This document shows, piece after piece, positions 1-64,000 of a stretch of DNA of 64,000 nt (its first letter is position 1; the number at the start of each line of letters is the position of its first letter). Below the pieces are notes generated by a model, which saw only the letters and a program-made list of their open reading frames with translations, did no database searches and was not told the DNA's origin. This DNA is from Tessaracoccus timonensis (lineage in GTDB: Bacteria > Actinomycetota > Actinomycetes > Propionibacteriales > Propionibacteriaceae). The translations under genes and the position numbers were made by a program. The DNA lies in the NCBI RefSeq assembly GCF_900343145.1, contig NZ_LT996886.1:2046001-2110000 (forward strand). The letters are read 5' to 3'.

Positions 1-2
1 CT

Positions 3-266
3 GCCAAATTCCTTCGGCCGCTGCGCATGATCAAGATCAAACCGCGCCGAATGGCAAAGGGTGTCGCTCCTCGGGCGACGCCTAGGCGGGCCTCGAGAGC
101 TAAACCACTGTCTAGGTGGCAGAAGTCCGGTCCATGGAATCGGGGCAGTTCCTATTCCAGAGTCCTCAGAGCACATCCAGTGCGGGCAACGTTCCGGGCG
201 AGGTACTCTGGTGGCTATTCCATTGGCTACAGCCTGTATGGATCTCGTCCTCGGAAAGGGCGGTAA
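3..266 (+). CDS. C-terminal part of a basic protein, possible polymorphic-toxin tip (5' end outside window)
   Basis: The frame is already open at the window edge and ends with TAA at 264-266. At least 87 residues are visible, very rich in Arg/Lys and ending in RPRKGR. It stops three bases before the ATG of a candidate membrane protein at 270. This copies the toxin-stop/immunity-start spacing of the better pairs further on (6728/6731, 7613/7616, 9740/9737), whose tips also end in basic KRRR- or SRR-type tails. I recognise no domain. That it is the end of an Rhs-type toxin is inferred from position and composition only; it could also be a non-coding open frame. Confidence 0.35.
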   Translation, partial: AKFLRPLRMIKIKPRRMAKGVAPRATPRRASRAKPLSRWQKSGPWNRGSSYSRVLRAHPVRATFRARYSGGYSIGYSLYGSRPRKGR

Positions 267-269
267 GGC

Positions 270-1019
270 ATGGCGACGCTGCAGTGGTCTCCGGAGATTG
301 ACCGCAACGGCATTTTGCGATTGGACCCGCTGATCGATGGCGAGCCCTTGAGCAGTCGCTTCAACAGTGGCTCTGAGCCTCGGGTGGTGGGGCTGGTGCT
401 GGGTTGGCGTGACTTGTCAGGATTCGTCGCTCTCGAAGGTGCCGAGAGGCTTCCGCTGGGTTCGTGTGAGTGCGCGTCTCCTGAAGTCAGGGTGCTCGCG
501 ACGGTTGCTCGTATGGGGGATGTCGTGCGGTGGACGGATATTTCTGATGTCAGCTCTGGGACCACGATTGATGATGTGGAGTTTGATCGGAGCGATTACG
601 TACAAGCCTTTGCGGAGCTGGCGACGCTGGCACCTTCGTTCCGTCGCAGGTATCGCCGTCGCATTTGGTCGCTCGGGCGAGATGACGGCTTGCCCGGGAA
701 CCCGTCCTTGATGGAGGGGCTCATTTGGGTGGCGATGGTGCCAGTCTTCATCTTTGCTGCGCATGCAAGTGATACCGGGGATGAACTCGGGGCCGACTTC
801 GCACTGTGGTTTCTGTTGCTCTCTGCCGTGGTGTTGTGCGTCTGGTGGTTCGTGAGGACGCGGTTGGCTCAGCGAAAGTACGGGGGAGAAGTTTGGGTCG
901 ACGGGCCGCTAGGGGTTCCTCCTTGCCCTTGGCATTCTGGGGTCAGGTATCTGAGTGAGTACTGCGCCAGGAATGAATCTCTCACCCCATGGGCTGAGTT
1001 CGATCAAAGCGGCAGGTGA
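270..1019 (+). CDS. Hypothetical membrane protein, candidate immunity protein
   Basis: This 249-residue protein is not recognised. The first 145 residues look soluble. Two hydrophobic segments follow (about 152-168, LIWVAMVPVFIFAA, and 178-196, ALWFLLLSAVVLCVWWF), then an Arg-rich turn and a C-terminal tail of about 50 residues. A hairpin of two membrane helices with both soluble parts on the same side is likely. It starts three bases after the stop of the basic tip at 3-266, as immunity genes do in the other pairs of this region. Translation is probably coupled to the upstream frame. The immunity role is inference. Confidence 0.5.
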   Translation: MATLQWSPEIDRNGILRLDPLIDGEPLSSRFNSGSEPRVVGLVLGWRDLSGFVALEGAERLPLGSCECASPEVRVLATVARMGDVVRWTDISDVSSGTTIDDVEFDRSDYVQAFAELATLAPSFRRRYRRRIWSLGRDDGLPGNPSLMEGLIWVAMVPVFIFAAHASDTGDELGADFALWFLLLSAVVLCVWWFVRTRLAQRKYGGEVWVDGPLGVPPCPWHSGVRYLSEYCARNESLTPWAEFDQSGR

Positions 1020-1106
1020 GAGCCATGCTCTGGGAGTGGGACTGCCCCGGGTTTGGTTGACACTGACATCTCAGGCTCGTGAGGGCCTGATGAGAGGATG
1101 CATGTC

Positions 1107-1385
1107 ATGCCCAAGTCCCATCCGAGAGAGTTCCGCGACGACGTGATCGCGGTGGCCCGCAAAGGCGAGGTCCCGATCGGCCAGATCGCGAAGGATTTCG
1201 GGATCAGCGAGTCTTGCCTGCACAGCTGGCTGGCCATGGCCGACTGGGCCGATGCCCCGGCCGGCGACAACCGGTCCGCCGCCGAGGTGCGGGAGGCCAA
1301 GAAGCGCATCCGACGGCTGGAGCAGGGGAAGGAGGTCTTGCGTCGAGCTGTTGCCAATCTGTCCCGTGACAACAACCCAAAATGA
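1107..1385 (+). CDS. IS3-family transposase OrfA (helix-turn-helix)
   Basis: This 92-residue protein has the OrfA pattern: an N-terminal helix-turn-helix (about 5-40, with IAKDFGISESCLHSWL) that binds the element ends, and a C-terminal leucine-zipper-like segment (about 55-90, REAKKRIRRLEQGKEVLRRA). The ATG at 1107 is preferred over the one at 1098 because GAGAGG lies 10 bases upstream of it. The stop TGA overlaps the ATG of orfB (ATGA at 1382-1385). OrfA itself looks intact, but its OrfB partner is broken, so the element should be dead. Confidence 0.8.
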   Translation: MPKSHPREFRDDVIAVARKGEVPIGQIAKDFGISESCLHSWLAMADWADAPAGDNRSAAEVREAKKRIRRLEQGKEVLRRAVANLSRDNNPK

Positions 1386-1675
1386 GGTTCTCCTTGGGCA
1401 CCGACATGGCACAGGCCAAGGGGGCGATCCGGGGGCCGGTGGCGGTCTCATGCCGGGTGTTGGGTTTCTCCCGATAGGCCTACTACCAATGGCTCGCGAA
1501 TCCTGTCTTCCAGCGTGACTGGGACGATGCGCACCTGATCAACGCCGCGATCGACGTGCATGCAGAGGGTCCCGGCCTGGGCTACCGGCTGATCGCCGAC
1601 GACCTGCCCGAGGAGGGCATCTCCGCTGGTGAGAACCGGGTCCAGCGACTGTACGAGCTGGAGCGGATCCGTCCC
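1382..1675 (+). pseudogene. IS3-family transposase OrfB remnant (nonsense codon, 3' end lost)
   Basis: The start is recognisable (MRFSLGTDMAQAKG, then VSCRVLGFSR). A TAG at 1475-1477 interrupts the segment where related transposases read S-P-Q-A-Y/F-Y-x-W. After the stop the frame continues as AYYQWLANPVFQRDWDDAHL and GYRLIADDLPEEGISAGENR, a typical IS3 OrfB N-terminal half. Similarity fades near 1675 and the whole DDE catalytic domain is missing. The remnant butts against the truncated PH-domain gene on the other strand, so the broken end probably marks an old insertion or deletion boundary. Confidence 0.8.
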
Positions 1676-2228
1676 CGTGATCGCAGACCAAACTGCCAGA
1701 CCAAACGAATCGTCTTTGTGCTCCCAACGCTTCAGCAGGTATGCCTCGCTTTGGCACGGCTTCTGAAACTGCATTGATTTGCCATCCGCCCAGCGCACCC
1801 TCAGCGACACAGTGATTGTCCACCTGCTCCAACAACGCGGCATGCCGGTCGTCCATGCAGATTCCCAACCCATACAATTTTCGGGCTAATCGTCTATTAC
1901 GGATACGAAGAGCGACATATGTACCGGACGAGCGTGGATCGAGGATCATCATAATTTCCAGCTTCTCGACGTCCGCGAAAGCGAACCGGACTCGCCGGAA
2001 AACTCCCTCGTAGATTACCTCCCGGTCATGTACACAAATCTTGAGTCCCCTTACGTAAACCGTCCTCCACACCACCCAACCGCATATGCCTGTCCACACC
2101 AGGAGAACCCAGAACCAGCCTGCAAAGTTAGCTTCCACCACCGCCAAAACCACCAAGACCCAGACCAAAGCAGTCCATACAAGGTGACGAAGCCGCACAG
2201 CCAAGAGCATCAATCCCGGATATATCAT
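1539..2228 (-). pseudogene. PH-like-domain membrane protein, 3' end replaced by IS remnant
   Basis: Read from 2228, the protein begins with two membrane helices (about 5-28, LVWTALVWVLVVLAVV, and 35-53, WFWVLLVWTGICGWVVW). A soluble segment resembling bacterial PH domains follows (about 58-140, with VIYEGVFRRVRFAFADVEKL and TYVALRIRNRRLARKLYGLG). Past about 1680 the open frame runs antisense through the IS3 orfB remnant and encodes unrelated Arg/Pro-rich sequence. The native C-terminus has therefore been lost. Its function is unknown; small PH-domain membrane proteins like this occur among immunity genes next to Rhs tips, which would suit the region. Confidence 0.55.
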
Positions 2229-2306
2229 CGCCTTCGCCTTCGGCCGTAGGTGTCGTACAGATCATATGCTCCGAATTTGCTGCTGACATAAACGTTCAAG
2301 CCGAAG

Positions 2307-3229
2307 TTAGCTGACTTGGAGCTTGACCCGGTTCTCCGGACAGGTTTGGTTCGTTAGATTATGCCGCTTCGGTGGTGGTGGCGGCAAGGTTTCGAACTCG
2401 TGTGGGGACAGTATGCCGAGGCTGGAGTGGCGTCGGCGTGGGTTGTACCAGCCCTCGATCCACTCGAACATCGCTGAGGCCAGTTCGACGCGTGATGGCC
2501 AGTGTCGGCGGTCCAGGAGCTCGCGTTGCATGATCGACCAGAACGATTCCATTGCCGCGTTGTCTTGGGACGAGGCGACCCTGCCCATCGAGCCCACAAG
2601 CCCGGCTTCTCGGAGTCGGTGGCCGAACAGCCAGCTGGTGTATTGACTCCCGCGGTCGGCATGCAGGATCGTTCCCGGAGCGGGCCGGCGTTGCCAACGA
2701 GCCATGTCGAGCGCGTCGATCACGAGTTCTGTTCGGATGTGATTAGCGATCGCCCAGCCCACGATCCTTCTGGACCAGGCGTCCATTACCGCGCAGCGGT
2801 AGTCCCAGCCATCTCTGGCGCGGTGTTGGGTGATGTCGGTGAACCACAGCCGGTCCGGGCCGTCGGCATGAAACTGGCATTTGACCAGATCATCATGGGT
2901 TGCAGCAGCCGGGACATGGCCCCGTTTGCGGCGGTGACACACGCCTTGAAGGCCGTCTTCGCGCATGAGACGAGCGATGCGTTTGCGTCCGCAGCAGATC
3001 CCCAAGCCCAAACGCAGCTCGGCATGAACCCGTGGGGCGCCATAGGTTCCCCGAGACATCTCATGGATCGATCTGATGGTGAGCATCAACTCTCGGTCGG
3101 CCAGCTCGCGGCAGCTTGCTGGTCGGTTCCTCCACTCCTAGAAACCCGAGCGAGACACCCGCAGGACCCGACACACCACCGCAACAGAGAAGCTCTCTTC
3201 CTCGAGCTCGGCGACGAGCCGGAACACTA
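2307..3229 (-). pseudogene. IS3-family transposase OrfB (DDE integrase) with one in-frame stop
   Basis: The catalytic core is complete: WFTDITQH (first Asp), LHADRGSQYTSW (second Asp) and DNAAMESFWSIMQRELL (Glu), then the GWYNPRRRHSSLG region of the rve domain. Upstream, the -1 frame reads KIVFRLVAELEEESFSVAVV and CRVLRVSRSGF, then TAG at 3138-3140 where relatives have an aromatic residue, then EWRNRPASCREL. A TTG at 3089 could restart translation and give a 260-residue protein that keeps the DDE triad. The frame runs about 10 bases beyond the left inverted repeat. Confidence 0.8.
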
Positions 3230-3579
3230 TTTTGGGAGGACGTTCTCCCGGGCGAAATAGGCGCTGGCACGTTTCAGGATCTCAACCTCGGTCTCCAACA
3301 CCCGGTTACGGCGACGCAGCTCGACCAGCTCGCGTCTCTCAGCGCTGGTCAAGCCCTCACTTCGACCAGCATCAACATCGGCTTGACCCATCCAGCGAGG
3401 CAGACAAGACTCGCTGATCCCCAAGTCCCTCGCAACCCGGGCCACCGGTTGACCCGACCCCACCAGCTCAAGAGCCCTCCGACGAAACTCGACAGGCTTA
3501 GCAGCAGGCATCACAGACTCCTTCCCTGAGGCCATCATCACCTCAGACTCGGTGTCCGGAAAAGCGCGTCAAGCTCCCA
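2317..3579 (-). mobile_element. IS3-family insertion sequence, nearly complete
   Basis: The element is about 1.26 kb and reads on the minus strand. Imperfect terminal inverted repeats are visible: TGGAGCTTGAC...TCTCCGGACA from 2317 and, on the other strand, TGGGAGCTTGAC...TTTCCGGACA from 3579. They share the TG...CA ends of the family. Inside are orfA (3227-3511) and orfB in the -1 frame. I found no matching target duplication next to the ends, which suggests an old insertion or later rearrangement. Confidence 0.8.
3227..3511 (-). CDS. IS3-family transposase OrfA
   Basis: This 94-residue OrfA has an N-terminal helix-turn-helix (about 5-45, with VARVARDLGISESCLPRW) and a C-terminal coiled-coil segment (about 62-90, RRELVELRRRNRVLETEVEI), followed by AYFARENVLPK. 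The ATG at 3511 is preceded by GAAGGAG six bases upstream. An A4 run just before the stop (CCAAAATAG) lies where IS3 elements make the -1 ribosomal frameshift that fuses OrfA to OrfB, and the OrfB frame is indeed -1 relative to OrfA. Confidence 0.85.
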   Translation of the reverse strand: MPAAKPVEFRRRALELVGSGQPVARVARDLGISESCLPRWMGQADVDAGRSEGLTSAERRELVELRRRNRVLETEVEILKRASAYFARENVLPK

Positions 3580-3734
3580 TGCGCCACAACAACTACGGCG
3601 GCAACGTTTTGCTACATCGCGTACGCTCGTACAAAGTGGAGCCGGAACCGAGCAAATTCGGACTGGAGTCTCGCCCCAGCAATCCTCAAAGTGCAGCTCA
3701 AGCCGTCACATCCAATTACAGCCGTCGACCCCGG

Positions 3735-4436
3735 TCAGTCGCCGCGCAACGGAGTGCACCCCACCGCTAACACCTGACAACCGGACGCAAGCCCATCCCT
3801 CGAGCTGAGTCCAGGACAATCCTCGACATACACAGTGCTCAAGTTGGTACACCCCGAGAACTTCGAGAAGTCACGCAGCTCTCTCACTTCTTCCAGCCGC
3901 AATTCAACGAGACGTTCTCCAGCAAAGTCTGGGAATGCCGAAGCAGAACAGACAGCGACAGATAAGTAGCGCAACGACTCCGGCAATCTACCCGGAAACG
4001 CTCTTGGAGAAATGAGTGAAAGGTTTTCAAGCACCATGTTGCGCTCGATTTCCGCAGCCCACTCTATGCTACAAGAGGTCAAGCCCAGCCCGGTCAACTG
4101 CGCACCCAACTCCACCGATAGCACCCGCAACATCGAAGAGAGATGGAGAGACAATGAGCGCAGCTTGGGGAACCACCGGAGATCGACAATTCCATGCACC
4201 ATATGGCCCAACGAAAGTTCTTCCAAATTTTTCAGATCATGGATACCAGATAAATCCACCTGCGCGTTGATCGCTAGCCCGCGAACCCGCCCCGCGGCCG
4301 ACACAACGGAACTGATATCGCCAACATCTTCATCGCAGATGTTGATCGCGGTCTCCCAAGGGCGAACGGAACGCCGACGGACCATATTCCAATACTTCAC
4401 AACTACAGCCTCCACCAATTCCTTGGCGTGCTGCAC
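3735..4436 (-). CDS. Leucine-rich-repeat protein, candidate immunity protein for the GIY-YIG tip
   Basis: This 233-residue protein starts at a GTG (4436). From about residue 45 it shows repeated L-x-x-L-x-L units: LKNLEELSLGHM, FPKLRSLSLHL, LGAQLTGLGLTSC, MVLENLSLI, LPESLRYLSVAVC, LVELRLEEV and TNLSTVYVEDCPGL. This is a short LRR solenoid without a signal peptide, so it is cytoplasmic. The gene overlaps the 3' end of the Rhs/GIY-YIG gene by 34 bases on the same strand, the usual toxin-immunity arrangement. The pairing is inferred from that overlap. Codon use is less GC-biased than in the core genes. Confidence 0.7.
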   Translation of the reverse strand: MQHAKELVEAVVVKYWNMVRRRSVRPWETAINICDEDVGDISSVVSAAGRVRGLAINAQVDLSGIHDLKNLEELSLGHMVHGIVDLRWFPKLRSLSLHLSSMLRVLSVELGAQLTGLGLTSCSIEWAAEIERNMVLENLSLISPRAFPGRLPESLRYLSVAVCSASAFPDFAGERLVELRLEEVRELRDFSKFSGCTNLSTVYVEDCPGLSSRDGLASGCQVLAVGCTPLRGD

Positions 4437-5968
4437 ATCAGATATGACCGTCTTGTCCCAATAGGATTCCTAATATTGGCCAAGTTCCGCTTGCCGTTCT
4501 TGTAGATTCCTCCGAGCCGGTTAATCATCCTCTGTTCTGCCACTTCTCGGCGAACCTTCCCACCACTGACGCGATATACTCTTGCAGTCGCCGCTTGCCA
4601 CTTTGTAATCTTGCCATTCCTTACGTGCCGCGCCAACCTCCCTGCAATTTTGGAGGACTGACCAACGTATTTCATTTTCGACACAGTACGAACGACATAG
4701 ATGTCGCCTCTAGCAAGCTTATAGCCGCGATACGCCCATGCGGCAACTGCAGTTACGGGTATGAAGCTGGCTGCGGTGAGTGCGATGTCCCATTTGTATT
4801 TCCAAAGCACCCTGCCGACTTTCCGCAGCCACCCCCATTCGCCGGTCGTGTCGATTCGATTGATGGGGTCGTTGGGGTAGGTGTACGGGGTGTCGTTGCC
4901 GCCGTAGACGGGGTCGAGGCTGGTGAACAGTCCGGTGGCGGGGTTGTAAAGGCGGGCTCCCATGAGGAGGATGCCGGTTTCGGTGGTGGTGCGTTGTTTC
5001 GCACCCAGCCATCCGTAGCCGTTGGCGGCGGCACCAGCGGTGCTTGTGGGCGGGGTGATCACTGGTGTGCCGTATTCGGTGTAGCGGGTCCACCGATCAA
5101 GCCCCTGCACCGTCTCCCCGTCAGCTGGGAGTGTGATGGTGGCGGACACATCCCCGCGGGGATTCGCGAGCGCCAGCTCCCCAACCGTGGACTCACCAGA
5201 AGTCGTGATCGACAACGACAACCCGCCACTGGTCAAGTCCGCGTACACCGTCGTCGACGCCCGGTCAGCGGTGACGCTGGTCACCCACCCAGGATTATCC
5301 GAATCATCCACATAATGATTCGTCACCGACTCAGTGACAGTCGTTTCCAACGTGCGGCGTGTAGTTTGCACCGTGCGGCGTCCAGCGACATCCAGGGTGT
5401 ATGACAGGCTCATCCCGGCCTGGGTGATCGCTTTCGCGGTGTCGTCGTCGTAGTACGACAGGCGGACATCGCCCGATTCTGGGCGCGGTGTATCCGCGGC
5501 TGGGATGAGGGTTTGCCGACCCAGCAGATCGTAGGTGTAGGCGGTGCCGTCGCCAGCAGTGGCGGGCCGGTCCGCCGCATCGTAGCTACGGCTGGTCCCC
5601 ACCCCACCTGAGGCGGGGCAGAGCGCCCCGGTGGTGGCGGCAGCCGTAGTGTCAGCAAGCCGATTGCCTCGAGCGTCAAACCGGTACGTACGCAACCTGC
5701 AGCCGGTGCCGTCAACCTCATCGGAGCGGTCCACCACCTCTGTGAGCCGCCCGGCCGGATCATACGAATACGTCACATCCGCGGCGACCGCCTGAGCGCC
5801 GGCGACCGCGCCAGTGAACGCGGCACCATCAGGATTCCACTCATGCACGATCTGCCCAGCCGCATCAGCCTCCAAACTCCACGCCAACCACGGCTGAATG
5901 GTCGTGGCACCAGTAGCCGGATCAGTCACGGCGCCATTGGCTCTGAGCGCGAGCATGGATGGAGTCAC
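4403..5968 (-). CDS. Rhs/YD-repeat toxin C-terminal cassette with GIY-YIG nuclease tip
   Basis: Of the 521 residues, about 15-370 are Rhs core with YD-type repeats (TYSYDPAGRLTEVVDR, SYDAADRPATAGDGTAYTYD, LLGRQTLIP) and end in the hallmark region GARLYNPATGLFTSLDPVYGG...YPNDPINRIDTTGEW. A short hydrophobic pre-toxin stretch follows (WDIALTAASFIPVTAVAAWA). The tip is a GIY-YIG-like nuclease: IYVVRTVSKMKYVGQS (paired Tyr motifs), AGRLARH (catalytic-type Arg), REVAEQRMINRLGG (metal-binding-type Glu) and ANIRNPIG (Asn). Full Rhs toxins are 1500-3000 residues with a secretion N-terminus; here it begins inside the core, directly after another gene, so this is a displaced 3' cassette. Confidence 0.85.
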   Translation of the reverse strand: MTPSMLALRANGAVTDPATGATTIQPWLAWSLEADAAGQIVHEWNPDGAAFTGAVAGAQAVAADVTYSYDPAGRLTEVVDRSDEVDGTGCRLRTYRFDARGNRLADTTAAATTGALCPASGGVGTSRSYDAADRPATAGDGTAYTYDLLGRQTLIPAADTPRPESGDVRLSYYDDDTAKAITQAGMSLSYTLDVAGRRTVQTTRRTLETTVTESVTNHYVDDSDNPGWVTSVTADRASTTVYADLTSGGLSLSITTSGESTVGELALANPRGDVSATITLPADGETVQGLDRWTRYTEYGTPVITPPTSTAGAAANGYGWLGAKQRTTTETGILLMGARLYNPATGLFTSLDPVYGGNDTPYTYPNDPINRIDTTGEWGWLRKVGRVLWKYKWDIALTAASFIPVTAVAAWAYRGYKLARGDIYVVRTVSKMKYVGQSSKIAGRLARHVRNGKITKWQAATARVYRVSGGKVRREVAEQRMINRLGGIYKNGKRNLANIRNPIGTRRSYLMCSTPRNWWRL

Positions 5969-6731
5969 CCACAGCTGGCAGTGTCGCGGCAGTAGAAACG
6001 TTCACCCTCCGAGCCAATCGCCAGTTGCGCCGATACAGCGACCCACCCACCAGCCGTTCCATGACCATGACTGCGTAATCCGCAAGCGTTCCTTCCCGCC
6101 CGGCGCGTCTGAACAACGTGAACCGCTCACCAGCCGGAAGCCGACATTCCAGCCAATCACGCCCCAGCCGAAACTCACCTCGGTACTCGCCCAAGCGCAA
6201 TGAAAACACCCCCGACGACAAATCCAGACACTGCAGCCGAAGCCCTGCCACGCCCCCGACCGCCTCGCTCAGGCTCTTGCTCTCGCCAGCGAGATACTCA
6301 CCGTCGAGTCCCGGCAACGCACTACCCCACGGATAACGCGTCATGAACGGCCCATCATCCCAGAACCACTGCGCACCAGGCCCGATGAGGCTGATTCCTG
6401 CGATCTCCGGATGCTCCGCTCCAATGCTGATGGACCGATCACCGAACCTAGTGACCCCCACCTCGCACTGCTCCTCGGCCACCACACGTACGATCCGCAT
6501 ACTCAGGTCCACCATCTCAGCCAATGAATCACCACCAATCTGCACTTCAGCACCATTGGAGAGAGTGACCGAGTCCGATTCCAGGTTTCGAACCTCCACT
6601 TCCGCCATCACACCTGCTCGTTCTAGGCCAAACAACAGCGAAGGCCCCCGCTCCTGGACCTCGTAGCCCAAGACCTCGTGCACCGGTTCGCAGCGTCGAA
6701 TCGCACACTCCAACTCCGTTCTGCGAATCAT
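5922..6731 (-). CDS. Hypothetical protein, candidate immunity protein
   Basis: This 269-residue soluble protein is not recognised. Its ATG at 6731 overlaps the TGA of the toxin tip (ATGA at 6728-6731), so the two were translated as a coupled pair. The sequence is acidic and beta-rich-looking (GVMAEVEVRNLESDSVTLSN, GEYRGEFRLGRDWLECRLPA), with Trp/Tyr clusters typical of immunity proteins. Its last codons overlap the start of the following Rhs frame, which marks the recombination joint between this pair and the next cassette. The immunity role is inferred from the overlap with a toxin tip. Confidence 0.6.
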   Translation of the reverse strand: MIRRTELECAIRRCEPVHEVLGYEVQERGPSLLFGLERAGVMAEVEVRNLESDSVTLSNGAEVQIGGDSLAEMVDLSMRIVRVVAEEQCEVGVTRFGDRSISIGAEHPEIAGISLIGPGAQWFWDDGPFMTRYPWGSALPGLDGEYLAGESKSLSEAVGGVAGLRLQCLDLSSGVFSLRLGEYRGEFRLGRDWLECRLPAGERFTLFRRAGREGTLADYAVMVMERLVGGSLYRRNWRLARRVNVSTAATLPAVGDSIHARAQSQWRRD

Positions 6732-7180
6732 CGTCTACGCTTCTTTCCCCAACTCACATACTTGCTCAGTGGCTTGCTCTTCCTGTTCCAGTCGATTCCG
6801 ATCTTCCCCCGTTCGATATGAATATGGATTCTATCCACAGCACGGCGCCACTTAGGGAGTTTCTTCCAGTGTTTGTGTTGGGGGCCGAGTGACACGCGGC
6901 CGCGACCGATTCTGAGGGTGTTGTTACCGTTCTTGACCACGTGCTTGATTGCTCCTTTGGCTGCGCGCCAACTCTTGGTGGGTCGGGCTATTTGCGTGAC
7001 ACGCGCGGCATATTTGAGTCCTCTTCCTGCCGGTCCTAGAAGGGAAAGCGCTGCTTCTGCGTAGCGTCCCCTGCGTACCGCATCGACAGCAAGAGCACCA
7101 CTTGCTACCCATCCGATAGGGCCAGGAATAAAACTAGCGGCAACCAATCCCACTCGCCCAATCCCACTCGCCACCGGCGA
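6728..7180 (-). pseudogene. Orphan polymorphic-toxin tip (His-rich C-terminus), left half of the back-to-back pair
   Basis: Coding character starts near 7180 and runs to TGA at 6728. A Gly/Ala-rich pre-toxin segment comes first (GLVAASFIPGPIGWVASGAL, similar to the segment after the two Rhs cores). A very basic tip of about 90 residues follows, with GPQHKHWKKLPKWRRA, DRIHIHIERGKIGIDW and the end KYVSWGKKRRR. The alternating IHIHI strand and terminal Trp/Lys resemble small RNase-type tips, but I cannot name the family. No start codon or Rhs core precedes it: beyond 7180 the frame is antisense to the rightward tip. It is silent as it stands. Confidence 0.6.
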
Positions 7181-7613
7181 GCGATGGAGATGGTTGGGCA
7201 CGGCGTTGTCTGTGGTATCGCTAGTCCCAGGCCCGATTGGCATGTTGGCTACTGCGGGCGTGATTGCGGGCAATTTGGCTCGGGGCCAATGGAAGAGCGC
7301 CATCGGCAACGCTATTGGGTTCGTCCCCGGCGCGAAGATCGCTGCACGAGTTCTGGGGGGGGGATCAGGTCGGATCGCGCGTGCGGGCCGTGTCTTCCTC
7401 TCATGGCAGGCAAACAATCGTAGTCTCGGTACAAGGTCCAGACTCTTCAGTAACAAACTGAATATTCGTGGATACCGGATTGGTTGGAGCAAGGGACCTC
7501 GAGTCGGCAAGAGGACTCCCGCTCCTGTTGTCTGGAGAATTGGAAAACGGGGAAAGCATGGGCACGTTGCTGTTCAGCGAACGAATGTTTCGTGGTTTAA
7601 AAGAAGGAGGTAG
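7171..7613 (+). pseudogene. Orphan polymorphic-toxin tip, right half of the back-to-back pair
   Basis: The + strand frame from about 7171 reads ERWRWLGTALSVVSLVPGPI, then a Gly/Ala-rich pre-toxin segment with GNAIGFVPGAKIAARVLGGG, then a basic tip with RSLGTRSRLFSNKLNIRGYR, GKRGKHGHVAVQRTNVSW and the end FKRRR. TTG at 7194 could serve as a start, but the tip more likely once belonged to an Rhs core that is no longer attached. The final codons also supply AGGAGG, the ribosome site for the next gene. Its VPGPIG segment matches the IPGPIG of the leftward tip, so the two are probably related delivery modules with different toxic ends. Confidence 0.6.
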
Positions 7614-7615
7614 CC

Positions 7616-8086
7616 ATGGGGGATTGGCCGCGCATTTCGGCTGAGGTGCAGGATCTAGTAGAGGGGTATCCGCTGTCTTTGGGGGAGGCCTATTTCGACG
7701 AATGGAGCCCGCTCGGCGAGTTCGAGGCCGGTTGGAGCTCGAGCTCGGCATTCTTTGAACTTGCGAGTTGGGTGATTGAAGATGAACTGTCTGTGCTCTT
7801 TCTCTCGTGGAGGGTCAACGCTCTGAAGGGTCGCTTCGCTCAAGGGAATGTTGAACTGTGGGAGGGCCAAGACACACGAGCGACGATTGCCGGACTCATC
7901 GCTGGCCTCGGGTACCATCCCTTGGTGCTGCACGCTGCCTCAGGATGGCCGAGGCGTTGGAAGCTGTCTTGTGGTGATCTCACCATTGATTCCTCAAGAC
8001 GCGAACCGCGAACCTTTTCGACGCATCTGCTCCTACCTGCTTGGCTGAACTCGTCTTCCAATGCCTCGCGCAGCGGCTGTGCATGA
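7616..8086 (+). CDS. Hypothetical protein, candidate immunity protein, 3' end possibly recombinant
   Basis: This 156-residue protein starts two bases after the stop of the tip at 7171-7613, with AGGAGG six bases upstream. The first 120 residues are acidic and Trp/Phe-rich (EGYPLSLGEAYFDEWSPLGE, WVIEDELSVLFLSWRV), as in many small immunity proteins, and no family is recognised. The last 25 residues (THLLLPAWLNSSSNASRSG) look like read-through into unrelated sequence just before the Rhs homology begins. The original C-terminus was probably lost when the downstream cassette was joined on. Confidence 0.5.
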   Translation: MGDWPRISAEVQDLVEGYPLSLGEAYFDEWSPLGEFEAGWSSSSAFFELASWVIEDELSVLFLSWRVNALKGRFAQGNVELWEGQDTRATIAGLIAGLGYHPLVLHAASGWPRRWKLSCGDLTIDSSRREPRTFSTHLLLPAWLNSSSNASRSGCA

Positions 8087-8129
8087 TTCTTGGGGGCCTT
8101 GTTGGAGCGCTGCTGCCGGCCATGACGCT

Positions 8130-9740
8130 CAAGGCCAACTCCTGGTCGAGAAACTCCCCGGCAAAATTGCACGCCACCATCTCTATGACCTCACCGGGGA
8201 ATTCATCTCCCAGCGCTACGACGGCGCCGTGACTGATCCGGCTACTGGTGCCAGGAGTGTTCAGCCGTGGTTGGCGTGGAGTTTGGAGGCTGATGCGGCT
8301 GGGCAGATCGTGCATGAGTGGAATCCTGTTGGTGCTGCGTTCACGGGCATGGTCGCCGGCGCCCAGGCCGTGGCTGCGGATCTGACGTATACGTATGATC
8401 CGGCTGGACGGCTCACGAAGGTCGTGGACCAATCCGATGATGCAGACGGTACGAGCTGTCAACTGCGCACCTACCGTTTCGACGTTCGAGGTGACCGGCT
8501 CGCCAACGCCACTGCAGCCTCGGGTGCTCATGATCCTTGTCCGGCCACTCCTGGGGCGGAGACTCGCCATGGTTACGATGCGGCTGACCGGCCCACCACC
8601 GCCGGCGACAACACGACCTACACCTACGATCCGCTTGGCCGGCAAACCGTCATCCCGGCTGTGGACGCGCCGCGGCCGGAGTCGGGTGATGTCCGCTTGT
8701 CGTATTACGACGATGATGCTGTGAAAGCGATTACGCAGGCTGGGGTGAGTGTGTCGTATGGGTTGGATGTTGCTGGGCGTCGCACAGTACAGACCACGCG
8801 CCGCACGTTGGAATCGACTGTCACTGAGTCGGTGACGAATCACTATGTGGATGATTCGGATAACCCGGCGTGGGTGACCACCAGTACAGCGCAGGGTTTG
8901 TCAACCACTGTGTATGCAGGTCAGTGATGTGAGTTTGTCGTTGACTACTTCTGGTGGGGTGACCAGCGGTCAGCTGGCATTGGCTAATCCGCGCGGGGAT
9001 GTGCCGGCAACCATCACACTGCCAGCCGATCAGCATGAGGCGACCGGTCTTGATGGGTGGACCCGTTACACCGAATACGGCACACCAGTTGCCGCACCCT
9101 TCACAGGTGCGGGTGGTGTTGCAGCCAACGGCTACGGGTGGCTGGGTGCGAAACAGCGTTCTACCACCGAAACAGGCATCCTGCTCATGGGAGCCCGCCT
9201 CTACAACCCGGTCACCGGTTTGTTCACCAGCCTCGACCCCATCTACGGCGGCAACGACACCCCGTATGCCTACCCCAACGACCCCATCAACAAACAAGAC
9301 ACCACCGGCGAATGGGGCTGGCTGCGAAAGGTCGGCAAGGTACTGTGGAAGTACAAATGGGATATCGCCCTCACCGCAGCTGGATTCATACCGGTGCTCG
9401 GAACGGCATCTTGGTTGATTCGAGGCGGCCGTATAGTCCGGGGCATATCTAAAGCGGTAAGAGCTGCAAAAATTGCCAGCAGTTCGGGTAAGGTGAAGTA
9501 TGCTAAATACCTATCCCGAACATTGAATAGGGGAAAGGCTCGGGTAAGTATACGTAGCAAGAAAGGGATTACTCATTATGACTTGCATGGGCGATCGCAC
9601 AATTCAGTCAAGACGCCACATCAGTATCTCCATCGCTACGGCCGCCCCCCCTGTTTATGGGAAAGAAGGATCCGGTGAAGAGTAGCAACTGGAGAGATCT
9701 GACCCGGGTTCACTATCACCTCATAAGGAGCAGGCGGTGA
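8130..9740 (+). pseudogene. Rhs/YD-repeat toxin cassette with type-24-like tip, two frameshifts
   Basis: Three consecutive frames rebuild one Rhs C-terminus. The core begins near 8130 (HHLYDLTGEFISQRYDGAVT) and matches the leftward Rhs almost line for line until TVYAGQ-stop at 8925-8927. The core resumes in the next frame from 8914 (SDVSLSLTTSG) to YPNDPINKQDTTGEWGW. The tip reads VSIRSKKGITHYDLHGRSHN then SVKTPHQYLHRYGRPP. A C7 tract (9645-9651) then breaks the frame, which stops early at 9678. With one extra C the frame continues as GKKDPVKSSNWRDLTRVHYH then LIRSRR, to TGA at 9738-9740. The D-L-x-G-x-x-H...T-P-H and W-x-D-L-x-x-V-x-x-x-L pattern resembles polymorphic toxin type 24 (moderate confidence). 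Confidence 0.8.
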
Positions 9741-10171
9741 TCCACGGAATCTCGTGTTATGAGCAAGGCTTTGGGGATTGGGGCATCTCGCACGTCGAGC
9801 ATGAAGTCTGTGTGTCAGGCCACATAGTTGATTTGAAGTCCGACTTCTATGTGAAGAGGGTTGTTGTTGAAGATGACGCCCTATTCATGGACATGGTCGG
9901 ATTTCCTGGGGATAGTTGTTCCCCGAATTATCAGCGATTGAGTGGTATCTTTATTCGGATGGCCTGGGAAAAGTGCTCGGAAATAAGCCTGGGGCAGACG
10001 GGAAAGATATTATTTGATGAAAATGACGGCCACTACGGTATGCTGGGAATCCGTCTTATGGGCCGCTCAAATGAAGGGTTGCTAACCTTTATTGTTGACG
10101 GAGATTGGTTCGAAATTCACGTTAAGTGTCATACGTTTTCAGTCGTGCCGAAAGTGTACCAGGAGCCTTGA
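9737..10171 (+). CDS. Hypothetical protein, candidate immunity protein for the type-24-like tip
   Basis: This 144-residue soluble protein starts at GTG 9737, inside the GTGA that also holds the reconstructed stop of the toxin frame (TGA 9738-9740). This overlap is good evidence that the repaired toxin frame is the ancestral one. The protein is acidic and beta-strand-like (YVKRVVVEDDALFMDMVGF, GLLTFIVDGDWFEIHVKC) and has no recognised domain. The gene is clearly more AT-rich than the core genome, as cassette-borne immunity genes often are. It remains intact although its toxin is broken, which would be expected if it still protects against related toxins. Confidence 0.65.
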   Translation: MIHGISCYEQGFGDWGISHVEHEVCVSGHIVDLKSDFYVKRVVVEDDALFMDMVGFPGDSCSPNYQRLSGIFIRMAWEKCSEISLGQTGKILFDENDGHYGMLGIRLMGRSNEGLLTFIVDGDWFEIHVKCHTFSVVPKVYQEP

Positions 10172-10661
10172 ACGTGTAGCCAACGTCCGCCAGCGGTCAT
10201 CGAGTAGTCGTAGATCTTGACTTTCTTGGGCGCCACGTGGGTGGTAGCGAAGCCTGCGACGTCTGTCCCCGCGGTGCCATCAACGAACAAAATTCCACAG
10301 GCCCAGCATGGTGGAGGATGGCTGCGAGTGGCCTTGCGGGGAGCGCCCAAGGTCTTGGGGATAGCGATTGGGTAGAAAAGAGGCTGGTAGACAGGTGGGG
10401 AAAGGGTTGCAGTGGCTTGTGCTAAGAGTTCGGTCTCTCGGCCTGCGGCTAAGAGGGGAACAATTTGGGGCCTGGTTGCACGTGAGTTCTACATTCGTTG
10501 GCCGCGCGCTCTCTGATAATTGCAGAGCAAGGAGGCGAGCCTGTTGCATGTCTTGAAACAATTCTTCCGGGAAAAGGAGGAGAACTCTGCCACATGGCAG
10601 ATTGAAAGTCGTAGGTTTACCAGCTGCAGGAGTCGCACTAACTCTTTTTTACATTCTTGAT
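10172..10661. other. Gene-poor stretch with possible degenerate remnants
   Basis: No convincing gene lies here. On the minus strand near 10150-10300 a short frame with GTDVAGFATTHVAPKKVKIY and DYSMTAGGRWLHVQGS has some coding character and may be a decayed fragment, but it has no start context or neighbour to support it. Confidence 0.3.
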
Positions 10662-10718
10662 GCCCGTTACCTTGTGAGTACCCCCCCGACGATCGGGGAT
10701 ACTCACAAGGTAACGGGC
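10662..10718. repeat. 19-bp perfect inverted repeat upstream of an unknown gene
   Basis: The left arm at 10662-10680 (GCCCGTTACCTTGTGAGTA) pairs perfectly with the right arm at 10700-10718 across a 19-base loop containing C7. It could be a terminator, a binding site for a dimeric regulator of the gene at 10804, or a mobile-element site. There is no T-tract. The distance to the next start is 85 bases, which would allow either a promoter-proximal operator or a boundary element. Confidence 0.6.
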
Positions 10719-10803
10719 GGGGCTATGATGGCGGGCGTGCTGGAGCCGGAGGGGGATATGCGAGAGGAAGCATGGGCCTTTCTCGCGGCGGAGGAGGTAT
10801 GCC

Positions 10804-11763
10804 ATGGGCGCTTCGCTAGTTTCTGATTTTGCTTTGCAGACTGATCTGTGGCGCGATAAGTGGTTCTCCGATGCCGCTGTGTGCTTGGTGGAGGGGGTTG
10901 CAGACGACGCTGGGAGTTTGGTTTCGGTAATGGATGTGAGTCGCCCGCGAAACGCCTGGAGAGAGTATTGGAGTGCAATTGCCCTGCTCACGAGCGATGT
11001 GGTGATGCGTGGACGTGCAGCGCGCGCGATCGATACTCGCCCTTGGGACGTATCGCCGGCAGCGTTGTGGGTGCATGTTGCACTCAGGGATGATGACGCG
11101 GACGCGTGGGATCGGGCGCGACTCGCGGCTCCACGGGGCGCGTTGGAGAAGCTGCTGGATGATTGGCCGTATGATTTTGAGCCGGGCCTTCCTTGTCGTC
11201 GTCGTTGCGCATCATTTGGGATGCCGGTTGGTGTTGCGGATCGGTTCGACTGGGATGTGGAGTTGAGCGGTCTTATGGTTGCGGATGTTGCTGGTCAGCG
11301 GGCAGGGGTGCGCCGAATGCTGGAGGCCACGCCAGGCGGGTATCACGAAGTCTGGCAAGGCATCTACTGGATGCTGGGCCCAGAGGCGTTGGGGGAAGAT
11401 TTGGTGCCGTGGGTGGTTCGTCGTGGATGGGGCTGGCGGTGGTGGCGTGACGATCTGGCCGTGTCTGAAGCGTTTCGTGGGGCGGTTGGTGACGAGCTCA
11501 CTGGCCCTGCTCGGATCTGGGGTCGAGTGTTTCGGTCTGCTCCGACTGACCACGACCGCTGGTGGTTTTGGCGTGAATGCGTTGAGCCCATGGCTCCGTG
11601 GAGCCCATTACGTGAGGACAGCGGAACTCCATCTCGTGAGTTGGCTACCCGCTGGGTCTCATTGGCGCGGAGCTGGTCAGAAACGTTTACCCTGGGCCGT
11701 TTCCGGACATATCTTCGGCGGTCGGCAGATGAGTGGGAATCAGCAGCGCGGATGGAGAGATGA
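10804..11763 (+). CDS. Hypothetical Trp-rich protein
   Basis: This 319-residue soluble protein is not recognised. It has a strong ribosome site (GGAGGAGG six bases upstream of ATG 10804). It is unusually rich in Trp and Arg, with a cluster VPWVVRRGWGWRWWRDDLAV around residues 202-221. No signal peptide or membrane helix is visible. It sits alone between the last Rhs-linked immunity gene and a stretch of pseudogenes. A perfect palindrome lies just upstream. A role as another immunity or defence accessory gene is possible from context only. Confidence 0.6.
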   Translation: MGASLVSDFALQTDLWRDKWFSDAAVCLVEGVADDAGSLVSVMDVSRPRNAWREYWSAIALLTSDVVMRGRAARAIDTRPWDVSPAALWVHVALRDDDADAWDRARLAAPRGALEKLLDDWPYDFEPGLPCRRRCASFGMPVGVADRFDWDVELSGLMVADVAGQRAGVRRMLEATPGGYHEVWQGIYWMLGPEALGEDLVPWVVRRGWGWRWWRDDLAVSEAFRGAVGDELTGPARIWGRVFRSAPTDHDRWWFWRECVEPMAPWSPLREDSGTPSRELATRWVSLARSWSETFTLGRFRTYLRRSADEWESAARMER

Positions 11764-11899
11764 CGACCTGAATCTCACCGGGGCGATTTGCTCGTCAGCA
11801 CAGCGAGTGTTCGAGCGTGTTCATGTTCGTGTCGACAGGATGCGTGTCTGGGGTCGAGACACCGACCAGCTCAGTGACTGCGGACATCGCTGGCCAATC

Positions 11900-12165
11900 C
11901 CCGGTGTGGTGCGGTTGGATTTCGTGGTACTTCGGCTCAGCTGGGTAGCGCTCATGGGCGTCTGTGAGGACTGGGCTGTGGCCCATGGATACGACCGCGT
12001 CACGCTGTGCACCCACCGACAGGTGCCGTAGAAGACCTCCTACTACAAGCGGCTCGGATGGCATGATCTTTCGGAAGGGGAGCTGGGCCCCAACTGGGTG
12101 GACGGCGATTCCGGGAGCGCGAGCTGGGGCTCGTGGTCCAGCCGCACTGGGGATGATGAAGCGGC
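11900..12165 (+). pseudogene. GNAT acetyltransferase remnant
   Basis: One frame reads VCEDWAVAHGYDRVTLCTHR, then QVP, then TAG at 12029-12031 where relatives have the Trp of VPWN/VPWK. It continues as KTSYYKRLGWHDLSEGELGP, the typical end of a GNAT domain (Y-Y-x-R-L-G-[FW]). Near 12105 the expected tail (R-x-R-E-x-E-L-G) moves to another frame (RFRERELGLVVQPHW), so there is at least one frameshift as well. The N-terminal half cannot be recovered. It is non-functional. Confidence 0.6.
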
Positions 12166-12552
12166 TGTCCACGTCGCACTAACATGTCGCGGTGGGCTAC
12201 TGGTGCGGGTTTCGGCGCCCCAAGAGCATCTGGATGCGCACCAGTGTATCCGTCCGGGTCCTACACGAGGAACTGGCGGACGCCAGCCTCCTCATGCGGA
12301 CCAAGGCGGTACCACATAAGTGGCCAGTTCGCCTCGCGAAGCTGCCTGAGTTGATCGGCAACATTGGGCACGGAGATCTTGAGCACCTTTCGAGTAGCAG
12401 GCATGTTTGGCGACCCCAACCTCCAGATGGAGGCCGCATGAGTCAGAAGCGCACTGCAGCAACGCGCCTGGGCTCTCGGTGCCGACGGCCGACTGGCTCC
12501 GTGAGGCGATATCGCTCTCGAGGTTGGAGATGGGCACGAGCAAAATGATCAG

Positions 12553-12843
12553 TTGAACCGCATGCGTCGCAACACCGAAGATGCCGGCCTGCTCCTGGGA
12601 ACAGCCAAAGAGCTGATCGAATCCGTCGGAAAGTTTGTACTAGAGGAGAACGGGCGCCTTCCAGACCGCATGGTCGACTTCCACGAGGTGATGGTCCTCA
12701 GCATGGAGCTCTTGGGCATCATGCCCGTCCAGGTCGACGCCTCCACTGAAGGCGGCAAGCAACTGCACAGGCTTTATCAGGCAGGCCATGAGGGTCGCCG
12801 AGATGATGCTGGCGGCCCTGACCACCAAATGGGGCGTGCTTGA
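12553..12843 (+). pseudogene. Fragment resembling the C-terminal domain of abortive-infection (Abi) proteins
   Basis: The segment NTEDAGLLLGTAKELIESVG followed by KFVLEENG and LSMELLGIMP resembles the start of the Abi C-terminal domain (a helix of the form A-K-E-L-I-E-x-V-x-K-x-I-L). There is no convincing start; the same frame is closed 50 bases upstream by TGA, and the sequence ends in a low-complexity tail after a probable frameshift near 12790. The family call rests on one short motif, so it is tentative. Confidence 0.3.
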
Positions 12844-13167
12844 CGACTACGGATGAGTCGCACCAGCGACAGGATCGGTCTCGCCACTCACCCACAGGGC
12901 GGAGCTGCTCCGGTATCCAGGGCGCTGGTCCTCAGATGGCAGCCGCACAGACGCACGAATCTGCCGCTGGTCGCTTGCGCGGCCTGCTCAGTTTCCAGGC
13001 GTCGATTTCTGCTCAAGTTTCGGCCGACGTTGACACGAGCCGAACGCACACCATCCGACAGCGCGAGCGCGAAACGCCGCTGGATACTTCTGGGCATATT
13101 CTAATCCTTTCAAGAGAAGACCGGAACGAAACCCAGAGCGGTTTAGCATCGTCGGAGGCGGTAGGTC

Positions 13168-13551
13168 ATGCTGTTTGACTTGGTAGTCGGGTACCCCATT
13201 TGGTCGGCGGTTGTTCTCTTTGTCGCAGTGGTGGTGTTCACTGGGATCGACAAGGAGGTGAGCGATGTCGCGGTTTGGCGATGGGGGATGTGGGGTGTTT
13301 CGGCGCTGTTTGCCATGACGGTGTACGTCTCGAGGCCCGGTGTGGTGCTGGAAGATGCGGCGACTGTTGCTGCGTTCGTCTTCGGTAGTTTGTTGCTCGG
13401 AACAGGTTTCCGTCCAGGGCTTGTGACCCGTTGGCCCCGGTGCAACGAGAATGGTCATTGGCTGACATACTCAACTTTGTACTTCTTCACGGGCTGGGCT
13501 GCGTTACTGTGTTTGGGGCTTCCGGCTGCGATGAAAGCCGGGGCATTCTGA
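13168..13551 (+). CDS. Small hypothetical membrane protein, candidate immunity protein
   Basis: This 127-residue protein has about four hydrophobic segments (roughly 8-26, SAVVLFVAVVVFTG; 36-52, WGMWGVSALFAMTVYV; 65-79, TVAAFVFGSLLLG; 103-120, TLYFFTGWAALLCLGL). It is encoded just upstream of a degenerate toxin-tip stretch. Compact four-helix proteins of this size are frequent immunity proteins for membrane-active or cell-wall toxins, but nothing here identifies its partner. Confidence 0.5.
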   Translation: MLFDLVVGYPIWSAVVLFVAVVVFTGIDKEVSDVAVWRWGMWGVSALFAMTVYVSRPGVVLEDAATVAAFVFGSLLLGTGFRPGLVTRWPRCNENGHWLTYSTLYFFTGWAALLCLGLPAAMKAGAF

Positions 13552-13633
13552 GCGCGAATACGCGCAACTTGGTTGAAGGCGCCATCGACTCGGCGTTGGC
13601 CGGCAACGGAGTCTCCAAAGGGAGGGGACTGTC

Positions 13634-13848
13634 GTGGGACGTGCGACAAACGGTGCCAGAATGCTGACGTCGGTTAGGCACCAAGGGGCAATCAGCAAGA
13701 ATGGTGTCCAGTTCATCGGGCGCGCGTACCGTAACGCCAGCAAGTCTGGGCGAGGTATGAAAAAAAGCAACCTCACCTGTAGCAAACGAGGGGGCGCCAT
13801 GATTATGTCAATATTCAAACCGCGCACGCGCCGCGCCGCAGGAGATGA
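13634..13848 (+). pseudogene. Degenerate toxin-tip remnant
   Basis: Pieces of a basic tip can be read in more than one frame: TSVRHQGAISKNGVQFIGRA up to an A7 run at about 13759, then in another frame RGRHDYVNIQTAHAPRRR and a TGA at 13846-13848. The basic ending and the position, three bases before the ATG of the next gene, copy the intact pairs in this region. A clean reading frame does not exist. Confidence 0.35.
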
Positions 13849-13851
13849 ACG

Positions 13852-14241
13852 ATGTGCTTTCTGGAAAGGCCTAAGTGGTTCTATTGCTGGGCGTCCGTTT
13901 CCTGCATACAGGCAGAAGTGCCTTTTCGTGGGGAACGCTTCGGCTTGTTCACCATTCCTGAATTTCGGAGCCGCATCCGGAAGGAGATACCGACTCTGCA
14001 GGTGTGGTTCCCAGAGGACGATGATCTTTATGTGAAGGTCCTCCAGCGTGAAGATGTTGCCCCGATGCGCCGCATGCAGATTGGATCTGCTGATGACGGT
14101 GTTCAATGGAGCGTGTCGCCGCTTGACCGAATGGAGCAACAGATTGCGGAAGCACTACCGGAGTTCTCTGGGTTCCTGAGAGAGGGGGCCGTTCAGATCC
14201 CGATCGCTGGAGTTCCAGATGCTTTGGCCCGCGTCGTATAA
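13852..14241 (+). CDS. Hypothetical protein, candidate immunity protein
   Basis: This 129-residue protein has ATG at 13852 with AGGAGA seven bases upstream. It is soluble, acidic and Trp/Phe-rich (PTLQVWFPEDDDLYVKVLQR). No family is recognised. It directly follows the remnant ending HAPRRR. The last 30 residues overlap another plausible frame on the opposite strand (about 14190-14450), so the C-terminus may be recombinant. From 14242 to 14488 there is otherwise no supported gene before sufR. Confidence 0.45.
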   Translation: MCFLERPKWFYCWASVSCIQAEVPFRGERFGLFTIPEFRSRIRKEIPTLQVWFPEDDDLYVKVLQREDVAPMRRMQIGSADDGVQWSVSPLDRMEQQIAEALPEFSGFLREGAVQIPIAGVPDALARVV

Positions 14242-14488
14242 GTAGGTGATTCTGGGGCGCGTGTATTGGGGCTGTTGATCGTCTGAGCGCCACTGCAGTG
14301 TCCAGTCCAGCGTGTACGGTTCGTCGAGCCCGGCCGGATCCCTTGTCGTCCGCGTCGAGGTGCGCTTCCATAGCGCCAGACCCTGTGGTTCTTCACTTGC
14401 ATAGATGCCGTGAGCTGTCTGGGTGCACATCTTCCGAGTAAGGGAATCCTCACTTGAGTCCGGGCGCATAATTGGCAAGGATAGTGTT

Positions 14489-14494
14489 TATAAT
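14489..14494 (+). promoter_or_regulatory. Candidate -10 element for the suf operon
   Basis: TATAAT lies 18 bases upstream of the sufR ATG, in an AT-rich island (AGTGTTTATAATTTCGC) that stands out from the surrounding GC-rich DNA. No -35 box with good spacing is evident. SufR regulators usually bind their own promoter, so the operator is probably here. Confidence 0.35.
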
Positions 14495-14512
14495 TTCGCA
14501 GGAGGAGGTGTG

Positions 14513-15154
14513 ATGGACGCGCCCACGAGGGAGAGAGTTGTGCACCTGATCTTGCACAACGGGCCGCAGACTGCGAAGCAGCTGGCGGAAGCGCTGTCGC
14601 TCACTCCTGCCGCAGTGCGACGTCACCTCGCCGTGCTGTTGGAAGACGGCACCCTCACGTCGAGAGAAGAGCGGGTCTACGGTCCGCGCGGGCGGGGGCG
14701 TCCGTCGCAGGTATTTGTGCTCACCGACGCAGGCCGAGCCGAATTCCAACACGAGTATGACAAGCTCGCGCTCATGGCCCTTCGCAGGCTTGGCGCTACC
14801 GAGATCGAAGGCCTCGCGCAGGAGCGCGTGGCGGTGATCGAGCAGCGGTTCAGCGCGTCGCGCGAGGCGCAGCCAGAACGCCCCGCCGTCGACCTCCTCG
14901 TCGAAGCGCTCGCAGCCGAGAACTACGCTGCCGGTTTGCGCCCGGTCCGCTCCGGCGACCAAATTGTGCAGTTCCACTGCCCGGTGGCTGAAGTTGCCGC
15001 CGAGTACCCCATCTTGTGCGAAATCGAGACAGAACTGTTCGGCAGGCTGCTCGACTCCCACGTCCAGCGCCTCGCCACCATCGCCCACGGCGACGGGGTG
15101 TGCACCACGCACGTCCCCGCACCCATTCCCACCCCCATCCCCAAGAGAAAGTGA
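14513..15154 (+). CDS. sufR: SufR-type iron-sulfur-responsive transcriptional regulator
   Basis: This 213-residue protein has an N-terminal winged helix-turn-helix (about 5-75; [20 protein letters not shown], then a wing ending [13 protein letters not shown]). Its C-terminal domain holds Cys residues in [16 protein letters not shown] and GDGVCTTH, arranged like the Fe-S ligands of SufR proteins. With its cluster bound, SufR represses the suf genes and is released under iron or oxidative stress. The start at 14513 is chosen because GGAGGAGG lies seven bases upstream. It is the first gene of the operon, four bases before sufB. Confidence 0.85.
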
Positions 15155-15158
15155 ACCC

Positions 15159-16604
15159 ATGACCCAGACCGCACCTCAGCAGGCGCCGGGCACCGGTGCC
15201 ACGCAGGACGAGCACCTGGCGGCGCTCGGCAAATACCAGTGGGGTTGGCATGACTCCGACGAGGCAGGCGCCGCGGCGCAGCGCGGCCTGAACGAAGCCG
15301 TCGTCAACAACATCTCCGACATGAAGGACGAGCCGCAGTGGATGCGCGACTTCCGTCTCAAGTCGCTCAAGCTGTTCGACAAGAAGCCCATGCCCAAATG
15401 GGGAGCAGACCTCTCCGGTATCGACTTCGACAACATCAAGTACTTCGTGCGTTCGACGGAGAAGCAAGCCCAGACCTGGGACGACCTGCCAGAAGACATC
15501 AAGGAGACCTACGACAAGCTCGGCATTCCGGAAGCGGAGAAGGCGCGCCTCGTCGCAGGCGTGGCGGCGCAGTACGAATCCGAGGTGGTCTACCACAAGA
15601 TCAACGAGGAACTGGAGCGCCAGGGCGTCATCTTCCTCGACACCGACACCGCGCTCAAGGAGCACGAAGATCTCTTCAAGGAGTACTTCGGCACCGTCAT
15701 CCCCGCCGGCGACAACAAGTTCGCGTCGCTGAACTCGGCCGTGTGGTCGGGCGGCTCCTTCATCTATGTGCCGAAGGGCGTGCACGTCACCATCCCGTTG
15801 CAGGCCTACTTCCGCATCAACACGGAGAACATGGGTCAGTTTGAGCGCACGCTCATCATCGTCGACGAGGACGCCTACGTCCACTACGTCGAGGGCTGCA
15901 CCGCACCGATCTACAAGTCGGATTCGCTGCACTCCGCCGTCGTTGAGATCGTCGTGAAGAAGGGTGCGCGCTGCCGCTACACGACCATCCAGAACTGGTC
16001 GAACAACGTCTACAACCTCGTCACTAAGCGCGCCACCTGTGAGGAAGGTGCGACGATGGAGTGGATCGACGGCAACATCGGCTCGAAGGTCACCATGAAG
16101 TACCCGGCTGTGTACCTCATGGGCCCCCACGCTAAGGGCGAGACGCTCTCCATCGCGTTCGCCGGCGAGGGCCAGTACCAAGACACGGGCTCCAAGATGG
16201 TGCACTGCGCGCCTCACACGTCGAGCTCCATCGTGTCGAAGTCGGTTGCCCGCAGCGGCGGTCGTGCGGCCTACCGGGGCCTTGTGCAGGTACAGCCGGG
16301 CGCGACGCACTCGTCGTCGGGCGTGATGTGCGACGCGCTGCTCGTCGACACCATCTCCCGCTCGGACACCTACCCCTACGTGGATATCCGCGAGGAAGAC
16401 GTGTCGATGGCCCATGAAGCCACCGTGTCGAAGGTGTCGGAAGACCAGCTCTTCTACCTGATGAGCCGCGGCATGACGGAGCTGGAAGCCACCGCCATGA
16501 TCGTGCGCGGCTTCGTCGAGCCCATCGCCCGTGAACTCCCCATGGAATACGCGCTCGAACTGAACCGACTCATTGAACTGCAGATGGAAGGCGCGGTCGG
16601 CTGA
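15159..16604 (+). CDS. sufB: Fe-S cluster scaffold protein SufB
   Basis: This 481-residue protein is the usual SufB length. SufB, with SufC and SufD, forms the SufBC2D scaffold on which [Fe-S] clusters are built in the cytoplasm. Seen here: the N-terminal alpha domain, the right-handed beta-helix core (VYVPKG- and [18 protein letters not shown]-type segments) and the conserved C-terminal region with [29 protein letters not shown] (the cluster-assembly Cys) and [18 protein letters not shown]. The start MTQTAPQQ is four bases after sufR. Confidence 0.97.
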
Positions 16605-16650
16605 CCGCACCCATCCTCCAATCGGCGCAACGTAAGGAACAACATTGACC

Positions 16651-17802
16651 ATGACGAAGCCCAACGTGGCTGGCGCGCTCGAGCGCGTCGAATCCCATCT
16701 GCACCCCATCCCTTCGTGGAATCTCGACGATCACCCGCAGCCCACCGGACGCGAGGAGATCTGGCGATTCTCACCCATGCGACGCATCAAGGCGCTGCTC
16801 GACGAGCAGGCCGAAGCGGCCACGCTGAAGTGGGAATCCGACGTTCCCGAAGGCGTCACCATCACCGAGCTCACCGCGGACGAGGCCCGCAACCTGGCTG
16901 CTGAGGCACCCGTCGACAGGGTGGCCGCCATCGCAGCAGACAAGGCCGTTCGTCGCACGCTCGTTGAGGTGGCCGAGAATGCACAGCTCAGCCAGCGCGT
17001 CACCATCACGTGCCGCGGCGACGGCTCGCAGGCGCGCGAGCACGTCGTCGTGAAGGTGGGGGCCAACGCGCAGGCCACCATCGTGCTGCACTTCGTTGGC
17101 AACGGAACCTTCGCCGAGAAGTCCGACTTCATCATCGGTGCCGGCGCGAACGTGAACATCGTGACGGTCCAGGACTGGAGCGAAGGCGCCGTGCACGGCG
17201 GTCAGCGTTCGGTGCTCGTCGGGCGCGATGCGCACGTGAAGACGATGAGCGCGTCGCTTGGCGGCGACGTCGTGCGTCTGCAGGAGAACATGCGCTTCGA
17301 CGGGCCTGGCGGCGAGATCGAGAGCTACGGGCTGTACTTCGTCGACGGTGGGCAGCACGTCCAGCACCGCCTATTCGTGGACCACAACGAGCCGCGCACC
17401 AAGTCGAACGTCGACTACCGCGGTGCGTTGCAGGGCGAGGGTGCGAACTCGGTGTGGATCGGCGACGTCCTCATCCGCAAGGCCGCTGAGGGCATCGAAA
17501 CCTACGAATCCAACAAGAACCTGCTGCTCACGGAAGGGTGCCAGGCGGATTCGGTGCCGAACCTGGAGATCGAGACCGGCGAGATCGAAGGCGCCGGGCA
17601 CTCGTCCACCACCGGGCGCTTCGACGACCTCCAGCTGTTCTACCTGATGAGCCGCGGCATTCCGGAGCGCGAGGCGCGTCGACTCGTCGTGCACGGCTTC
17701 TTCTACGACATCATCCGCCGCTTCGGTGTGCCGGACATCGAAGAGCTCATGCTGGCGCGCGTCGAGCATGAGCTTGAGGCCGTTGAAGGAGCAGACGCAT
17801 GA
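16651..17802 (+). CDS. sufD: Fe-S cluster assembly protein SufD
   Basis: This 383-residue SufD partners with SufB in the scaffold. The typical C-terminal domain is present: NLEIETGEIEGAGHSSTTGR (with the conserved His) and [20 protein letters not shown], which resembles the SufB end. The ATG at 16651 follows a 46-base gap after sufB. Its stop overlaps the start of the Rieske gene (ATGA at 17799-17802), so the two are translationally coupled. Confidence 0.95.
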   Translation: MTKPNVAGALERVESHLHPIPSWNLDDHPQPTGREEIWRFSPMRRIKALLDEQAEAATLKWESDVPEGVTITELTADEARNLAAEAPVDRVAAIAADKAVRRTLVEVAENAQLSQRVTITCRGDGSQAREHVVVKVGANAQATIVLHFVGNGTFAEKSDFIIGAGANVNIVTVQDWSEGAVHGGQRSVLVGRDAHVKTMSASLGGDVVRLQENMRFDGPGGEIESYGLYFVDGGQHVQHRLFVDHNEPRTKSNVDYRGALQGEGANSVWIGDVLIRKAAEGIETYESNKNLLLTEGCQADSVPNLEIETGEIEGAGHSSTTGRFDDLQLFYLMSRGIPEREARRLVVHGFFYDIIRRFGVPDIEELMLARVEHELEAVEGADA

Positions 17803-18140
17803 GCTGGGTGAGCGTCGCATCCATAGACGAGCTCTCCGACGACGTGCCGCTCGCCGTCGAGGTAGAGGCCGACGACGGGCCGCTCGAGCTGGCCATTGTC
17901 AGCCACGACGGCAAGCTGTACGCCCTCGAAAACGAGTGCACGCACGGCAAAGTGGCGCTTTCCGACGGCGACGTGGTGGGCTGCACCATCGAGTGCTACC
18001 TGCACGGCGGCGCCTTCGACTTAGCCACTGGCGAAGCCATCCAGCTGCCCGCCACCGAGCCGGTGCGCGTCTTCCCCGTCCGGAAGGAGGGCAGCGACGT
18101 GCAAGTCGATCCCTCCCAACCCATCACCGACTTCCAGTAG
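17799..18140 (+). CDS. Rieske-type [2Fe-2S] ferredoxin of the suf operon
   Basis: This 113-residue protein has the two Rieske ligand motifs: C-T-H (in NECTHGKVALSDGD) and C-Y-L-H (in IECYLHGGAFDLATG), which bind a [2Fe-2S] cluster through two Cys and two His. It resembles the small ferredoxin subunits of ring-hydroxylating dioxygenases, and such a gene sits inside many actinobacterial suf operons, where it may carry electrons for cluster assembly. Overlap with sufD and the 20-base gap to sufC show it is part of the operon. Confidence 0.9.
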   Translation: MSWVSVASIDELSDDVPLAVEVEADDGPLELAIVSHDGKLYALENECTHGKVALSDGDVVGCTIECYLHGGAFDLATGEAIQLPATEPVRVFPVRKEGSDVQVDPSQPITDFQ

Positions 18141-18160
18141 AACCCACAGGAGCACCTGTT

Positions 18161-18925
18161 ATGTCCACTCTCGTTATCTCTGATCTGCACGCCAACGTCC
18201 TCACCGAGGAAGGCCCGAAGGAAATCCTGAAGGGCGTGAACCTCACCATCAATCCCGGTGAAATCCACGCGATCATGGGCCCCAACGGCTCTGGCAAATC
18301 GACGCTGGCCTACGCGATCGCTGGCCACCCGAAGTACGAAATCACCTCCGGCTCCGTCACCCTCGACGGCGTGGAGCTGAGCGAGCTCTCCGTCGACGAG
18401 CGCGCCAAGGCCGGCCTCTACCTGGCCATGCAGTACCCCGTCGAGGTGCCTGGCGTATCCGTCTCGAACTTCCTACGCACCGCGAAGACCGCAATCGACG
18501 GCGAAGCGCCGAAGGTGCGCACCTGGGTGAAGGACGTCGAGGAAGGGCTCGGACGCCTCAACCTGGACAAGTCGTTCGCGGCGCGTTCCGTCAACGAGGG
18601 CTTCTCCGGCGGTGAGAAAAAGCGCCACGAGATCGCGCAGCTCGAGCTGCTCAACCCGAAGGCCGCCATCCTCGACGAGACCGACTCCGGCCTCGACATC
18701 GACGCGCTGAAGGTGGTCTCCGAGGGCGTGAACCGCTACGCCGCATCCGGCGAGAAGCCGGTGCTGCTCATCACGCACTACACCCGCATCCTGCGCTACA
18801 TCGAGCCCGCGTTCGTGCACGTGTTCGTCGACGGGCATGTCGTCGAGTCCGGTGGTCGCGAGCTGGCTGACAAGCTGGAAGCCGAAGGCTACGAGTCCTA
18901 CATCAAGCAGGTGGCGCAGGCTTGA
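18161..18925 (+). CDS. sufC: Fe-S assembly ATPase SufC
   Basis: This 254-residue ABC-type ATPase powers the SufBCD scaffold. It has Walker A GPNGSGKST, the Q-loop region LAMQYPVEVPGVS, a signature FSGGEKKRHEIAQL and Walker B KAAILDETDSGLDID, with the Suf-specific D-E-T-D-S-G-L-D form. An AGGAG lies about ten bases before the ATG. Its TGA overlaps the sufS ATG. Confidence 0.97.
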   Translation: MSTLVISDLHANVLTEEGPKEILKGVNLTINPGEIHAIMGPNGSGKSTLAYAIAGHPKYEITSGSVTLDGVELSELSVDERAKAGLYLAMQYPVEVPGVSVSNFLRTAKTAIDGEAPKVRTWVKDVEEGLGRLNLDKSFAARSVNEGFSGGEKKRHEIAQLELLNPKAAILDETDSGLDIDALKVVSEGVNRYAASGEKPVLLITHYTRILRYIEPAFVHVFVDGHVVESGGRELADKLEAEGYESYIKQVAQA

Positions 18926-20178
18926 TGCTGGACATCGACGAGGTCCGGGCGCAGTTCCCCATCCTGCACAAGCGGGTGGGGGACTGGCCGCTCACCTACT
19001 TGGACTCGGCGAACACGTCGCAAAAGCCGCAGTGCGTCGTCGACGCCATCGAGGAGCACTACCTCCAGCACAACGCCAACGTGGCACGCGCCATGCACAT
19101 GCTGGGGGCGGAGGCTACCGAAGCATACGAGGGTGCGCGGGCGAAGATCGCGCAGTTCATCGGTGCCGCCCGGCCCGAAGAGGTGGTGTTCACCAAGAAC
19201 GCATCCGAGGCGCTGAACTTGGCCGCGAACAGCTTGGGCGCGTCGCTGCAGCCCGGCGATGAGGTGGTCACGTCGGTGATGGAACACCACTCCAACATCG
19301 TGCCGTGGCAGCTGCTGTGCGAGCGCACGGGCGCGACGCTGCGCTGGTTCGATGTCACCGACGACGGGCGGCTCGACGTCGAGAAGGCCAAGGCGGAAGG
19401 GCTCATCAACGAGCGCACCAAGATCGTGACGCTCACGTGGGTGTCCAACGTGCTGGGCACGCGGAACCCCGTCGCTGAGGTCGCGCGGCTGGCGCACGCC
19501 GTCGGTGCCACGATGGTGGTCGACGCGTCGCAGGCTGTGCCGCATCAGCCGACGGACGTGGCGCAGCTGGGCGCTGACCTCGTCGCGTTCACTGGCCACA
19601 AGATGTGCGGGCCTACCGGCATCGGTGTGCTGTGGGGTCGCCACGACGTGCTCGAGGCCATGCCGCCGTTCCTTGGCGGTGGCGAGATGATCGAGATCGT
19701 GGAGATGGAACGCTCCACCTACGCGGCCCCGCCGTACCGGTTCGAGGCCGGCACGCCGCCCATCGTGCAGGCCGTGGGGCTCGCCGCGGCTATCGACTTC
19801 CTCGAAAGCATAGGCATGGAAGCCATCGAGGCGCACGAGCACGAGATCACCGAGTACGCGCTGGCGAAACTCACCGCGATCGACGGCTTCACGCTACTGG
19901 GGCCCGCCGAGGCGGTGGATCGCGGATCGGCCATCTCGTTCAACATCGACGGGGTACACCCGCACGATGTGATGCAGCTGCTCGACAGCCGGGGCGTGGC
20001 CATCCGGGGCGGGCACCATTGCGCGCGCCCGCTGCACAAGCGGCTGGGCTTCCAGTCGTCGACGCGCGCCAGCGCCTACCTGTACACCACCAAGGAAGAG
20101 ATCGACACGCTGGCCGACGCGCTCGTCTACACCCGCGACTACTTCGCGCCCAAGTTTGGAGGTTCACATGAACGTTGA
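18925..20178 (+). CDS. sufS: Cysteine desulfurase SufS
   Basis: This 417-residue class II cysteine desulfurase takes sulfur from L-cysteine with PLP and passes it on as a persulfide. PLP-binding features are VTSVMEHHSNIVPWQ, VVDASQAVPH and the Lys in VAFTGHKMCGPTGIGVLWG. The active-site Cys lies in RGGHHCARPLHKRLG. The ATG at 18925 shares bases with the sufC stop (TGATG). The downstream partner SufU overlaps its 3' end by 11 bases. Confidence 0.97.
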   Translation: MLDIDEVRAQFPILHKRVGDWPLTYLDSANTSQKPQCVVDAIEEHYLQHNANVARAMHMLGAEATEAYEGARAKIAQFIGAARPEEVVFTKNASEALNLAANSLGASLQPGDEVVTSVMEHHSNIVPWQLLCERTGATLRWFDVTDDGRLDVEKAKAEGLINERTKIVTLTWVSNVLGTRNPVAEVARLAHAVGATMVVDASQAVPHQPTDVAQLGADLVAFTGHKMCGPTGIGVLWGRHDVLEAMPPFLGGGEMIEIVEMERSTYAAPPYRFEAGTPPIVQAVGLAAAIDFLESIGMEAIEAHEHEITEYALAKLTAIDGFTLLGPAEAVDRGSAISFNIDGVHPHDVMQLLDSRGVAIRGGHHCARPLHKRLGFQSSTRASAYLYTTKEEIDTLADALVYTRDYFAPKFGGSHER

Positions 20179-20611
20179 TGAGCTGTACCAAACCATAATT
20201 TTGGATCACTATCGCGAGAAGCATCACTCGGGGCTGCGCGATCCGCACGACGTCGAAGTGCACCACGTGAACCCGTCATGTGGCGACGAACTCACCTTGC
20301 GGGTGCATCTCGACGGCGACACCGTCGGCGACGTTTCGTACGCGGCGGAGGGGTGCTCGATCTCGCAGGCCTCGACGTCGATCATGACCGACCTCGTCAT
20401 CGGCAACACCGCACAGCACGCGATGGAGCTGTACGACGAGTTCGTCGAGGTGATGGAATCGAAGGGGGAGCGGGTGCCCGACGAAGACCGATTCGAAGAC
20501 GCCATCGCGTTCGCCGGCGTCGCGAAATTCCCCGCACGAGTCAAATGCGCACTGTTGGGGTGGGCCGCAGTACGCGACGCCATCCTCCAGGCCCAAGCGA
20601 AGGAGCAGTGA
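20168..20611 (+). CDS. sufU: SufU-type sulfurtransferase
   Basis: This 147-residue SufU accepts the persulfide from SufS. The three conserved Cys of the zinc/sulfur-transfer site are in VNPSCGDEL, AEGCSISQAS and ARVKCALLGW. The ATG at 20168 has GGAGG (in TTTGGAGGTTCAC) just upstream, and the gene overlaps sufS by 11 bases. Its TGA overlaps the next ATG. Confidence 0.95.
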   Translation: MNVDELYQTIILDHYREKHHSGLRDPHDVEVHHVNPSCGDELTLRVHLDGDTVGDVSYAAEGCSISQASTSIMTDLVIGNTAQHAMELYDEFVEVMESKGERVPDEDRFEDAIAFAGVAKFPARVKCALLGWAAVRDAILQAQAKEQ

Positions 20612-20985
20612 TGACCGAACCTCGCCCAAGTGACCTCGTCAAGGACGAGCTGCCCGACGTGAACCAGCCGTCGGCGAAGCCCACGGTGGAAGACATCGAA
20701 GAGGCTATGCGCGACGTCGTCGACCCAGAGTTGATGGTCAACGTCGTCGACCTGGGGCTCCTGTACGGGGTGACCGTCGACGACGAATCTAACGTCACGC
20801 TCGACATGACGCTCACCTCTCCGACGTGCCCGCTCACCGACAAGATCGAGTACGACACGAAGTACGTGCTCGACGGGCTCGCCAACTCGGTGACCATCAA
20901 CTGGGTGTGGCTGCCGCCGTGGACGCTCGAGATGATCAGCGACGATGGTCGCGAGCAGCTGCGTGCCATCGGCTTCAGCATCTGA
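20611..20985 (+). CDS. sufT: SufT/MIP18-family (DUF59) Fe-S maturation protein
   Basis: This 124-residue protein is of the DUF59 family: VEDIEEAMRDVVDPELMVNV, then VVDLGLLYGV (the D-P-E-L...V-D-L-G-L motif), and LTSPTCPLTDKIEYD with the conserved T-x-x-x-C. Family members help deliver or mature Fe-S clusters. It overlaps sufU (TGATG) and is the last suf gene, followed by a strong hairpin. Confidence 0.93.
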   Translation: MTEPRPSDLVKDELPDVNQPSAKPTVEDIEEAMRDVVDPELMVNVVDLGLLYGVTVDDESNVTLDMTLTSPTCPLTDKIEYDTKYVLDGLANSVTINWVWLPPWTLEMISDDGREQLRAIGFSI

Positions 20986-21019
20986 GCCTGCCCAGCTAGC
21001 GGGGTGCCCGTCGCGAGAC

Positions 21020-21075
21020 ACAACACAGTGTGAGATTTGTTGCGCTTTTCCGTAACAGATCTCACACTGTGTTGT
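21020..21075. terminator. 17-bp perfect hairpin after the suf operon
   Basis: ACAACACAGTGTGAGAT at 21020-21036 pairs perfectly with 21059-21075 across a 22-base loop. It sits between sufT and the ABC-F gene and is the likely end of the suf transcript. It has no clear T-run, so it may be a palindromic element rather than a classic intrinsic terminator. Confidence 0.6.
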
Positions 21076-21136
21076 TCATTCCGGCCTATACCCGACGTTG
21101 CCCGTCGCGCTGCCAAGACGCGTACACTAGCCAACC

Positions 21137-22735
<1,599 letters not shown>

Positions 22736-22777
22736 CCGCGCTTCCGCCCCGCTATGCGGGAGCGATACCATGAAGCA

Positions 22778-23236
22778 ATGCACCGCCTTCGCAACGCGCT
22801 CCTCGGCTCGGCACTGCTGCTGGCCGGCGCCGCCGTTCCCGCGCAGGCATCAGCGCACGTCGTTGAAAACTGCTACGGCGATCTCGTCGCCACTATTCCG
22901 CTGGTTGACCGCGACGGCCTCCATGCCACCACGGATTCGGGCGTGCTGCGTGCTGAGGTGTACCACTCTGAGGTATCCGGAGGCACGACGTGCGTGCTCA
23001 GCCTCGGCGGATCCAACTCCATACCCCGCATCGCCATGATCGTGGCCGAAGACGGCGCCGCTGTCATCGACCACGGCGAGTATCAGTACCACGCCGCCGT
23101 TGCCGCGACGCGCACGGAAGGCACGTGCGTGCTCATCTACGCAGCGGCTGAAATGCGCGCCTTCGGACCAGAAGCCCCAGCCTCGACGGGCGACACCTAC
23201 ATGCTGCCCGCCGACAAACGCAGCGTGTGCGTGTGA
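22778..23236 (+). CDS. Small secreted protein, function unknown
   Basis: This 152-residue protein has a clear signal peptide: MHRLRN, hydrophobic ALLGSALLLAGAAV, cleavage near AQASA. The mature part (about 125 residues) contains four Cys (VENCYGD, GGTTCVLS, EGTCVLIY, KRSVCV) that could form two disulfides, and appears mainly beta. No family is recognised. It ends six bases before the convergent GH13 gene. Confidence 0.7.
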   Translation: MHRLRNALLGSALLLAGAAVPAQASAHVVENCYGDLVATIPLVDRDGLHATTDSGVLRAEVYHSEVSGGTTCVLSLGGSNSIPRIAMIVAEDGAAVIDHGEYQYHAAVAATRTEGTCVLIYAAAEMRAFGPEAPASTGDTYMLPADKRSVCV

Positions 23237-23242
23237 CGTCGC

Positions 23243-25138
23243 TCAGCCCGCAGCGTCGAGCCGGCTGACGGTCACCGACCACGGAGCCATCGTCGCACCC
23301 CGAGCCCCAATGACAGGCGTGGGGTTGCCCGTCGCCTTCGGGCGCCGACGCTGCTTCCCGCCCAGGTTGAGCTCAATCAACCAGCCTGACGCATCGTCGC
23401 GACGCACGAAGCAGAAGACGTCCTTACGATGGTGCACCACCTCGAGCCGTCCGGTTGCCAACGCCGAATGCCCCCGACGAAGCTGCAGCAAGGTGCGATA
23501 CCAGTGCCATACCGATCCGGGGTCGGCCTGCTGCGCCTCCGCCGAGAACCCCGGTTCCCGCTCGAGCCCCGGCAACCACGCCTCGTGATCGTCCTGGCGT
23601 TCCGTCCAGCGCATCGGCGTGCGGGCGTGGTCTCGTGAACCCGCGATGATCTGTGCCCACGCCTCAGCATCGCTGAGGCCCTCGCCCTTGAGCGCCGCGT
23701 AACGGTTCGTAGATTCCACGTCCCGCAAATCTGACGGTCCGGTGAACGGCTCGTTGACCTTGCCGAGCTCCTGGCCCTGGAAGATAAACGGCGTACCCCG
23801 CATGGTGAGCTGCATCGCCGCGATGAGCTTCGCCACACGCTGTCGTAGTGCGGGGTCGTGTGCTGCGTCGGGGCAGACCTTGCTGACCATGCGCGGGTTA
23901 TCGTGATTCTCGACGAAGAGCGCCACCCAGTCGCCCTCCCCGAGCTGCGCGTTGTAGTGGCTCCAGAACCGCGCCAGGTAGTTGAGGTCGTAGGTGTAGG
24001 AGTCCCAACGCAGGCGCCCTGGATTCTCCAGCCCGTCGAAGTTGAAGACGAGATCCATCTCTTGGCGTGACCAGCTGCTGAGCAGGCGTCCAGTCTGAAT
24101 GCCGATGCCTGGGGTCTCGCCGATCATGACGGCGGTGGATCCGTCGGGGCGCGTGAAGCCCTCGCGGCGCAGCTCGGCGAGGTATTCGTCGAGGCGCGGG
24201 CCGTAGAAGTAGTGCTCGATGCCGGTAAAATCGAGCAGCTCGCCGACGAGGGGGTGCCCGTCGGTGAGCTCGGCGGGTTTCGAGATGTAGTTGATGACGT
24301 CCATGCGGAAGCCGTCGACGCCGCGGTCGAGCCACCAGCGCACGAGCTCCGCCACTTCTTGGCGCACGTCCGGGTTGTCCCAGTTGAGGTCCGGCTGGTG
24401 CTCGTCGAAGAGGTGGAGCACCCAGTAGCCCTGCTCGGGCAGCCATCGCCACGCCGGGCCGGAGAAGAACGACTGCCAGTTCGTCGGTGGTGTGTCGGGG
24501 GAACCTTCGACGAAGCAGTAGTAGTCGCCGTACTTTCCCTTGGGATCGGCGAGGGCCTGCTGGAACCAGGCGTGTTCGGAACTGGTGTGGTTGACGACGA
24601 GATCAAGGATGATGCGCATGCCGCGCGCGTGGCATTGCGCGATGAGTTCGTCGACCTCATCGAGGGTGCCCATCTCGTCCATGATCGCGCGGTAGTCGCT
24701 GATGTCGTAGCCCATGTCGCGATTGGGGGAGGCGAAAATGGGGGAGAGCCACAGGCAGTCGACGCCGAGGTCTTGGAGGTAGTCGAGCCTGTCGATGATG
24801 CCTCGAATGTCGCCGATGCCGTCGCCGTTCGAGTCGCAGAAGCTGCGGGGGTAAATCTGGTAGAACACGGCGCTGCGCCACCACGGGTGCTCATCGGGGC
24901 CGTCATGCGTCAGGGTGCCGTCGACGGAGTTGCACACGTCGATGCATTGGTCGACGAGCCCCTTGCCGCCGGCGAGCCCCGCGAGGAAGTCGATCGTGCT
25001 CAGTCGGAGCGGCCCGAGCACACCAGGCAACCACGTCGGTGCCCCGGTGTAGAGGGTGAGCTTGTCCGCTATGTCGCTGGCCAGAGGGTGGCACAGAAAG
25101 TCGCGGAGTTTGGTCTTCCTGGTGAATGGGGCACGCAT
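23243..25138 (-). CDS. GH13 alpha-glucosidase / oligo-1,6-glucosidase with N-terminal extension
   Basis: This protein of about 630 residues has a GH13 barrel from about residue 85 (WWRSAVFYQIYPRSFCDSNG): LWLSPIFASPNRDMGYDISD, DLVVNHTS, DGFRMDVINYISKP (nucleophile Asp), MIGETPG (acid/base Glu) and FVENHDNPRM (third Asp). These fit hydrolysis of alpha-1,4/1,6-glucosides. The first 85 residues (LRDFLCHPLASDIADKLTLY and TIDFLAGLAGGKGLVDQCID) are not part of normal GH13 enzymes. ATG 25138 is chosen because it clears the symporter stop; ATG 25156 is possible. It is downstream of a sugar symporter on the same strand, a likely uptake-and-cleavage pair. Confidence 0.9.
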   Translation of the reverse strand: MRAPFTRKTKLRDFLCHPLASDIADKLTLYTGAPTWLPGVLGPLRLSTIDFLAGLAGGKGLVDQCIDVCNSVDGTLTHDGPDEHPWWRSAVFYQIYPRSFCDSNGDGIGDIRGIIDRLDYLQDLGVDCLWLSPIFASPNRDMGYDISDYRAIMDEMGTLDEVDELIAQCHARGMRIILDLVVNHTSSEHAWFQQALADPKGKYGDYYCFVEGSPDTPPTNWQSFFSGPAWRWLPEQGYWVLHLFDEHQPDLNWDNPDVRQEVAELVRWWLDRGVDGFRMDVINYISKPAELTDGHPLVGELLDFTGIEHYFYGPRLDEYLAELRREGFTRPDGSTAVMIGETPGIGIQTGRLLSSWSRQEMDLVFNFDGLENPGRLRWDSYTYDLNYLARFWSHYNAQLGEGDWVALFVENHDNPRMVSKVCPDAAHDPALRQRVAKLIAAMQLTMRGTPFIFQGQELGKVNEPFTGPSDLRDVESTNRYAALKGEGLSDAEAWAQIIAGSRDHARTPMRWTERQDDHEAWLPGLEREPGFSAEAQQADPGSVWHWYRTLLQLRRGHSALATGRLEVVHHRKDVFCFVRRDDASGWLIELNLGGKQRRRPKATGNPTPVIGARGATMAPWSVTVSRLDAAG

Positions 25139-25148
25139 GCCCGCCAGT

Positions 25149-26504
25149 CTATGCATGCCCCGATTCTTCTCGCTCGCGAAGCTCGTCGACGATGCCCTGG
25201 TAGGTGCCCTCGTCAAGGCGATACTTGGCGCGCAACACCGCCCAGCTCACCACCACCAGCACCGCAGGGAGGCCGAACATGGCCATGCGCACCACAGTTT
25301 TCCCCGACTCATCGATACCGGAAGCTCCGAGAGCGCCGGCATCCGCGATGCCGCTGAGCATCACCGTGATGCCGACGACCGCCGTCGCCAACGCGTTTGA
25401 GAACTTGTAGATGAACGGCTGAAGGGCGAAGGTGACCGCTTCGTTGCGCCGCTGGAACTTCCACTGCCCGTACTCGGCGCTGTCCGCGATGAACATCACC
25501 ATGAGCAACTGGATCGGTGCCTGCCCCGCAAAGAGGAGCACACCGGCCACTCCCACGCCCAGCAACGAGGTACCCGCGGCAAGAAATACGACGTATCCCA
25601 CGGCCATGATGATCGTCGCGCCCAGGTGGATCGTGAACCGTCGGACGTAGCGTGCGACAACGGGAAACAGTAGCAATGCGACGATCTGCGTGACGCCCAG
25701 GAGCGCGGCGAACACCGAGTACGTGTTCTCGTCGCCAAACACGTATTTGAAGTAGTAGAGCGCGAGCGAGGTCGTCGTGGTGTAGCCGGTCATGAACAGC
25801 ACCATTCCTAAGGTGGTCCACATCAGCTGATCGTTGCTCGCGATGGCCTGCCACAAGCCGCGCAGCGTCGTCGCTTCGTTGCCAGTGTGCACCTGTTCTT
25901 TGGAGAAGCAGATCGGCAGCAGCTGGAAGATCACCATGATGCCCGCGAGGATCACGGCGAACCAGAACCACGCCTGGCTCAGCCCGCCCACCGCCGGCTC
26001 CATCGCCTTCGTGATGGGCACAATCCCGACGACCACAGCGAACAGGCCGATATTCGCGCACACGCGCGCCACCATGCCGATGCGCTCTCGCTGCTTCTGG
26101 TCTCTGGTGAGCGAGGGGAGCATGCCCCAGTAGGAGATGTCGTTGATGGTGTACGCGATCTCGAAGGCAACGTACACCAGCGTGAACACGACGACGAACC
26201 GCCAGCCGTCCAGCCCGAAATCGGTGAACATGAGGATGCTCGTGACAGCCCAGCACGCGGTGCCGATCGCCATCCACGGCTTGAACTTCCCCCAACGGGT
26301 GTGGGTGTTGTCGACGATCCAGCCCATGAAGGGGTCGTTCACCGCGTCAAAGATGCGCATGAACACCATCACGCCGGTGACGACGGCGAGCGTCTGGCCA
26401 CCGATGCCCAGCACATCGGTGAGGTAGAACATGAGGAACATGCTCACCATGCCGGCGACCATGTCGCGGCCGAGCGTGCCCAATCCGTAGGTGAGAGCTG
26501 CCAC
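25149..26504 (-). CDS. GPH-family (glycoside-pentoside-hexuronide) sugar:cation symporter
   Basis: This 451-residue integral membrane protein has about 12 helices. GPH/MFS_2 hallmarks are RIFDAVNDPFMGWIVDNTHT followed by RWGKFKPW in the first loop, and YTINDISYWGMLPSLTRD. It is the MelB type, importing sugars with Na+ or H+. It lies ten bases upstream of the GH13 gene on the same strand and probably imports the oligosaccharide that the GH13 enzyme cleaves. The substrate cannot be told from sequence. Confidence 0.9.
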   Translation of the reverse strand: MAALTYGLGTLGRDMVAGMVSMFLMFYLTDVLGIGGQTLAVVTGVMVFMRIFDAVNDPFMGWIVDNTHTRWGKFKPWMAIGTACWAVTSILMFTDFGLDGWRFVVVFTLVYVAFEIAYTINDISYWGMLPSLTRDQKQRERIGMVARVCANIGLFAVVVGIVPITKAMEPAVGGLSQAWFWFAVILAGIMVIFQLLPICFSKEQVHTGNEATTLRGLWQAIASNDQLMWTTLGMVLFMTGYTTTTSLALYYFKYVFGDENTYSVFAALLGVTQIVALLLFPVVARYVRRFTIHLGATIIMAVGYVVFLAAGTSLLGVGVAGVLLFAGQAPIQLLMVMFIADSAEYGQWKFQRRNEAVTFALQPFIYKFSNALATAVVGITVMLSGIADAGALGASGIDESGKTVVRMAMFGLPAVLVVVSWAVLRAKYRLDEGTYQGIVDELREREESGHA

Positions 26505-26567
26505 TACTTCAGCGTAATGCGCTGGCTACGTCTGTGGACGAGAGTTGCGCAAACGGGGCCGGGGCAC

Positions 26568-27350
26568 CTACGCAAAGCTGCCGACGACGACACTCACGTC
26601 GACGGTGGTGGCGCAGGCAGCCGCCACCTGGCGTTGGTGGAACGCATTCGGCCCCATCCCGACGAGGTCCGTCGCGGCTTCGGCGTCGAGATCGAGCGGG
26701 AAGCGCAGGCGGGTGGTCGTCGCATCTGCCAACGACGCGGTGAGGCGCTCGGCCTTGTCGCCGTCGATGCCAAGGAGGCCTTCCGCCGCGCGCAGTTCAG
26801 CCAGGTGGCCCTCGTTGGGCACGACGATGCACACCCGCCCGCCTGGGCTGAGTACCCGCTGGAACTCCGGCATGTTGCGCGGGGCGAAGACGCACAGCAC
26901 CGCATCGACGCACGCGTCCCGCAACGGCAGCCCCGCCCACGTGTCGGCGACGACCGCCGCGACGCGCGCATCCACCTTGGCCGCCCGCCGGCACGCTGGC
27001 ACCGAGATGTCGGTGGCGAGCCCCGTCGCACCCGCGCGCAGCGCGTGCGCCAGGTAGTAGCCGGGCCCGGTACCCACCTCCACCACCGAACCGGCGCCTG
27101 ACAAGGCCTCGCGCACCGCATCCGCGATGGGGGAGTACCAGCCAGCCTGCAGGAAGCGCTGGCGAGCTGCCACCATCTCCGCAGAGTCAGCGTGCTGGGG
27201 AGCGCCATGGCCGAGCAGGTTGACGTAGCCCTGCTTCGCGACGTCGAACGCGTGGCCGTGATCGCAGCGCAGCGAGCGCCCGTCGAGGGCCATAGATCCG
27301 GCGCACACGGGGCACCGCAGCCACGGCGCCACCGCTGCCAACACCGTCAT
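26568..27350 (-). CDS. RlmA-type 23S rRNA (guanine-N1) methyltransferase
   Basis: This 260-residue protein has an N-terminal zinc finger (LRCPVCAGSMALDGRSLRCD, then HGHAFD), QGYVNLL, and a SAM-binding Rossmann domain (VVEVGTGPGYYLAHAL, LATDISVPACRRA, VLCVFAPRNMPEFQRVLSPG). This combination is typical of RlmA(I/II), which methylate G745/G748 of 23S rRNA; the RlmA(II) form confers tylosin tolerance in some actinobacteria. The ATG at 27350 overlaps the SURF1 stop (ATGA). Confidence 0.85.
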   Translation of the reverse strand: MTVLAAVAPWLRCPVCAGSMALDGRSLRCDHGHAFDVAKQGYVNLLGHGAPQHADSAEMVAARQRFLQAGWYSPIADAVREALSGAGSVVEVGTGPGYYLAHALRAGATGLATDISVPACRRAAKVDARVAAVVADTWAGLPLRDACVDAVLCVFAPRNMPEFQRVLSPGGRVCIVVPNEGHLAELRAAEGLLGIDGDKAERLTASLADATTTRLRFPLDLDAEAATDLVGMGPNAFHQRQVAAACATTVDVSVVVGSFA

Positions 27351-28114
27351 TGCTGCTCCGCCGCGTCGGCCTTCGCGGCACGCTGCGCCTTCTTGCGTTG
27401 GGCCTTGCGGTAGTCGCGGATGTCGGCGCGGATCAGCACAATCACGCCAATACCTGCGATCACCGCGAATGAAAACCACTGCCACGCGTAGCCCTGGTGC
27501 GGGCCCTCGTCGAGGCTGGGTAGCGCGATGGGCTGCAGCGACGTGGCGTCGGCCGGGCTGGACTCGAACGCGGCCACGTAGCCGTTGACGAGCTCGACGC
27601 CGAGCGACTCGCCAATCTTGTCCGAGTTGATGAGCCGCACCTTGTACTCGTGTGGCACCACGGCCTCGTCCTTGCCGCGCTCATTGCGCTGCACGTAGCC
27701 CGTGACGGTGACTTCTCCGTCGGGCGGTGGCGGAGGCTCCGGGTCGGGCTGGCCGTTGGGGCGAGGAATGAACCCGCGGTCGATGAGCACCGTGCGCCCG
27801 TCGGTGGCGCGCATGGGGGAGACCACCTCGGTGCCCGGGCCGTCTTGGTTGCGGTAGCGCACCTGGAACGTCTCGCCGGTGTACTGGCCGGTGACGGTCA
27901 CGACGTGCCACTCGTCGTCGTCGGTCATCACCCGGTTCATGTGTTGCTCGTACGGCACAGGTTGCTCGTGTGAATGCTCGATGACGCGCGCGTTGCTCGC
28001 TCGGCGTTCGTCCAGGCGTCGCAGCTGCCACTCGCCCAGCTGCACGAAGGTATAGGCCAGCGCTGCGATGAGTACGACGAGCGCAACCCAACGCACAATC
28101 ATCTTCTTTTTCAT
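27347..28114 (-). CDS. SURF1-family cytochrome oxidase assembly protein
   Basis: This 255-residue protein has one membrane helix at each end (about 7-25, IVRWVALVVLIAALAYTF; about 218-236, WFSFAVIAGIGVIVLI) around an external domain. SURF1 motifs are present: LGEWQLRRLDERRASN after helix 1, VVSPMRATDGRTVLIDRGFI and YAWQWFSFA before helix 2. The family assists heme a insertion into cytochrome c oxidase. It overlaps the neighbour on either side by ATGA, so DUF3099-SURF1-rlmA form one coupled operon. Confidence 0.9.
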   Translation of the reverse strand: MKKKMIVRWVALVVLIAALAYTFVQLGEWQLRRLDERRASNARVIEHSHEQPVPYEQHMNRVMTDDDEWHVVTVTGQYTGETFQVRYRNQDGPGTEVVSPMRATDGRTVLIDRGFIPRPNGQPDPEPPPPPDGEVTVTGYVQRNERGKDEAVVPHEYKVRLINSDKIGESLGVELVNGYVAAFESSPADATSLQPIALPSLDEGPHQGYAWQWFSFAVIAGIGVIVLIRADIRDYRKAQRKKAQRAAKADAAEQQ

Positions 28115-28425
28115 TCCGGCTCCACCTCCCCGGGAATCACCTCGGCTGCCGGTAGGGCCAGCGGGTCGTCGGTGTCGTCGTCGGAAGCGTAGTGCGTTGC
28201 GCGATGATCTTCACCATTGGCCAGCACGACGGCGAAGGCGGGAATGATGGCCGCGCCCGCGAGCGCCACGATCTTCCACCATCCGGGCACGACGAGGAAC
28301 AGCAGGAAGCACGCTGTGCGCACGATCATCGTGATGGTATAGCGCTTCTGACGCTCCTCGACGTCGAGCGAGTGGCCACGCGGAGCGATGGGAGCATGGT
28401 GGGTTCCCTCGTCGCTTCTGGCCAT
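28111..28425 (-). CDS. DUF3099 family membrane protein
   Basis: This 104-residue protein has two helices (about 32-50, IVRTACFLLFLVVPGWW; 52-68, IVALAGAAIIPAFAVVL) with RQKRYTITMIVRTACF, the pattern of actinobacterial DUF3099 proteins. Its role is unknown. It is first in the SURF1 operon and divergent from fabG; the 87 bases between the two starts must carry both promoters, although I see no clear boxes. Confidence 0.8.
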   Translation of the reverse strand: MARSDEGTHHAPIAPRGHSLDVEERQKRYTITMIVRTACFLLFLVVPGWWKIVALAGAAIIPAFAVVLANGEDHRATHYASDDDTDDPLALPAAEVIPGEVEPE

Positions 28426-28512
28426 GCGAGTCAGCCTACTCCAGCATGAGCGAGGAAATGCTGTGGGAATTACACAGTCCGGTGCGCGCCTGGCTCCGGT
28501 AGGTTGCAGTCC

Positions 28513-29220
28513 ATGACTGATCGAGTGGTACTTGTCACCGGCGGATCCAAAGGGATCGGCCGCGCCATGGCCGAGACATTCCGCGACGCCGGCTACCGCG
28601 TCGCGGCCACCTACCGCAGCGGGGAGGTGCCCGACGGAGTGCTCGGCGTGCAGTGCGACATCACCAGCCAGAGCTCCGTCGATGAAGCGTTCGAACAGGT
28701 GGAACGTGAACTCGGGCCGGTGGAGGTGCTCGTCGCCAACGCAGGCATCACGAAGGACACGCTGCTCATGCGCATGTCCGACGACGACTGGCAGCAGGTG
28801 CTCGACACCAACCTCACCGGCACGTTCCGCGTCGTCAGGCGGGCATCGCGCCCGATGATGCGCGCTCGCTTCGGCCGGATGATCCTCATCTCGTCCGTGG
28901 TCGGCCTCATGGGCAACCCTGGCCAGGTGAACTACGCGTCCTCGAAAGCAGCCCTCGTCGGCATGGCGCGCAGCGTCACCCGTGAGCTCGGCGCCCGCGG
29001 GGTCACCTGCAACGTGATCGCGCCCGGATTCATCGACACCGACATGACGAAGGCTCTCGACCCCGACGTCATCAAAGGCTACGAGCAGCGCATTCCGGCG
29101 GGCCGACTGGGCAGTGTCGACGACGTTGCCGCCGCCGCGCTGTTCCTAGCGGGCGATGCGGCCGGTTACACCACTGGCGCCGTCATCCCCGTGGATGGCG
29201 GGCTAGGCATGGGTCATTGA
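28513..29220 (+). CDS. fabG: 3-oxoacyl-ACP reductase FabG (SDR)
   Basis: This 235-residue short-chain dehydrogenase has a cofactor site TGGSKGIGRAM, NAG in LVANAGITKDTLLMRM, and catalytic Ser (LISSVVG), Tyr and Lys (YASSKAALVGMARS). It reduces 3-oxoacyl-ACP with NADPH in fatty-acid elongation. It overlaps the preamble of fabI and forms the fabG-fabI pair seen as mabA-inhA in mycobacteria, which supports the assignment. Confidence 0.92.
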   Translation: MTDRVVLVTGGSKGIGRAMAETFRDAGYRVAATYRSGEVPDGVLGVQCDITSQSSVDEAFEQVERELGPVEVLVANAGITKDTLLMRMSDDDWQQVLDTNLTGTFRVVRRASRPMMRARFGRMILISSVVGLMGNPGQVNYASSKAALVGMARSVTRELGARGVTCNVIAPGFIDTDMTKALDPDVIKGYEQRIPAGRLGSVDDVAAAALFLAGDAAGYTTGAVIPVDGGLGMGH

Positions 29221-29237
29221 GAGATAAGGACGAACAC

Positions 29238-30011
29238 ATGGGCATCCTCGAAGGCAAGAACATTCTCGTCACGGGCGTGACGATCGACACATCGATTGCG
29301 TACGTCGTCGCCGACATCGCGCAGCAAGAAGGCGCCAACGTCGTCATCTCCGGCGCCGGGCGCGCGCTGCGGCTCGCCAACCGCGTCGCAAAACGGCTTG
29401 ACCCGGCACCGCCGGTGATCGAGCTCGACATCACCGTTGACGAGCACCTCACCGGGCTGCCGGCAGCACTCGAACCGCACTTCGGTGAGCGCCTCGACGG
29501 CGTCGTGCACTCCATCGCCTTCGCCAACCCCGAGACCGCGCTCGGCGGGCGATTTCTCGATACCGAATGGTCCGACGTCGCACAGGCGCTGCAGATTTCC
29601 GCGTACTCGTTGAAGTCCCTCGCCATGGCGGCCAAGCCGATGATGGCAGAAGGCGGATCTATCGTCGGGCTCACCTTCGACGCACAGGTGACGTGGCCGT
29701 CTTACGACTGGATGGGTGTGGCGAAGTCGGCGCTGGAGTCGACGTCGCGCTACCTCGCCCGCTACCTCGGACCCGACGGCATCCGCTCCAACATCGTCGC
29801 AGCCGGCCCCATCGACACCCTCGCGAAGCAGGCCATTCCCGGCGCGAGCGAGTTCAACGACATCTGGGGCACGCGCGCCCCGCTGGGTTGGGACGCCAAG
29901 GACGCCCGCCCGGCGGCGAAGGCCGTCGTCGCGCTGCTGTCTGACTGGTTCCCCGCCACGACGGGGGAGATGGTGCACGTCGACGGCGGTCTCCACTCGA
30001 CGGGGGCGTAG
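29238..30011 (+). CDS. fabI: Enoyl-ACP reductase FabI/InhA type
   Basis: This 257-residue SDR of the enoyl-reductase class has ILVTGVTIDTSIAYVVADIA at the cofactor site, VHSIAFANP, and the Y-x-x-M-x-x-x-K catalytic motif in YDWMGVAKSALES, nearly identical to InhA. It reduces trans-2-enoyl-ACP in type II fatty-acid synthesis. ATG 29238 is chosen, 17 bases after the fabG stop. It would be the target of InhA/FabI-type inhibitors. Confidence 0.95.
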   Translation: MGILEGKNILVTGVTIDTSIAYVVADIAQQEGANVVISGAGRALRLANRVAKRLDPAPPVIELDITVDEHLTGLPAALEPHFGERLDGVVHSIAFANPETALGGRFLDTEWSDVAQALQISAYSLKSLAMAAKPMMAEGGSIVGLTFDAQVTWPSYDWMGVAKSALESTSRYLARYLGPDGIRSNIVAAGPIDTLAKQAIPGASEFNDIWGTRAPLGWDAKDARPAAKAVVALLSDWFPATTGEMVHVDGGLHSTGA

Positions 30012-30077
30012 GCGCAACTAGGCGGCTCGCGGCTGGATCGCCCGCCGACGAAGCCCGCTGCAGGTAGGCTTGGGAAC

Positions 30078-30863
<786 letters not shown>

Positions 30864-30866
30864 CCA

Positions 30867-31355
30867 GTGGACTGGCTCGTCGCCTGGTTCCGAGACAACG
30901 GCTGGATCGGCTGGGGGCTACTGGCAATCGCCCTTGCCGCAGCTGAACTCCTCACCCTGGATCTCACACTCCTCATGCTCGCCGTGGGCGCCCTGGCGGC
31001 GGGGGCGACGTGGTTCGTCGCGCCCGGTTTGGTGTGGCTGCAGGCGCTCGTGGGTATCGGGGTAGCGGCGCTCACGCTGTGGCTGCTGCGCCCATCGCTG
31101 CTCGACCGCGTGCGGAACTCGCCCGGCTACCGTTCGTCGCTGGATCAACTCGTCGGCGCCACCGGCGTGGCGACGGCCGAGATCACCCCCGCGAGCGGCG
31201 AGGTGCGCGTCGACGGGCAGGTGTGGGAAGCCCGGCCCTACGACCCGCAGGCACGGATTCTCGAAGGCCAACACATCGAGGTGTTCGGCATGGACGGCAT
31301 CACGCTGCTCGTGTACCCATCCTCCTCACCCAAACCGCTCGACGCCGAATTCTAG
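30867..31355 (+). CDS. NfeD-like membrane protein
   Basis: This 162-residue protein has two to three helices in the first 75 residues (LLAIALAAAELLTLDLTLLM, GALAAGATWFVAPGLVWL, VGIGVAALTLWLL). A small OB-fold domain follows (about 90-155; GATGVATAEITPASGEVRVD, VFGMDGITLLVYP), the short-NfeD architecture. NfeD proteins work with SPFH/flotillin partners in membrane microdomains, and such a partner is encoded 13 bases downstream. GTG is the start. Confidence 0.9.
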   Translation: MDWLVAWFRDNGWIGWGLLAIALAAAELLTLDLTLLMLAVGALAAGATWFVAPGLVWLQALVGIGVAALTLWLLRPSLLDRVRNSPGYRSSLDQLVGATGVATAEITPASGEVRVDGQVWEARPYDPQARILEGQHIEVFGMDGITLLVYPSSSPKPLDAEF

Positions 31356-31368
31356 AAAGGAACGCGAC

Positions 31369-32631
31369 GTGGAATACGTCATTATTGCCCTCATCGCGCT
31401 GGTGATTCTATTGCTGGCGATGAGCCTGAAGATCGTCCGCCAGCAGCAGAAGGCCATCATCGAGCGCCTCGGCAAGATGCACAGAGTGCTGGATCCCGGC
31501 CCGCACCTGATCCTGCCGTTGTTCGACCGCGTGGCCTATCTGCTCGACATGCGCGAAGAGGTGGTCTCGTTCCCGCCGCAGGGCGTCATTACGGAAGACA
31601 ACCTCATGGTGTCGATCGACTCCGTGATCTACTTCCAGATCGTCGAACCCCGCCGAGCCGCCTACGAGGCGCAGAACTACCGCGCGGCCATCGAGCAACT
31701 CACTATGACCACGCTGCGTAACATCATCGGCGGCATGGATCTGGAGGCGACGCTCACCTCCCGCGAGGAGATCAACCAGCGGCTGCGTTCGGTACTTGAC
31801 GAAGCCACGGGCAAGTGGGGCATCAAGGTCAACCGCGTGGAGCTTCGCTCGATTGAGCCGCCGGCGACGATCCGCGACGCCATGGAGAAGGGTGCCCGCG
31901 CGGAGCGCGACAAGCGTGCGCAGATTCTGCTCGCCGAGGGCCAGCGTCAGTCGCAGGTGCTGAACGCGGGCGGTGACCGCGAGTCGGCCATTCTGCGGGC
32001 TCAAGGTGAGCGGGAAGCGGCGGTGCTGCGAGCGCAGGCCGAACGTCAGTCGGCGATGCTGCGGGCAGAAGGTGAGGCGCAGGCCATCACGACGGTGTTC
32101 CAGGCCATCCATGCCGGTCAGCCCGACCAGGCGCTCCTGGCCTACCAGTACATGCAGATGCTGCCGCAGCTCGCGCAGGGCGACTCCAACAAGGTGTGGG
32201 TCGTGCCCTCCGAACTTAACGACGCGTTGAAGGGCCTCGGTAACGCGATGGGTGGCGGCAACAGCAACGAGGGCCGCACCTACGTCTCTGAGGGGGCGAA
32301 GCAGTTCAAGGCCCCGGAGAAGATCGACGTCCAAGCAGAGATCGCCGAGCAGACAGAGAAGGACCGCAAAGCCTCGCAGGAGACTGTCCAGCAGGCCATC
32401 AACGAGGCCCAATCACTCGACAACCAGGGCGTTGCCAAGCGCAAGGCCACCGGCAAGCAGGCCCAGGAGCCGACCACTCAGCAGATCGCAGGGGCGCCGT
32501 CGCAGCTGGAGCCCCCGCAGCAGGCGTCGGCGCAGCAACAGGATCTGGCCCCGAAGACTTCTGCCGCGCAGCCGCAGGCCCCGTGGGCTGCGCCCCAGCC
32601 CCCGCAACAACACGGGGGACCCACCGCCTAG
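31369..32631 (+). CDS. SPFH/Band 7 (stomatin/QmcA-like) protein
   Basis: This 420-residue protein has one N-terminal membrane anchor (about 2-19, IIALIALVILLLAMSL). A Band 7 domain follows (about 20-190; QQQKAIIERLGKMHRVLDPG, VSFPPQGVITEDNLMVSIDS), then an Ala/Glu/Arg/Gln-rich coiled-coil repeat region (about 190-245; ERESA-type repeats) and a Pro/Gln-rich tail. It oligomerises into membrane microdomain scaffolds with NfeD. The tail is longer than in stomatins. Its stop shares a base with the GTG of the ketosynthase (TAGTG at 32629-32633), a coupling that links a membrane scaffold to a lipid-modifying pathway. Confidence 0.92.
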   Translation: MEYVIIALIALVILLLAMSLKIVRQQQKAIIERLGKMHRVLDPGPHLILPLFDRVAYLLDMREEVVSFPPQGVITEDNLMVSIDSVIYFQIVEPRRAAYEAQNYRAAIEQLTMTTLRNIIGGMDLEATLTSREEINQRLRSVLDEATGKWGIKVNRVELRSIEPPATIRDAMEKGARAERDKRAQILLAEGQRQSQVLNAGGDRESAILRAQGEREAAVLRAQAERQSAMLRAEGEAQAITTVFQAIHAGQPDQALLAYQYMQMLPQLAQGDSNKVWVVPSELNDALKGLGNAMGGGNSNEGRTYVSEGAKQFKAPEKIDVQAEIAEQTEKDRKASQETVQQAINEAQSLDNQGVAKRKATGKQAQEPTTQQIAGAPSQLEPPQQASAQQQDLAPKTSAAQPQAPWAAPQPPQQHGGPTA

Positions 32632-33626
32632 TGGGCATCACAGTGCTGGGCGCGGCCGAGGCCCTGCCCTCGAGAGTCGTGCCTTCTGCGGAGATTGAGG
32701 ACCGCATCCGTCAGGCCTCTGGATTTCGGCTGCCGCAGGGTGTCGTCGAACGGGTCACCGGTATCCGTACCCGACGCATGGTGGCTGAGGATGAGTACGC
32801 CTCGACGCTCGCCGCCCGCGCTGGGGAGGCAGCGCTGGAGGCAGCAGGCGTGGCGCCGTCGGAGGTGGACCTGCTGGTGTTCGCTTCCGCCTCACGAGAC
32901 TTCATCGAGCCCGCGACCGCGCACGTCGTCACGCACGAGCTGGGCATCCGCGCCCACGCCTTCGATGTGACCAACGCCTGCAACTCGTTCATCAACGGGA
33001 TCGAGATCGCGACGACACTGCTCGCCTCGGGCGCGTACTCGCGGGCGCTGGTGGTCACGGGGGAGACCCCGACGCGCTCGATCAGGTGGCAACTGGAATC
33101 GCTTCGGCAATTCATGACGCACTTCGCAGGCTTCACCTTCGGTGATGCTGGTGGGGCCGTGGTGCTGGGCCAAGGGCCGGGCCCAGGCCTCGGGCGGCCG
33201 ATGGCTGAGACCCGCTCCGAGCACTGGGACGTCGGCGGCATCTTCGGCGGCGGCTCCCGGCATCCATTCGATTTCGACAAGCTCTACTTCACAGGTGCCG
33301 GCACGGAGCTGCGGCTCGCATTCGAGAGCATGGGGCCCGATGTGATCGACGCCCTGCTGCACCGCGACGGTCGGCACGTGCAGGACTTCCGGCACATCTT
33401 CGTCCACCAGGTGACGGTGCCGTATGCCGAACGATTCTGTGATGTCGTGGGCGCGCGCCGCGAACAACTCGTGTGGACCGTACCGGAGCTGGGCAACATC
33501 GCCTCCGCGTCGTTGCCGATTCAGCTCTCGCGAGTCTGGGAGAACATCACGCCTGGCGAGCGCAGCCTGCTCGTTGGGCTGGGTGGTGGCATCTCTATCC
33601 AGGTCATGCCGTGGGAGTGTGGCTGA
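32631..33626 (+). CDS. KAS III / OleA-like beta-ketoacyl (thiolase-fold) synthase
   Basis: This 331-residue thiolase-fold condensing enzyme has the full catalytic triad: Cys in FDVTNACNSFINGIEIA, His in IFVHQVTVPY and Asn in ELGNIASASLPIQ, plus FGDAGGAVVLG and the terminal GLGGGIS. It is of the FabH/OleA group; the last three pathway genes (ligase, P450, epimerase) favour an OleA-like head-to-head acyl condensation over housekeeping FabH. GTG 32631 is the start, overlapping the SPFH stop. A glycosyltransferase starts one base after its stop. Confidence 0.85.
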   Translation: MGITVLGAAEALPSRVVPSAEIEDRIRQASGFRLPQGVVERVTGIRTRRMVAEDEYASTLAARAGEAALEAAGVAPSEVDLLVFASASRDFIEPATAHVVTHELGIRAHAFDVTNACNSFINGIEIATTLLASGAYSRALVVTGETPTRSIRWQLESLRQFMTHFAGFTFGDAGGAVVLGQGPGPGLGRPMAETRSEHWDVGGIFGGGSRHPFDFDKLYFTGAGTELRLAFESMGPDVIDALLHRDGRHVQDFRHIFVHQVTVPYAERFCDVVGARREQLVWTVPELGNIASASLPIQLSRVWENITPGERSLLVGLGGGISIQVMPWECG

Positions 33627-33627
33627 G

Positions 33628-34362
33628 ATGGCTCTGCCCGGCGTGTTGATCCCCGCATACAACGAGTCGCGCGGCATTGCGGCCACACTCGACGCGCTCG
33701 CCCGGCAGACGTGCCACGAGTTTCAGCTTGTGGTCGTCGATAACGCCTCCACCGACGACACCGCCGATGTCGTGCGGCGCTTCGCTGCGTCGGCACCGTT
33801 TCGAGTCACGGTCCTGACCGAGCCGGAGAAGGGAGTGGGCTGCGCCGCCGACACTGGTGCACGCTGGCTTATCTCCCGGGGCGCGCCGTGGTTTGCCCGC
33901 ACTGACGCCGACTGTCTGCCAAGACCTGACTGGTTTGCCCGCGCCCGGAAAGAGATCAAGGAGGCCGACCTGGTGTGCGGGGCAATCACCGCCCGTCGGG
34001 ATGAGAACGGGTTGCCGGCGCGGCTGCTGTTTGCTGCCCAGGTGCGGCTGGCGGCGTGGTTCGGACGGTGGCGCCCGGCCAATCGCGGGCCGCAGTTTCT
34101 CACCCCCTACCGCATGCACGCCGGCAACAACATGGCGGTGCGCGCCGAGACCTACCTCGCATCAGGTGGTTGGCTGCGGCGCGGCGCCCCCACGGACAGG
34201 CAGTTTCTCAATGCGATGCGTGCCACGACGCCGCGCATCGTGCAGTGCCGCGGCATGGTCAGTGAGAACTCGACACGGCGGTTGAAGGCGATGGGTGTCG
34301 TCCAGACGGCACGCTGGTACCTGGACAAGGGCGCCGGCGGCAAGGAGGAAGACCCGCGATGA
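33628..34362 (+). CDS. Family 2 glycosyltransferase
   Basis: This 244-residue GT-A enzyme has a nucleotide-sugar region VLIPAYNESRGIAATL and VVDNASTDDT, a metal-binding D-A-D in WFARTDADCLP and an acceptor-side segment YRMHAGNNMAVRAETY. No membrane helices are evident. It sits inside the ketosynthase-ligase-P450-epimerase operon (ATGA overlap with the ligase), so it probably glycosylates that pathway's lipid product or an intermediate. The sugar and acceptor are unknown. Confidence 0.85.
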   Translation: MALPGVLIPAYNESRGIAATLDALARQTCHEFQLVVVDNASTDDTADVVRRFAASAPFRVTVLTEPEKGVGCAADTGARWLISRGAPWFARTDADCLPRPDWFARARKEIKEADLVCGAITARRDENGLPARLLFAAQVRLAAWFGRWRPANRGPQFLTPYRMHAGNNMAVRAETYLASGGWLRRGAPTDRQFLNAMRATTPRIVQCRGMVSENSTRRLKAMGVVQTARWYLDKGAGGKEEDPR

Positions 34363-35768
34363 GTGAGCTGCTGCTGCAACGTGTGCTCGACGGGCTCGCC
34401 GATCGTCCCGACGACCCGGTCTTCTTGGGGATCGATCGGATCTCGCGCGCAGAGTTTGCCGACCTGGTGCGGACGTACGCTGGCGGGCTGCGGGGGCGCA
34501 GGGCCCGCAACTTCGTCCTCATGGTCCGCCCCGGCCCGGCCTCGTTCGCGCTCGCGCTCGCGGCGGTCGGCATGGGGATCCGTATCGACCTCATCAGTCC
34601 CAAAGGCGGCACCGAGCTGGTGCAGAGCAGGCTCGAGGAGACGATGCCGGACTTCGTCGTCGCTGAACCGGGGCTCAGATTCCTGCTCAAGGGGCCGGGC
34701 TGGCTGCGGCGCCCGGCAGGGCTGCCGGACTGGAGGATCTGGCCGGAGATCGTCTCCATCCACGATGTGGGTGGCGCGCAGGTGCGACGCTACGGGGTGG
34801 AGGAGGATCAGTCCGCGCTGACGGTGTTCACCTCCGGCACCACCGCGCATCCGGTGGGCGTTGTGCACACGGCCGGTTCGTTGTCGGCGGGCGCGGAGAT
34901 GGTCTCGACCCTCTTCGACGCCGATGCGCCGGGACCCGTCATGGCGGGCACCTTCTTTGCGATGCTGCCCGCCTATGCGCTCGGCAAACCTATCGTGTTG
35001 CCCGCACGCAATCCCCGACGCATCGCCGGGCAGTTGCGGAAATGGCGTCCATCCCACACCTATCTAACCCCGCCCCAATGGCGTGCCGCGCTGGCTGCCG
35101 GAGCCACGACGACCGGCCGCGTCTTCGCGGGCTCGGCCACAGTGACGGCCAACCTGCTCTCCCGGCTGCGCGCAGCCGGCGCCGACGAGGCATGGGGAGT
35201 GTACGCAATGACCGAGGTCTTCCCGGCGGCGGCGATCGAGTCGCGCGACAAACTCACCGACGACGCGCGCGGCGATCACGTGGGCCGGCTCTTCGACGGC
35301 GTGGACGCGCGCATTGAGGACGACGAGATCATCCTCTCCGGCCGATCGATGGCCCCGAGATGCATCGATGGGCAATGGCGCGACGACGTTGCCACCGGCG
35401 ACCTGGGCGTGCTCGAGGGCCGCGAGCTGTGGCTTCAGGGACGCCGCAAGGACATGATCCTTCGGGGCACGGACAACATCTACCCGGGCCTCTATGAGCC
35501 GAGGCTCACCGTCGAAGGGGTCGACGTCGCGTTGCTGCTCGGCGTACCCGCCGATGACGGCGACGAGGAGCTGGCATTGCTCGTGGAAGCGGGAGCCCGC
35601 TCGGACAAGCTGCGCGGGGTGCTCCAACGCAGGGCTCGGGAGCTGGGGCTCGTCGTCGATCACATCATCTTCGACACCGTGCCCACCTCCGGCCGCTCGA
35701 ACAAACCCGATCGTCAGGCAGCCCGGGCCCTGGTGCAGCAGCACATCGGGAAGGAGCAGGAGCGCTGA
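34359..35768 (+). CDS. OleC-like AMP-dependent acyl ligase
   Basis: This 469-residue ANL-superfamily enzyme has an ATP loop TVFTSGTTAHPVGVVHT, VYAMTEVFPAAAI, TGDLGVLEG and the hinge region QGRRKDMILRGTDNIYPGLY. The C-terminal Lys motif is SGRSNKPDRQAAR. The G-R-R-K-D and T-D-N-I-Y-P forms resemble OleC-type enzymes, which activate beta-hydroxy acids to beta-lactones, and fatty-acyl ligases. Placement between an OleA-like and an OleD-like gene supports OleC. A distinction from a plain acyl-CoA ligase needs structure or phylogeny. Confidence 0.8.
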   Translation: MSELLLQRVLDGLADRPDDPVFLGIDRISRAEFADLVRTYAGGLRGRRARNFVLMVRPGPASFALALAAVGMGIRIDLISPKGGTELVQSRLEETMPDFVVAEPGLRFLLKGPGWLRRPAGLPDWRIWPEIVSIHDVGGAQVRRYGVEEDQSALTVFTSGTTAHPVGVVHTAGSLSAGAEMVSTLFDADAPGPVMAGTFFAMLPAYALGKPIVLPARNPRRIAGQLRKWRPSHTYLTPPQWRAALAAGATTTGRVFAGSATVTANLLSRLRAAGADEAWGVYAMTEVFPAAAIESRDKLTDDARGDHVGRLFDGVDARIEDDEIILSGRSMAPRCIDGQWRDDVATGDLGVLEGRELWLQGRRKDMILRGTDNIYPGLYEPRLTVEGVDVALLLGVPADDGDEELALLVEAGARSDKLRGVLQRRARELGLVVDHIIFDTVPTSGRSNKPDRQAARALVQQHIGKEQER

Positions 35769-36796
35769 TGGGGAGGGCACGCATCCGCGACCGGCTCGTA
35801 CACGTGGCCGCTCATCCGCTGGTGTTCGCGGCGCTGGGCATCGGCAGGCACACGGGCCTGCCGGGACGACGGATCGTCGCCAGTGCTGAGGGTGTGCGTG
35901 AGGTGCTCACGAAGGTGCCGCTGGATCGCACCGACAGACACACCACCGGGGGGCTGGTGCGTGGCCAAGGCAGCGCAGGGGAGAGCTGGTTTGACGGGGA
36001 CGGGAGCGCGCACCGGCAGTCTCGCCGCGAGCTGGGGGCAGCGCTGACGGGTGCGGGCATCCGTCGGCTCGCCCGCCATTGGAAGCCCGTGCTGGATCAG
36101 TACGCGCAGGCGATGACCGCCGAGGCCGTCGACGTGGTGACGATGTCCCGCATCATGTCGGGGCTCGTCACACTGGACCTGCTCGGCATGACTGCGGATC
36201 GTGAGCGTGCCCTGGCCCTCACCGCCGCCACACGTGTCGTCGCGGCCATCTCCGTGCGCGCTCACCTGGCCGGCGACACGTCCCGCAACCTCACGGCACC
36301 CCTGGAGAAGGAGTTCCCCGGGCTGGGTCCGAGCGAGGTGATGCTGGCCGTCGCTGCCACCACGACCATGCTGAGTGCCATTCCCCGCGCGCTGGCATGG
36401 TGCGCCGATGATGGCCTCTTCCCGGACGCTCAGCGCGACCCGGAGGTGATGGCTGCCGAACTCATGCGCGTGATCGCACCGTCGCCACTGTTGCCGCGGA
36501 TCGTCGGGGATGACAGCCGGGTGGAGGGACGTCCGGTGCGCAGGGGGGAGCACCTGCTGCTGTACCTGCTGCCTGCGATTGCCCGACCGGAGCCGAGCGT
36601 GCAGCACCCGCAGCCACCTGCCCAGGCGCAATTGGCGTTCGGGGCCGGCTCCCACGCCTGCCCGGGCCGAGGGCTGGCGCTGGCGATGGTCGCGGACGCG
36701 CTGCGCACCTTCGCGCCCATCCGGCCCCGGGTCACGCGCGCAGTCCCCGACGTCGGTGCCGGGCTGCCGCAGTGGAGGTCGTTGTGGTTGCGCTGA
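35768..36796 (+). CDS. Cytochrome P450, unusually short
   Basis: This 342-residue protein has a heme-binding motif FGAGSHACPGRGLALAM (F-x-x-G-x-H-x-C-x-G), a K-helix E-L-M-R (E-x-x-R) in MAAELMRVIAPSPLL and an I-helix-like VAATTTMLSAIP. Bacterial P450s are usually near 400 residues; the shortening is mostly between the K-helix and the heme loop (around 255-280) and at the N-terminus. It overlaps the ligase (TGATG) and the epimerase by 13 bases. It probably hydroxylates the acyl product. No ferredoxin or reductase gene is adjacent. Confidence 0.85.
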   Translation: MGRARIRDRLVHVAAHPLVFAALGIGRHTGLPGRRIVASAEGVREVLTKVPLDRTDRHTTGGLVRGQGSAGESWFDGDGSAHRQSRRELGAALTGAGIRRLARHWKPVLDQYAQAMTAEAVDVVTMSRIMSGLVTLDLLGMTADRERALALTAATRVVAAISVRAHLAGDTSRNLTAPLEKEFPGLGPSEVMLAVAATTTMLSAIPRALAWCADDGLFPDAQRDPEVMAAELMRVIAPSPLLPRIVGDDSRVEGRPVRRGEHLLLYLLPAIARPEPSVQHPQPPAQAQLAFGAGSHACPGRGLALAMVADALRTFAPIRPRVTRAVPDVGAGLPQWRSLWLR

Positions 36797-37665
36797 CGGT
36801 GGCCGTGACGGGGGCGAGCGGGTTCGTCGGCAGGTACGTGGCGCAGGCGCTGCGTCAGAGGAAGCACCGTGTCGTCGCGCTGGGCAGGACTTCGGTGCCG
36901 GGAGAGTTTCGACGGTGGGACGCCGCCTGCGAGACCCCCGACCTCAGCGGGTGCGACGCGGTGGTGCACTGCGCGGCAGCTGTGGGGGATACGGGCCATG
37001 CGCAGCACTTCCGGGCGGTCAACGTCGAGGGCGCCAGCCGTCTGTTGGACGTGGTGGGGGAGCGCCCCGTGGTGTGGATGTCCAGTTCGTCTGTCTACTC
37101 CACACGCCAGCGGCGGCACCTAGCCGACGAGTCCCACCCGACGACCGAGGGCCACCTTGGCCACTACGGACGCACCAAGGCCATGGGCGAGATGATGGCC
37201 CTGGCACAAGGCGCTGTGGTGTTGCGCCCGACGGCGGTCTACGGGCTCGACGAACGTCATCTGGTGCCGAGGCTGCGGCGCCTGGTCAGGGGGCACACGC
37301 TGCTGCTGCCTGGCCCTGACGTGAAGCTGAGCCTCACCGACGTCGATGGGCTCGCCCGCGCTGCTGTGCAGGCACTCACGTGGGCACCCGGGGCATACAA
37401 CATCGCCGATCCCGAGCCGTATTCGCGCGACGACGTGCTCACCTCGGTGTTGGGGCAGGTGACAGGCCGGGCGCTGAGGCCGCTCAGGCTTCCACTTTCG
37501 CCGGTGAAACTCTTCGGCCCACTGCTGCCGGGTATCAACCGCTATTCGCTGGATCTCATTACCCACGAGCACACCTACGACGTGCGCAAGGCCCTCGCCG
37601 CCGGCTGGGATGCGGGCGAGATGCGGGTGCAGGAGCTGGACTGGGCGCGGGCCGAGCCGCGCTGA
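36784..37665 (+). CDS. OleD-like NAD(P)-dependent epimerase/dehydratase-family reductase
   Basis: This extended SDR of about 293 residues has a cofactor motif TGASGFVGRYVAQAL, WMSSSSVYS (Ser) and Y-x-x-x-K in YGRTKAMGEMM, then RPTAVYG and YNIADPEPYS. It fits 3-beta-HSD/OleD-type enzymes that reduce beta-keto acids, as well as sugar epimerases. Two GTGs (36772 and 36784) are possible; the second gives the usual short lead to the Rossmann fold. It is the last gene of the set and is followed by a strong hairpin. Confidence 0.8.
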   Translation: MVALTVAVTGASGFVGRYVAQALRQRKHRVVALGRTSVPGEFRRWDAACETPDLSGCDAVVHCAAAVGDTGHAQHFRAVNVEGASRLLDVVGERPVVWMSSSSVYSTRQRRHLADESHPTTEGHLGHYGRTKAMGEMMALAQGAVVLRPTAVYGLDERHLVPRLRRLVRGHTLLLPGPDVKLSLTDVDGLARAAVQALTWAPGAYNIADPEPYSRDDVLTSVLGQVTGRALRPLRLPLSPVKLFGPLLPGINRYSLDLITHEHTYDVRKALAAGWDAGEMRVQELDWARAEPR

Positions 37666-37779
37666 GCGTCGCCAACGTGTCGGCTCAGACGGGGTATCGT
37701 CGCTGTGCCGGGCCGCCAGTTCGGCCTGCACGACTCAGGCCGAAACCCAGCCGTACGCGGAATAAGGAGCACCGTAGAT

Positions 37780-37825
37780 AAGGAATGCTGGAACCCACCA
37801 ATTTTGGTGGGTTCCAGCATTCCTT
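37780..37825. terminator. 22-bp perfect hairpin between convergent genes
   Basis: AAGGAATGCTGGAACCCACC (from 37780, arm to 37801) is perfectly complementary to 37804-37825, with a two-base loop. Placed between the end of the ole-like operon and the convergent lipoprotein gene, it can terminate transcription from both sides. Confidence 0.75.
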
Positions 37826-37842
37826 ACGGGTGTTAGCCGCCA

Positions 37843-39192
37843 CTACTTCCACTTCGAGACATGCGTCGTGATGTAGTCGGGTTCCTCGAGTTGGCCCCAC
37901 GCGAGCCGTGTCTTTGAGCACATGACGGACGAGTAAGCGTGTGGCGCCTTCATCGCACTGAGAGTGCCCGTCGCGGTGTCAAAAATGAACACCTTGTCTC
38001 CCTCACCACCCATAGCCGTGGGGATGAAGGCCACCTTCCCGGAGCACACAGCCAGTTCCCCGACTTCTGTGTTGAGTGGGAGAGGAATGCGGGCGATCGG
38101 TGCGCCGTTTGCGCGAACGATGATGATGTTGTCTTGGATGAGTGCAGCCACTACGTCCCCGCCGGAGGCCAACTCGGACACGCCCACCCCTTCTTCCTCT
38201 TCCTCTGCCTCGGTAGTGGAGTAACGAATCACGTTGGTGACGCGGCCGGATCCGTCAATGCGCACCACGCCTACTTCCTTATAGTTTGTTCCGTTGTGTG
38301 ATTCAGGGGTGTGCTCAAGCTGAACCGCGACGATGCCGCCATCAATAGGAGAGACGTAGTAGCCGGAGGCAAGCATCTCCTTGGGCTCTCCTCTCGCTGG
38401 ATCGGCTGCCAAGACCCGGACACCGAATGTCCCATCTTGTTGCTGCGTGGCTGTCCACCACCAAACCAGTCCAGCTGAGAGTTTGGGAACCGGATCTCCA
38501 CCCAACAGCGGTACTTCGGATGCGCCGGAGGAAAGCTGATCCTCCGCAGCCGCGACGAGTCGTGGCGTGCCACCGGATATTCGTTGCGAGAAGAGACGCC
38601 AGTTAGATTGGCTCAAATCGGTGGAGCTCGTCTCCATCCATACAGCCCAGTTGTCGTCGATATCGCCAGCGTACGTCTGCCGAGCTAAGCCATCACTACG
38701 AATATGTGCTGTGCTGTCGAACAGCTTGGAGGATTGGTTGTCGTAAAGAAGGCCGACCCGTCCGCTCTTTACTATCTCCTCGGAATCTCTGTTCTCGCTG
38801 GGATCGAAGCTCACCAACGCGGCATTGGACGCGAGGGCGAGCACAATGCGATCAGGGTGTCCTTCGGGAGGCCGGCCAAGTTTGACGATCTCCGGCAGCG
38901 TTATCGGGCTTGCAGACGACAGGTCTACGGTAGGAAACGAAATCGACGTTCCATGTGCATCATAGACCGTCACGTCGTGGTCATTTGTGCCCTGACTCTG
39001 AGGTGTTGATGCGGTCTTGGAAGCAGTCGGAGCTGAGCTGGATGACGGTTGTGGGCTGCCTTTGGCGGAGTGGTGAGTGCCCTGGGGTTCGGGGCTCGGT
39101 TGAGGTGAGACCGAACAACCTTGCAACAAACACAATGAGACAAGCGCAAGAGTTGTGGCGGCCTGGATCCGGGTGAATTTTGCAGGCACCAT
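37843..39192 (-). CDS. Lipoprotein with a predicted beta-propeller-like domain
   Basis: This 449-residue protein has a lipoprotein signal ATTLALVSLCLLQGC, with the lipobox L-L-Q-G-C giving a lipidated Cys near residue 26. A disordered Ser/Pro/Thr/Gln linker to about residue 70 follows. The rest is a series of beta blade-like segments (RIVLALASNAALVSFD, VLAADPARGEPKEML, KVFIFDTATGTLSAMKAP) of the kind found in surface WD/TolB-like domains. The function is unknown. The codon bias is weaker than in the flanking core genes. Confidence 0.7.
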   Translation of the reverse strand: MVPAKFTRIQAATTLALVSLCLLQGCSVSPQPSPEPQGTHHSAKGSPQPSSSSAPTASKTASTPQSQGTNDHDVTVYDAHGTSISFPTVDLSSASPITLPEIVKLGRPPEGHPDRIVLALASNAALVSFDPSENRDSEEIVKSGRVGLLYDNQSSKLFDSTAHIRSDGLARQTYAGDIDDNWAVWMETSSTDLSQSNWRLFSQRISGGTPRLVAAAEDQLSSGASEVPLLGGDPVPKLSAGLVWWWTATQQQDGTFGVRVLAADPARGEPKEMLASGYYVSPIDGGIVAVQLEHTPESHNGTNYKEVGVVRIDGSGRVTNVIRYSTTEAEEEEEGVGVSELASGGDVVAALIQDNIIIVRANGAPIARIPLPLNTEVGELAVCSGKVAFIPTAMGGEGDKVFIFDTATGTLSAMKAPHAYSSVMCSKTRLAWGQLEEPDYITTHVSKWK

Positions 39193-39305
39193 TGTGTTCC
39201 TTAGTTATCATCATCGTTGGTGAGCGCTAAGGGGGGGAAAGCGTCGCTGCTTCTCTCCCAAGCAACCCAAAGTGTACACCAGGCGCCTGCGGATGAAATG
39301 GGGGG

Positions 39306-40283
39306 CTAGGATGTCGTGCTCGGCCCGTGGTATGGCGTGTTGGCGGCGAGGCGTGCGGCGATGATGCTGGACGTGATGATCTGCGCCTGGTGGTAGATCA
39401 TGAGTGGCACGACGAGCATGCCCACGATGGATGCGGGGAACAGCACGGACGCGATCGGTACGCCGGTTACGAGTGATTTCTTTGTGCCGCAGAACATGAC
39501 GGCAATCTGATCTTCGCGGGGGAACCCGAGCCAGCCGGCGACGTGCCACGTCAACCACAGCATCAGCGCGAGCAGGGGGAGCGTGAACGCCAACGTCACG
39601 AGCAAGTCAGACCAGCTGAGCCGCCGCCACATGCCGCTGGCGAACATCTCAGAGAACGCGCCGTAGACGATGAGCACGATCACCGCTTGGTCGAGGAGCT
39701 TCAGGCGGTCTTTATGGCGTGCCATGAACGTAGCCGTGAAGACGCGGGAGAGTTGGCCCAAGAAGAACGGCAGCAGCAGCTGGACGAACACGTCGAGGGC
39801 AATCTGCCACGACAGCCCGCCGCTGGCTGATGGGAAGAGCAGCATGACCAGCGCGGGTGTGAGCACCACACCCAACACATTCGACGCGGTAGCCGACATC
39901 ATGGCCGCCGGCACGTTGCCGCCTGCCAGTGAGGTCATATTGATCGACGACTGCACTGTCGACGGAGCTAAGCACAGGAACACGAGCCCAATGCGGACAG
40001 GGTCGGACACAAAACCGTCGGGCATGAGCAGCATCGGGGCGCCGAGCAGGGGAAACAACACAAATGTGAACGCCAGGATGGTCAGGTGCAGGCGCCAGTG
40101 CTTGATACCCGCCACCGTTTCCGCAGTGCTGAGGCGCGCGCCGTAGCCGAAGAACAGCACGAAGACGGCCACCTTGGTTGCGAAGTTGTAGATCTCCGCT
40201 GGTCGCCCGGAGATGGGTACGACGATCGATAGCGCCAGCGCGCCAAGGATGACGAGCGTCATCCGATCGATCTTGAACTTCAC
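39306..40283 (-). CDS. Bile acid:sodium symporter family (SBF-like) protein
   Basis: This protein of about 325 residues has nine or ten hydrophobic segments. Family features are LCLAPSTVQSSINMTSLAGG in the first inverted half and VMFCGTKKSLVTGVPIASVL in the second, both crossing regions of SBF_like transporters (YfeH type). The substrate is unknown. GTG 40283 is chosen because it gives a normal N-terminus (VKFKIDRMTLVILG) and begins 12 bases after the def stop, so it is probably co-transcribed with def. Confidence 0.85.
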   Translation of the reverse strand: MKFKIDRMTLVILGALALSIVVPISGRPAEIYNFATKVAVFVLFFGYGARLSTAETVAGIKHWRLHLTILAFTFVLFPLLGAPMLLMPDGFVSDPVRIGLVFLCLAPSTVQSSINMTSLAGGNVPAAMMSATASNVLGVVLTPALVMLLFPSASGGLSWQIALDVFVQLLLPFFLGQLSRVFTATFMARHKDRLKLLDQAVIVLIVYGAFSEMFASGMWRRLSWSDLLVTLAFTLPLLALMLWLTWHVAGWLGFPREDQIAVMFCGTKKSLVTGVPIASVLFPASIVGMLVVPLMIYHQAQIITSSIIAARLAANTPYHGPSTTS

Positions 40284-40294
40284 GGGGCTCGACG

Positions 40295-40909
40295 CTACTC
40301 GGCGGCGTCTTCGTCGGCCATGCCAGGAGGTATGGCCGCGGTGAGCTTCGGGCTCACCGGCCAATCGGCGGGGTAACGCCAGTCAAGCTCGGCCACTTCC
40401 TTATCGAGCTTGCGACGCGCCCTCGACGAGAGCCTGTCACCATAAACCGTCCCATTCAGGTGATCAGTTTCGTGCTGGAGGCAGCGAGCCAGGAGCCCGG
40501 TGCCGATCACCTCGACATCGTTGCCCATCGTGTCTTGCCCGCGGCAAATCGCGTGGTCCGGGCGGGACACCGTCGCGTATCCACCCGGGTAGGAGAGGCA
40601 GCCTTCCTCCGATGTATCGAGCACGCGCTCCTTGCCATCCGGCAGGGTGACCACCGGGTTGCACACCACCCCGCGCTGGATGTTCATGTCCGCATCCGGG
40701 CACTCGTACACGAAGACCGAGAGGTCGAGGCCCACCTGCGTGGCGGCCAGGCCGACACCTTCGGCAGCTTCCATCGTGGCGAACATGTCCCTCACCAGCT
40801 GCTGAAGCTCCTCATCAAACTGCTCCACAAGGCGCGTTTGCTGATGCATCACGGGGGTGCCCCAGCGGGTGATGGGGAGCACGGTGCCACCGGTGGTGAG
40901 GTCCGTCAT
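40295..40909 (-). CDS. def: Peptide deformylase
   Basis: This 204-residue enzyme removes the formyl group from nascent N-terminal Met. All three metal motifs are present: GVGLAATQVGL (motif 1), EGCLSYPG (motif 2, Cys ligand) and QHETDHLNG (motif 3, H-E-x-x-H). The start at 40909 gives MTDLTTGG and the usual PDF length. It is divergent from xerC, with 66 bases between. Confidence 0.97.
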   Translation of the reverse strand: MTDLTTGGTVLPITRWGTPVMHQQTRLVEQFDEELQQLVRDMFATMEAAEGVGLAATQVGLDLSVFVYECPDADMNIQRGVVCNPVVTLPDGKERVLDTSEEGCLSYPGGYATVSRPDHAICRGQDTMGNDVEVIGTGLLARCLQHETDHLNGTVYGDRLSSRARRKLDKEVAELDWRYPADWPVSPKLTAAIPPGMADEDAAE

Positions 40910-40975
40910 TGTCAATCCTTGCCTTCGACGTTTTGCTCCGCCCATTATGCCGTCTCCCGACGTAGTCTCGAACCC

Positions 40976-41869
40976 ATGGCCGCATGGGAAGCCCTGATCG
41001 AGGAGTACGGCGAACACCTCGCCACCGACCGTGGGCTTTCGCCGCACACCGTACGTGCCTACGGCGCTGACCTCCGCCTGCTCGCAGCCCACACCGACGA
41101 TCCGCGCGCCGTCACGTTGACCACGCTCAGGACCTGGTTGGCTGACATGGCCGACGAAGGAACGGCCGCCTCGTCGATACAACGTCGGGTGGCGTGCGTG
41201 CGCGGTTTCTTCGCCTGGGCGGCCAGAGAAGGATTCATCGACGGCGACCCGGCACTCAGGCTGGTGGCGCCGAAGCGCTCACGTCGGCTGCCGAAGGTGC
41301 TGTCGCACGGGGAAATCGACGACGTCATGGCGAGCGCAACCACGCGCCTGGTGGAAAGCGACGACCCACTGGCCGCCCGCGACCGAGCCATCGTCGAGCT
41401 GCTGTATTCGAGCGGGCTGCGCATCTCTGAGCTCACCAGCATCAAGATTCGCGACGTGGACGCCGAGCAGCGCACGGTGCGGGTGATGGGCAAGGGCGCC
41501 AAGGAACGCGCAGTGCCGATGGGAGCACCCGCTGCGAGCGCCGTCGCGGCCTGGTTGGAGCGCCGCGACGAGGTGGCCACGCCGCGGAGCCCCGACACCC
41601 TCTTCCTCGGGGCGCGTGGAGGAGCGCTCGACCCGCGGGTAGCCAGACGCGTCGTGCACGAAGCGACGGCCGCCGCCGGCCCCGGAGCGGAGGTCGGCCC
41701 CCACGGGCTGCGGCACGCCATGGCGACGCACCTGCTCGACGGAGGCGCCGACCTGCGCAGCGTGCAAGAGATGCTGGGGCACGCGTCGGTGGCGACCACA
41801 CAGATCTACACCCACGTCACCTCCGAGCGCCTCCGGCAGGCCTTTCAACAGGCCCATCCGCGCGCCTGA
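40976..41869 (+). CDS. xerC: Tyrosine recombinase XerC
   Basis: This 297-residue protein has an N-terminal SAM-like DNA-binding domain (HLATDRGLSPHTVRAYGADL) and the catalytic residues Arg (LLYSSGLRISELTSI), His-x-x-Arg (GPHGLRHAMATHLLDGG), His (EMLGHASVATTQIYTHV) and Tyr (QIYTHV). It resolves chromosome dimers at dif with XerD. Placement just before the M23 peptidase and rpsB is the standard actinobacterial locus for the chromosomal XerC, so it is not read as a phage or element integrase. Confidence 0.92.
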   Translation: MAAWEALIEEYGEHLATDRGLSPHTVRAYGADLRLLAAHTDDPRAVTLTTLRTWLADMADEGTAASSIQRRVACVRGFFAWAAREGFIDGDPALRLVAPKRSRRLPKVLSHGEIDDVMASATTRLVESDDPLAARDRAIVELLYSSGLRISELTSIKIRDVDAEQRTVRVMGKGAKERAVPMGAPAASAVAAWLERRDEVATPRSPDTLFLGARGGALDPRVARRVVHEATAAAGPGAEVGPHGLRHAMATHLLDGGADLRSVQEMLGHASVATTQIYTHVTSERLRQAFQQAHPRA

Positions 41870-41883
41870 CCAGCCGTGCCAGC

Positions 41884-42786
41884 TCACCGCAATAACGTCA
41901 GCGGGTCCACGAGCGCCCCACCCTTCCACGCCATCCAGTGCAGATGGCACCCGGTGGAGTACCCGGTGGTGCCCACCACACCCACCTGCGCGCCCGCGTC
42001 GAGGTGTTGGCCAACCTGCACGTCGAAACGCGGCAGGTGGGCGTAGGCCGTGACGAGACCGTTCTCATGGCGCACGTGGATTCGCAGCCCGTATCCCCTG
42101 CTGGTATCGCGTTTGATCACCTCGCCCGCCCAAGGCACATGAATGGGCGTGCCACATGCGGCGCCGAAATCCACCCCGTCGTGCAATTTGTAGATGCCGG
42201 TGACCGGGTGCACACGCATCCCGAACTTCGACGTGACCGGCCCCCGCACAGGCGCCTGCCCAGGCGCGACCGACCCGACGCCCACCGTCGCGGCGGGCAG
42301 CGCTGCTGGCACCACGGGCATCGCTCCCATGGGTACCAGCCGTACTCGACGAAGCGTGAGGTAGGGGAGCGGGTCGTGGTAGTCGGTGCCGTCGGTGAGC
42401 CCCCAATGCAGGCAGGCGGGCGTGCAATGCCCAGGCTGCAGTGTGCCGATCACCTGGCCCGACGTCACCACCTCGCCCTTGCGTACGCTGCCTGACACCG
42501 GAGTGTAGGTGGTGCGCAGTCCGTTGCCGTGGTCGATGGACACCGACGGGCGTCCCGCCACGACGCCCGCGAAATGCACGCGTCCCTGCGCGGCGGCGCG
42601 CACGGGCGTGCCCGGTTTGGCCATGATGTCGACGCCGCGGTGGCCAGGGCCGTAGCGGTGCGCGGGTGCGTCGAAGCCGCGCACGACGGGACCATCGACG
42701 GGCATCGTGAGTTCGAGGCCCGAGGCATGGGCTGGGGTAGCGTTCCACGCCACGAGCAGGAGGGTGATGAGCAGAATCCTCTTCAT
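41884..42786 (-). CDS. Secreted M23-type peptidase with two LytM domains
   Basis: This 300-residue protein has a signal peptide (MKRILLITLLLVAWNATPAH). Domain 1 (about 25-140) has GPGHRGVDIMAKPGTPV and the end PGHCTPACLHWGL, where the first His of the H-x-H metal motif is Cys. Domain 2 (about 185-300) has KLHDGVDFGAACGTP and GYSTGCHLHW, with H-x-x-x-D and H-L-H intact. The homologue usually encoded beside rpsB has only the first type of domain. A peptidoglycan endopeptidase role is likely for domain 2. It is convergent with xerC, 14 bases apart. Confidence 0.88.
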   Translation of the reverse strand: MKRILLITLLLVAWNATPAHASGLELTMPVDGPVVRGFDAPAHRYGPGHRGVDIMAKPGTPVRAAAQGRVHFAGVVAGRPSVSIDHGNGLRTTYTPVSGSVRKGEVVTSGQVIGTLQPGHCTPACLHWGLTDGTDYHDPLPYLTLRRVRLVPMGAMPVVPAALPAATVGVGSVAPGQAPVRGPVTSKFGMRVHPVTGIYKLHDGVDFGAACGTPIHVPWAGEVIKRDTSRGYGLRIHVRHENGLVTAYAHLPRFDVQVGQHLDAGAQVGVVGTTGYSTGCHLHWMAWKGGALVDPLTLLR

Positions 42787-42887
42787 ACCCTTTGTTATGG
42801 CAGCGACACGCCCGAAACTTGCATGCGATATGAAATCTGTGGATAACTTTCGACGGGTATCCGCACGGCAGCTGATGTGCTCGGCAG

Positions 42888-42917
42888 TTGGGGGGCTAGC
42901 GGAGGTTCCGCTAGAAT
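42888..42917 (+). promoter_or_regulatory. Candidate promoter for rpsB-tsf
   Basis: TTGGGG (42888-42893) and TAGAAT (42912-42917) are 18 bases apart, a plausible -35/-10 pair. A 7-bp hairpin (CTAGCGG at 42896-42902 with 42908-42914) overlaps the spacer. The region of 304 bases between the divergent peptidase gene and rpsB holds no gene. Confidence 0.35.
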
Positions 42918-43029
42918 CACACACGCACCCGCACACGTGGGTGACTTCGCATGCGCTGTGGGCTTGCCCCGGTTGCTCAGTGGTCCCGTCCAGGCGGGTT
43001 GGGCACCGAGCGCATCAGGAATAACCACC

Positions 43030-43044
43030 GTGGGCTTCGCCCAC
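43030..43044 (+). promoter_or_regulatory. Hairpin in the rpsB 5' leader
   Basis: GTGGGC-TTC-GCCCAC forms a tight 6-bp hairpin in the leader, about 45 bases before the rpsB ATG. S2 represses its own mRNA through the leader in some bacteria, so this may be part of such a site. That role is inference. Confidence 0.35.
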
Positions 43045-43090
43045 CCGATATGAGGTTGTGCGCGCTGCGCCAACCGCGAAAGGAACGGCC

Positions 43091-44026
43091 ATGGCCGTCG
43101 TAACCACAAGGCAGCTGCTGGAAAACGGCGTTCACTTCGGGCACCAGACCCGTCGTTGGAACCCTAAGATGAAGCGCTTCATCTTCACCGAACGCAACGG
43201 CATCTACATCATCGACCTGCAGCTCTCCCTGACCTACATTGACAAGGCGTTCAACTTCGTCAAGTCCACCGTCGCGCGCGGCGGGCAGATCCTGTTCGTC
43301 GGCACCAAGAAGCAGGCCCAGGGCAGCATCGCCGAGCAGGCCACCCGCGTCGGCATGCCCTACGTGAACCAGCGTTGGCTGGGCGGCATGCTCACGAACT
43401 TCGACACCGTGTCCAAGCGTGTGCAGCGCCTCAAGGAACTCGAGGCCATGGACTTCACCGACGTCGCCGCTTCCGGCCTCACGAAGAAGGAACTGCTCGG
43501 CCTCGAGCGCGAGAAGGACAAGCTGTCGAAGACCCTCGGCGGTATCCGCGACATGGGTAAGACCCCGCAGGCCGTCTGGGTGGTTGACACCAAGAAGGAG
43601 CACCTCGCCGTCGACGAGGCGCGCAAGCTGAACATCCCGATCGTCGGCATCCTCGACACCAACTGCGACCCCGACGAGGTCGACTACGCGGTGCCGGGCA
43701 ACGACGACGCGATCCGCTCCGTCGCGCTGCTCACCCGCATCATCGCCGACGCCGTGGCCGAGGGCCTGATCGAGCGCTCGCAGGGCAAGACCGGCGAAGC
43801 CTCCGAAGCCGAGCCCATGCCCGACTGGGAGCGCGAGCTGCTGGGTGCCGAAGACGAGGCCAAGCCTGCTGAGAAGCAGGAAGAGGCTGAAGTTGCCGAC
43901 ACGCCCGTCGCTGAAGAATCTGCCGAGATCGTCGAGGCGGCTGCCCCTGAGGCCGCTGCTGCGCAGGAACTGGCCGAGGAGCCTGCCAAGGCTGACGACG
44001 CCAAGTCTGAGACCGAGACCAAGTAA
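43091..44026 (+). CDS. rpsB: 30S ribosomal protein S2
   Basis: This 311-residue protein has S2 signatures: [44 protein letters not shown] and [14 protein letters not shown]. The last 70 residues are an acidic Ala/Glu-rich tail typical of actinobacterial S2. The start at 43091 has AAAGGAAC about eight bases upstream. It is followed by tsf. Confidence 0.98.
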
Positions 44027-44064
44027 CCAACCGACTCCACCAACGAGCAAGAACGGATTACGCA

Positions 44065-44874
44065 ATGGCAATTACCGCCGCTGACGTGAAGAAGCTCCGC
44101 GACGCCACTGGCGCGGGCATGATGGACGCCAAGAAGGCCCTCACCGAGGCCAATGGCGATTTCGAGCAGGCCGTGGAGAACCTCCGTGTGCACGGCCTGG
44201 CCAAGATGGCGAAGCGCGCAGACCGCGAAGCCACCAACGGCATCGTCGCGGGCAAGGACGGCGTGCTCATCCAGCTCGCCGCTGAGACTGACTTCGTCGC
44301 CAAGAACGCCGAGTTCGTCGAACTGGCCGACAAGATCGTCGACACCGTCGCCGAATCCGGCGCGGCCGACGTCGACGCCACCAACGCCACCAAGTTCGAG
44401 GACGGCACCGTCGAAGACGCTGTGAAGGCGCTCGGCGCGAAGACGGGCGAAAACCTTTCGCTCGCGAACGTCGCGAACTTCCAGGGCACCACGCACCTGT
44501 ACCTCCACCGTCGCGCCTCCGACCTCCCCCCGCAGGTTGGCGTGCTCGTCGAGTACGAAGGCGGCGACGACGCGCTGGCCCACCAGGTGGCTATGCAGAT
44601 CGCTGCCATGATGCCGTCGTACGTAGCCCGCGACGAGGTTCCGGAAGAAACCGTCGCCAACGAGCGTCGCATCGCCGAGGCTACCGCCGTCGAAGAGGGC
44701 AAGCCCGAGAAGGCGATCCCGCGGATCATCGAGGGCCGTCTGAACGGCTACTTCAAGGAAGTGTGCCTCGTCGACCAGCCCGCGGTGTGGGAAGACAAGC
44801 AGACCGTCGGCAACGTGCTCGACGCAGCCGGCATGAAGGTGCTGCGCTTCGTTCGCTTCGCCATTCAGGGCTGA
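44065..44874 (+). CDS. tsf: Elongation factor Ts
   Basis: This 269-residue protein is the EF-Tu nucleotide exchange factor. The N-terminal UBA-like domain has [20 protein letters not shown]. The EF-Tu contact segments [14 protein letters not shown] and HVAMQIAAM-like [12 protein letters not shown] are present. It lies 38 bases after rpsB, the universal rpsB-tsf pair. Confidence 0.98.
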
Positions 44875-44919
44875 GCCGAGGCGTTCTCCTCGCGAAACAA
44901 AGAAACACAGTAAAGTGGC

Positions 44920-44949
44920 GTGCGCCGCGTGGGATTCCCCGCGGCGCAC
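44920..44949 (+). terminator. GC-rich hairpin between tsf and pyrH
   Basis: GTGCGCCGCG (44920-44929) pairs with CGCGGCGCAC (44940-44949) across a ten-base loop. It may end or attenuate the rpsB-tsf transcript before pyrH. No T-tract follows. Confidence 0.5.
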
Positions 44950-44971
44950 GTGCACACCAGGAGGTCCTCAC

Positions 44972-45685
44972 ATGTCGAAGCCATTCCACCGCGTATTGCT
45001 CAAACTCTCCGGTGAGGTGTTTGGTGGCGGCAAGCTCGGGGTCGACCCCGTCGTGGTGTCACAGATCGCGAAGGAAATTGCCGACGTGGTCCGCGGAGGA
45101 ACGCAGGTGTCCGTCGTGGTGGGCGGCGGTAACTACTTCCGCGGTGCGGAGCTCTCGCAGTCCGGGATGGACCGCGACCGCGCCGATTACATGGGCATGC
45201 TCGGCACCGTCATGAATTGCCTCGCGTTGCAAGACTTCTGCGAAAAGGCCGGCATCGAGACCCGCGTGCAGAGCGCCATCACGATGGGGCAGGTGGCCGA
45301 GTCGTACATTCCGCGTCGCGCGGAGCGCCACATGGAGAAGGGGCGGCTCGTGATCTTCGGTGCAGGCTCGGGCATGCCGTACTTCTCGACGGACACCGTC
45401 GCCGCCCAGCGAGCGCTGGAGATCGGCGCTGAGGTACTGCTGATGGGCAAGAACGGCGTCGACGGGGTCTACGATTCCGACCCGCGCACCAACCCGGATG
45501 CCAAGAAATACGACCACCTCAGCTACGCCGACTTCCTCAACAAAGACCTCAAGGTGGCCGACGCGACTGCAATCGCGCTGGCACGCGACAACGACCTCGA
45601 CCTCATCTTCTTCAACTTGTCCAAGACTGGAAACATCGCCCGCGTCATTGCTGGTGAGGAAATCGGGACCACGGTCTCGAACTAA
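44972..45685 (+). CDS. pyrH: UMP kinase
   Basis: This 237-residue bacterial UMP kinase (amino-acid-kinase fold, UMP to UDP) has [46 protein letters not shown] and [20 protein letters not shown]. The ATG at 44972 is preceded by AGGAGG eight bases upstream. It is followed by frr. Confidence 0.98.
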
Positions 45686-45708
45686 CGAACAGGAAGGAGC
45701 GATCCTCC

Positions 45709-46266
45709 ATGATCGCCGAAACCGAAAAGGAAGCTACCAAGGCCATGGAGGCCGCGGTTGATTTCGCACGAGAGGACCTTGCCACCATTCGCACCGGACG
45801 TGCGCACCCGGCAATGTTCAACAAACTGTCCGCCGAGTACTACGGCGCACCGACGCCGCTGCAGCAGCTGGCGACGTTCACCTCACCGGATGCGCGCACC
45901 ATGCTCATTACCCCCTTCGACCGCAGCTCGATTGGCGCCATCGAGAAGGCCATCCGCGACGCCGACCTCGGCGTGAACCCCAGCAACGACGGCAACGCCA
46001 TCCGTTGCGTCATGCCCACGCTGACGGAGGAACGTCGCAAGGAGTACACCAAGCTCGCGAAGCAGAAGGCTGAGGATGCTCGCGTGGTGGTGCGCAACGC
46101 CCGCCGCAACGCCATGGATGCGCTCAAGAAGGCTGAGAAGGACGGCGACATCAGCGAGGACGATCTCGTGCGCGCCGAGAAGTCCATCGACGGCATCACG
46201 AAGAAGCACGTCGATCAGGTGGACGAAATCCTGAAGCGTAAAGAGCAGGAACTCCTCGAGATTTGA
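45709..46266 (+). CDS. frr: Ribosome recycling factor
   Basis: This 185-residue RRF splits post-termination ribosomes with EF-G. Typical segments are AREDLATIRTGRAHPAMFNK, YYGAPTPLQQLATF, RSSIGAIEKAIRDADLGVNP and LTEERRKEYTKLAKQKAEDA. Its TGA overlaps the cdsA ATG. Confidence 0.98.
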   Translation: MIAETEKEATKAMEAAVDFAREDLATIRTGRAHPAMFNKLSAEYYGAPTPLQQLATFTSPDARTMLITPFDRSSIGAIEKAIRDADLGVNPSNDGNAIRCVMPTLTEERRKEYTKLAKQKAEDARVVVRNARRNAMDALKKAEKDGDISEDDLVRAEKSIDGITKKHVDQVDEILKRKEQELLEI

Positions 46267-47132
46267 TGCCTCACCCAGTCACCAAGCGCCCGACGCCGAG
46301 TGCTGGCAGGAACCTCCCTGTCGCAATCGGCGTCGGTCTCGCGTTGCTGGCTCCCGTCGTCGTGGGGCTAGTGTGGATTGACTGGGTCTTCGTCGCCTAC
46401 GTGACGCTGATGCTCTGCCTCGCGGTGGTGGAGGTGAGTCGGGCACTTCGGCTCGTTGGCATGCATGTCGAGACAGTGCCCATCGTCATCGGAACGGCGC
46501 TGTGCCTGGCCGGTGTGTATTGGGTGGCTGCCAACCCCAACGTTGGGGTGTCTCCGATGACGGTCATCGTCTCGACGCTGGGCGGCACCGTCCTCGCCTG
46601 CATCGTTGCCAGGCTCTTTCGCTCCGAGCCGCTGGGCTTCGTTCGCGACATCTCCGCAAGCTCGTTCGTGATCGCCTACATTCCTCTCATCGGGCTCTTC
46701 TCGGCGCTGCTCATGGCCCCCGACGACGGCTCGGCTCGCATTGCCACGTTGCTCACCTGCGTCGTGCTCTCCGACACCGGCGCCTACGCCACGGGTGTGC
46801 TGTTCGGCAAACACAAGATGGCACCGAAAATCAGCCCCAGTAAAACGTGGGAAGGGTTCGTGGGAGCCGTCGCGTGGACGACGATCGGCGCCATCGTGTG
46901 CGCACATTTCGTGCTGCACATCGCGTGGTGGGTGGGTATTCCACTCGGCATCCTCGTAGCTATCGCGGCTACGGTGGGTGACCTCACCGAGTCGCTGATT
47001 AAACGCGACCTGGGTGTGAAGGATATGTCGAATTGGCTGCCCGGCCACGGCGGCATCATGGACCGGCTCGATTCCATGCTGATGGCGCTGCCCGTCGGGT
47101 GGTTCATACTCAATCTGACGATGGGACCGTGA
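46266..47132 (+). CDS. cdsA: Phosphatidate cytidylyltransferase
   Basis: This 288-residue membrane enzyme makes CDP-diacylglycerol from phosphatidate and CTP. It has about seven to eight helices and the C-terminal CDS signature region: [30 protein letters not shown], then [20 protein letters not shown]. The start overlaps the frr stop (TGATG). Confidence 0.96.
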
Positions 47133-47133
47133 C

Positions 47134-48255
47134 ATGGAACCTCGCAAGCAACTCCCCCTGGTATTTGAAGCGCCCCCGCGCGGCAAGCCGCCGAAGCACT
47201 GGTTTGATCTCTCCACCGACGAGCGCAAGGACGCCATAGTCGCCATGGGTCTGCCGCGTTTTCGTGCAGACCAGATCTCGAGACATGTCTTTGACCGCTT
47301 GGAAGATGACACGAACAATTTCACCGACGTGCCTGCCGCCATCCGTGCAGAACTGGGGGAGCAGTTATTCCCCGCACTCCTCACTCAGGTTCGTCAGCAA
47401 ACCGCAGACCAGGGTCGCACGGTGAAAACGCTGTGGCGCCTGTTCGACGGATCGCTGCTCGAATCAGTGCTCATGCGCTACCCGGGGCGCACCACGTTGT
47501 GCATCTCGTCGCAGGCCGGCTGCGGCATGGCGTGCCCGTTTTGTGCCACTGGCCAAGGCGGGCTCAAACGAAACCTCTCGCAGGCCGAGATCGTCGCGCA
47601 GGTGCTCGCCGCGAACCAGATGCTCGCCCAGGGCGTGATCCCGGAGACGACCGCGCGCCTCAACAACATCGTCTTCATGGGCATGGGGGAGCCCTTGGCG
47701 AACTACAAGGCGGTGCTCGGTGCCATCCGCACCTTCCTGGCGCCGAGCCCCAACGGCTTTGGCATGAGCGCTCGCGGCATCACTGTCTCTACCGTCGGGC
47801 TCGTGCCGCGCATGCACCAGCTCGTCGACGAGGGCCTTCCCCTCACACTGGCGCTCAGCTTGCACGCGCCCACCGACGAACTTCGCGACGAACTCGTGCC
47901 CATCAATTCGCGCTGGAAGGTCGACGAAGTGGTCGACGCCGCGTTCCAGTACGCTCAGCACACCAAGCGGCGCGTTTCTATCGAGTACGCGATGATGCGC
48001 GACATCAACGACTCCAAGGAGCACGCCATCCAGCTCGCCAACGTGCTGCAGCGACGGGGCGACTGGGGCTGGGTGCACGTCAACCTCATCCCGCTCAACC
48101 CGACGCCCGGATCGAGGTGGACCGCGTCGCGTAAATCCGACGAGCGCACGTTCATCGAGACCCTCGAAGCCCGCGGGGTGCCCGTCACCCTTCGCGATAC
48201 GCGTGGTTCAGACATCGACGGTGCGTGCGGGCAGCTGGCTGCCTCGGCGTCGTAG
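47134..48255 (+). CDS. rlmN: Dual-specificity rRNA/tRNA methyltransferase RlmN
   Basis: This 373-residue radical SAM enzyme makes 2-methyladenosine in 23S rRNA and some tRNAs. The cluster Cys are in [20 protein letters not shown] (C-x3-C-x2-C), and the methyl-carrying Cys is in [24 protein letters not shown] and [12 protein letters not shown] are also typical. It begins one base after cdsA. Confidence 0.97.
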
Positions 48256-48318
48256 CGGGTGGGCAGGGTATCAGATTTTTGGCGGCTGTTTCACTCCGTG
48301 GACAGGCGCGATTCCTGA

Positions 48319-49719
<1,401 letters not shown>

Positions 49720-49728
49720 TAGACGCTC

Positions 49729-50424
49729 TCAGTGCTCCCGCTGGCTGAGGTAGTGCCGACAGCGGTCTTCATCGGGCTGGACGCCGTAGGACGCGAACAA
49801 TTCGCGTGCGGCATCCAGCCCGAAGTGCTCCGTGAGCGAGGACGATGCGACGGCCAGGTCAGCCCACGAATCGCCGGGACCCAGCTGCCCGACGCCGACG
49901 AAGCCGGCGAATGCGCCATCGTCGGTGAGTAGCGCGTTCGACACCACGGGGTTGCCGTGGAGAATCACGACGTGCTCGCCCACGTCGTCGGTGATCCATG
50001 ACGGAGGGTCGAACAAGCACTCCGTGGGGTCGAGGGCATGCAGCCGCGCGAGCCCTTCGCCGACGGCGGCAGCCACGCGTCGGGAATCGTCGTGCCATCT
50101 GTCGGAGATCGCCGAGCTGCCCTGCAGCGCCATCGTTGCGAGCACGAACCCATCGGCATACTCGGCGTAATCGACGATAGCGGGGGACGCGAACCGTCCG
50201 TGCAGCCAGGACAGCCGCTCGGCCTCGTTGATGGGATCCTCATCGCAGTGCTTGGCGAACACGTCGGGGTGGTCGTCGCGCACGAGCTTGGCGGTGACGG
50301 CTCCCGTTGGGCCTTGCCACACCACTGCTGCCACGTCGTAGTGGTGCGCGGCGGCCCACTGCGCGATGGTGGGCGGGCAGGGCGTTCCGGGTGCGGGTTT
50401 CGCGTCGAAAGACATGGTGTTCAT
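49729..50424 (-). CDS. APH-fold protein with altered catalytic residues (predicted pseudokinase)
   Basis: This 231-residue protein has the aminoglycoside 3'-phosphotransferase layout: AVTAKLVRD, EAERLSWLHGRF, GEGLARLHALD, the Brenner-like loop and a DLAVASSSL helix. The catalytic motif that should read H-G-D-x-x-x-x-N is HGNPVVSN, and the metal-binding F-I-D is FVG in AGFVGVGQLGPGDSWADLA. Both acidic residues needed for phosphotransfer are therefore absent, so activity is doubtful. ATG 50424 or 50415 is the start. It diverges from dxr with 55 bases between. Confidence 0.8.
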   Translation of the reverse strand: MNTMSFDAKPAPGTPCPPTIAQWAAAHHYDVAAVVWQGPTGAVTAKLVRDDHPDVFAKHCDEDPINEAERLSWLHGRFASPAIVDYAEYADGFVLATMALQGSSAISDRWHDDSRRVAAAVGEGLARLHALDPTECLFDPPSWITDDVGEHVVILHGNPVVSNALLTDDGAFAGFVGVGQLGPGDSWADLAVASSSLTEHFGLDAARELFASYGVQPDEDRCRHYLSQREH

Positions 50425-50479
50425 CCTGCCATGGGCCCGGGAAACGCTGAGCCTTTGCGGGGCGTGCCACACTGGGGCC

Positions 50480-51673
50480 GTGCGTACTGTAGTTCTCCTC
50501 GGATCCACCGGCTCGATCGGTACCCAAACCCTCGACGTCATCTCCACCAGGCGAAACCAGTTTCAGGTGGTGGGTCTGTCGGCATCGGGCGGGAACATCA
50601 CGACGCTCGCCCAGCAGGTCGTCGAATTCGAGCCCGAGTGCGTGGCACTCTCGCGCGCCGACAAGCTCGACGAGCTGCGCGAGGCGATTGCTGCGGAGAG
50701 CCAGCAGCGCGGCATCGCGCCGCACGAACCGGAGTTTCTCGTCGGCCCGGACGCGTCGACGCGCCTGGCCCGCCGGGAATGCGACGTGGTTGTGAACGCC
50801 ATCACCGGGGCAGCCGGCCTCGAGCCGACGCTCGCAGCCCTCGAGCAGGGAACGACGCTGGCGCTGGCGAATAAGGAGTCCCTGGTCATCGGCGGGAAGC
50901 TCGTCACGTCGGCAGCGAAGCCGGGGCAGATCGTCGCCGTCGATTCTGAACACTCCGCCTTCGCGCAGGCATTGCGCAGCGGTCGGGGTGAGGAGGTGCG
51001 TCGGCTCATCCTCACGGCCAGTGGCGGGCCGTTCCGCGGGCGTACCCGGGCTGAGTTGCAGGCGGTCACCCCGGAGCAGGCCATGGCGCATCCGACCTGG
51101 AATATGGGGCGGGTTATCACCATCAATTCATCCACGCTGGTGAACAAGGGGCTCGAGCTGCTTGAAGCGGCGCTGCTCTACGACGTCGACCTCGACGACA
51201 TCGTCGTGACGGTGCATCCGCAGTCGGTGGTGCACTCGATGGTGGAGTTTTGGGACGGCTCGACGATCGCCCAGGCCTCGCCGCCTGACATGCGCCTGCC
51301 CATCGGGTTGGCGCTCACCTGGCCCGACCGCCTCGAAGGATCCGCTGAGCCCTGCGACTGGTCGCGTGCTGCGCAGTGGACGTTCGAACCCCTCGACGAC
51401 GCCACCTTCCCGGCGGTCGAACTCGCTCGGCGCGCTGGCAAGGCCGGAGGCACTGCTCCGGCGGTGTTCAACGCGGCCAACGAGGCCTGCGTCGACGCCT
51501 TCTGCGACGGCCGCCTGTCGTTCCTCGGTATCACTGACACCATCGCCCGATGCCTCGACGAGCACCTCGCAAACGGGCATGTGAGCGACGATGCCCTCAC
51601 CCTCAACGACGTGCTCGCCGCCGATCAGTGGGGACGCGCCCGCGCCGCGGCACTCGCGGGGGAGGGCCAGTGA
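50480..51673 (+). CDS. dxr: 1-deoxy-D-xylulose 5-phosphate reductoisomerase
   Basis: This 397-residue MEP-pathway enzyme makes methylerythritol phosphate. Seen: LLGSTGSIGTQTLDVI (NADPH), LANKESLVIGG, DSEHSAFAQAL, TASGGPFRGRT and AHPTWNMGRVITINSSTLVN. It starts at a GTG (50480). Its stop overlaps the GTG of rseP. It would be the target of fosmidomycin. Confidence 0.97.
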   Translation: MRTVVLLGSTGSIGTQTLDVISTRRNQFQVVGLSASGGNITTLAQQVVEFEPECVALSRADKLDELREAIAAESQQRGIAPHEPEFLVGPDASTRLARRECDVVVNAITGAAGLEPTLAALEQGTTLALANKESLVIGGKLVTSAAKPGQIVAVDSEHSAFAQALRSGRGEEVRRLILTASGGPFRGRTRAELQAVTPEQAMAHPTWNMGRVITINSSTLVNKGLELLEAALLYDVDLDDIVVTVHPQSVVHSMVEFWDGSTIAQASPPDMRLPIGLALTWPDRLEGSAEPCDWSRAAQWTFEPLDDATFPAVELARRAGKAGGTAPAVFNAANEACVDAFCDGRLSFLGITDTIARCLDEHLANGHVSDDALTLNDVLAADQWGRARAAALAGEGQ

Positions 51674-52953
51674 GCGCACTCATCATCGTCGGGCTGGCCG
51701 TTCTGTTCTTCGCCCTCATCATGGCCTCAATCGCGCTGCATGAGATTGGGCACCTCGTTCCGGCCAAAATCTTCGGCGTGAAAGTCACCGAATACTTCGT
51801 TGGCTTCGGTAAACGCATCTGGTCTACGCGCCGGGGCGAAACTGAATACGGCCTCAAATGGATCCCATTGGGCGGCTACGTCAGGCTCGTCGGCATGTAT
51901 CCGCCTGCGCGTCCAGGCCAGCGCAGAAACTGGCTCGCGCGCATGGCCGACGACGCGCGCGCCGCCGAGTGGGACGAGATCACGCCGGAGGACGACGGCC
52001 GCCTCGTCTACCAGCAGAAGACGTGGAAAAAGATCATCATCATGCTGGGTGGGCCAGCCATGAACATCCTGCTGGCCTTCCTCATCTTCCTCAGCATCAA
52101 CCTGTTCCACGGCATGGCCGTGTCGACGACGACGGTCGCCGCCGTGAGCGAGTGCGTCGTCGCTGCCAATCGCTCCGACACCACGTGCCGCGACGACGAC
52201 CCGCCCACCCCCGCACGCGAGGCCGGTATCCAGCCGGGCGACGTGATCGTCGCGTTCAACCAGCACGAGGTCTCGAACTGGGAGCAGGTGAGTCAACTCA
52301 TCCGCGAGAACCGCGACGGTGAAGCCCTCATCACGGTGCTGCGCGGCGGCGAGCGCATTGAGCTCCCGACGGTGCACACGCGCCTCAACCACGTCCCAGA
52401 CCAGCTCGATCCGACGCGCACCGTCGAGGCAGGCTTCCTCGGGGTGACCCCGACGCGCGAGATGCGCCGCGGCGGGCCGGGGGAGACCGTCGACCTCATG
52501 TGGACGATGACGAAGCAATCCACCGTGGCGCTCGCGAGCCTGCCCGTCAGGGTGTACAACGTGGCTGCGGACATGGTGACCGGCAAGCCGCGCGACGTGA
52601 ACTCACCGCTGTCCATCGTCGGTGCATCGCGGATTGCGGGGGAGATCGGCGCCGACGAGTCGCTGTCGTGGGGCGACAAGGCCGCAACCTGGTTCTCGCT
52701 GTTGGGCTCGGTGAACCTTTTCGTCGCGTTGTTGAACCTCGTCCCGCTGCTGCCGCTCGACGGCGGGCACATCGCTGGGGCGATCATCGAGTGGCTGCGT
52801 AGGCAGTGGTGCAAGCTGCGCGGGAAACCAGATCCGGGCCCGCTCGATACGGCCAAGGGATTGCCCATGATCTTCATCGTCGGCGGATTGCTGCTGATCT
52901 GCGGGCTGGTGTTGATCGTCGCAGACCTTGTGTCGCCGTTGCAGCTGCAGTGA
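51670..52953 (+). CDS. Site-2-type intramembrane zinc protease (RseP/RasP/Rip1 family)
   Basis: This 427-residue protein has a zinc motif H-E-x-x-H in [18 protein letters not shown] in the first helix, a PDZ domain (about 185-260; [20 protein letters not shown]) and the third ligand region [17 protein letters not shown], with a final helix. The family cleaves anti-sigma factors or other membrane regulators. GTG 51670 overlaps the dxr stop. The dxr-rseP-ispG order is conserved in actinobacteria. Confidence 0.95.
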
Positions 52954-52972
52954 GAGGGCTAGACTCAACTTC

Positions 52973-54115
52973 ATGACCGTGAGCCTTGGCATGCCAGCAC
53001 CCGCACCAGTCACCATCAGCCCCCGACGCAATTCCCGGCAGATTCGGGTCGGGAAGGTGCTCGTGGGCGGCGACGCACCCGTATCCGTGCAGTCCATGTG
53101 CACGACGAAGACCACCGACATCAACGCCACGCTGCAGCAGATTGCTGAGCTGACGGCCGCGGGCTGCGACATCGTCCGTGTCGCTTGCCCCAGTCAAGAC
53201 GATGCCGACGTGTTGCACATCATTGCGAAGAAGTCGCAGATTCCGGTGATCGCTGACATCCATTTCCAGCCCCGCTACGTGTTTCAGGCCATTGAAGCGG
53301 GGTGCGCGGCCGTGCGCGTCAACCCGGGCAACATCCGAAAGTTCGACGATCAGGTGGCCGAGATCGCGAAGGCGGCCGAGGACGCGGGCGTGTCCATCCG
53401 CATTGGCGTGAACGCCGGGTCGCTCGATAAGCGCCTGCTCGATAAGTACGGGGCGCCGACGGCGGAAGCCCTCGTCGAATCCGCGATGTGGGAGGCCTCG
53501 CTGTTCGAAGAGGTGGGCTTCCGAGACTTCAAGATCTCCGTGAAGCACAACGACCCGGTGGTCATGGTGCAGGCCTACCAGCAGTTGGCAGAACAGTGCG
53601 ATTACCCGCTGCACCTCGGCGTGACGGAGGCTGGCCCGGCATTCCAGGGCACCATCAAATCGTCCGTCGCGTTCGGCGCGCTGCTCAGCCAGGGCATCGG
53701 CGACACCATCCGCGTGTCGCTCTCCGCGCCGCCGGTTGAGGAAGTCAAGGTGGGCGTCAAGATTCTGGAGTCGCTGAACCTTCGCCCACGCAAGCTCGAC
53801 ATCGTCAGCTGCCCGTCGTGCGGGCGCGCGCAGGTTGACGTCTTCACCCTGGCCGAGCAGGTGACCGAGGGCCTCGAAGGGCTTGAGGCTCCGCTGCGCG
53901 TGGCCGTGATGGGCTGCGTCGTTAACGGCCCCGGCGAGGCTCGCGAGGCTGACCTCGGCGTCGCCTCTGGTAACGGGAAGGGGCAGATCTTCGTGAAGGG
54001 CGAGGTCATCAAGACCGTCCCGGAGGAGGACATCGTTGAGACGCTGCTGGCCGAAGCGCGGCGCATTGCTGACGAGATGGGCGAGGTTGGCAGCCCGCAG
54101 GTGTCGGTGTCCTGA
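52973..54115 (+). CDS. ispG: 4-hydroxy-3-methylbut-2-enyl diphosphate synthase
   Basis: This 380-residue MEP-pathway [4Fe-4S] enzyme has [31 protein letters not shown] and VRVNPGNIR in the TIM barrel. The cluster-binding Cys are in [12 protein letters not shown] and [13 protein letters not shown]. It follows rseP by 19 bases; ATG 52973 is used. Confidence 0.97.
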
Positions 54116-54138
54116 GAGCGTTCTGGAACCAGGCACCC

Positions 54139-54975
54139 ATGGCTGGACGGCTCCGCGTTCTGCGCTCCGACGAGGCGAATCGGGCCTTGGCGTTCCTCGA
54201 GTCGTCGCCGTACGAGAACCTCTTTCTCACGTCCCGAATTGGGCAGGCCGGCGAGGATCGTCGACGCCTAGGCAGGCTGCTTGCGTACTTCGACCGCGAC
54301 GATCAGATTCGCGGCATCTGCCTCGACGGCGGAACCATCTTCGTCACTACCACCGACCCCGCAGCGCTGCCGTTGTTCGTCGATGAGCTCGGAGATTTTC
54401 GTCGGGCGACGTCGATCGTCGGCCCCAGCTTCGCCGCGCTCGGGCTGTTCACGGGGTTGTCGCAGCGGTTCGGTCAGATGTGGAGCACCTGCAGCAATGT
54501 TCGTCGCAAGCAGCCGCTCATGGTGCTCGACGAGCCGGCCGCCGTCGACGGTGACCCGCGAGTGCAGCAGCTCGACGAGAGCGTGTTCCAGGCGTATCTC
54601 GATGCTTCTGTAGACATGTACACCGGAGAGATTGGCTCGTCGCCATTTAAGTACGGCCCAGGCTACGAAACCTTCGTGCTTGAGCGTCTCCGCCAAGGCG
54701 ACGCCTACGGCATCGTCGAGGATGGCGAGGTGATCTTCAAGGCTGACCTCGGCCCCCGCCACCGCAACCAAGTGCAGCTGCAGGGTGTGTGGGTGCGTCC
54801 CAATCTGCGAGGGCAGGGCCTCTCGACGCGCGCGCTGGCGCAGATGATGGCGCTCGTGCAGCGGCGCTACCCGGTGGTGTCGCTGTACGTGAACGACTTC
54901 AACGTGCCTGCCTTGCGTAGCTACGAGCGGCTGGGTTTCCGTACCGTCGGCAGCCTCTCGACAGTGCATTATTGA
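54139..54975 (+). CDS. DUF4081-GNAT acetyltransferase
   Basis: This 278-residue protein has an N-terminal DUF4081-like domain (about 1-135; ESSPYENLFLTSRI) and a C-terminal GNAT domain with VWVRPNLRGQGLSTRALAQM (acetyl-CoA loop) and YVNDFNVPALRSYERLGF. The gene lies between ispG and proS, as in many actinobacteria. The substrate is unknown. Confidence 0.88.
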   Translation: MAGRLRVLRSDEANRALAFLESSPYENLFLTSRIGQAGEDRRRLGRLLAYFDRDDQIRGICLDGGTIFVTTTDPAALPLFVDELGDFRRATSIVGPSFAALGLFTGLSQRFGQMWSTCSNVRRKQPLMVLDEPAAVDGDPRVQQLDESVFQAYLDASVDMYTGEIGSSPFKYGPGYETFVLERLRQGDAYGIVEDGEVIFKADLGPRHRNQVQLQGVWVRPNLRGQGLSTRALAQMMALVQRRYPVVSLYVNDFNVPALRSYERLGFRTVGSLSTVHY

Positions 54976-55031
54976 GCCTGCTGCGACGACGACAACGCAA
55001 GACAGCGGAGTGACGGGCTAGAGTTGCGTGC

Positions 55032-56804
55032 GTGATTACTCGACTTTCTTCGCTCTTCGTTCGCACACTGCGCGACGACCCAGCCGAGGCTGAGGTTGCC
55101 AGCCACAAGCTGCTCGTGAGGGCTGGCTATGTTCGCCGCGCCGCTCCGGGAATCTACTCGTGGCTCCCGCTCGGGTGGATAGTGCTGCGCAAGGTGGAAG
55201 CCATCGTGCGCGAGGAAATGGATGCGATCGGGGCGCAGGAGGTGCACTTCCCGGCGCTCCTGCCGCGTGAACCCTACGAAGCCACCGGGCGGTGGACCGA
55301 CTACGGCGATAACCTCTTCCGCCTGCAGGACCGCCGCAAGGTGGACATGCTGCTCGGGCCCACGCACGAGGAAATGTTCACCCTGCTGGTGAAGGACCTC
55401 TACAACTCGTACAAAGACCTGCCGCTGCACCTGTACCAGATTCAGACGAAGTACCGCGACGAGGCCCGGCCCAGGGCTGGCTTGCTGCGCGGGCGTGAGT
55501 TCGTGATGAAGGATTCGTACTCCTTCGACGTCACCGACGAAGGGCTCGAGGCCAGCTACCAGCTGCACCGTCAGGCATATCAGCGCATCTTCGACCGGCT
55601 CGGCCTCGAGTACGTCATCGTTTCCGCGATGGCGGGCGCGATGGGTGGGTCCGCGTCGGAGGAATTCCTGGCCGTCTCGCCCATCGGCGAGGACACGTTC
55701 GTCCGCTCACCGGGTGGCTACGCCGCGAACGTCGAAGCCGTGCGCATTCCCGCACCCGAACCGCTCTCGCTCGACGGTATCCCCGCCGCGCAGGTGCATC
55801 CCACCCCGGATTCCGCGACGATTGAGACGCTCGTCGACCAGGCCAACTCGCTGTTCCCGCGTGACGACAGGCCGTGGGAGGCCGCCGACACGCTGAAGAA
55901 CGTCGTCGTCATGCTGGCGCACCCCGACGGCACCCGCGAGCCCCTCGTCATCGGGCTGCCGGGCGACCGCTCCGTCGACGAGAAGCGCCTCGAAGCCGCC
56001 GTCGCGCCCGCAGAGGTGCAGGACTTCGGCGACGAGGACTTCCGCAACAATCCAGCGCTGGTCAAGGGCTACATCGGCCCCGTGATGGACGGCGAGAAGA
56101 TTCTGGGCGAGGAATCGCAGTCGAAGATCCGCTACCTGTGTGACCCGCGCGTGGTGACGGGTACGCGCTGGCTGACCGGCGCCAACATCGACGGGCATCA
56201 CGTGGTCGACCTCACCGTCGGACGCGATTTCACGCCCGACGGCGTGATTGATGTGGCCGAAGTGCGCGAAGGCGACCCCTCACCCGACGGATCCGGTCCG
56301 CTCACGCTTGAGCGCGGCATCGAGATGGGGCACATCTTCCAGCTCGGCCGCCGCTATGCCGAGGCGCTCGGGCTGAAGGTGCTCGACGAGAACGGCAAGC
56401 TCGTGACGGTCACCATGGGCTCGTACGGCATCGGCGTCTCGCGCGCCATCGCCGCCGTCGCCGAAGCCACCCACGACGAGCTCGGCCTGTGCTGGCCGCT
56501 CGAGTTGGCTCCGTTCCAGGTGCAGGTGGTGGCGACGGGCAAGGACGCAGCGGTATTCGAGGAGGCCGAGCGCATCGCGACGGCGCTCGACGAGCGCGGC
56601 GTCGAGGTGCTCTACGACGACCGCAAGGCCAGCCCCGGCGTGAAGTTCAAGGATGCCGAGCTCATGGGCATGCCCATCATCGTGGTGGTCGGGCGCGCGT
56701 TGGCCGACGGCATCGTCGAGCTACGTGACCGACGCGCGGGGGAGAAGCGTGAGATCCCCGTCGAGAACATCGTCGACGAAGCCTACGCGCTCGCTCGTCC
56801 GTAG
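55032..56804 (+). CDS. proS: Prolyl-tRNA synthetase (bacterial type)
   Basis: This 590-residue class II synthetase has motif 2 [20 protein letters not shown] and motif 3 [16 protein letters not shown]. The insertion editing domain (about 230-390) contains the conserved KGYIGPVM segment. The anticodon-binding domain is C-terminal ([20 protein letters not shown]). It starts at a GTG. A hairpin repeat follows nine bases after its stop. Confidence 0.97.
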
Positions 56805-56812
56805 CAGCACCA

Positions 56813-56864
56813 AAGATAGATCAAGTTCGTGGCGCGTCTGTCCACCACGAACTTGATCTATCTT
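56813..56864. repeat. Hairpin repeat, copy 1 (20-bp stem)
   Basis: AAGATAGATCAAGTTCGTGG (56813-56832) pairs perfectly with 56845-56864; the loop is CGCGTCTGTCCA. A near-identical copy is at 57866-57916, on the other side of the DUF559 gene. It may act as the proS terminator. Confidence 0.85.
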
Positions 56865-56940
56865 GGGCGGGCTCAAGATTGTGTTGTCCTACGCGTTGTA
56901 GTTGCTTCCCTGTGGTGCCTGCGCTCATGAAGATGGGGGC

Positions 56941-57861
56941 ATGCATTCCCGCCAACCACTGCCTCCGGCGCTCGAGACTCTTATCCGCATCCAGTGCGGC
57001 GCGGTCAGCGCTGAGCAGGCCCGCGCTCACGGTTTGTGCCGGTCAGCACTTCGACGGTTGAGTGCGCAGTGGCACAAGCTCGCCGACGGGCTGTACATCG
57101 TGGGCGAGGTGACATGGCACGCCTTCGCGTGGGCGGCGCTCCTGCGCGGCGGTACGTCCGCATCGTTGGGCGGTGGCGCGGCGTGCTATCTGCACGGGCT
57201 GACTCAACGCGAGCCCGACTCCATCACGATCTGGTGCGATTCTCCGAAGGTGGCGTTGGAACATTCCGGGTTTCGCGCCCAGTTCAAGCGCGCCCCGCGA
57301 CGCACACGCGGGGAGATGCCACGAACCAACGTGGAGGAATCGCTGTGTGACTACGCTTCGGAGACCAACCCGCTGAACCTGATTGAGGCGGTCACTCGTG
57401 CGTTCGGGCAGCGCAAGACCACCCCGGCGAGAGTGCGGGAGGTGCTGGCGACGCGCAGCCGAGTTGCGCAGCGGCAGCTGTTGATGGATCTCACCGACCA
57501 CGCCAACGTCGGCATCCACAGCGTGTTGGAGTGGCAGTTCAATGTGCTTGTCGCCAAGCCCCAGGGCCTGGCCGAGCTTTCCAGGCAGGTGAAACTGACA
57601 CGCACCAGCCGGGTGGATGTGTGGTTCGACGACTTCGGCGTCATCGTGGAGCTGGATGGCCGTCAATTCCACGACGCCGACCGCGATGCCCGGCGAGACA
57701 ACGAGCACGCCCTCAGGTTGGGGGCGGTAACGCTGCGGTTCACCTGGCAGCAGGTGATCCACGAAGCATGCGAGGTTGCTCGCGTGAACGAACGGGCGTT
57801 GAGAATTCGCGGTTGGGAGGAAGGCATTCGCGCTTGCTCGGACTGCCGCATGGTGCGTTAA
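56941..57861 (+). CDS. DUF559 (Vsr-like nuclease fold) protein with AbiEi-type N-terminal region
   Basis: This 306-residue protein has a first part resembling the winged-helix N-terminal region of AbiEi-type proteins (QCGAVSAEQARAHGLCRSAL, RLSAQWHKLADGLYIVG). Its C-terminal 100 residues are DUF559/restriction-fold: RTSRVDVWFDDFGVIVELDG, RQFHDADRDARRDN, GAVTLRFTWQQV. The V-E-L-D-G...H-D...R-D-N pattern keeps the E-x-D core. It stands alone between two copies of one hairpin. A defence role is possible but unproven; such genes are common and scattered in actinobacteria. Confidence 0.8.
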   Translation: MHSRQPLPPALETLIRIQCGAVSAEQARAHGLCRSALRRLSAQWHKLADGLYIVGEVTWHAFAWAALLRGGTSASLGGGAACYLHGLTQREPDSITIWCDSPKVALEHSGFRAQFKRAPRRTRGEMPRTNVEESLCDYASETNPLNLIEAVTRAFGQRKTTPARVREVLATRSRVAQRQLLMDLTDHANVGIHSVLEWQFNVLVAKPQGLAELSRQVKLTRTSRVDVWFDDFGVIVELDGRQFHDADRDARRDNEHALRLGAVTLRFTWQQVIHEACEVARVNERALRIRGWEEGIRACSDCRMVR

Positions 57862-57865
57862 CGCC

Positions 57866-57916
57866 AAGATAGATCAAGTTCGTGGCGCGTCTGCCCACCA
57901 CGAACTTGATCTATCT
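57866..57916. repeat. Hairpin repeat, copy 2 (19-20-bp stem)
   Basis: AAGATAGATCAAGTTCGTGG from 57866 pairs with CCACGAACTTGATCTATCT at 57898-57916. It differs from copy 1 by one loop base (TGCCC for TGTCC) and by the last stem base. It lies between the stops of the DUF559 gene and the convergent lipoprotein. Confidence 0.85.
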
Positions 57917-58777
57917 CTAGTTCCAGCCGGGCCAGCGCGGTATCCGGCCGCCGATGGCTTGGGTGTACTGGAGCTGCACTGCCCAGCGATCGTCGTCCGG
58001 TTGTTCGGCGGCGAGCAGCACGAGCGCCTCCAGCAGGCGCACCTCCAGCGTGCGCCACACGGAGCGGATTTCAGCACTCGTGTTGATGGGGCCGGGAAGC
58101 TCAAACGCCGGTGGCTGCGACGGGGTGGTGAGCCCACGTCGCAGCTCGTCGCGCAACGACTGTGCCGAGGCGAGGCGCGTCGACAGTTCTTCGCGGAGTG
58201 CCTTGTCGTTGCGGGTTCGACCGAGGCAGGATTCGAGCCCGTAGATCAGGGCCCACACGTGAGTGAGCGCGGCGTATTGCTGGTCGCTGAGCGTCTCGAC
58301 GGGGCTCGGTTCGGCACCTTCCCCGGGGATGAGATCTCGCTTCGCGAGCCCATGCGTGGCGGCCGCGATAGAGATCAGCAGCAGTCGCGTCGACGGCGCC
58401 TCCTCGCGGTGGGCGGCGGCCGAGCACGCATCCACGACAGCAGCGATAGCCTCATCAAAACTGGCTGCGCTCTCCGGTTGCGGTTCGAACACCGGATCCG
58501 GGCTGGCGAATGGGTTGACGGAGTTGACGCGCGCGAGCTGATCGTCGCACTGCGCCAGCGCAGCGGTGCGCCAATCGTCGGCGGGTTCCTTCGCGACGAG
58601 TTCCCTCACCCCGGCGAGGAGGGCCGCCACCTTCGCCAGCGCCTCGGATTGCTTCGGCGCTGCGGCAGCCTGCGCGCGGGACGGGGCACCGTCGGGTTCT
58701 TCGATAGTGGGATCTGGTGCGCACGCCGCGAGGCATAGTGCCGCTCCGACGAGCACCGAGCGGCGAGGGACATCCAT
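57917..58777 (-). CDS. Lipoprotein with DUF4439 ferritin-like domain
   Basis: This 286-residue protein has a twin-Arg-like lipoprotein signal: MDVPRRSVLVGAALCLAAC, with Cys at about residue 19. The C-terminal 130 residues look like the DUF4439 four-helix domain found next to rimP in actinobacteria (QQYAALTHVWALIYGLESCL and PAFELPGPINTSAEIRSVW). The residue usually Glu in the first helix (E-H-x-x-V-Y) is Thr here, so metal binding is uncertain. ATG 58777 is used. It diverges from rimP, 64 bases apart. Confidence 0.7.
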   Translation of the reverse strand: MDVPRRSVLVGAALCLAACAPDPTIEEPDGAPSRAQAAAAPKQSEALAKVAALLAGVRELVAKEPADDWRTAALAQCDDQLARVNSVNPFASPDPVFEPQPESAASFDEAIAAVVDACSAAAHREEAPSTRLLLISIAAATHGLAKRDLIPGEGAEPSPVETLSDQQYAALTHVWALIYGLESCLGRTRNDKALREELSTRLASAQSLRDELRRGLTTPSQPPAFELPGPINTSAEIRSVWRTLEVRLLEALVLLAAEQPDDDRWAVQLQYTQAIGGRIPRWPGWN

Positions 58778-58841
58778 GGCTTGCAGCCTATCGGTATGCT
58801 GGGGATCCACAATTGAGCACACAATCGGATACGGAGTTGTC

Positions 58842-59306
58842 ATGCAGGAACGAACCGTAGCCGAGGTGGTAGAACCCATCTTGGCTGAGTACAAACTGGA
58901 GCTCGACGCGCTCGACGTCACACCAGTAGGTAAGCGCTCGGTGCTGCGCATCACCGTCGACGGTGAAGGCCCCGAGGGGCGTGGTCCGCTGCTCGACGAC
59001 ATCGCCGAAGCCTCGCAGGCCGTCTCGGCGGCACTCGATGCGAGTTCCGTGATGGGAGAGCGGGCATACACCCTCGAGCTGTCGAGCCGTGGTGTTTCGA
59101 AGCCGCTCACTGAGCTGAAGCACTTCCGCCGCAACACCGGGCGGCTGGTGAAGCTGTGGCTCACTGATTCCGAGGTCACCGGTCGTATCGTCGGGGTGGA
59201 TGCCGACGCGGTGGTCGTCGACGTCGACGGCACCCAAGCGACGTACCCGCTCAGTGAGGTGCGCAAGGCCGTCACTCAGATTGAGATGAACCGGAAGGGA
59301 GCCTGA
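58842..59306 (+). CDS. rimP: Ribosome maturation factor RimP
   Basis: This 154-residue protein needed for 30S maturation has [58 protein letters not shown] (with the conserved V-S-S-P-G-like turn as L-S-S-R-G) and [14 protein letters not shown] 58842 is the start. It is followed two bases later by nusA. Confidence 0.95.
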
Positions 59307-59308
59307 GC

Positions 59309-60277
59309 ATGGATATCGACATGGCAGCGTTGCGCGCTATCGAGCGTGATCGCGATATTCCGACGGAGTACCTCCTGAAGACACTCGAAGACGCCATTTT
59401 GAATGCCTATACCAAGACCGACAACGCGTTGCGCGGTGTGAAGATTGACATCGACCGCAAGACGGGCAAGGTGTCGGTGCTGGCTCCAGAATTCGGCGAC
59501 GACGACGAGATCATCGGCTACTTCGACGACACCCCGGAAGACTTTGGGCGCGTGGCGGCGTCGACGGCACGCCAGGTCATCACGCAGCGCATCCGCGAGG
59601 CCGAAGACGATCAGAAGTTCGGCCACTTCTCGGGCGTGGAAGGCGACATCGTCACCGGTGTTATCCAGCAGGACCGCGACTCGAAGACGGTGCGCGTCGA
59701 CCTGGGTTCGTTGGAGGCGATCATGCCGTTGGCAGAGCAGTCTCCTGGTGAGGATTACTCGCACGGCCGTCGCTTGCGCGTGTTCATCGTGAGCGTGCGT
59801 CGCGATCCATCCGGCCCACAGGTCGTGGTGTCGCGCACGCACCCGAACCTGGTGAAGAAGCTCTTCGCGATGGAGGTTCCGGAGATCGCCGACGGCATCG
59901 TCGAGATCAAGGAGATTGCGCGAGAAGCCGGCCACCGTACGAAGATCGCGGTGGTATCGAACAACCCGGACGTCTCAGCCAAGGGTGCCTTCATCGGGCC
60001 GAACGGGCAGCGGGTGCGTGCGGTCACCAACGAGTTGGGCGATGAGAAGATCGACATCGTCGACTACTCCGAAGACCCGGCAAGGTTCGTCTCCGCCGCG
60101 CTGTCGCCAGCCAAGGTCATCAACGTCATCATCACCGACAAGGCTGGCAAGGCGTGCCGCGCGATCGTGCCCGACTACCAGTTGTCGCTGGCCATCGGGC
60201 GCGAAGGGCAGAACGCGCGGCTGGCCGCCAGGCTGACGGGGTGGCGCATCGATATCCAGCCGGACACCGAAGCCTGA
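59309..60277 (+). CDS. nusA: Transcription termination/antitermination factor NusA
   Basis: This 322-residue protein has an N-terminal domain ([20 protein letters not shown]), an S1 domain (about 107-180; [20 protein letters not shown]) and two KH domains (EIARE..., [60 protein letters not shown]). It is slightly shorter than average. rimP-nusA-ylxR-infB is the conserved order. Confidence 0.97.
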
Positions 60278-60300
60278 GCGCGGCTCGAAGGAGCGCGGTC

Positions 60301-60540
60301 ATGCCGCAACGTCGATGCATCGGGTGTCGCCAATCCGACGAGCAATCCTCGCTCATGCGGTTGGTGCGGCGCGACGGTGTCGTCATCGAGGCGACGGCCC
60401 CCCGGCTGGATGGCCGTGGGGCCTACCTCCATCCGGCATGCGCGCGGATCGTGCTCGAACGTAAGGCCATTCCGAGAGCCTTTCGTGGTGCGGAGCCCAG
60501 CGCTGAACTGGAGCATGTGCTGCAAGCGATGTCTGAGTAA
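60301..60540 (+). CDS. YlxR-family (DUF448) nucleic-acid-binding protein
   Basis: This 79-residue protein has the motif PQRRCIGCRQSDEQSSLMRL with two Cys, then GRGAYLHPACARIVL. The family binds RNA or DNA and in some bacteria modulates RNase P. ATG 60301 comes 23 bases after nusA. The 205 bases to infB hold no gene. Confidence 0.92.
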   Translation: MPQRRCIGCRQSDEQSSLMRLVRRDGVVIEATAPRLDGRGAYLHPACARIVLERKAIPRAFRGAEPSAELEHVLQAMSE

Positions 60541-60592
60541 TCGCGTGTGGCGTGTTTCGCGTGATGCCTGGTTGCGCGTTAGACTGGCCAAT

Positions 60593-60634
60593 GGCCCATC
60601 CACGGGCCGATCGTTTCCATGCCCCCGCGGGGGC
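60593..60634 (+). promoter_or_regulatory. GC hairpins in the infB leader
   Basis: GGCCC (60593-60597) pairs with 60604-60608. A perfect 14-base palindrome GCCCCCGCGGGGGC lies at 60621-60634. They precede the infB start by about 110 bases and may be a terminator/attenuator or part of the infB leader. Confidence 0.4.
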
Positions 60635-60745
60635 GCTAACCAGAAGGTGGGCTGACGCTCATGACCACTCGATGAGTTACCAACGATGAGCACCAACAAC
60701 CAATAGGTCCTGGCCGCTTGAGGCTTGGGCCCCCAAAGGAGAGCA

Positions 60746-63613
60746 GTGGCTAAGCCTCGCGTTCATGAGATCGCAAAGGAATTTGGCATGCCCAGCAAGG
60801 AATTGCTGGCATGGCTGAAAGATCAGGGTGAGTACGTCCGCGGCGCGTCGTCGTCGCTAGAAGCACCCGTTGTACGTCGTATTCGCGAACATTTCAGTGC
60901 CGACGGTGATTCGGCCAAGAAGGACGCACCGAAGACGCCGTCTTCGAGTAGCGCGCGCCAGACGAAGTCCAAGTCGGACGCGCCGAAACCCGGTGGGATT
61001 CGCGCGCCGAAGGCGACGCCCGGCGCGTTTGACCCAGGAGCGAGCCCAGCACCGACGAGCGCGCCCAAGCCGGCAGCGCCGAAGCCGGGTGCGACGGCAG
61101 CTCGCCCTGGCGCAGCTCCGAAGCCTGGCGCCCCCAAGCCAGCCGCTCCTCAGCCCAAGCCTGCTACTGGTGCGAAACCAGGCGCTGAGGCGAAGCCGTC
61201 GAGTGCGCCCAAGCCGGGTGCCGCGAAGCCCAGCGCGCCGAAGCCAGGCGTGCCGAAGCCTGCGGCGCCGAGCGCAGGATCTCGCACGGGTGGTGTGACT
61301 CCCGGTTCCATGCCGCGACGCACCAACGCGCCGCGTCCGGGTAACAACCCGTTTGCTGCCAGCCAGGGGATGGGCAAGCAGCCGCAGCGTCGTCCACGTC
61401 CCGACGGTGATCGTCGCGGCGGTCAGCGTCCGCAGGGTTCCGGCAGCGAGCAGAACCTGATGCCGCGTCCCGGCGGCACCGGAGGCATGCCTCGCCCTAA
61501 CCCCGCGATGATGCCGAAGCATCAGTCGAGCCAGCTCGGACAGGCCGGCTCGCGCCCCGGTCGCGGCGGTGGTCGTGGCCGCGGTGGACGTCCTGGTTCC
61601 GGTGGGCCTGGCGGTGGTGGCCGCTTTGGCGGCCCACCGATGGGCGGCCCCGGGGGCATGGGCGCGCCGGGTCGTGGCCGTGGCCGCGGCGGAACGCAGG
61701 GTGCTTTCGGGCGTGGTGGCGCCGGCAACCGCCGCCGCAAGTCGAAGAAGCAGCGTCGCCAAGAGTTTGACGAGATGGAGGCGCCGACGATTGGTGGCGT
61801 ACGCGTCCGTAAGGGCGGCGGCAAGACCGTTCGTCTGCGTCGTGGTGCGTCGCTGACAGATCTCGCCGAGAAGATTGGCGTTGACGCGGCAGCGCTCGTG
61901 CAGGTGCTCTTCCACATGGGAGAAATGGTCACTGCCACCCAGTCGGTGAGCGACGACACGCTCGAACTGTTGGGTGCGGAGCTGGAGTACAACATCCAGG
62001 TCGTGTCTCCTGAAGACGAAGACCGCGAGCTGCTGGAGAGCTTCGACCTCGAATTTGGCGAAGACGAAGGCGACGAGGACGACCTCGAGGTTCGTCCCCC
62101 GGTGGTCACCGTCATGGGTCACGTCGACCACGGTAAAACCAAGCTGCTCGACGCGTTCCGTCACTCGAACGTGCAGACGCGTGAGGCCGGTGGCATCACG
62201 CAGAAGATCGGCGCTTACCAGGTGGAAGCCGAAGTGGAGGGCGAAGAACGCGCCATCACCTTCATCGATACCCCTGGTCACGAGGCATTCACGGCCATGC
62301 GTGCCCGTGGCGCGAAGTCGACGGACATCGCCGTGCTGGTGGTTGCCGCCGACGATGGTGTGATGCCGCAGACCATCGAGGCCATGAACCACGCGATGGC
62401 CGCCGATGTGCCGATCGTCGTCGCGGTGAACAAGATCGATATGGACACCGCAGACCCGACTAGGGTGCGCGGCCAGCTCTCCGAGTACGGCCTGATCCCG
62501 GAAGAGTACGGCGGCGATACGCAGTTCGTCGACGTGTCGGCGGTCACGCGTCAGGGCCTGGACGAGCTCCTCGAAGCCATCGTCCTCACGGCCGACGCGG
62601 CGCTCGATCTTCGCGCGAACCCGGATATGGACGCCCAGGGTGTCGCCATCGAGGCCCACCTTGACAAGGGTCGCGGCGCGGTGGCGACGGTCCTCGTACA
62701 CCGCGGTACGCTCCGCATCGGTGACTCGATCGTCGCGGGCTCTGCCCACGGACGCGTGCGCGCCATGATCAACGATCAGGGCGACAACGTCGACGAGGCG
62801 CCCCCGTCGATGCCGGTGCAGGTGCTCGGCCTCACGTCGGTGCCGGGTGCTGGTGACAACTTCCTCGTCGTTGAAGATGACCGCGTTGCGCGCCAGATCG
62901 CGGATAAGCGCGAGGCTCGGATGCGCGCCGCGCTGCAGGCTCGCACCAGCCGCCGCAAGACCTTGGACCAGCTGTTCGAGCAGCTCGAAAAGGGCGAGAC
63001 GCAGGAGCTGCTGCTCATCCTCAAGGGCGACGGGGCTGGCTCCGTCGAAGCGCTCGAGGATGCGCTCACCAAGATCGAGATCTCCGACGAGGTTGGGTTG
63101 CGCGTCATCGACCGCGGTGTTGGTGCCATCACCGAGACGAACGTCTCGCTGGCTGCCGCGTCGAAGGCCGTCATTATCGGCTTCAATGTTCGCCCCACCC
63201 CGCACGCTGCGAAGATGGCGGACGAGGAGAACGTCGATATCCGCTCCTACTCGGTGATCTACGACGCGATCGACGAGATCGAGGCCGCGCTCAAGGGCAT
63301 GCTCAAGCCCATCTACAAGGAGCAGATCCTCGGCCAGGCAGAGATCCGCGAGATCTTCCGCTCGTCGAAGATCGGCAACATTGCGGGTTGTATGGTGCTC
63401 GACGGTGTCATTCGCCGTAACGCCAAGGCGCGGCTCATCCGCGACGGTGTGGTTATCCAAGACACCTCTATCGCCTCGCTGCGTCGTGAGAAGGACGATG
63501 TCACTGAGGTGCGCGAGGGCTTCGAATGTGGCCTCACGCTGCACAACTACAACGACATCAAGACCGAAGACGTAGTCGAGGTCTACGAGATGGTCGAACA
63601 GGAGCGTGAGTGA
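60746..63613 (+). CDS. infB: Translation initiation factor IF-2
   Basis: This 955-residue GTPase brings fMet-tRNA to the 30S subunit. The N-terminal IF2_N helix ([20 protein letters not shown]) is followed by a long Pro/Ala/Lys linker (about 60-200) and a Gly/Arg-rich stretch (about 200-330), as in actinobacteria. G motifs are [18 protein letters not shown] and NKID. The start at GTG 60746 ([13 protein letters not shown]) is preceded by AAAGGAGAG; an upstream in-frame start would only add six residues. Confidence 0.97.
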
Positions 63614-64000
63614 TGCCCAACCCCCGCAATGCCAAACTGGCAGACCAGATCCAGACGATCATCGCGCAGACGCTGGACCGCAAGGTGAAGGATCCCCGCA
63701 AGGGTTTCATCACCATCACTGAGGTGCGGCTGAGCCGCGATAACCGTGAAGCGACGGTGTTCTACACCGTGCTCGGCGACGACACCGCCCGTGCAGGCAG
63801 TGCGGCCGCGCTGGAATCAGCGAAGGGAATGCTGCGCACGGCTGTTGGCCAGCAGCTCGCGATGCGGCACACGCCGACCCTCACGTTCGTGCTCGACGCG
63901 ACGGAGGACGAGGCACGCCACATCGAGGATCTCCTCGCTCGCGCTCAGGCCAGCGACGCGGCCGCTGCGGCGGCACGGGAAGGCAAGTCCTTCGCCGGCG
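63613..64000 (+). CDS. rbfA: Ribosome-binding factor A (cut by window end)
   Basis: Starts at ATG 63613, overlapping the infB stop (TGATG). The 129 visible residues read [38 protein letters not shown] and LRTAVGQQLAMRHTPTLTFV, the KH-like fold of RbfA, then an Ala-rich tail. The 3' end is outside the window. Confidence 0.94.
   Translation, partial: MPNPRNAKLADQIQTIIAQTLDRKVKDPRKGFITITEVRLSRDNREATVFYTVLGDDTARAGSAAALESAKGMLRTAVGQQLAMRHTPTLTFVLDATEDEARHIEDLLARAQASDAAAAAAREGKSFAG

Follow-up and report, generated by a model that had tools for sequence, protein, structure and literature searches.

The window analysed here, a stretch of 64,000 nucleotides of the Tessaracoccus timonensis genome, contains an ole-like operon of five genes without oleB, and we see about an even chance that its enzymes make a glycosylated, oxidised head-to-head lipid, probably a β-lactone. 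All five genes are located on the forward strand. The first encodes an OleA-like thiolase-fold ketosynthase (KS; 32631..33626, 331 amino acids), whose reading frame starts with GTG at 32631 and could also be read from 32583. It is followed by genes for a family 2 glycosyltransferase with an RTDAD motif (GT; 33628..34362, 244 amino acids), an ANL adenylating ligase (LIG; 34359..35768, 469 amino acids), a short cytochrome P450 (35768..36796, 342 amino acids), and an extended, OleD-like short-chain dehydrogenase (SDR; 36772..37665). The KS and GT genes are separated by a single nucleotide and the junctions GT/LIG, LIG/P450, and P450/SDR overlap, which confirms the five overlapping or touching genes that the first-pass annotation had reported for 32631-37665. 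The Pfam families ACP_syn_III and ACP_syn_III_C, Glycos_transf_2 (86.5 bits), AMP-binding, p450, and Epimerase were all detected above their curated cut-offs, p450 only narrowly (26.8 bits, cut-off 22.8).

Upstream of the operon and in the same direction, genes for FabG, FabI/InhA, an ABC ATPase, NfeD, and an SPFH protein were found (28504..32631, forward strand), and the SPFH stop codon overlaps the KS start at 32631. Because these genes are also present in congeners without the cassette (in G105 without NfeD and SPFH), they are regarded as genomic context and not as part of the pathway. A perfect inverted repeat of 23 nucleotides with a 2-nucleotide loop (37779..37826) is located 3′ of the SDR gene. 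It is a possible transcription end of the operon and is absent from the list of the terminator scan.

The best solved match of KS was chain 3s21 (E 1e-31), labelled as a 3-oxoacyl-ACP synthase III, which we take to be OleA of Xanthomonas campestris. The Cys-His-Asn triad of OleA, already recognised in the first-pass annotation, was found in the motifs NACNS, HQV, and GN. A Glu-Pro of the OleA type is present as FIEP. To compare related operons, 43 loci were scanned, 27 of which encoded a KS scoring >370 bits and are referred to as cassette loci; a Glu-Pro precedes the active-site region in all 27 of these KSs. The motif was not found in L001, the other PF08541 enzyme of the genome, and this difference upholds the OleA-like assignment of KS. 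An ordinary FabH is judged unlikely in view of the Glu-Pro and of 3s21 as the best solved match. In the KS tree, the cassette KSs grouped with eight actinobacterial ole KSs (support 91/85); 17 other KSs with OleA motifs fell with the one presumed FabH included, a long-branched sequence, and the tree is a weak test. According to PMC7064751, the corresponding glutamate of OleA (Glu117) is the general base in head-to-head condensation. By gene context, the nearest assayed enzyme is a KS of Actinoplanes. It is reported to have hydrolysed p-nitrophenyl hexanoate in cells, but C8-C16 acyl-CoAs were not converted to a Claisen product by the purified enzyme, of which little protein was obtained (PMC7064751).

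The OleB query had no match at E≤0.01 in the genome, and two control genomes were matched at E<1e-90. The absence of oleB that had been proposed for this DNA was thus borne out by the genome search, and an OleB encoded elsewhere in the genome was rejected. OleB-like matches were found in none of the 27 cassette loci, compared to nine of 13 comparison loci. The genome contains 11 PF00561 matches, among which an unrelated hydrolase may do the job of OleB. Gene set, motifs, and the missing OleB match agree with the OleA-like, OleB-less pathway with a glycosyltransferase and a P450 that had been suggested before.

In the proposed pathway, KS would catalyse the non-decarboxylative Claisen condensation of two acyl-CoAs to a 2-alkyl-3-keto acid, which the SDR would convert to the 2-alkyl-3-hydroxy acid. 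The SDR carries TGxxGxxG (TGASGFVG) and YxxxK, and its two best NCBIfam models are both OleD (71 and 70 bits, cut-off 580). LIG would adenylate the carboxylate, most likely closing a β-lactone, while the P450 would oxidise a chain and the GT would add a sugar. Given the lack of OleB, an activated or lactonised, glycosylated lipid is expected as the end product instead of an olefin. We infer the reactions, their order, the substrates, the sugar, and the lactone from the predicted enzymes; the product is most likely a glycosylated, oxidised 2-alkyl-3-hydroxy-acid compound and probably a β-lactone.

The lactone step is assigned to the ligase. LIG contains the motifs FTSGTT, YAMTE, TGD, GRRKDM..NIYPG, and SGRSNKPDR. 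A ligase phylogeny of 87 rows was calculated (an unrooted quick tree without bootstrap, omitting the cassette ligases L079, L116, L130, and L133, the orphan L077, the genome's own L044, L047, and L048, and OleC loci repeating others). The cassette ligases formed a separate clade beside OleC (SH-aLRT 100), and 33 ordinary ANL enzymes were placed across a branch with 99% SH-aLRT from cassette ligases and OleC. The A4 region, which adjoins the thioester site in ordinary CoA ligases, comprises 12 residues in the cassette ligases (22/22) and in OleC (30/30) versus 18-20 residues in the ordinary ANL enzymes (33/33). In contrast, the Asp of the A8 hinge (KDM...NIYP) is kept in all 22 cassette ligases and in none of the 30 OleC rows. 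The short A4 region and the lost hinge Asp as marks of OleC were derived in the present analysis and not from published criteria seen. LIG reached 46.8 bits against the OleC model NF045786 of NCBIfam (cut-off 900), a cut-off passed by none of the 296 sampled genomes of the class, and CoA synthetases ranked first when the LIG profile was compared to solved structures.

The tree and the A4 length rule out an ordinary acyl-CoA ligase, although the hinge is CoA-ligase-like, and LIG does not group with the 33 ordinary ANL enzymes. Tree position and hinge Asp likewise rule out OleC proper, so that the earlier reading of the ligase as OleC is not supported as it was stated; judged by its sequence, the cassette ligase is a clade of its own next to OleC. 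Because of the separate clade and the different hinge, β-lactone formation as catalysed by OleC is not transferable to LIG without a test. The β-lactone suggested earlier as the end product is still favoured, but its formation is less secure than it had appeared. The clade also offers a natural test of what converts a CoA ligase into a β-lactone synthetase.

Since LIG keeps the hinge Asp lost from OleC, it may form a thioester or an ester instead of a lactone. An open-chain, mycolic-acid-like glycolipid, made by the same condensation and reduction without a β-lactone, is accordingly a serious possibility, if on balance a doubtful one. The ligase could activate the branched 3-hydroxy acid as acyl-AMP or acyl-CoA for transfer to a sugar or another acceptor; by a second route, the 3-hydroxyl group of the branched acid would be glycosylated first. 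Besides the acyl-CoA-ligase hinge with its N-I-Y-P motif and the acyl-CoA synthetases that the ligase profile matched best in the PDB, the distribution of the GT is consistent with such a product. The GT is present in 26 of the 27 cassette loci. In two genomes, GT and ligase are fused in one open reading frame, with a KS but neither the cassette P450 nor the cassette SDR in the vicinity. The fusion indicates that GT and ligase belong to one pathway, and glycosylation in these two genomes cannot need a hydroxyl group from the cassette P450. The solved-structure matches of the GT pointed to no donor or acceptor. An open-chain product is, however, at odds with the OleC-like short A4 region in all 22 rows and with the position of the ligase beside OleC in the tree.

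A further reading, which we consider unlikely, takes the cassette ligase as a third kind of enzyme, intermediate between acyl-CoA ligases and β-lactone synthetases, which together with the GT would make an undescribed glycosylated head-to-head lipid, with the type B P450 acting by an unusual route. The hinge would then have been kept as in acyl-CoA ligases and the A4 gate shortened as in β-lactone synthetases. The shortened P450, which is devoid of the proton-delivery acid, would perhaps be substrate-assisted or peroxide-driven.

The cassette falls into two lineages, types A and B, and the window encodes a type B P450. The heme-ligating Cys and the ExxR motif are conserved in all 24 aligned P450 rows (L079 left out), and the motif FGAGSHACPG noted earlier in the window P450 was confirmed. 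In EryCII-type helpers of glycosyltransferases, the heme is lost; such a role is unlikely for the window P450, which keeps the heme Cys. The acid of the I-helix is present in 12/12 type A rows and in 0/12 type B rows (VAATTT in the window), whereas the Thr is kept. Type B P450s also display a gap in the region read as F-G. The best solved matches were CYP105/107-like bacterial P450s, which share the Cys ligand and ExxR with the window P450; the latter differs from them in its length of 342 amino acids, the missing I-helix acid, and the lack of a 16-residue block found in type A P450s. A P450 search in 147 genomes of the family gave matches in 32, all of which were weak apart from the gene itself (best 42 bits). 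The two lineages, with their related pathways, lend themselves to comparing P450s that have the I-helix acid with P450s that lack it.

CYP152 enzymes of the OleT type catalyse the oxidative decarboxylation of free acids. A replacement of OleB by the P450, which would yield an olefin or a ketone in this manner, might account for the lost I-helix acid, the gap in the presumed F-G region, and the lack of OleB-like matches in the cassette loci. We nevertheless consider it very improbable: the I-helix is ordinary in type A cassettes, no CYP152 was noticed among the 60 of 443 PDB profile matches listed, and GT and ligase would be left without a role.

The window operon shares an OleA-like KS, an OleD-like SDR, and an OleC-related ligase with the OleABCD (or OleA-OleBC-OleD) olefin pathway, and differs from it by the missing OleB match, the separate ligase clade, and the additional GT and P450. 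Genes of the nocardiolactone pathway are designated Nlt. According to PMC7064751, the lipstatin (Lst) and nocardiolactone pathways follow the OleACD logic without OleB, as does the window operon, and lipstatin formation involves a LstA/LstB pair instead of a single KS. Unlike the Lst and Nlt pathways, the operon includes a GT and a P450, and there is no NRPS among its five genes. The closest counterpart was described for Actinoplanes atraurantiacus (Smith et al., 2020, mBio, PMC7064751), whose genome lacks oleB and encodes OleA, a glycosyltransferase, OleC, a P450, and OleD. Compared by families, these are the same five functions in the order of that text; the ligase is called OleC there, whereas the window ligase belongs to a distinct clade. 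The product predicted for A. atraurantiacus is a hydroxylated, glycosylated β-lactone (PMC7064751). The set was thus already described in 2020, and its product is known as a prediction only. The earlier statement that no described product could be recognised stands insofar as the matches listed in the open-licence literature, judged by title and the opening of the abstract, contained no isolated product; set and predicted product had been published. The accessible text of PMC7158056 mentions neither P450 nor glycosyl.

Of the 394 genomes sampled from the class, 23 (about 6%) contained the cassette. All five genes are present in 21 of the 27 cassette loci, which are spread over several families; the five-gene set is more than chance adjacency. 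In three congeners, the same slot lacks KS, GT, P450, and SDR and retains a leftover ligase-like gene without the TSGTT motif. A chance neighbourhood of an ordinary FabH, an acyl-CoA ligase, and sugar-modifying genes without a common pathway would fit the scores of KS, ligase, and SDR far under the cut-offs of the named NCBIfam models, but is refuted in practice by the co-conservation of the five genes, and also conflicts with the GT-ligase fusion, the decay of the ligase where its partner genes are missing, and the Glu-Pro of KS. As a compact set of five genes, the cassette is a suitable target for heterologous expression. In a contig scan with one protein, a search among close relatives that is no measure of rarity, a match was obtained only in Nocardioides rubriscoriae.

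The five genes of the cassette were confirmed as a closely packed plus-strand operon, as the first-pass annotation had proposed: a ketosynthase (KS, 32631-33626), a GT2 glycosyltransferase (GT, 33628-34362), a ligase of the ANL superfamily (34359-35768), a cytochrome P450 (35768-36796), and an SDR (36772-37665). The window corresponds to positions 2046001-2110000 of a single contig of 2,759,000 bases. Each product has a Pfam family match above the curated cut-off, which is narrow for the P450 (26.8 bits vs. 22.8). The KS carries the complete thiolase triad (Cys, His, Asn) and the Glu-Pro motif that Smith et al. (2020; PMC7064751) describe as an OleA feature. This motif was not found in L001, the only other PF08541 match of the genome and presumably FabH. 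The adenylation motifs A3, A5, A7, A8, and A10 are present in the ligase, the Cys loop and ExxR in the P450, and TGASGFVG and YxxxK in the SDR. Upstream of the cassette, genes for FabG, FabI/InhA, an ABC ATPase, NfeD, and an SPFH protein are co-directional; a perfect 23-nt inverted repeat lies 3' of the SDR gene. The operon is adjoined by a minus-strand ORF of 449 amino acids (37843-39192) in a stretch of lower GC content. Its N-terminus appears lipoprotein-like; the ORF has no Pfam match, and tblastn did not find it in the slots of three congeners (L075-L077).

At E ≤ 1e-55, a KS profile built from three rows had matches in 5 of 391 genomes sampled from the order and in 33 of 394 from the class. 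The surroundings of these matches, three congener loci, Nocardioides rubriscoriae, and two KS matches from a search of the family (G088, G059) gave 43 loci, including the window, which were scanned with profiles of all five proteins. Cassette loci were defined by a KS above 370 bits (27/43), the presence of the KS in them being by selection. They comprise 23 of the 394 class genomes and further loci in G039, G106, G325, and N. rubriscoriae. The complete five-gene set was detected in 21 of these 27 loci. The loci cannot be treated as independent, since L078 and L079 are near-identical and several stem from the same genus. An SDR was not detected in L123, L134, and L144, and neither the cassette P450 nor the SDR was found within the retrieved stretches of L125 and L126. 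L132 is without GT and ligase; its weak SDR match (150 bits) lies approximately 3 kb upstream.

The absence of OleB noted earlier was borne out. Using a slice of the OleBC-type frame L164 as query, no match at E ≤ 0.01 was obtained in the T. timonensis genome, G039, or G174 among six genomes searched; G018 and G629 matched at E < 1e-90 and G749 weakly (1.4e-7). In tblastn, the query matched none of the 27 cassette loci, 9 of 13 comparison loci (in L136 over only 48 residues), and, with a flank of only 1.5 kb, 25 of the 30 OleC loci (L150-L179, L164 itself included). In the four unmatched comparison loci (L137, L138, L145, L146), only a KS was detected, and neither ligase nor SDR. G629 harbors both an OleBC-like frame (G629:C4) and a cassette without SDR (L134), so the two are able to coexist in one genome.

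The ligase, previously described as OleC-like, was placed in a quick-search, unrooted tree of 87 rows with SH-aLRT support (22 cassette, 2 orphan, and 30 OleC/OleBC ligases, and 33 ordinary ANLs, three from the T. timonensis genome and 30 from two others). It stood apart from the ordinary ANLs (SH-aLRT 99), but the cassette and orphan ligases formed a clade of their own (100) rather than joining OleC (99), a label that rests on NF045786 scores, none above the cut-off, and on an OleB-like neighbor at most loci. Counted on the same rows, the A4 region comprises 12 residues in all cassette (22/22), orphan (2/2), and OleC (30/30) ligases and 18-20 residues in all 33 ordinary ANLs. The hinge Asp (KDM) is kept in 22/22 cassette, 23/33 ANL, and 0/30 OleC rows, and the A10 lysine in 22/22, 26/33, and 28/30, respectively. 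Judged from these sequences, the cassette ligases are read as a putative sister group of OleC with the CoA-ligase hinge retained, provided that the tree is rooted within the heterogeneous ANL group. Against this sisterhood, the solved structures ranked highest by the ligase profile are CoA synthetases, and the window ligase scores higher with the NCBIfam models PRK09274 (80 bits) and long-chain CoA ligase (59 bits) than with OleC (47 bits). The cassette ligase should not be named OleC.

In L125 (10789-13143, 784 amino acids) and L126 (6740-9145, 801 amino acids), Glycos_transf_2 and AMP-binding domains occur in a single protein, which ties the GT to the ligase. As no cassette P450 was found within the retrieved stretches, these loci argue that the GT need not use a hydroxyl made by the cassette P450. 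The L125 stretch encodes a classical SDR, an acyl-CoA dehydrogenase, and a zinc-type dehydrogenase. Because both genomes belong to the same genus (g138), the fusion may represent one event.

The nearest earlier description found is that of Actinoplanes atraurantiacus, for which PMC7064751 reports the same five functions and no oleB; this uncharacterised kind of cassette is thus already known. Condensation, reduction, hydroxylation, glycosylation, and lactone closure were proposed there. Its OleA hydrolysed p-nitrophenyl hexanoate within cells, and the small amount of purified enzyme obtained formed no product from the acyl-CoAs tried. No other paper on the five-gene set was found in the open-licence literature among the matches listed. 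The interpretation given in the first-pass annotation is partly supported: its pathway logic stands, and a lactone is a likely, but not secure, product.

Within the genus, the ligase occurs in 5 of 39 genomes, and the cassette KS was found in G000 only among the members within the order sample. Three congeners carry an orphan ligase-like gene in the same slot, where KS, GT, P450, and SDR are absent: between SPFH and BASS genes in G112 (L075:7050-8438) and G054 (L077:8713-9744), and between ABC and BASS genes in G105 (L076:8344-9666). The following applies to these three, the fifth copy of the genus being that of G369 (L213). TSGTT is lost in all of them and the A10 lysine in both aligned rows; the reading frames remain open, and GC3 is high. 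Between pairs of orphans, dN/dS is about 0.5-0.6 compared with 0.2-0.3 for SPFH, which suggests a relaxed, though not clearly absent, constraint, and the orphan may therefore be a relic or a gene moving to another role.

Two cassette types can be distinguished. Type A (L078, L118, L127-L135, L144; n = 12) has an ordinary P450 I-helix (TGTET) and the order KS-GT-P450-ligase where the ligase is present (11/12). Type B (the window, L080, L114-L117, L119-L124; n = 12) has a VAATTT/VAAVNTT-like I-helix without the acid, HACPG or HTCPG in the Cys region, and the order KS-GT-ligase-P450. The matched P450 stretch spans 382-419 residues in type A and 343-372 in 11 of 12 type B loci, the exception being L117 (495, with an in-frame insert). 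A 16-residue block and 5 residues directly before the I-helix motif are confined to type A P450s. Type B was recovered in the KS tree (94/94); type A was not a single clade. L136, L139, L143, and L147 are actinobacterial clusters with an OleC-type ligase and an OleB-like match, and their KSs branch among those of type A, hinting at a possible KS exchange between OleB-containing and cassette pathways. A second GT is encoded in L080 (N. rubriscoriae), L114, and L115; in L080, a BrkB/YihY-type membrane protein precedes it, both lying inside the cassette (L080:9254-10819).
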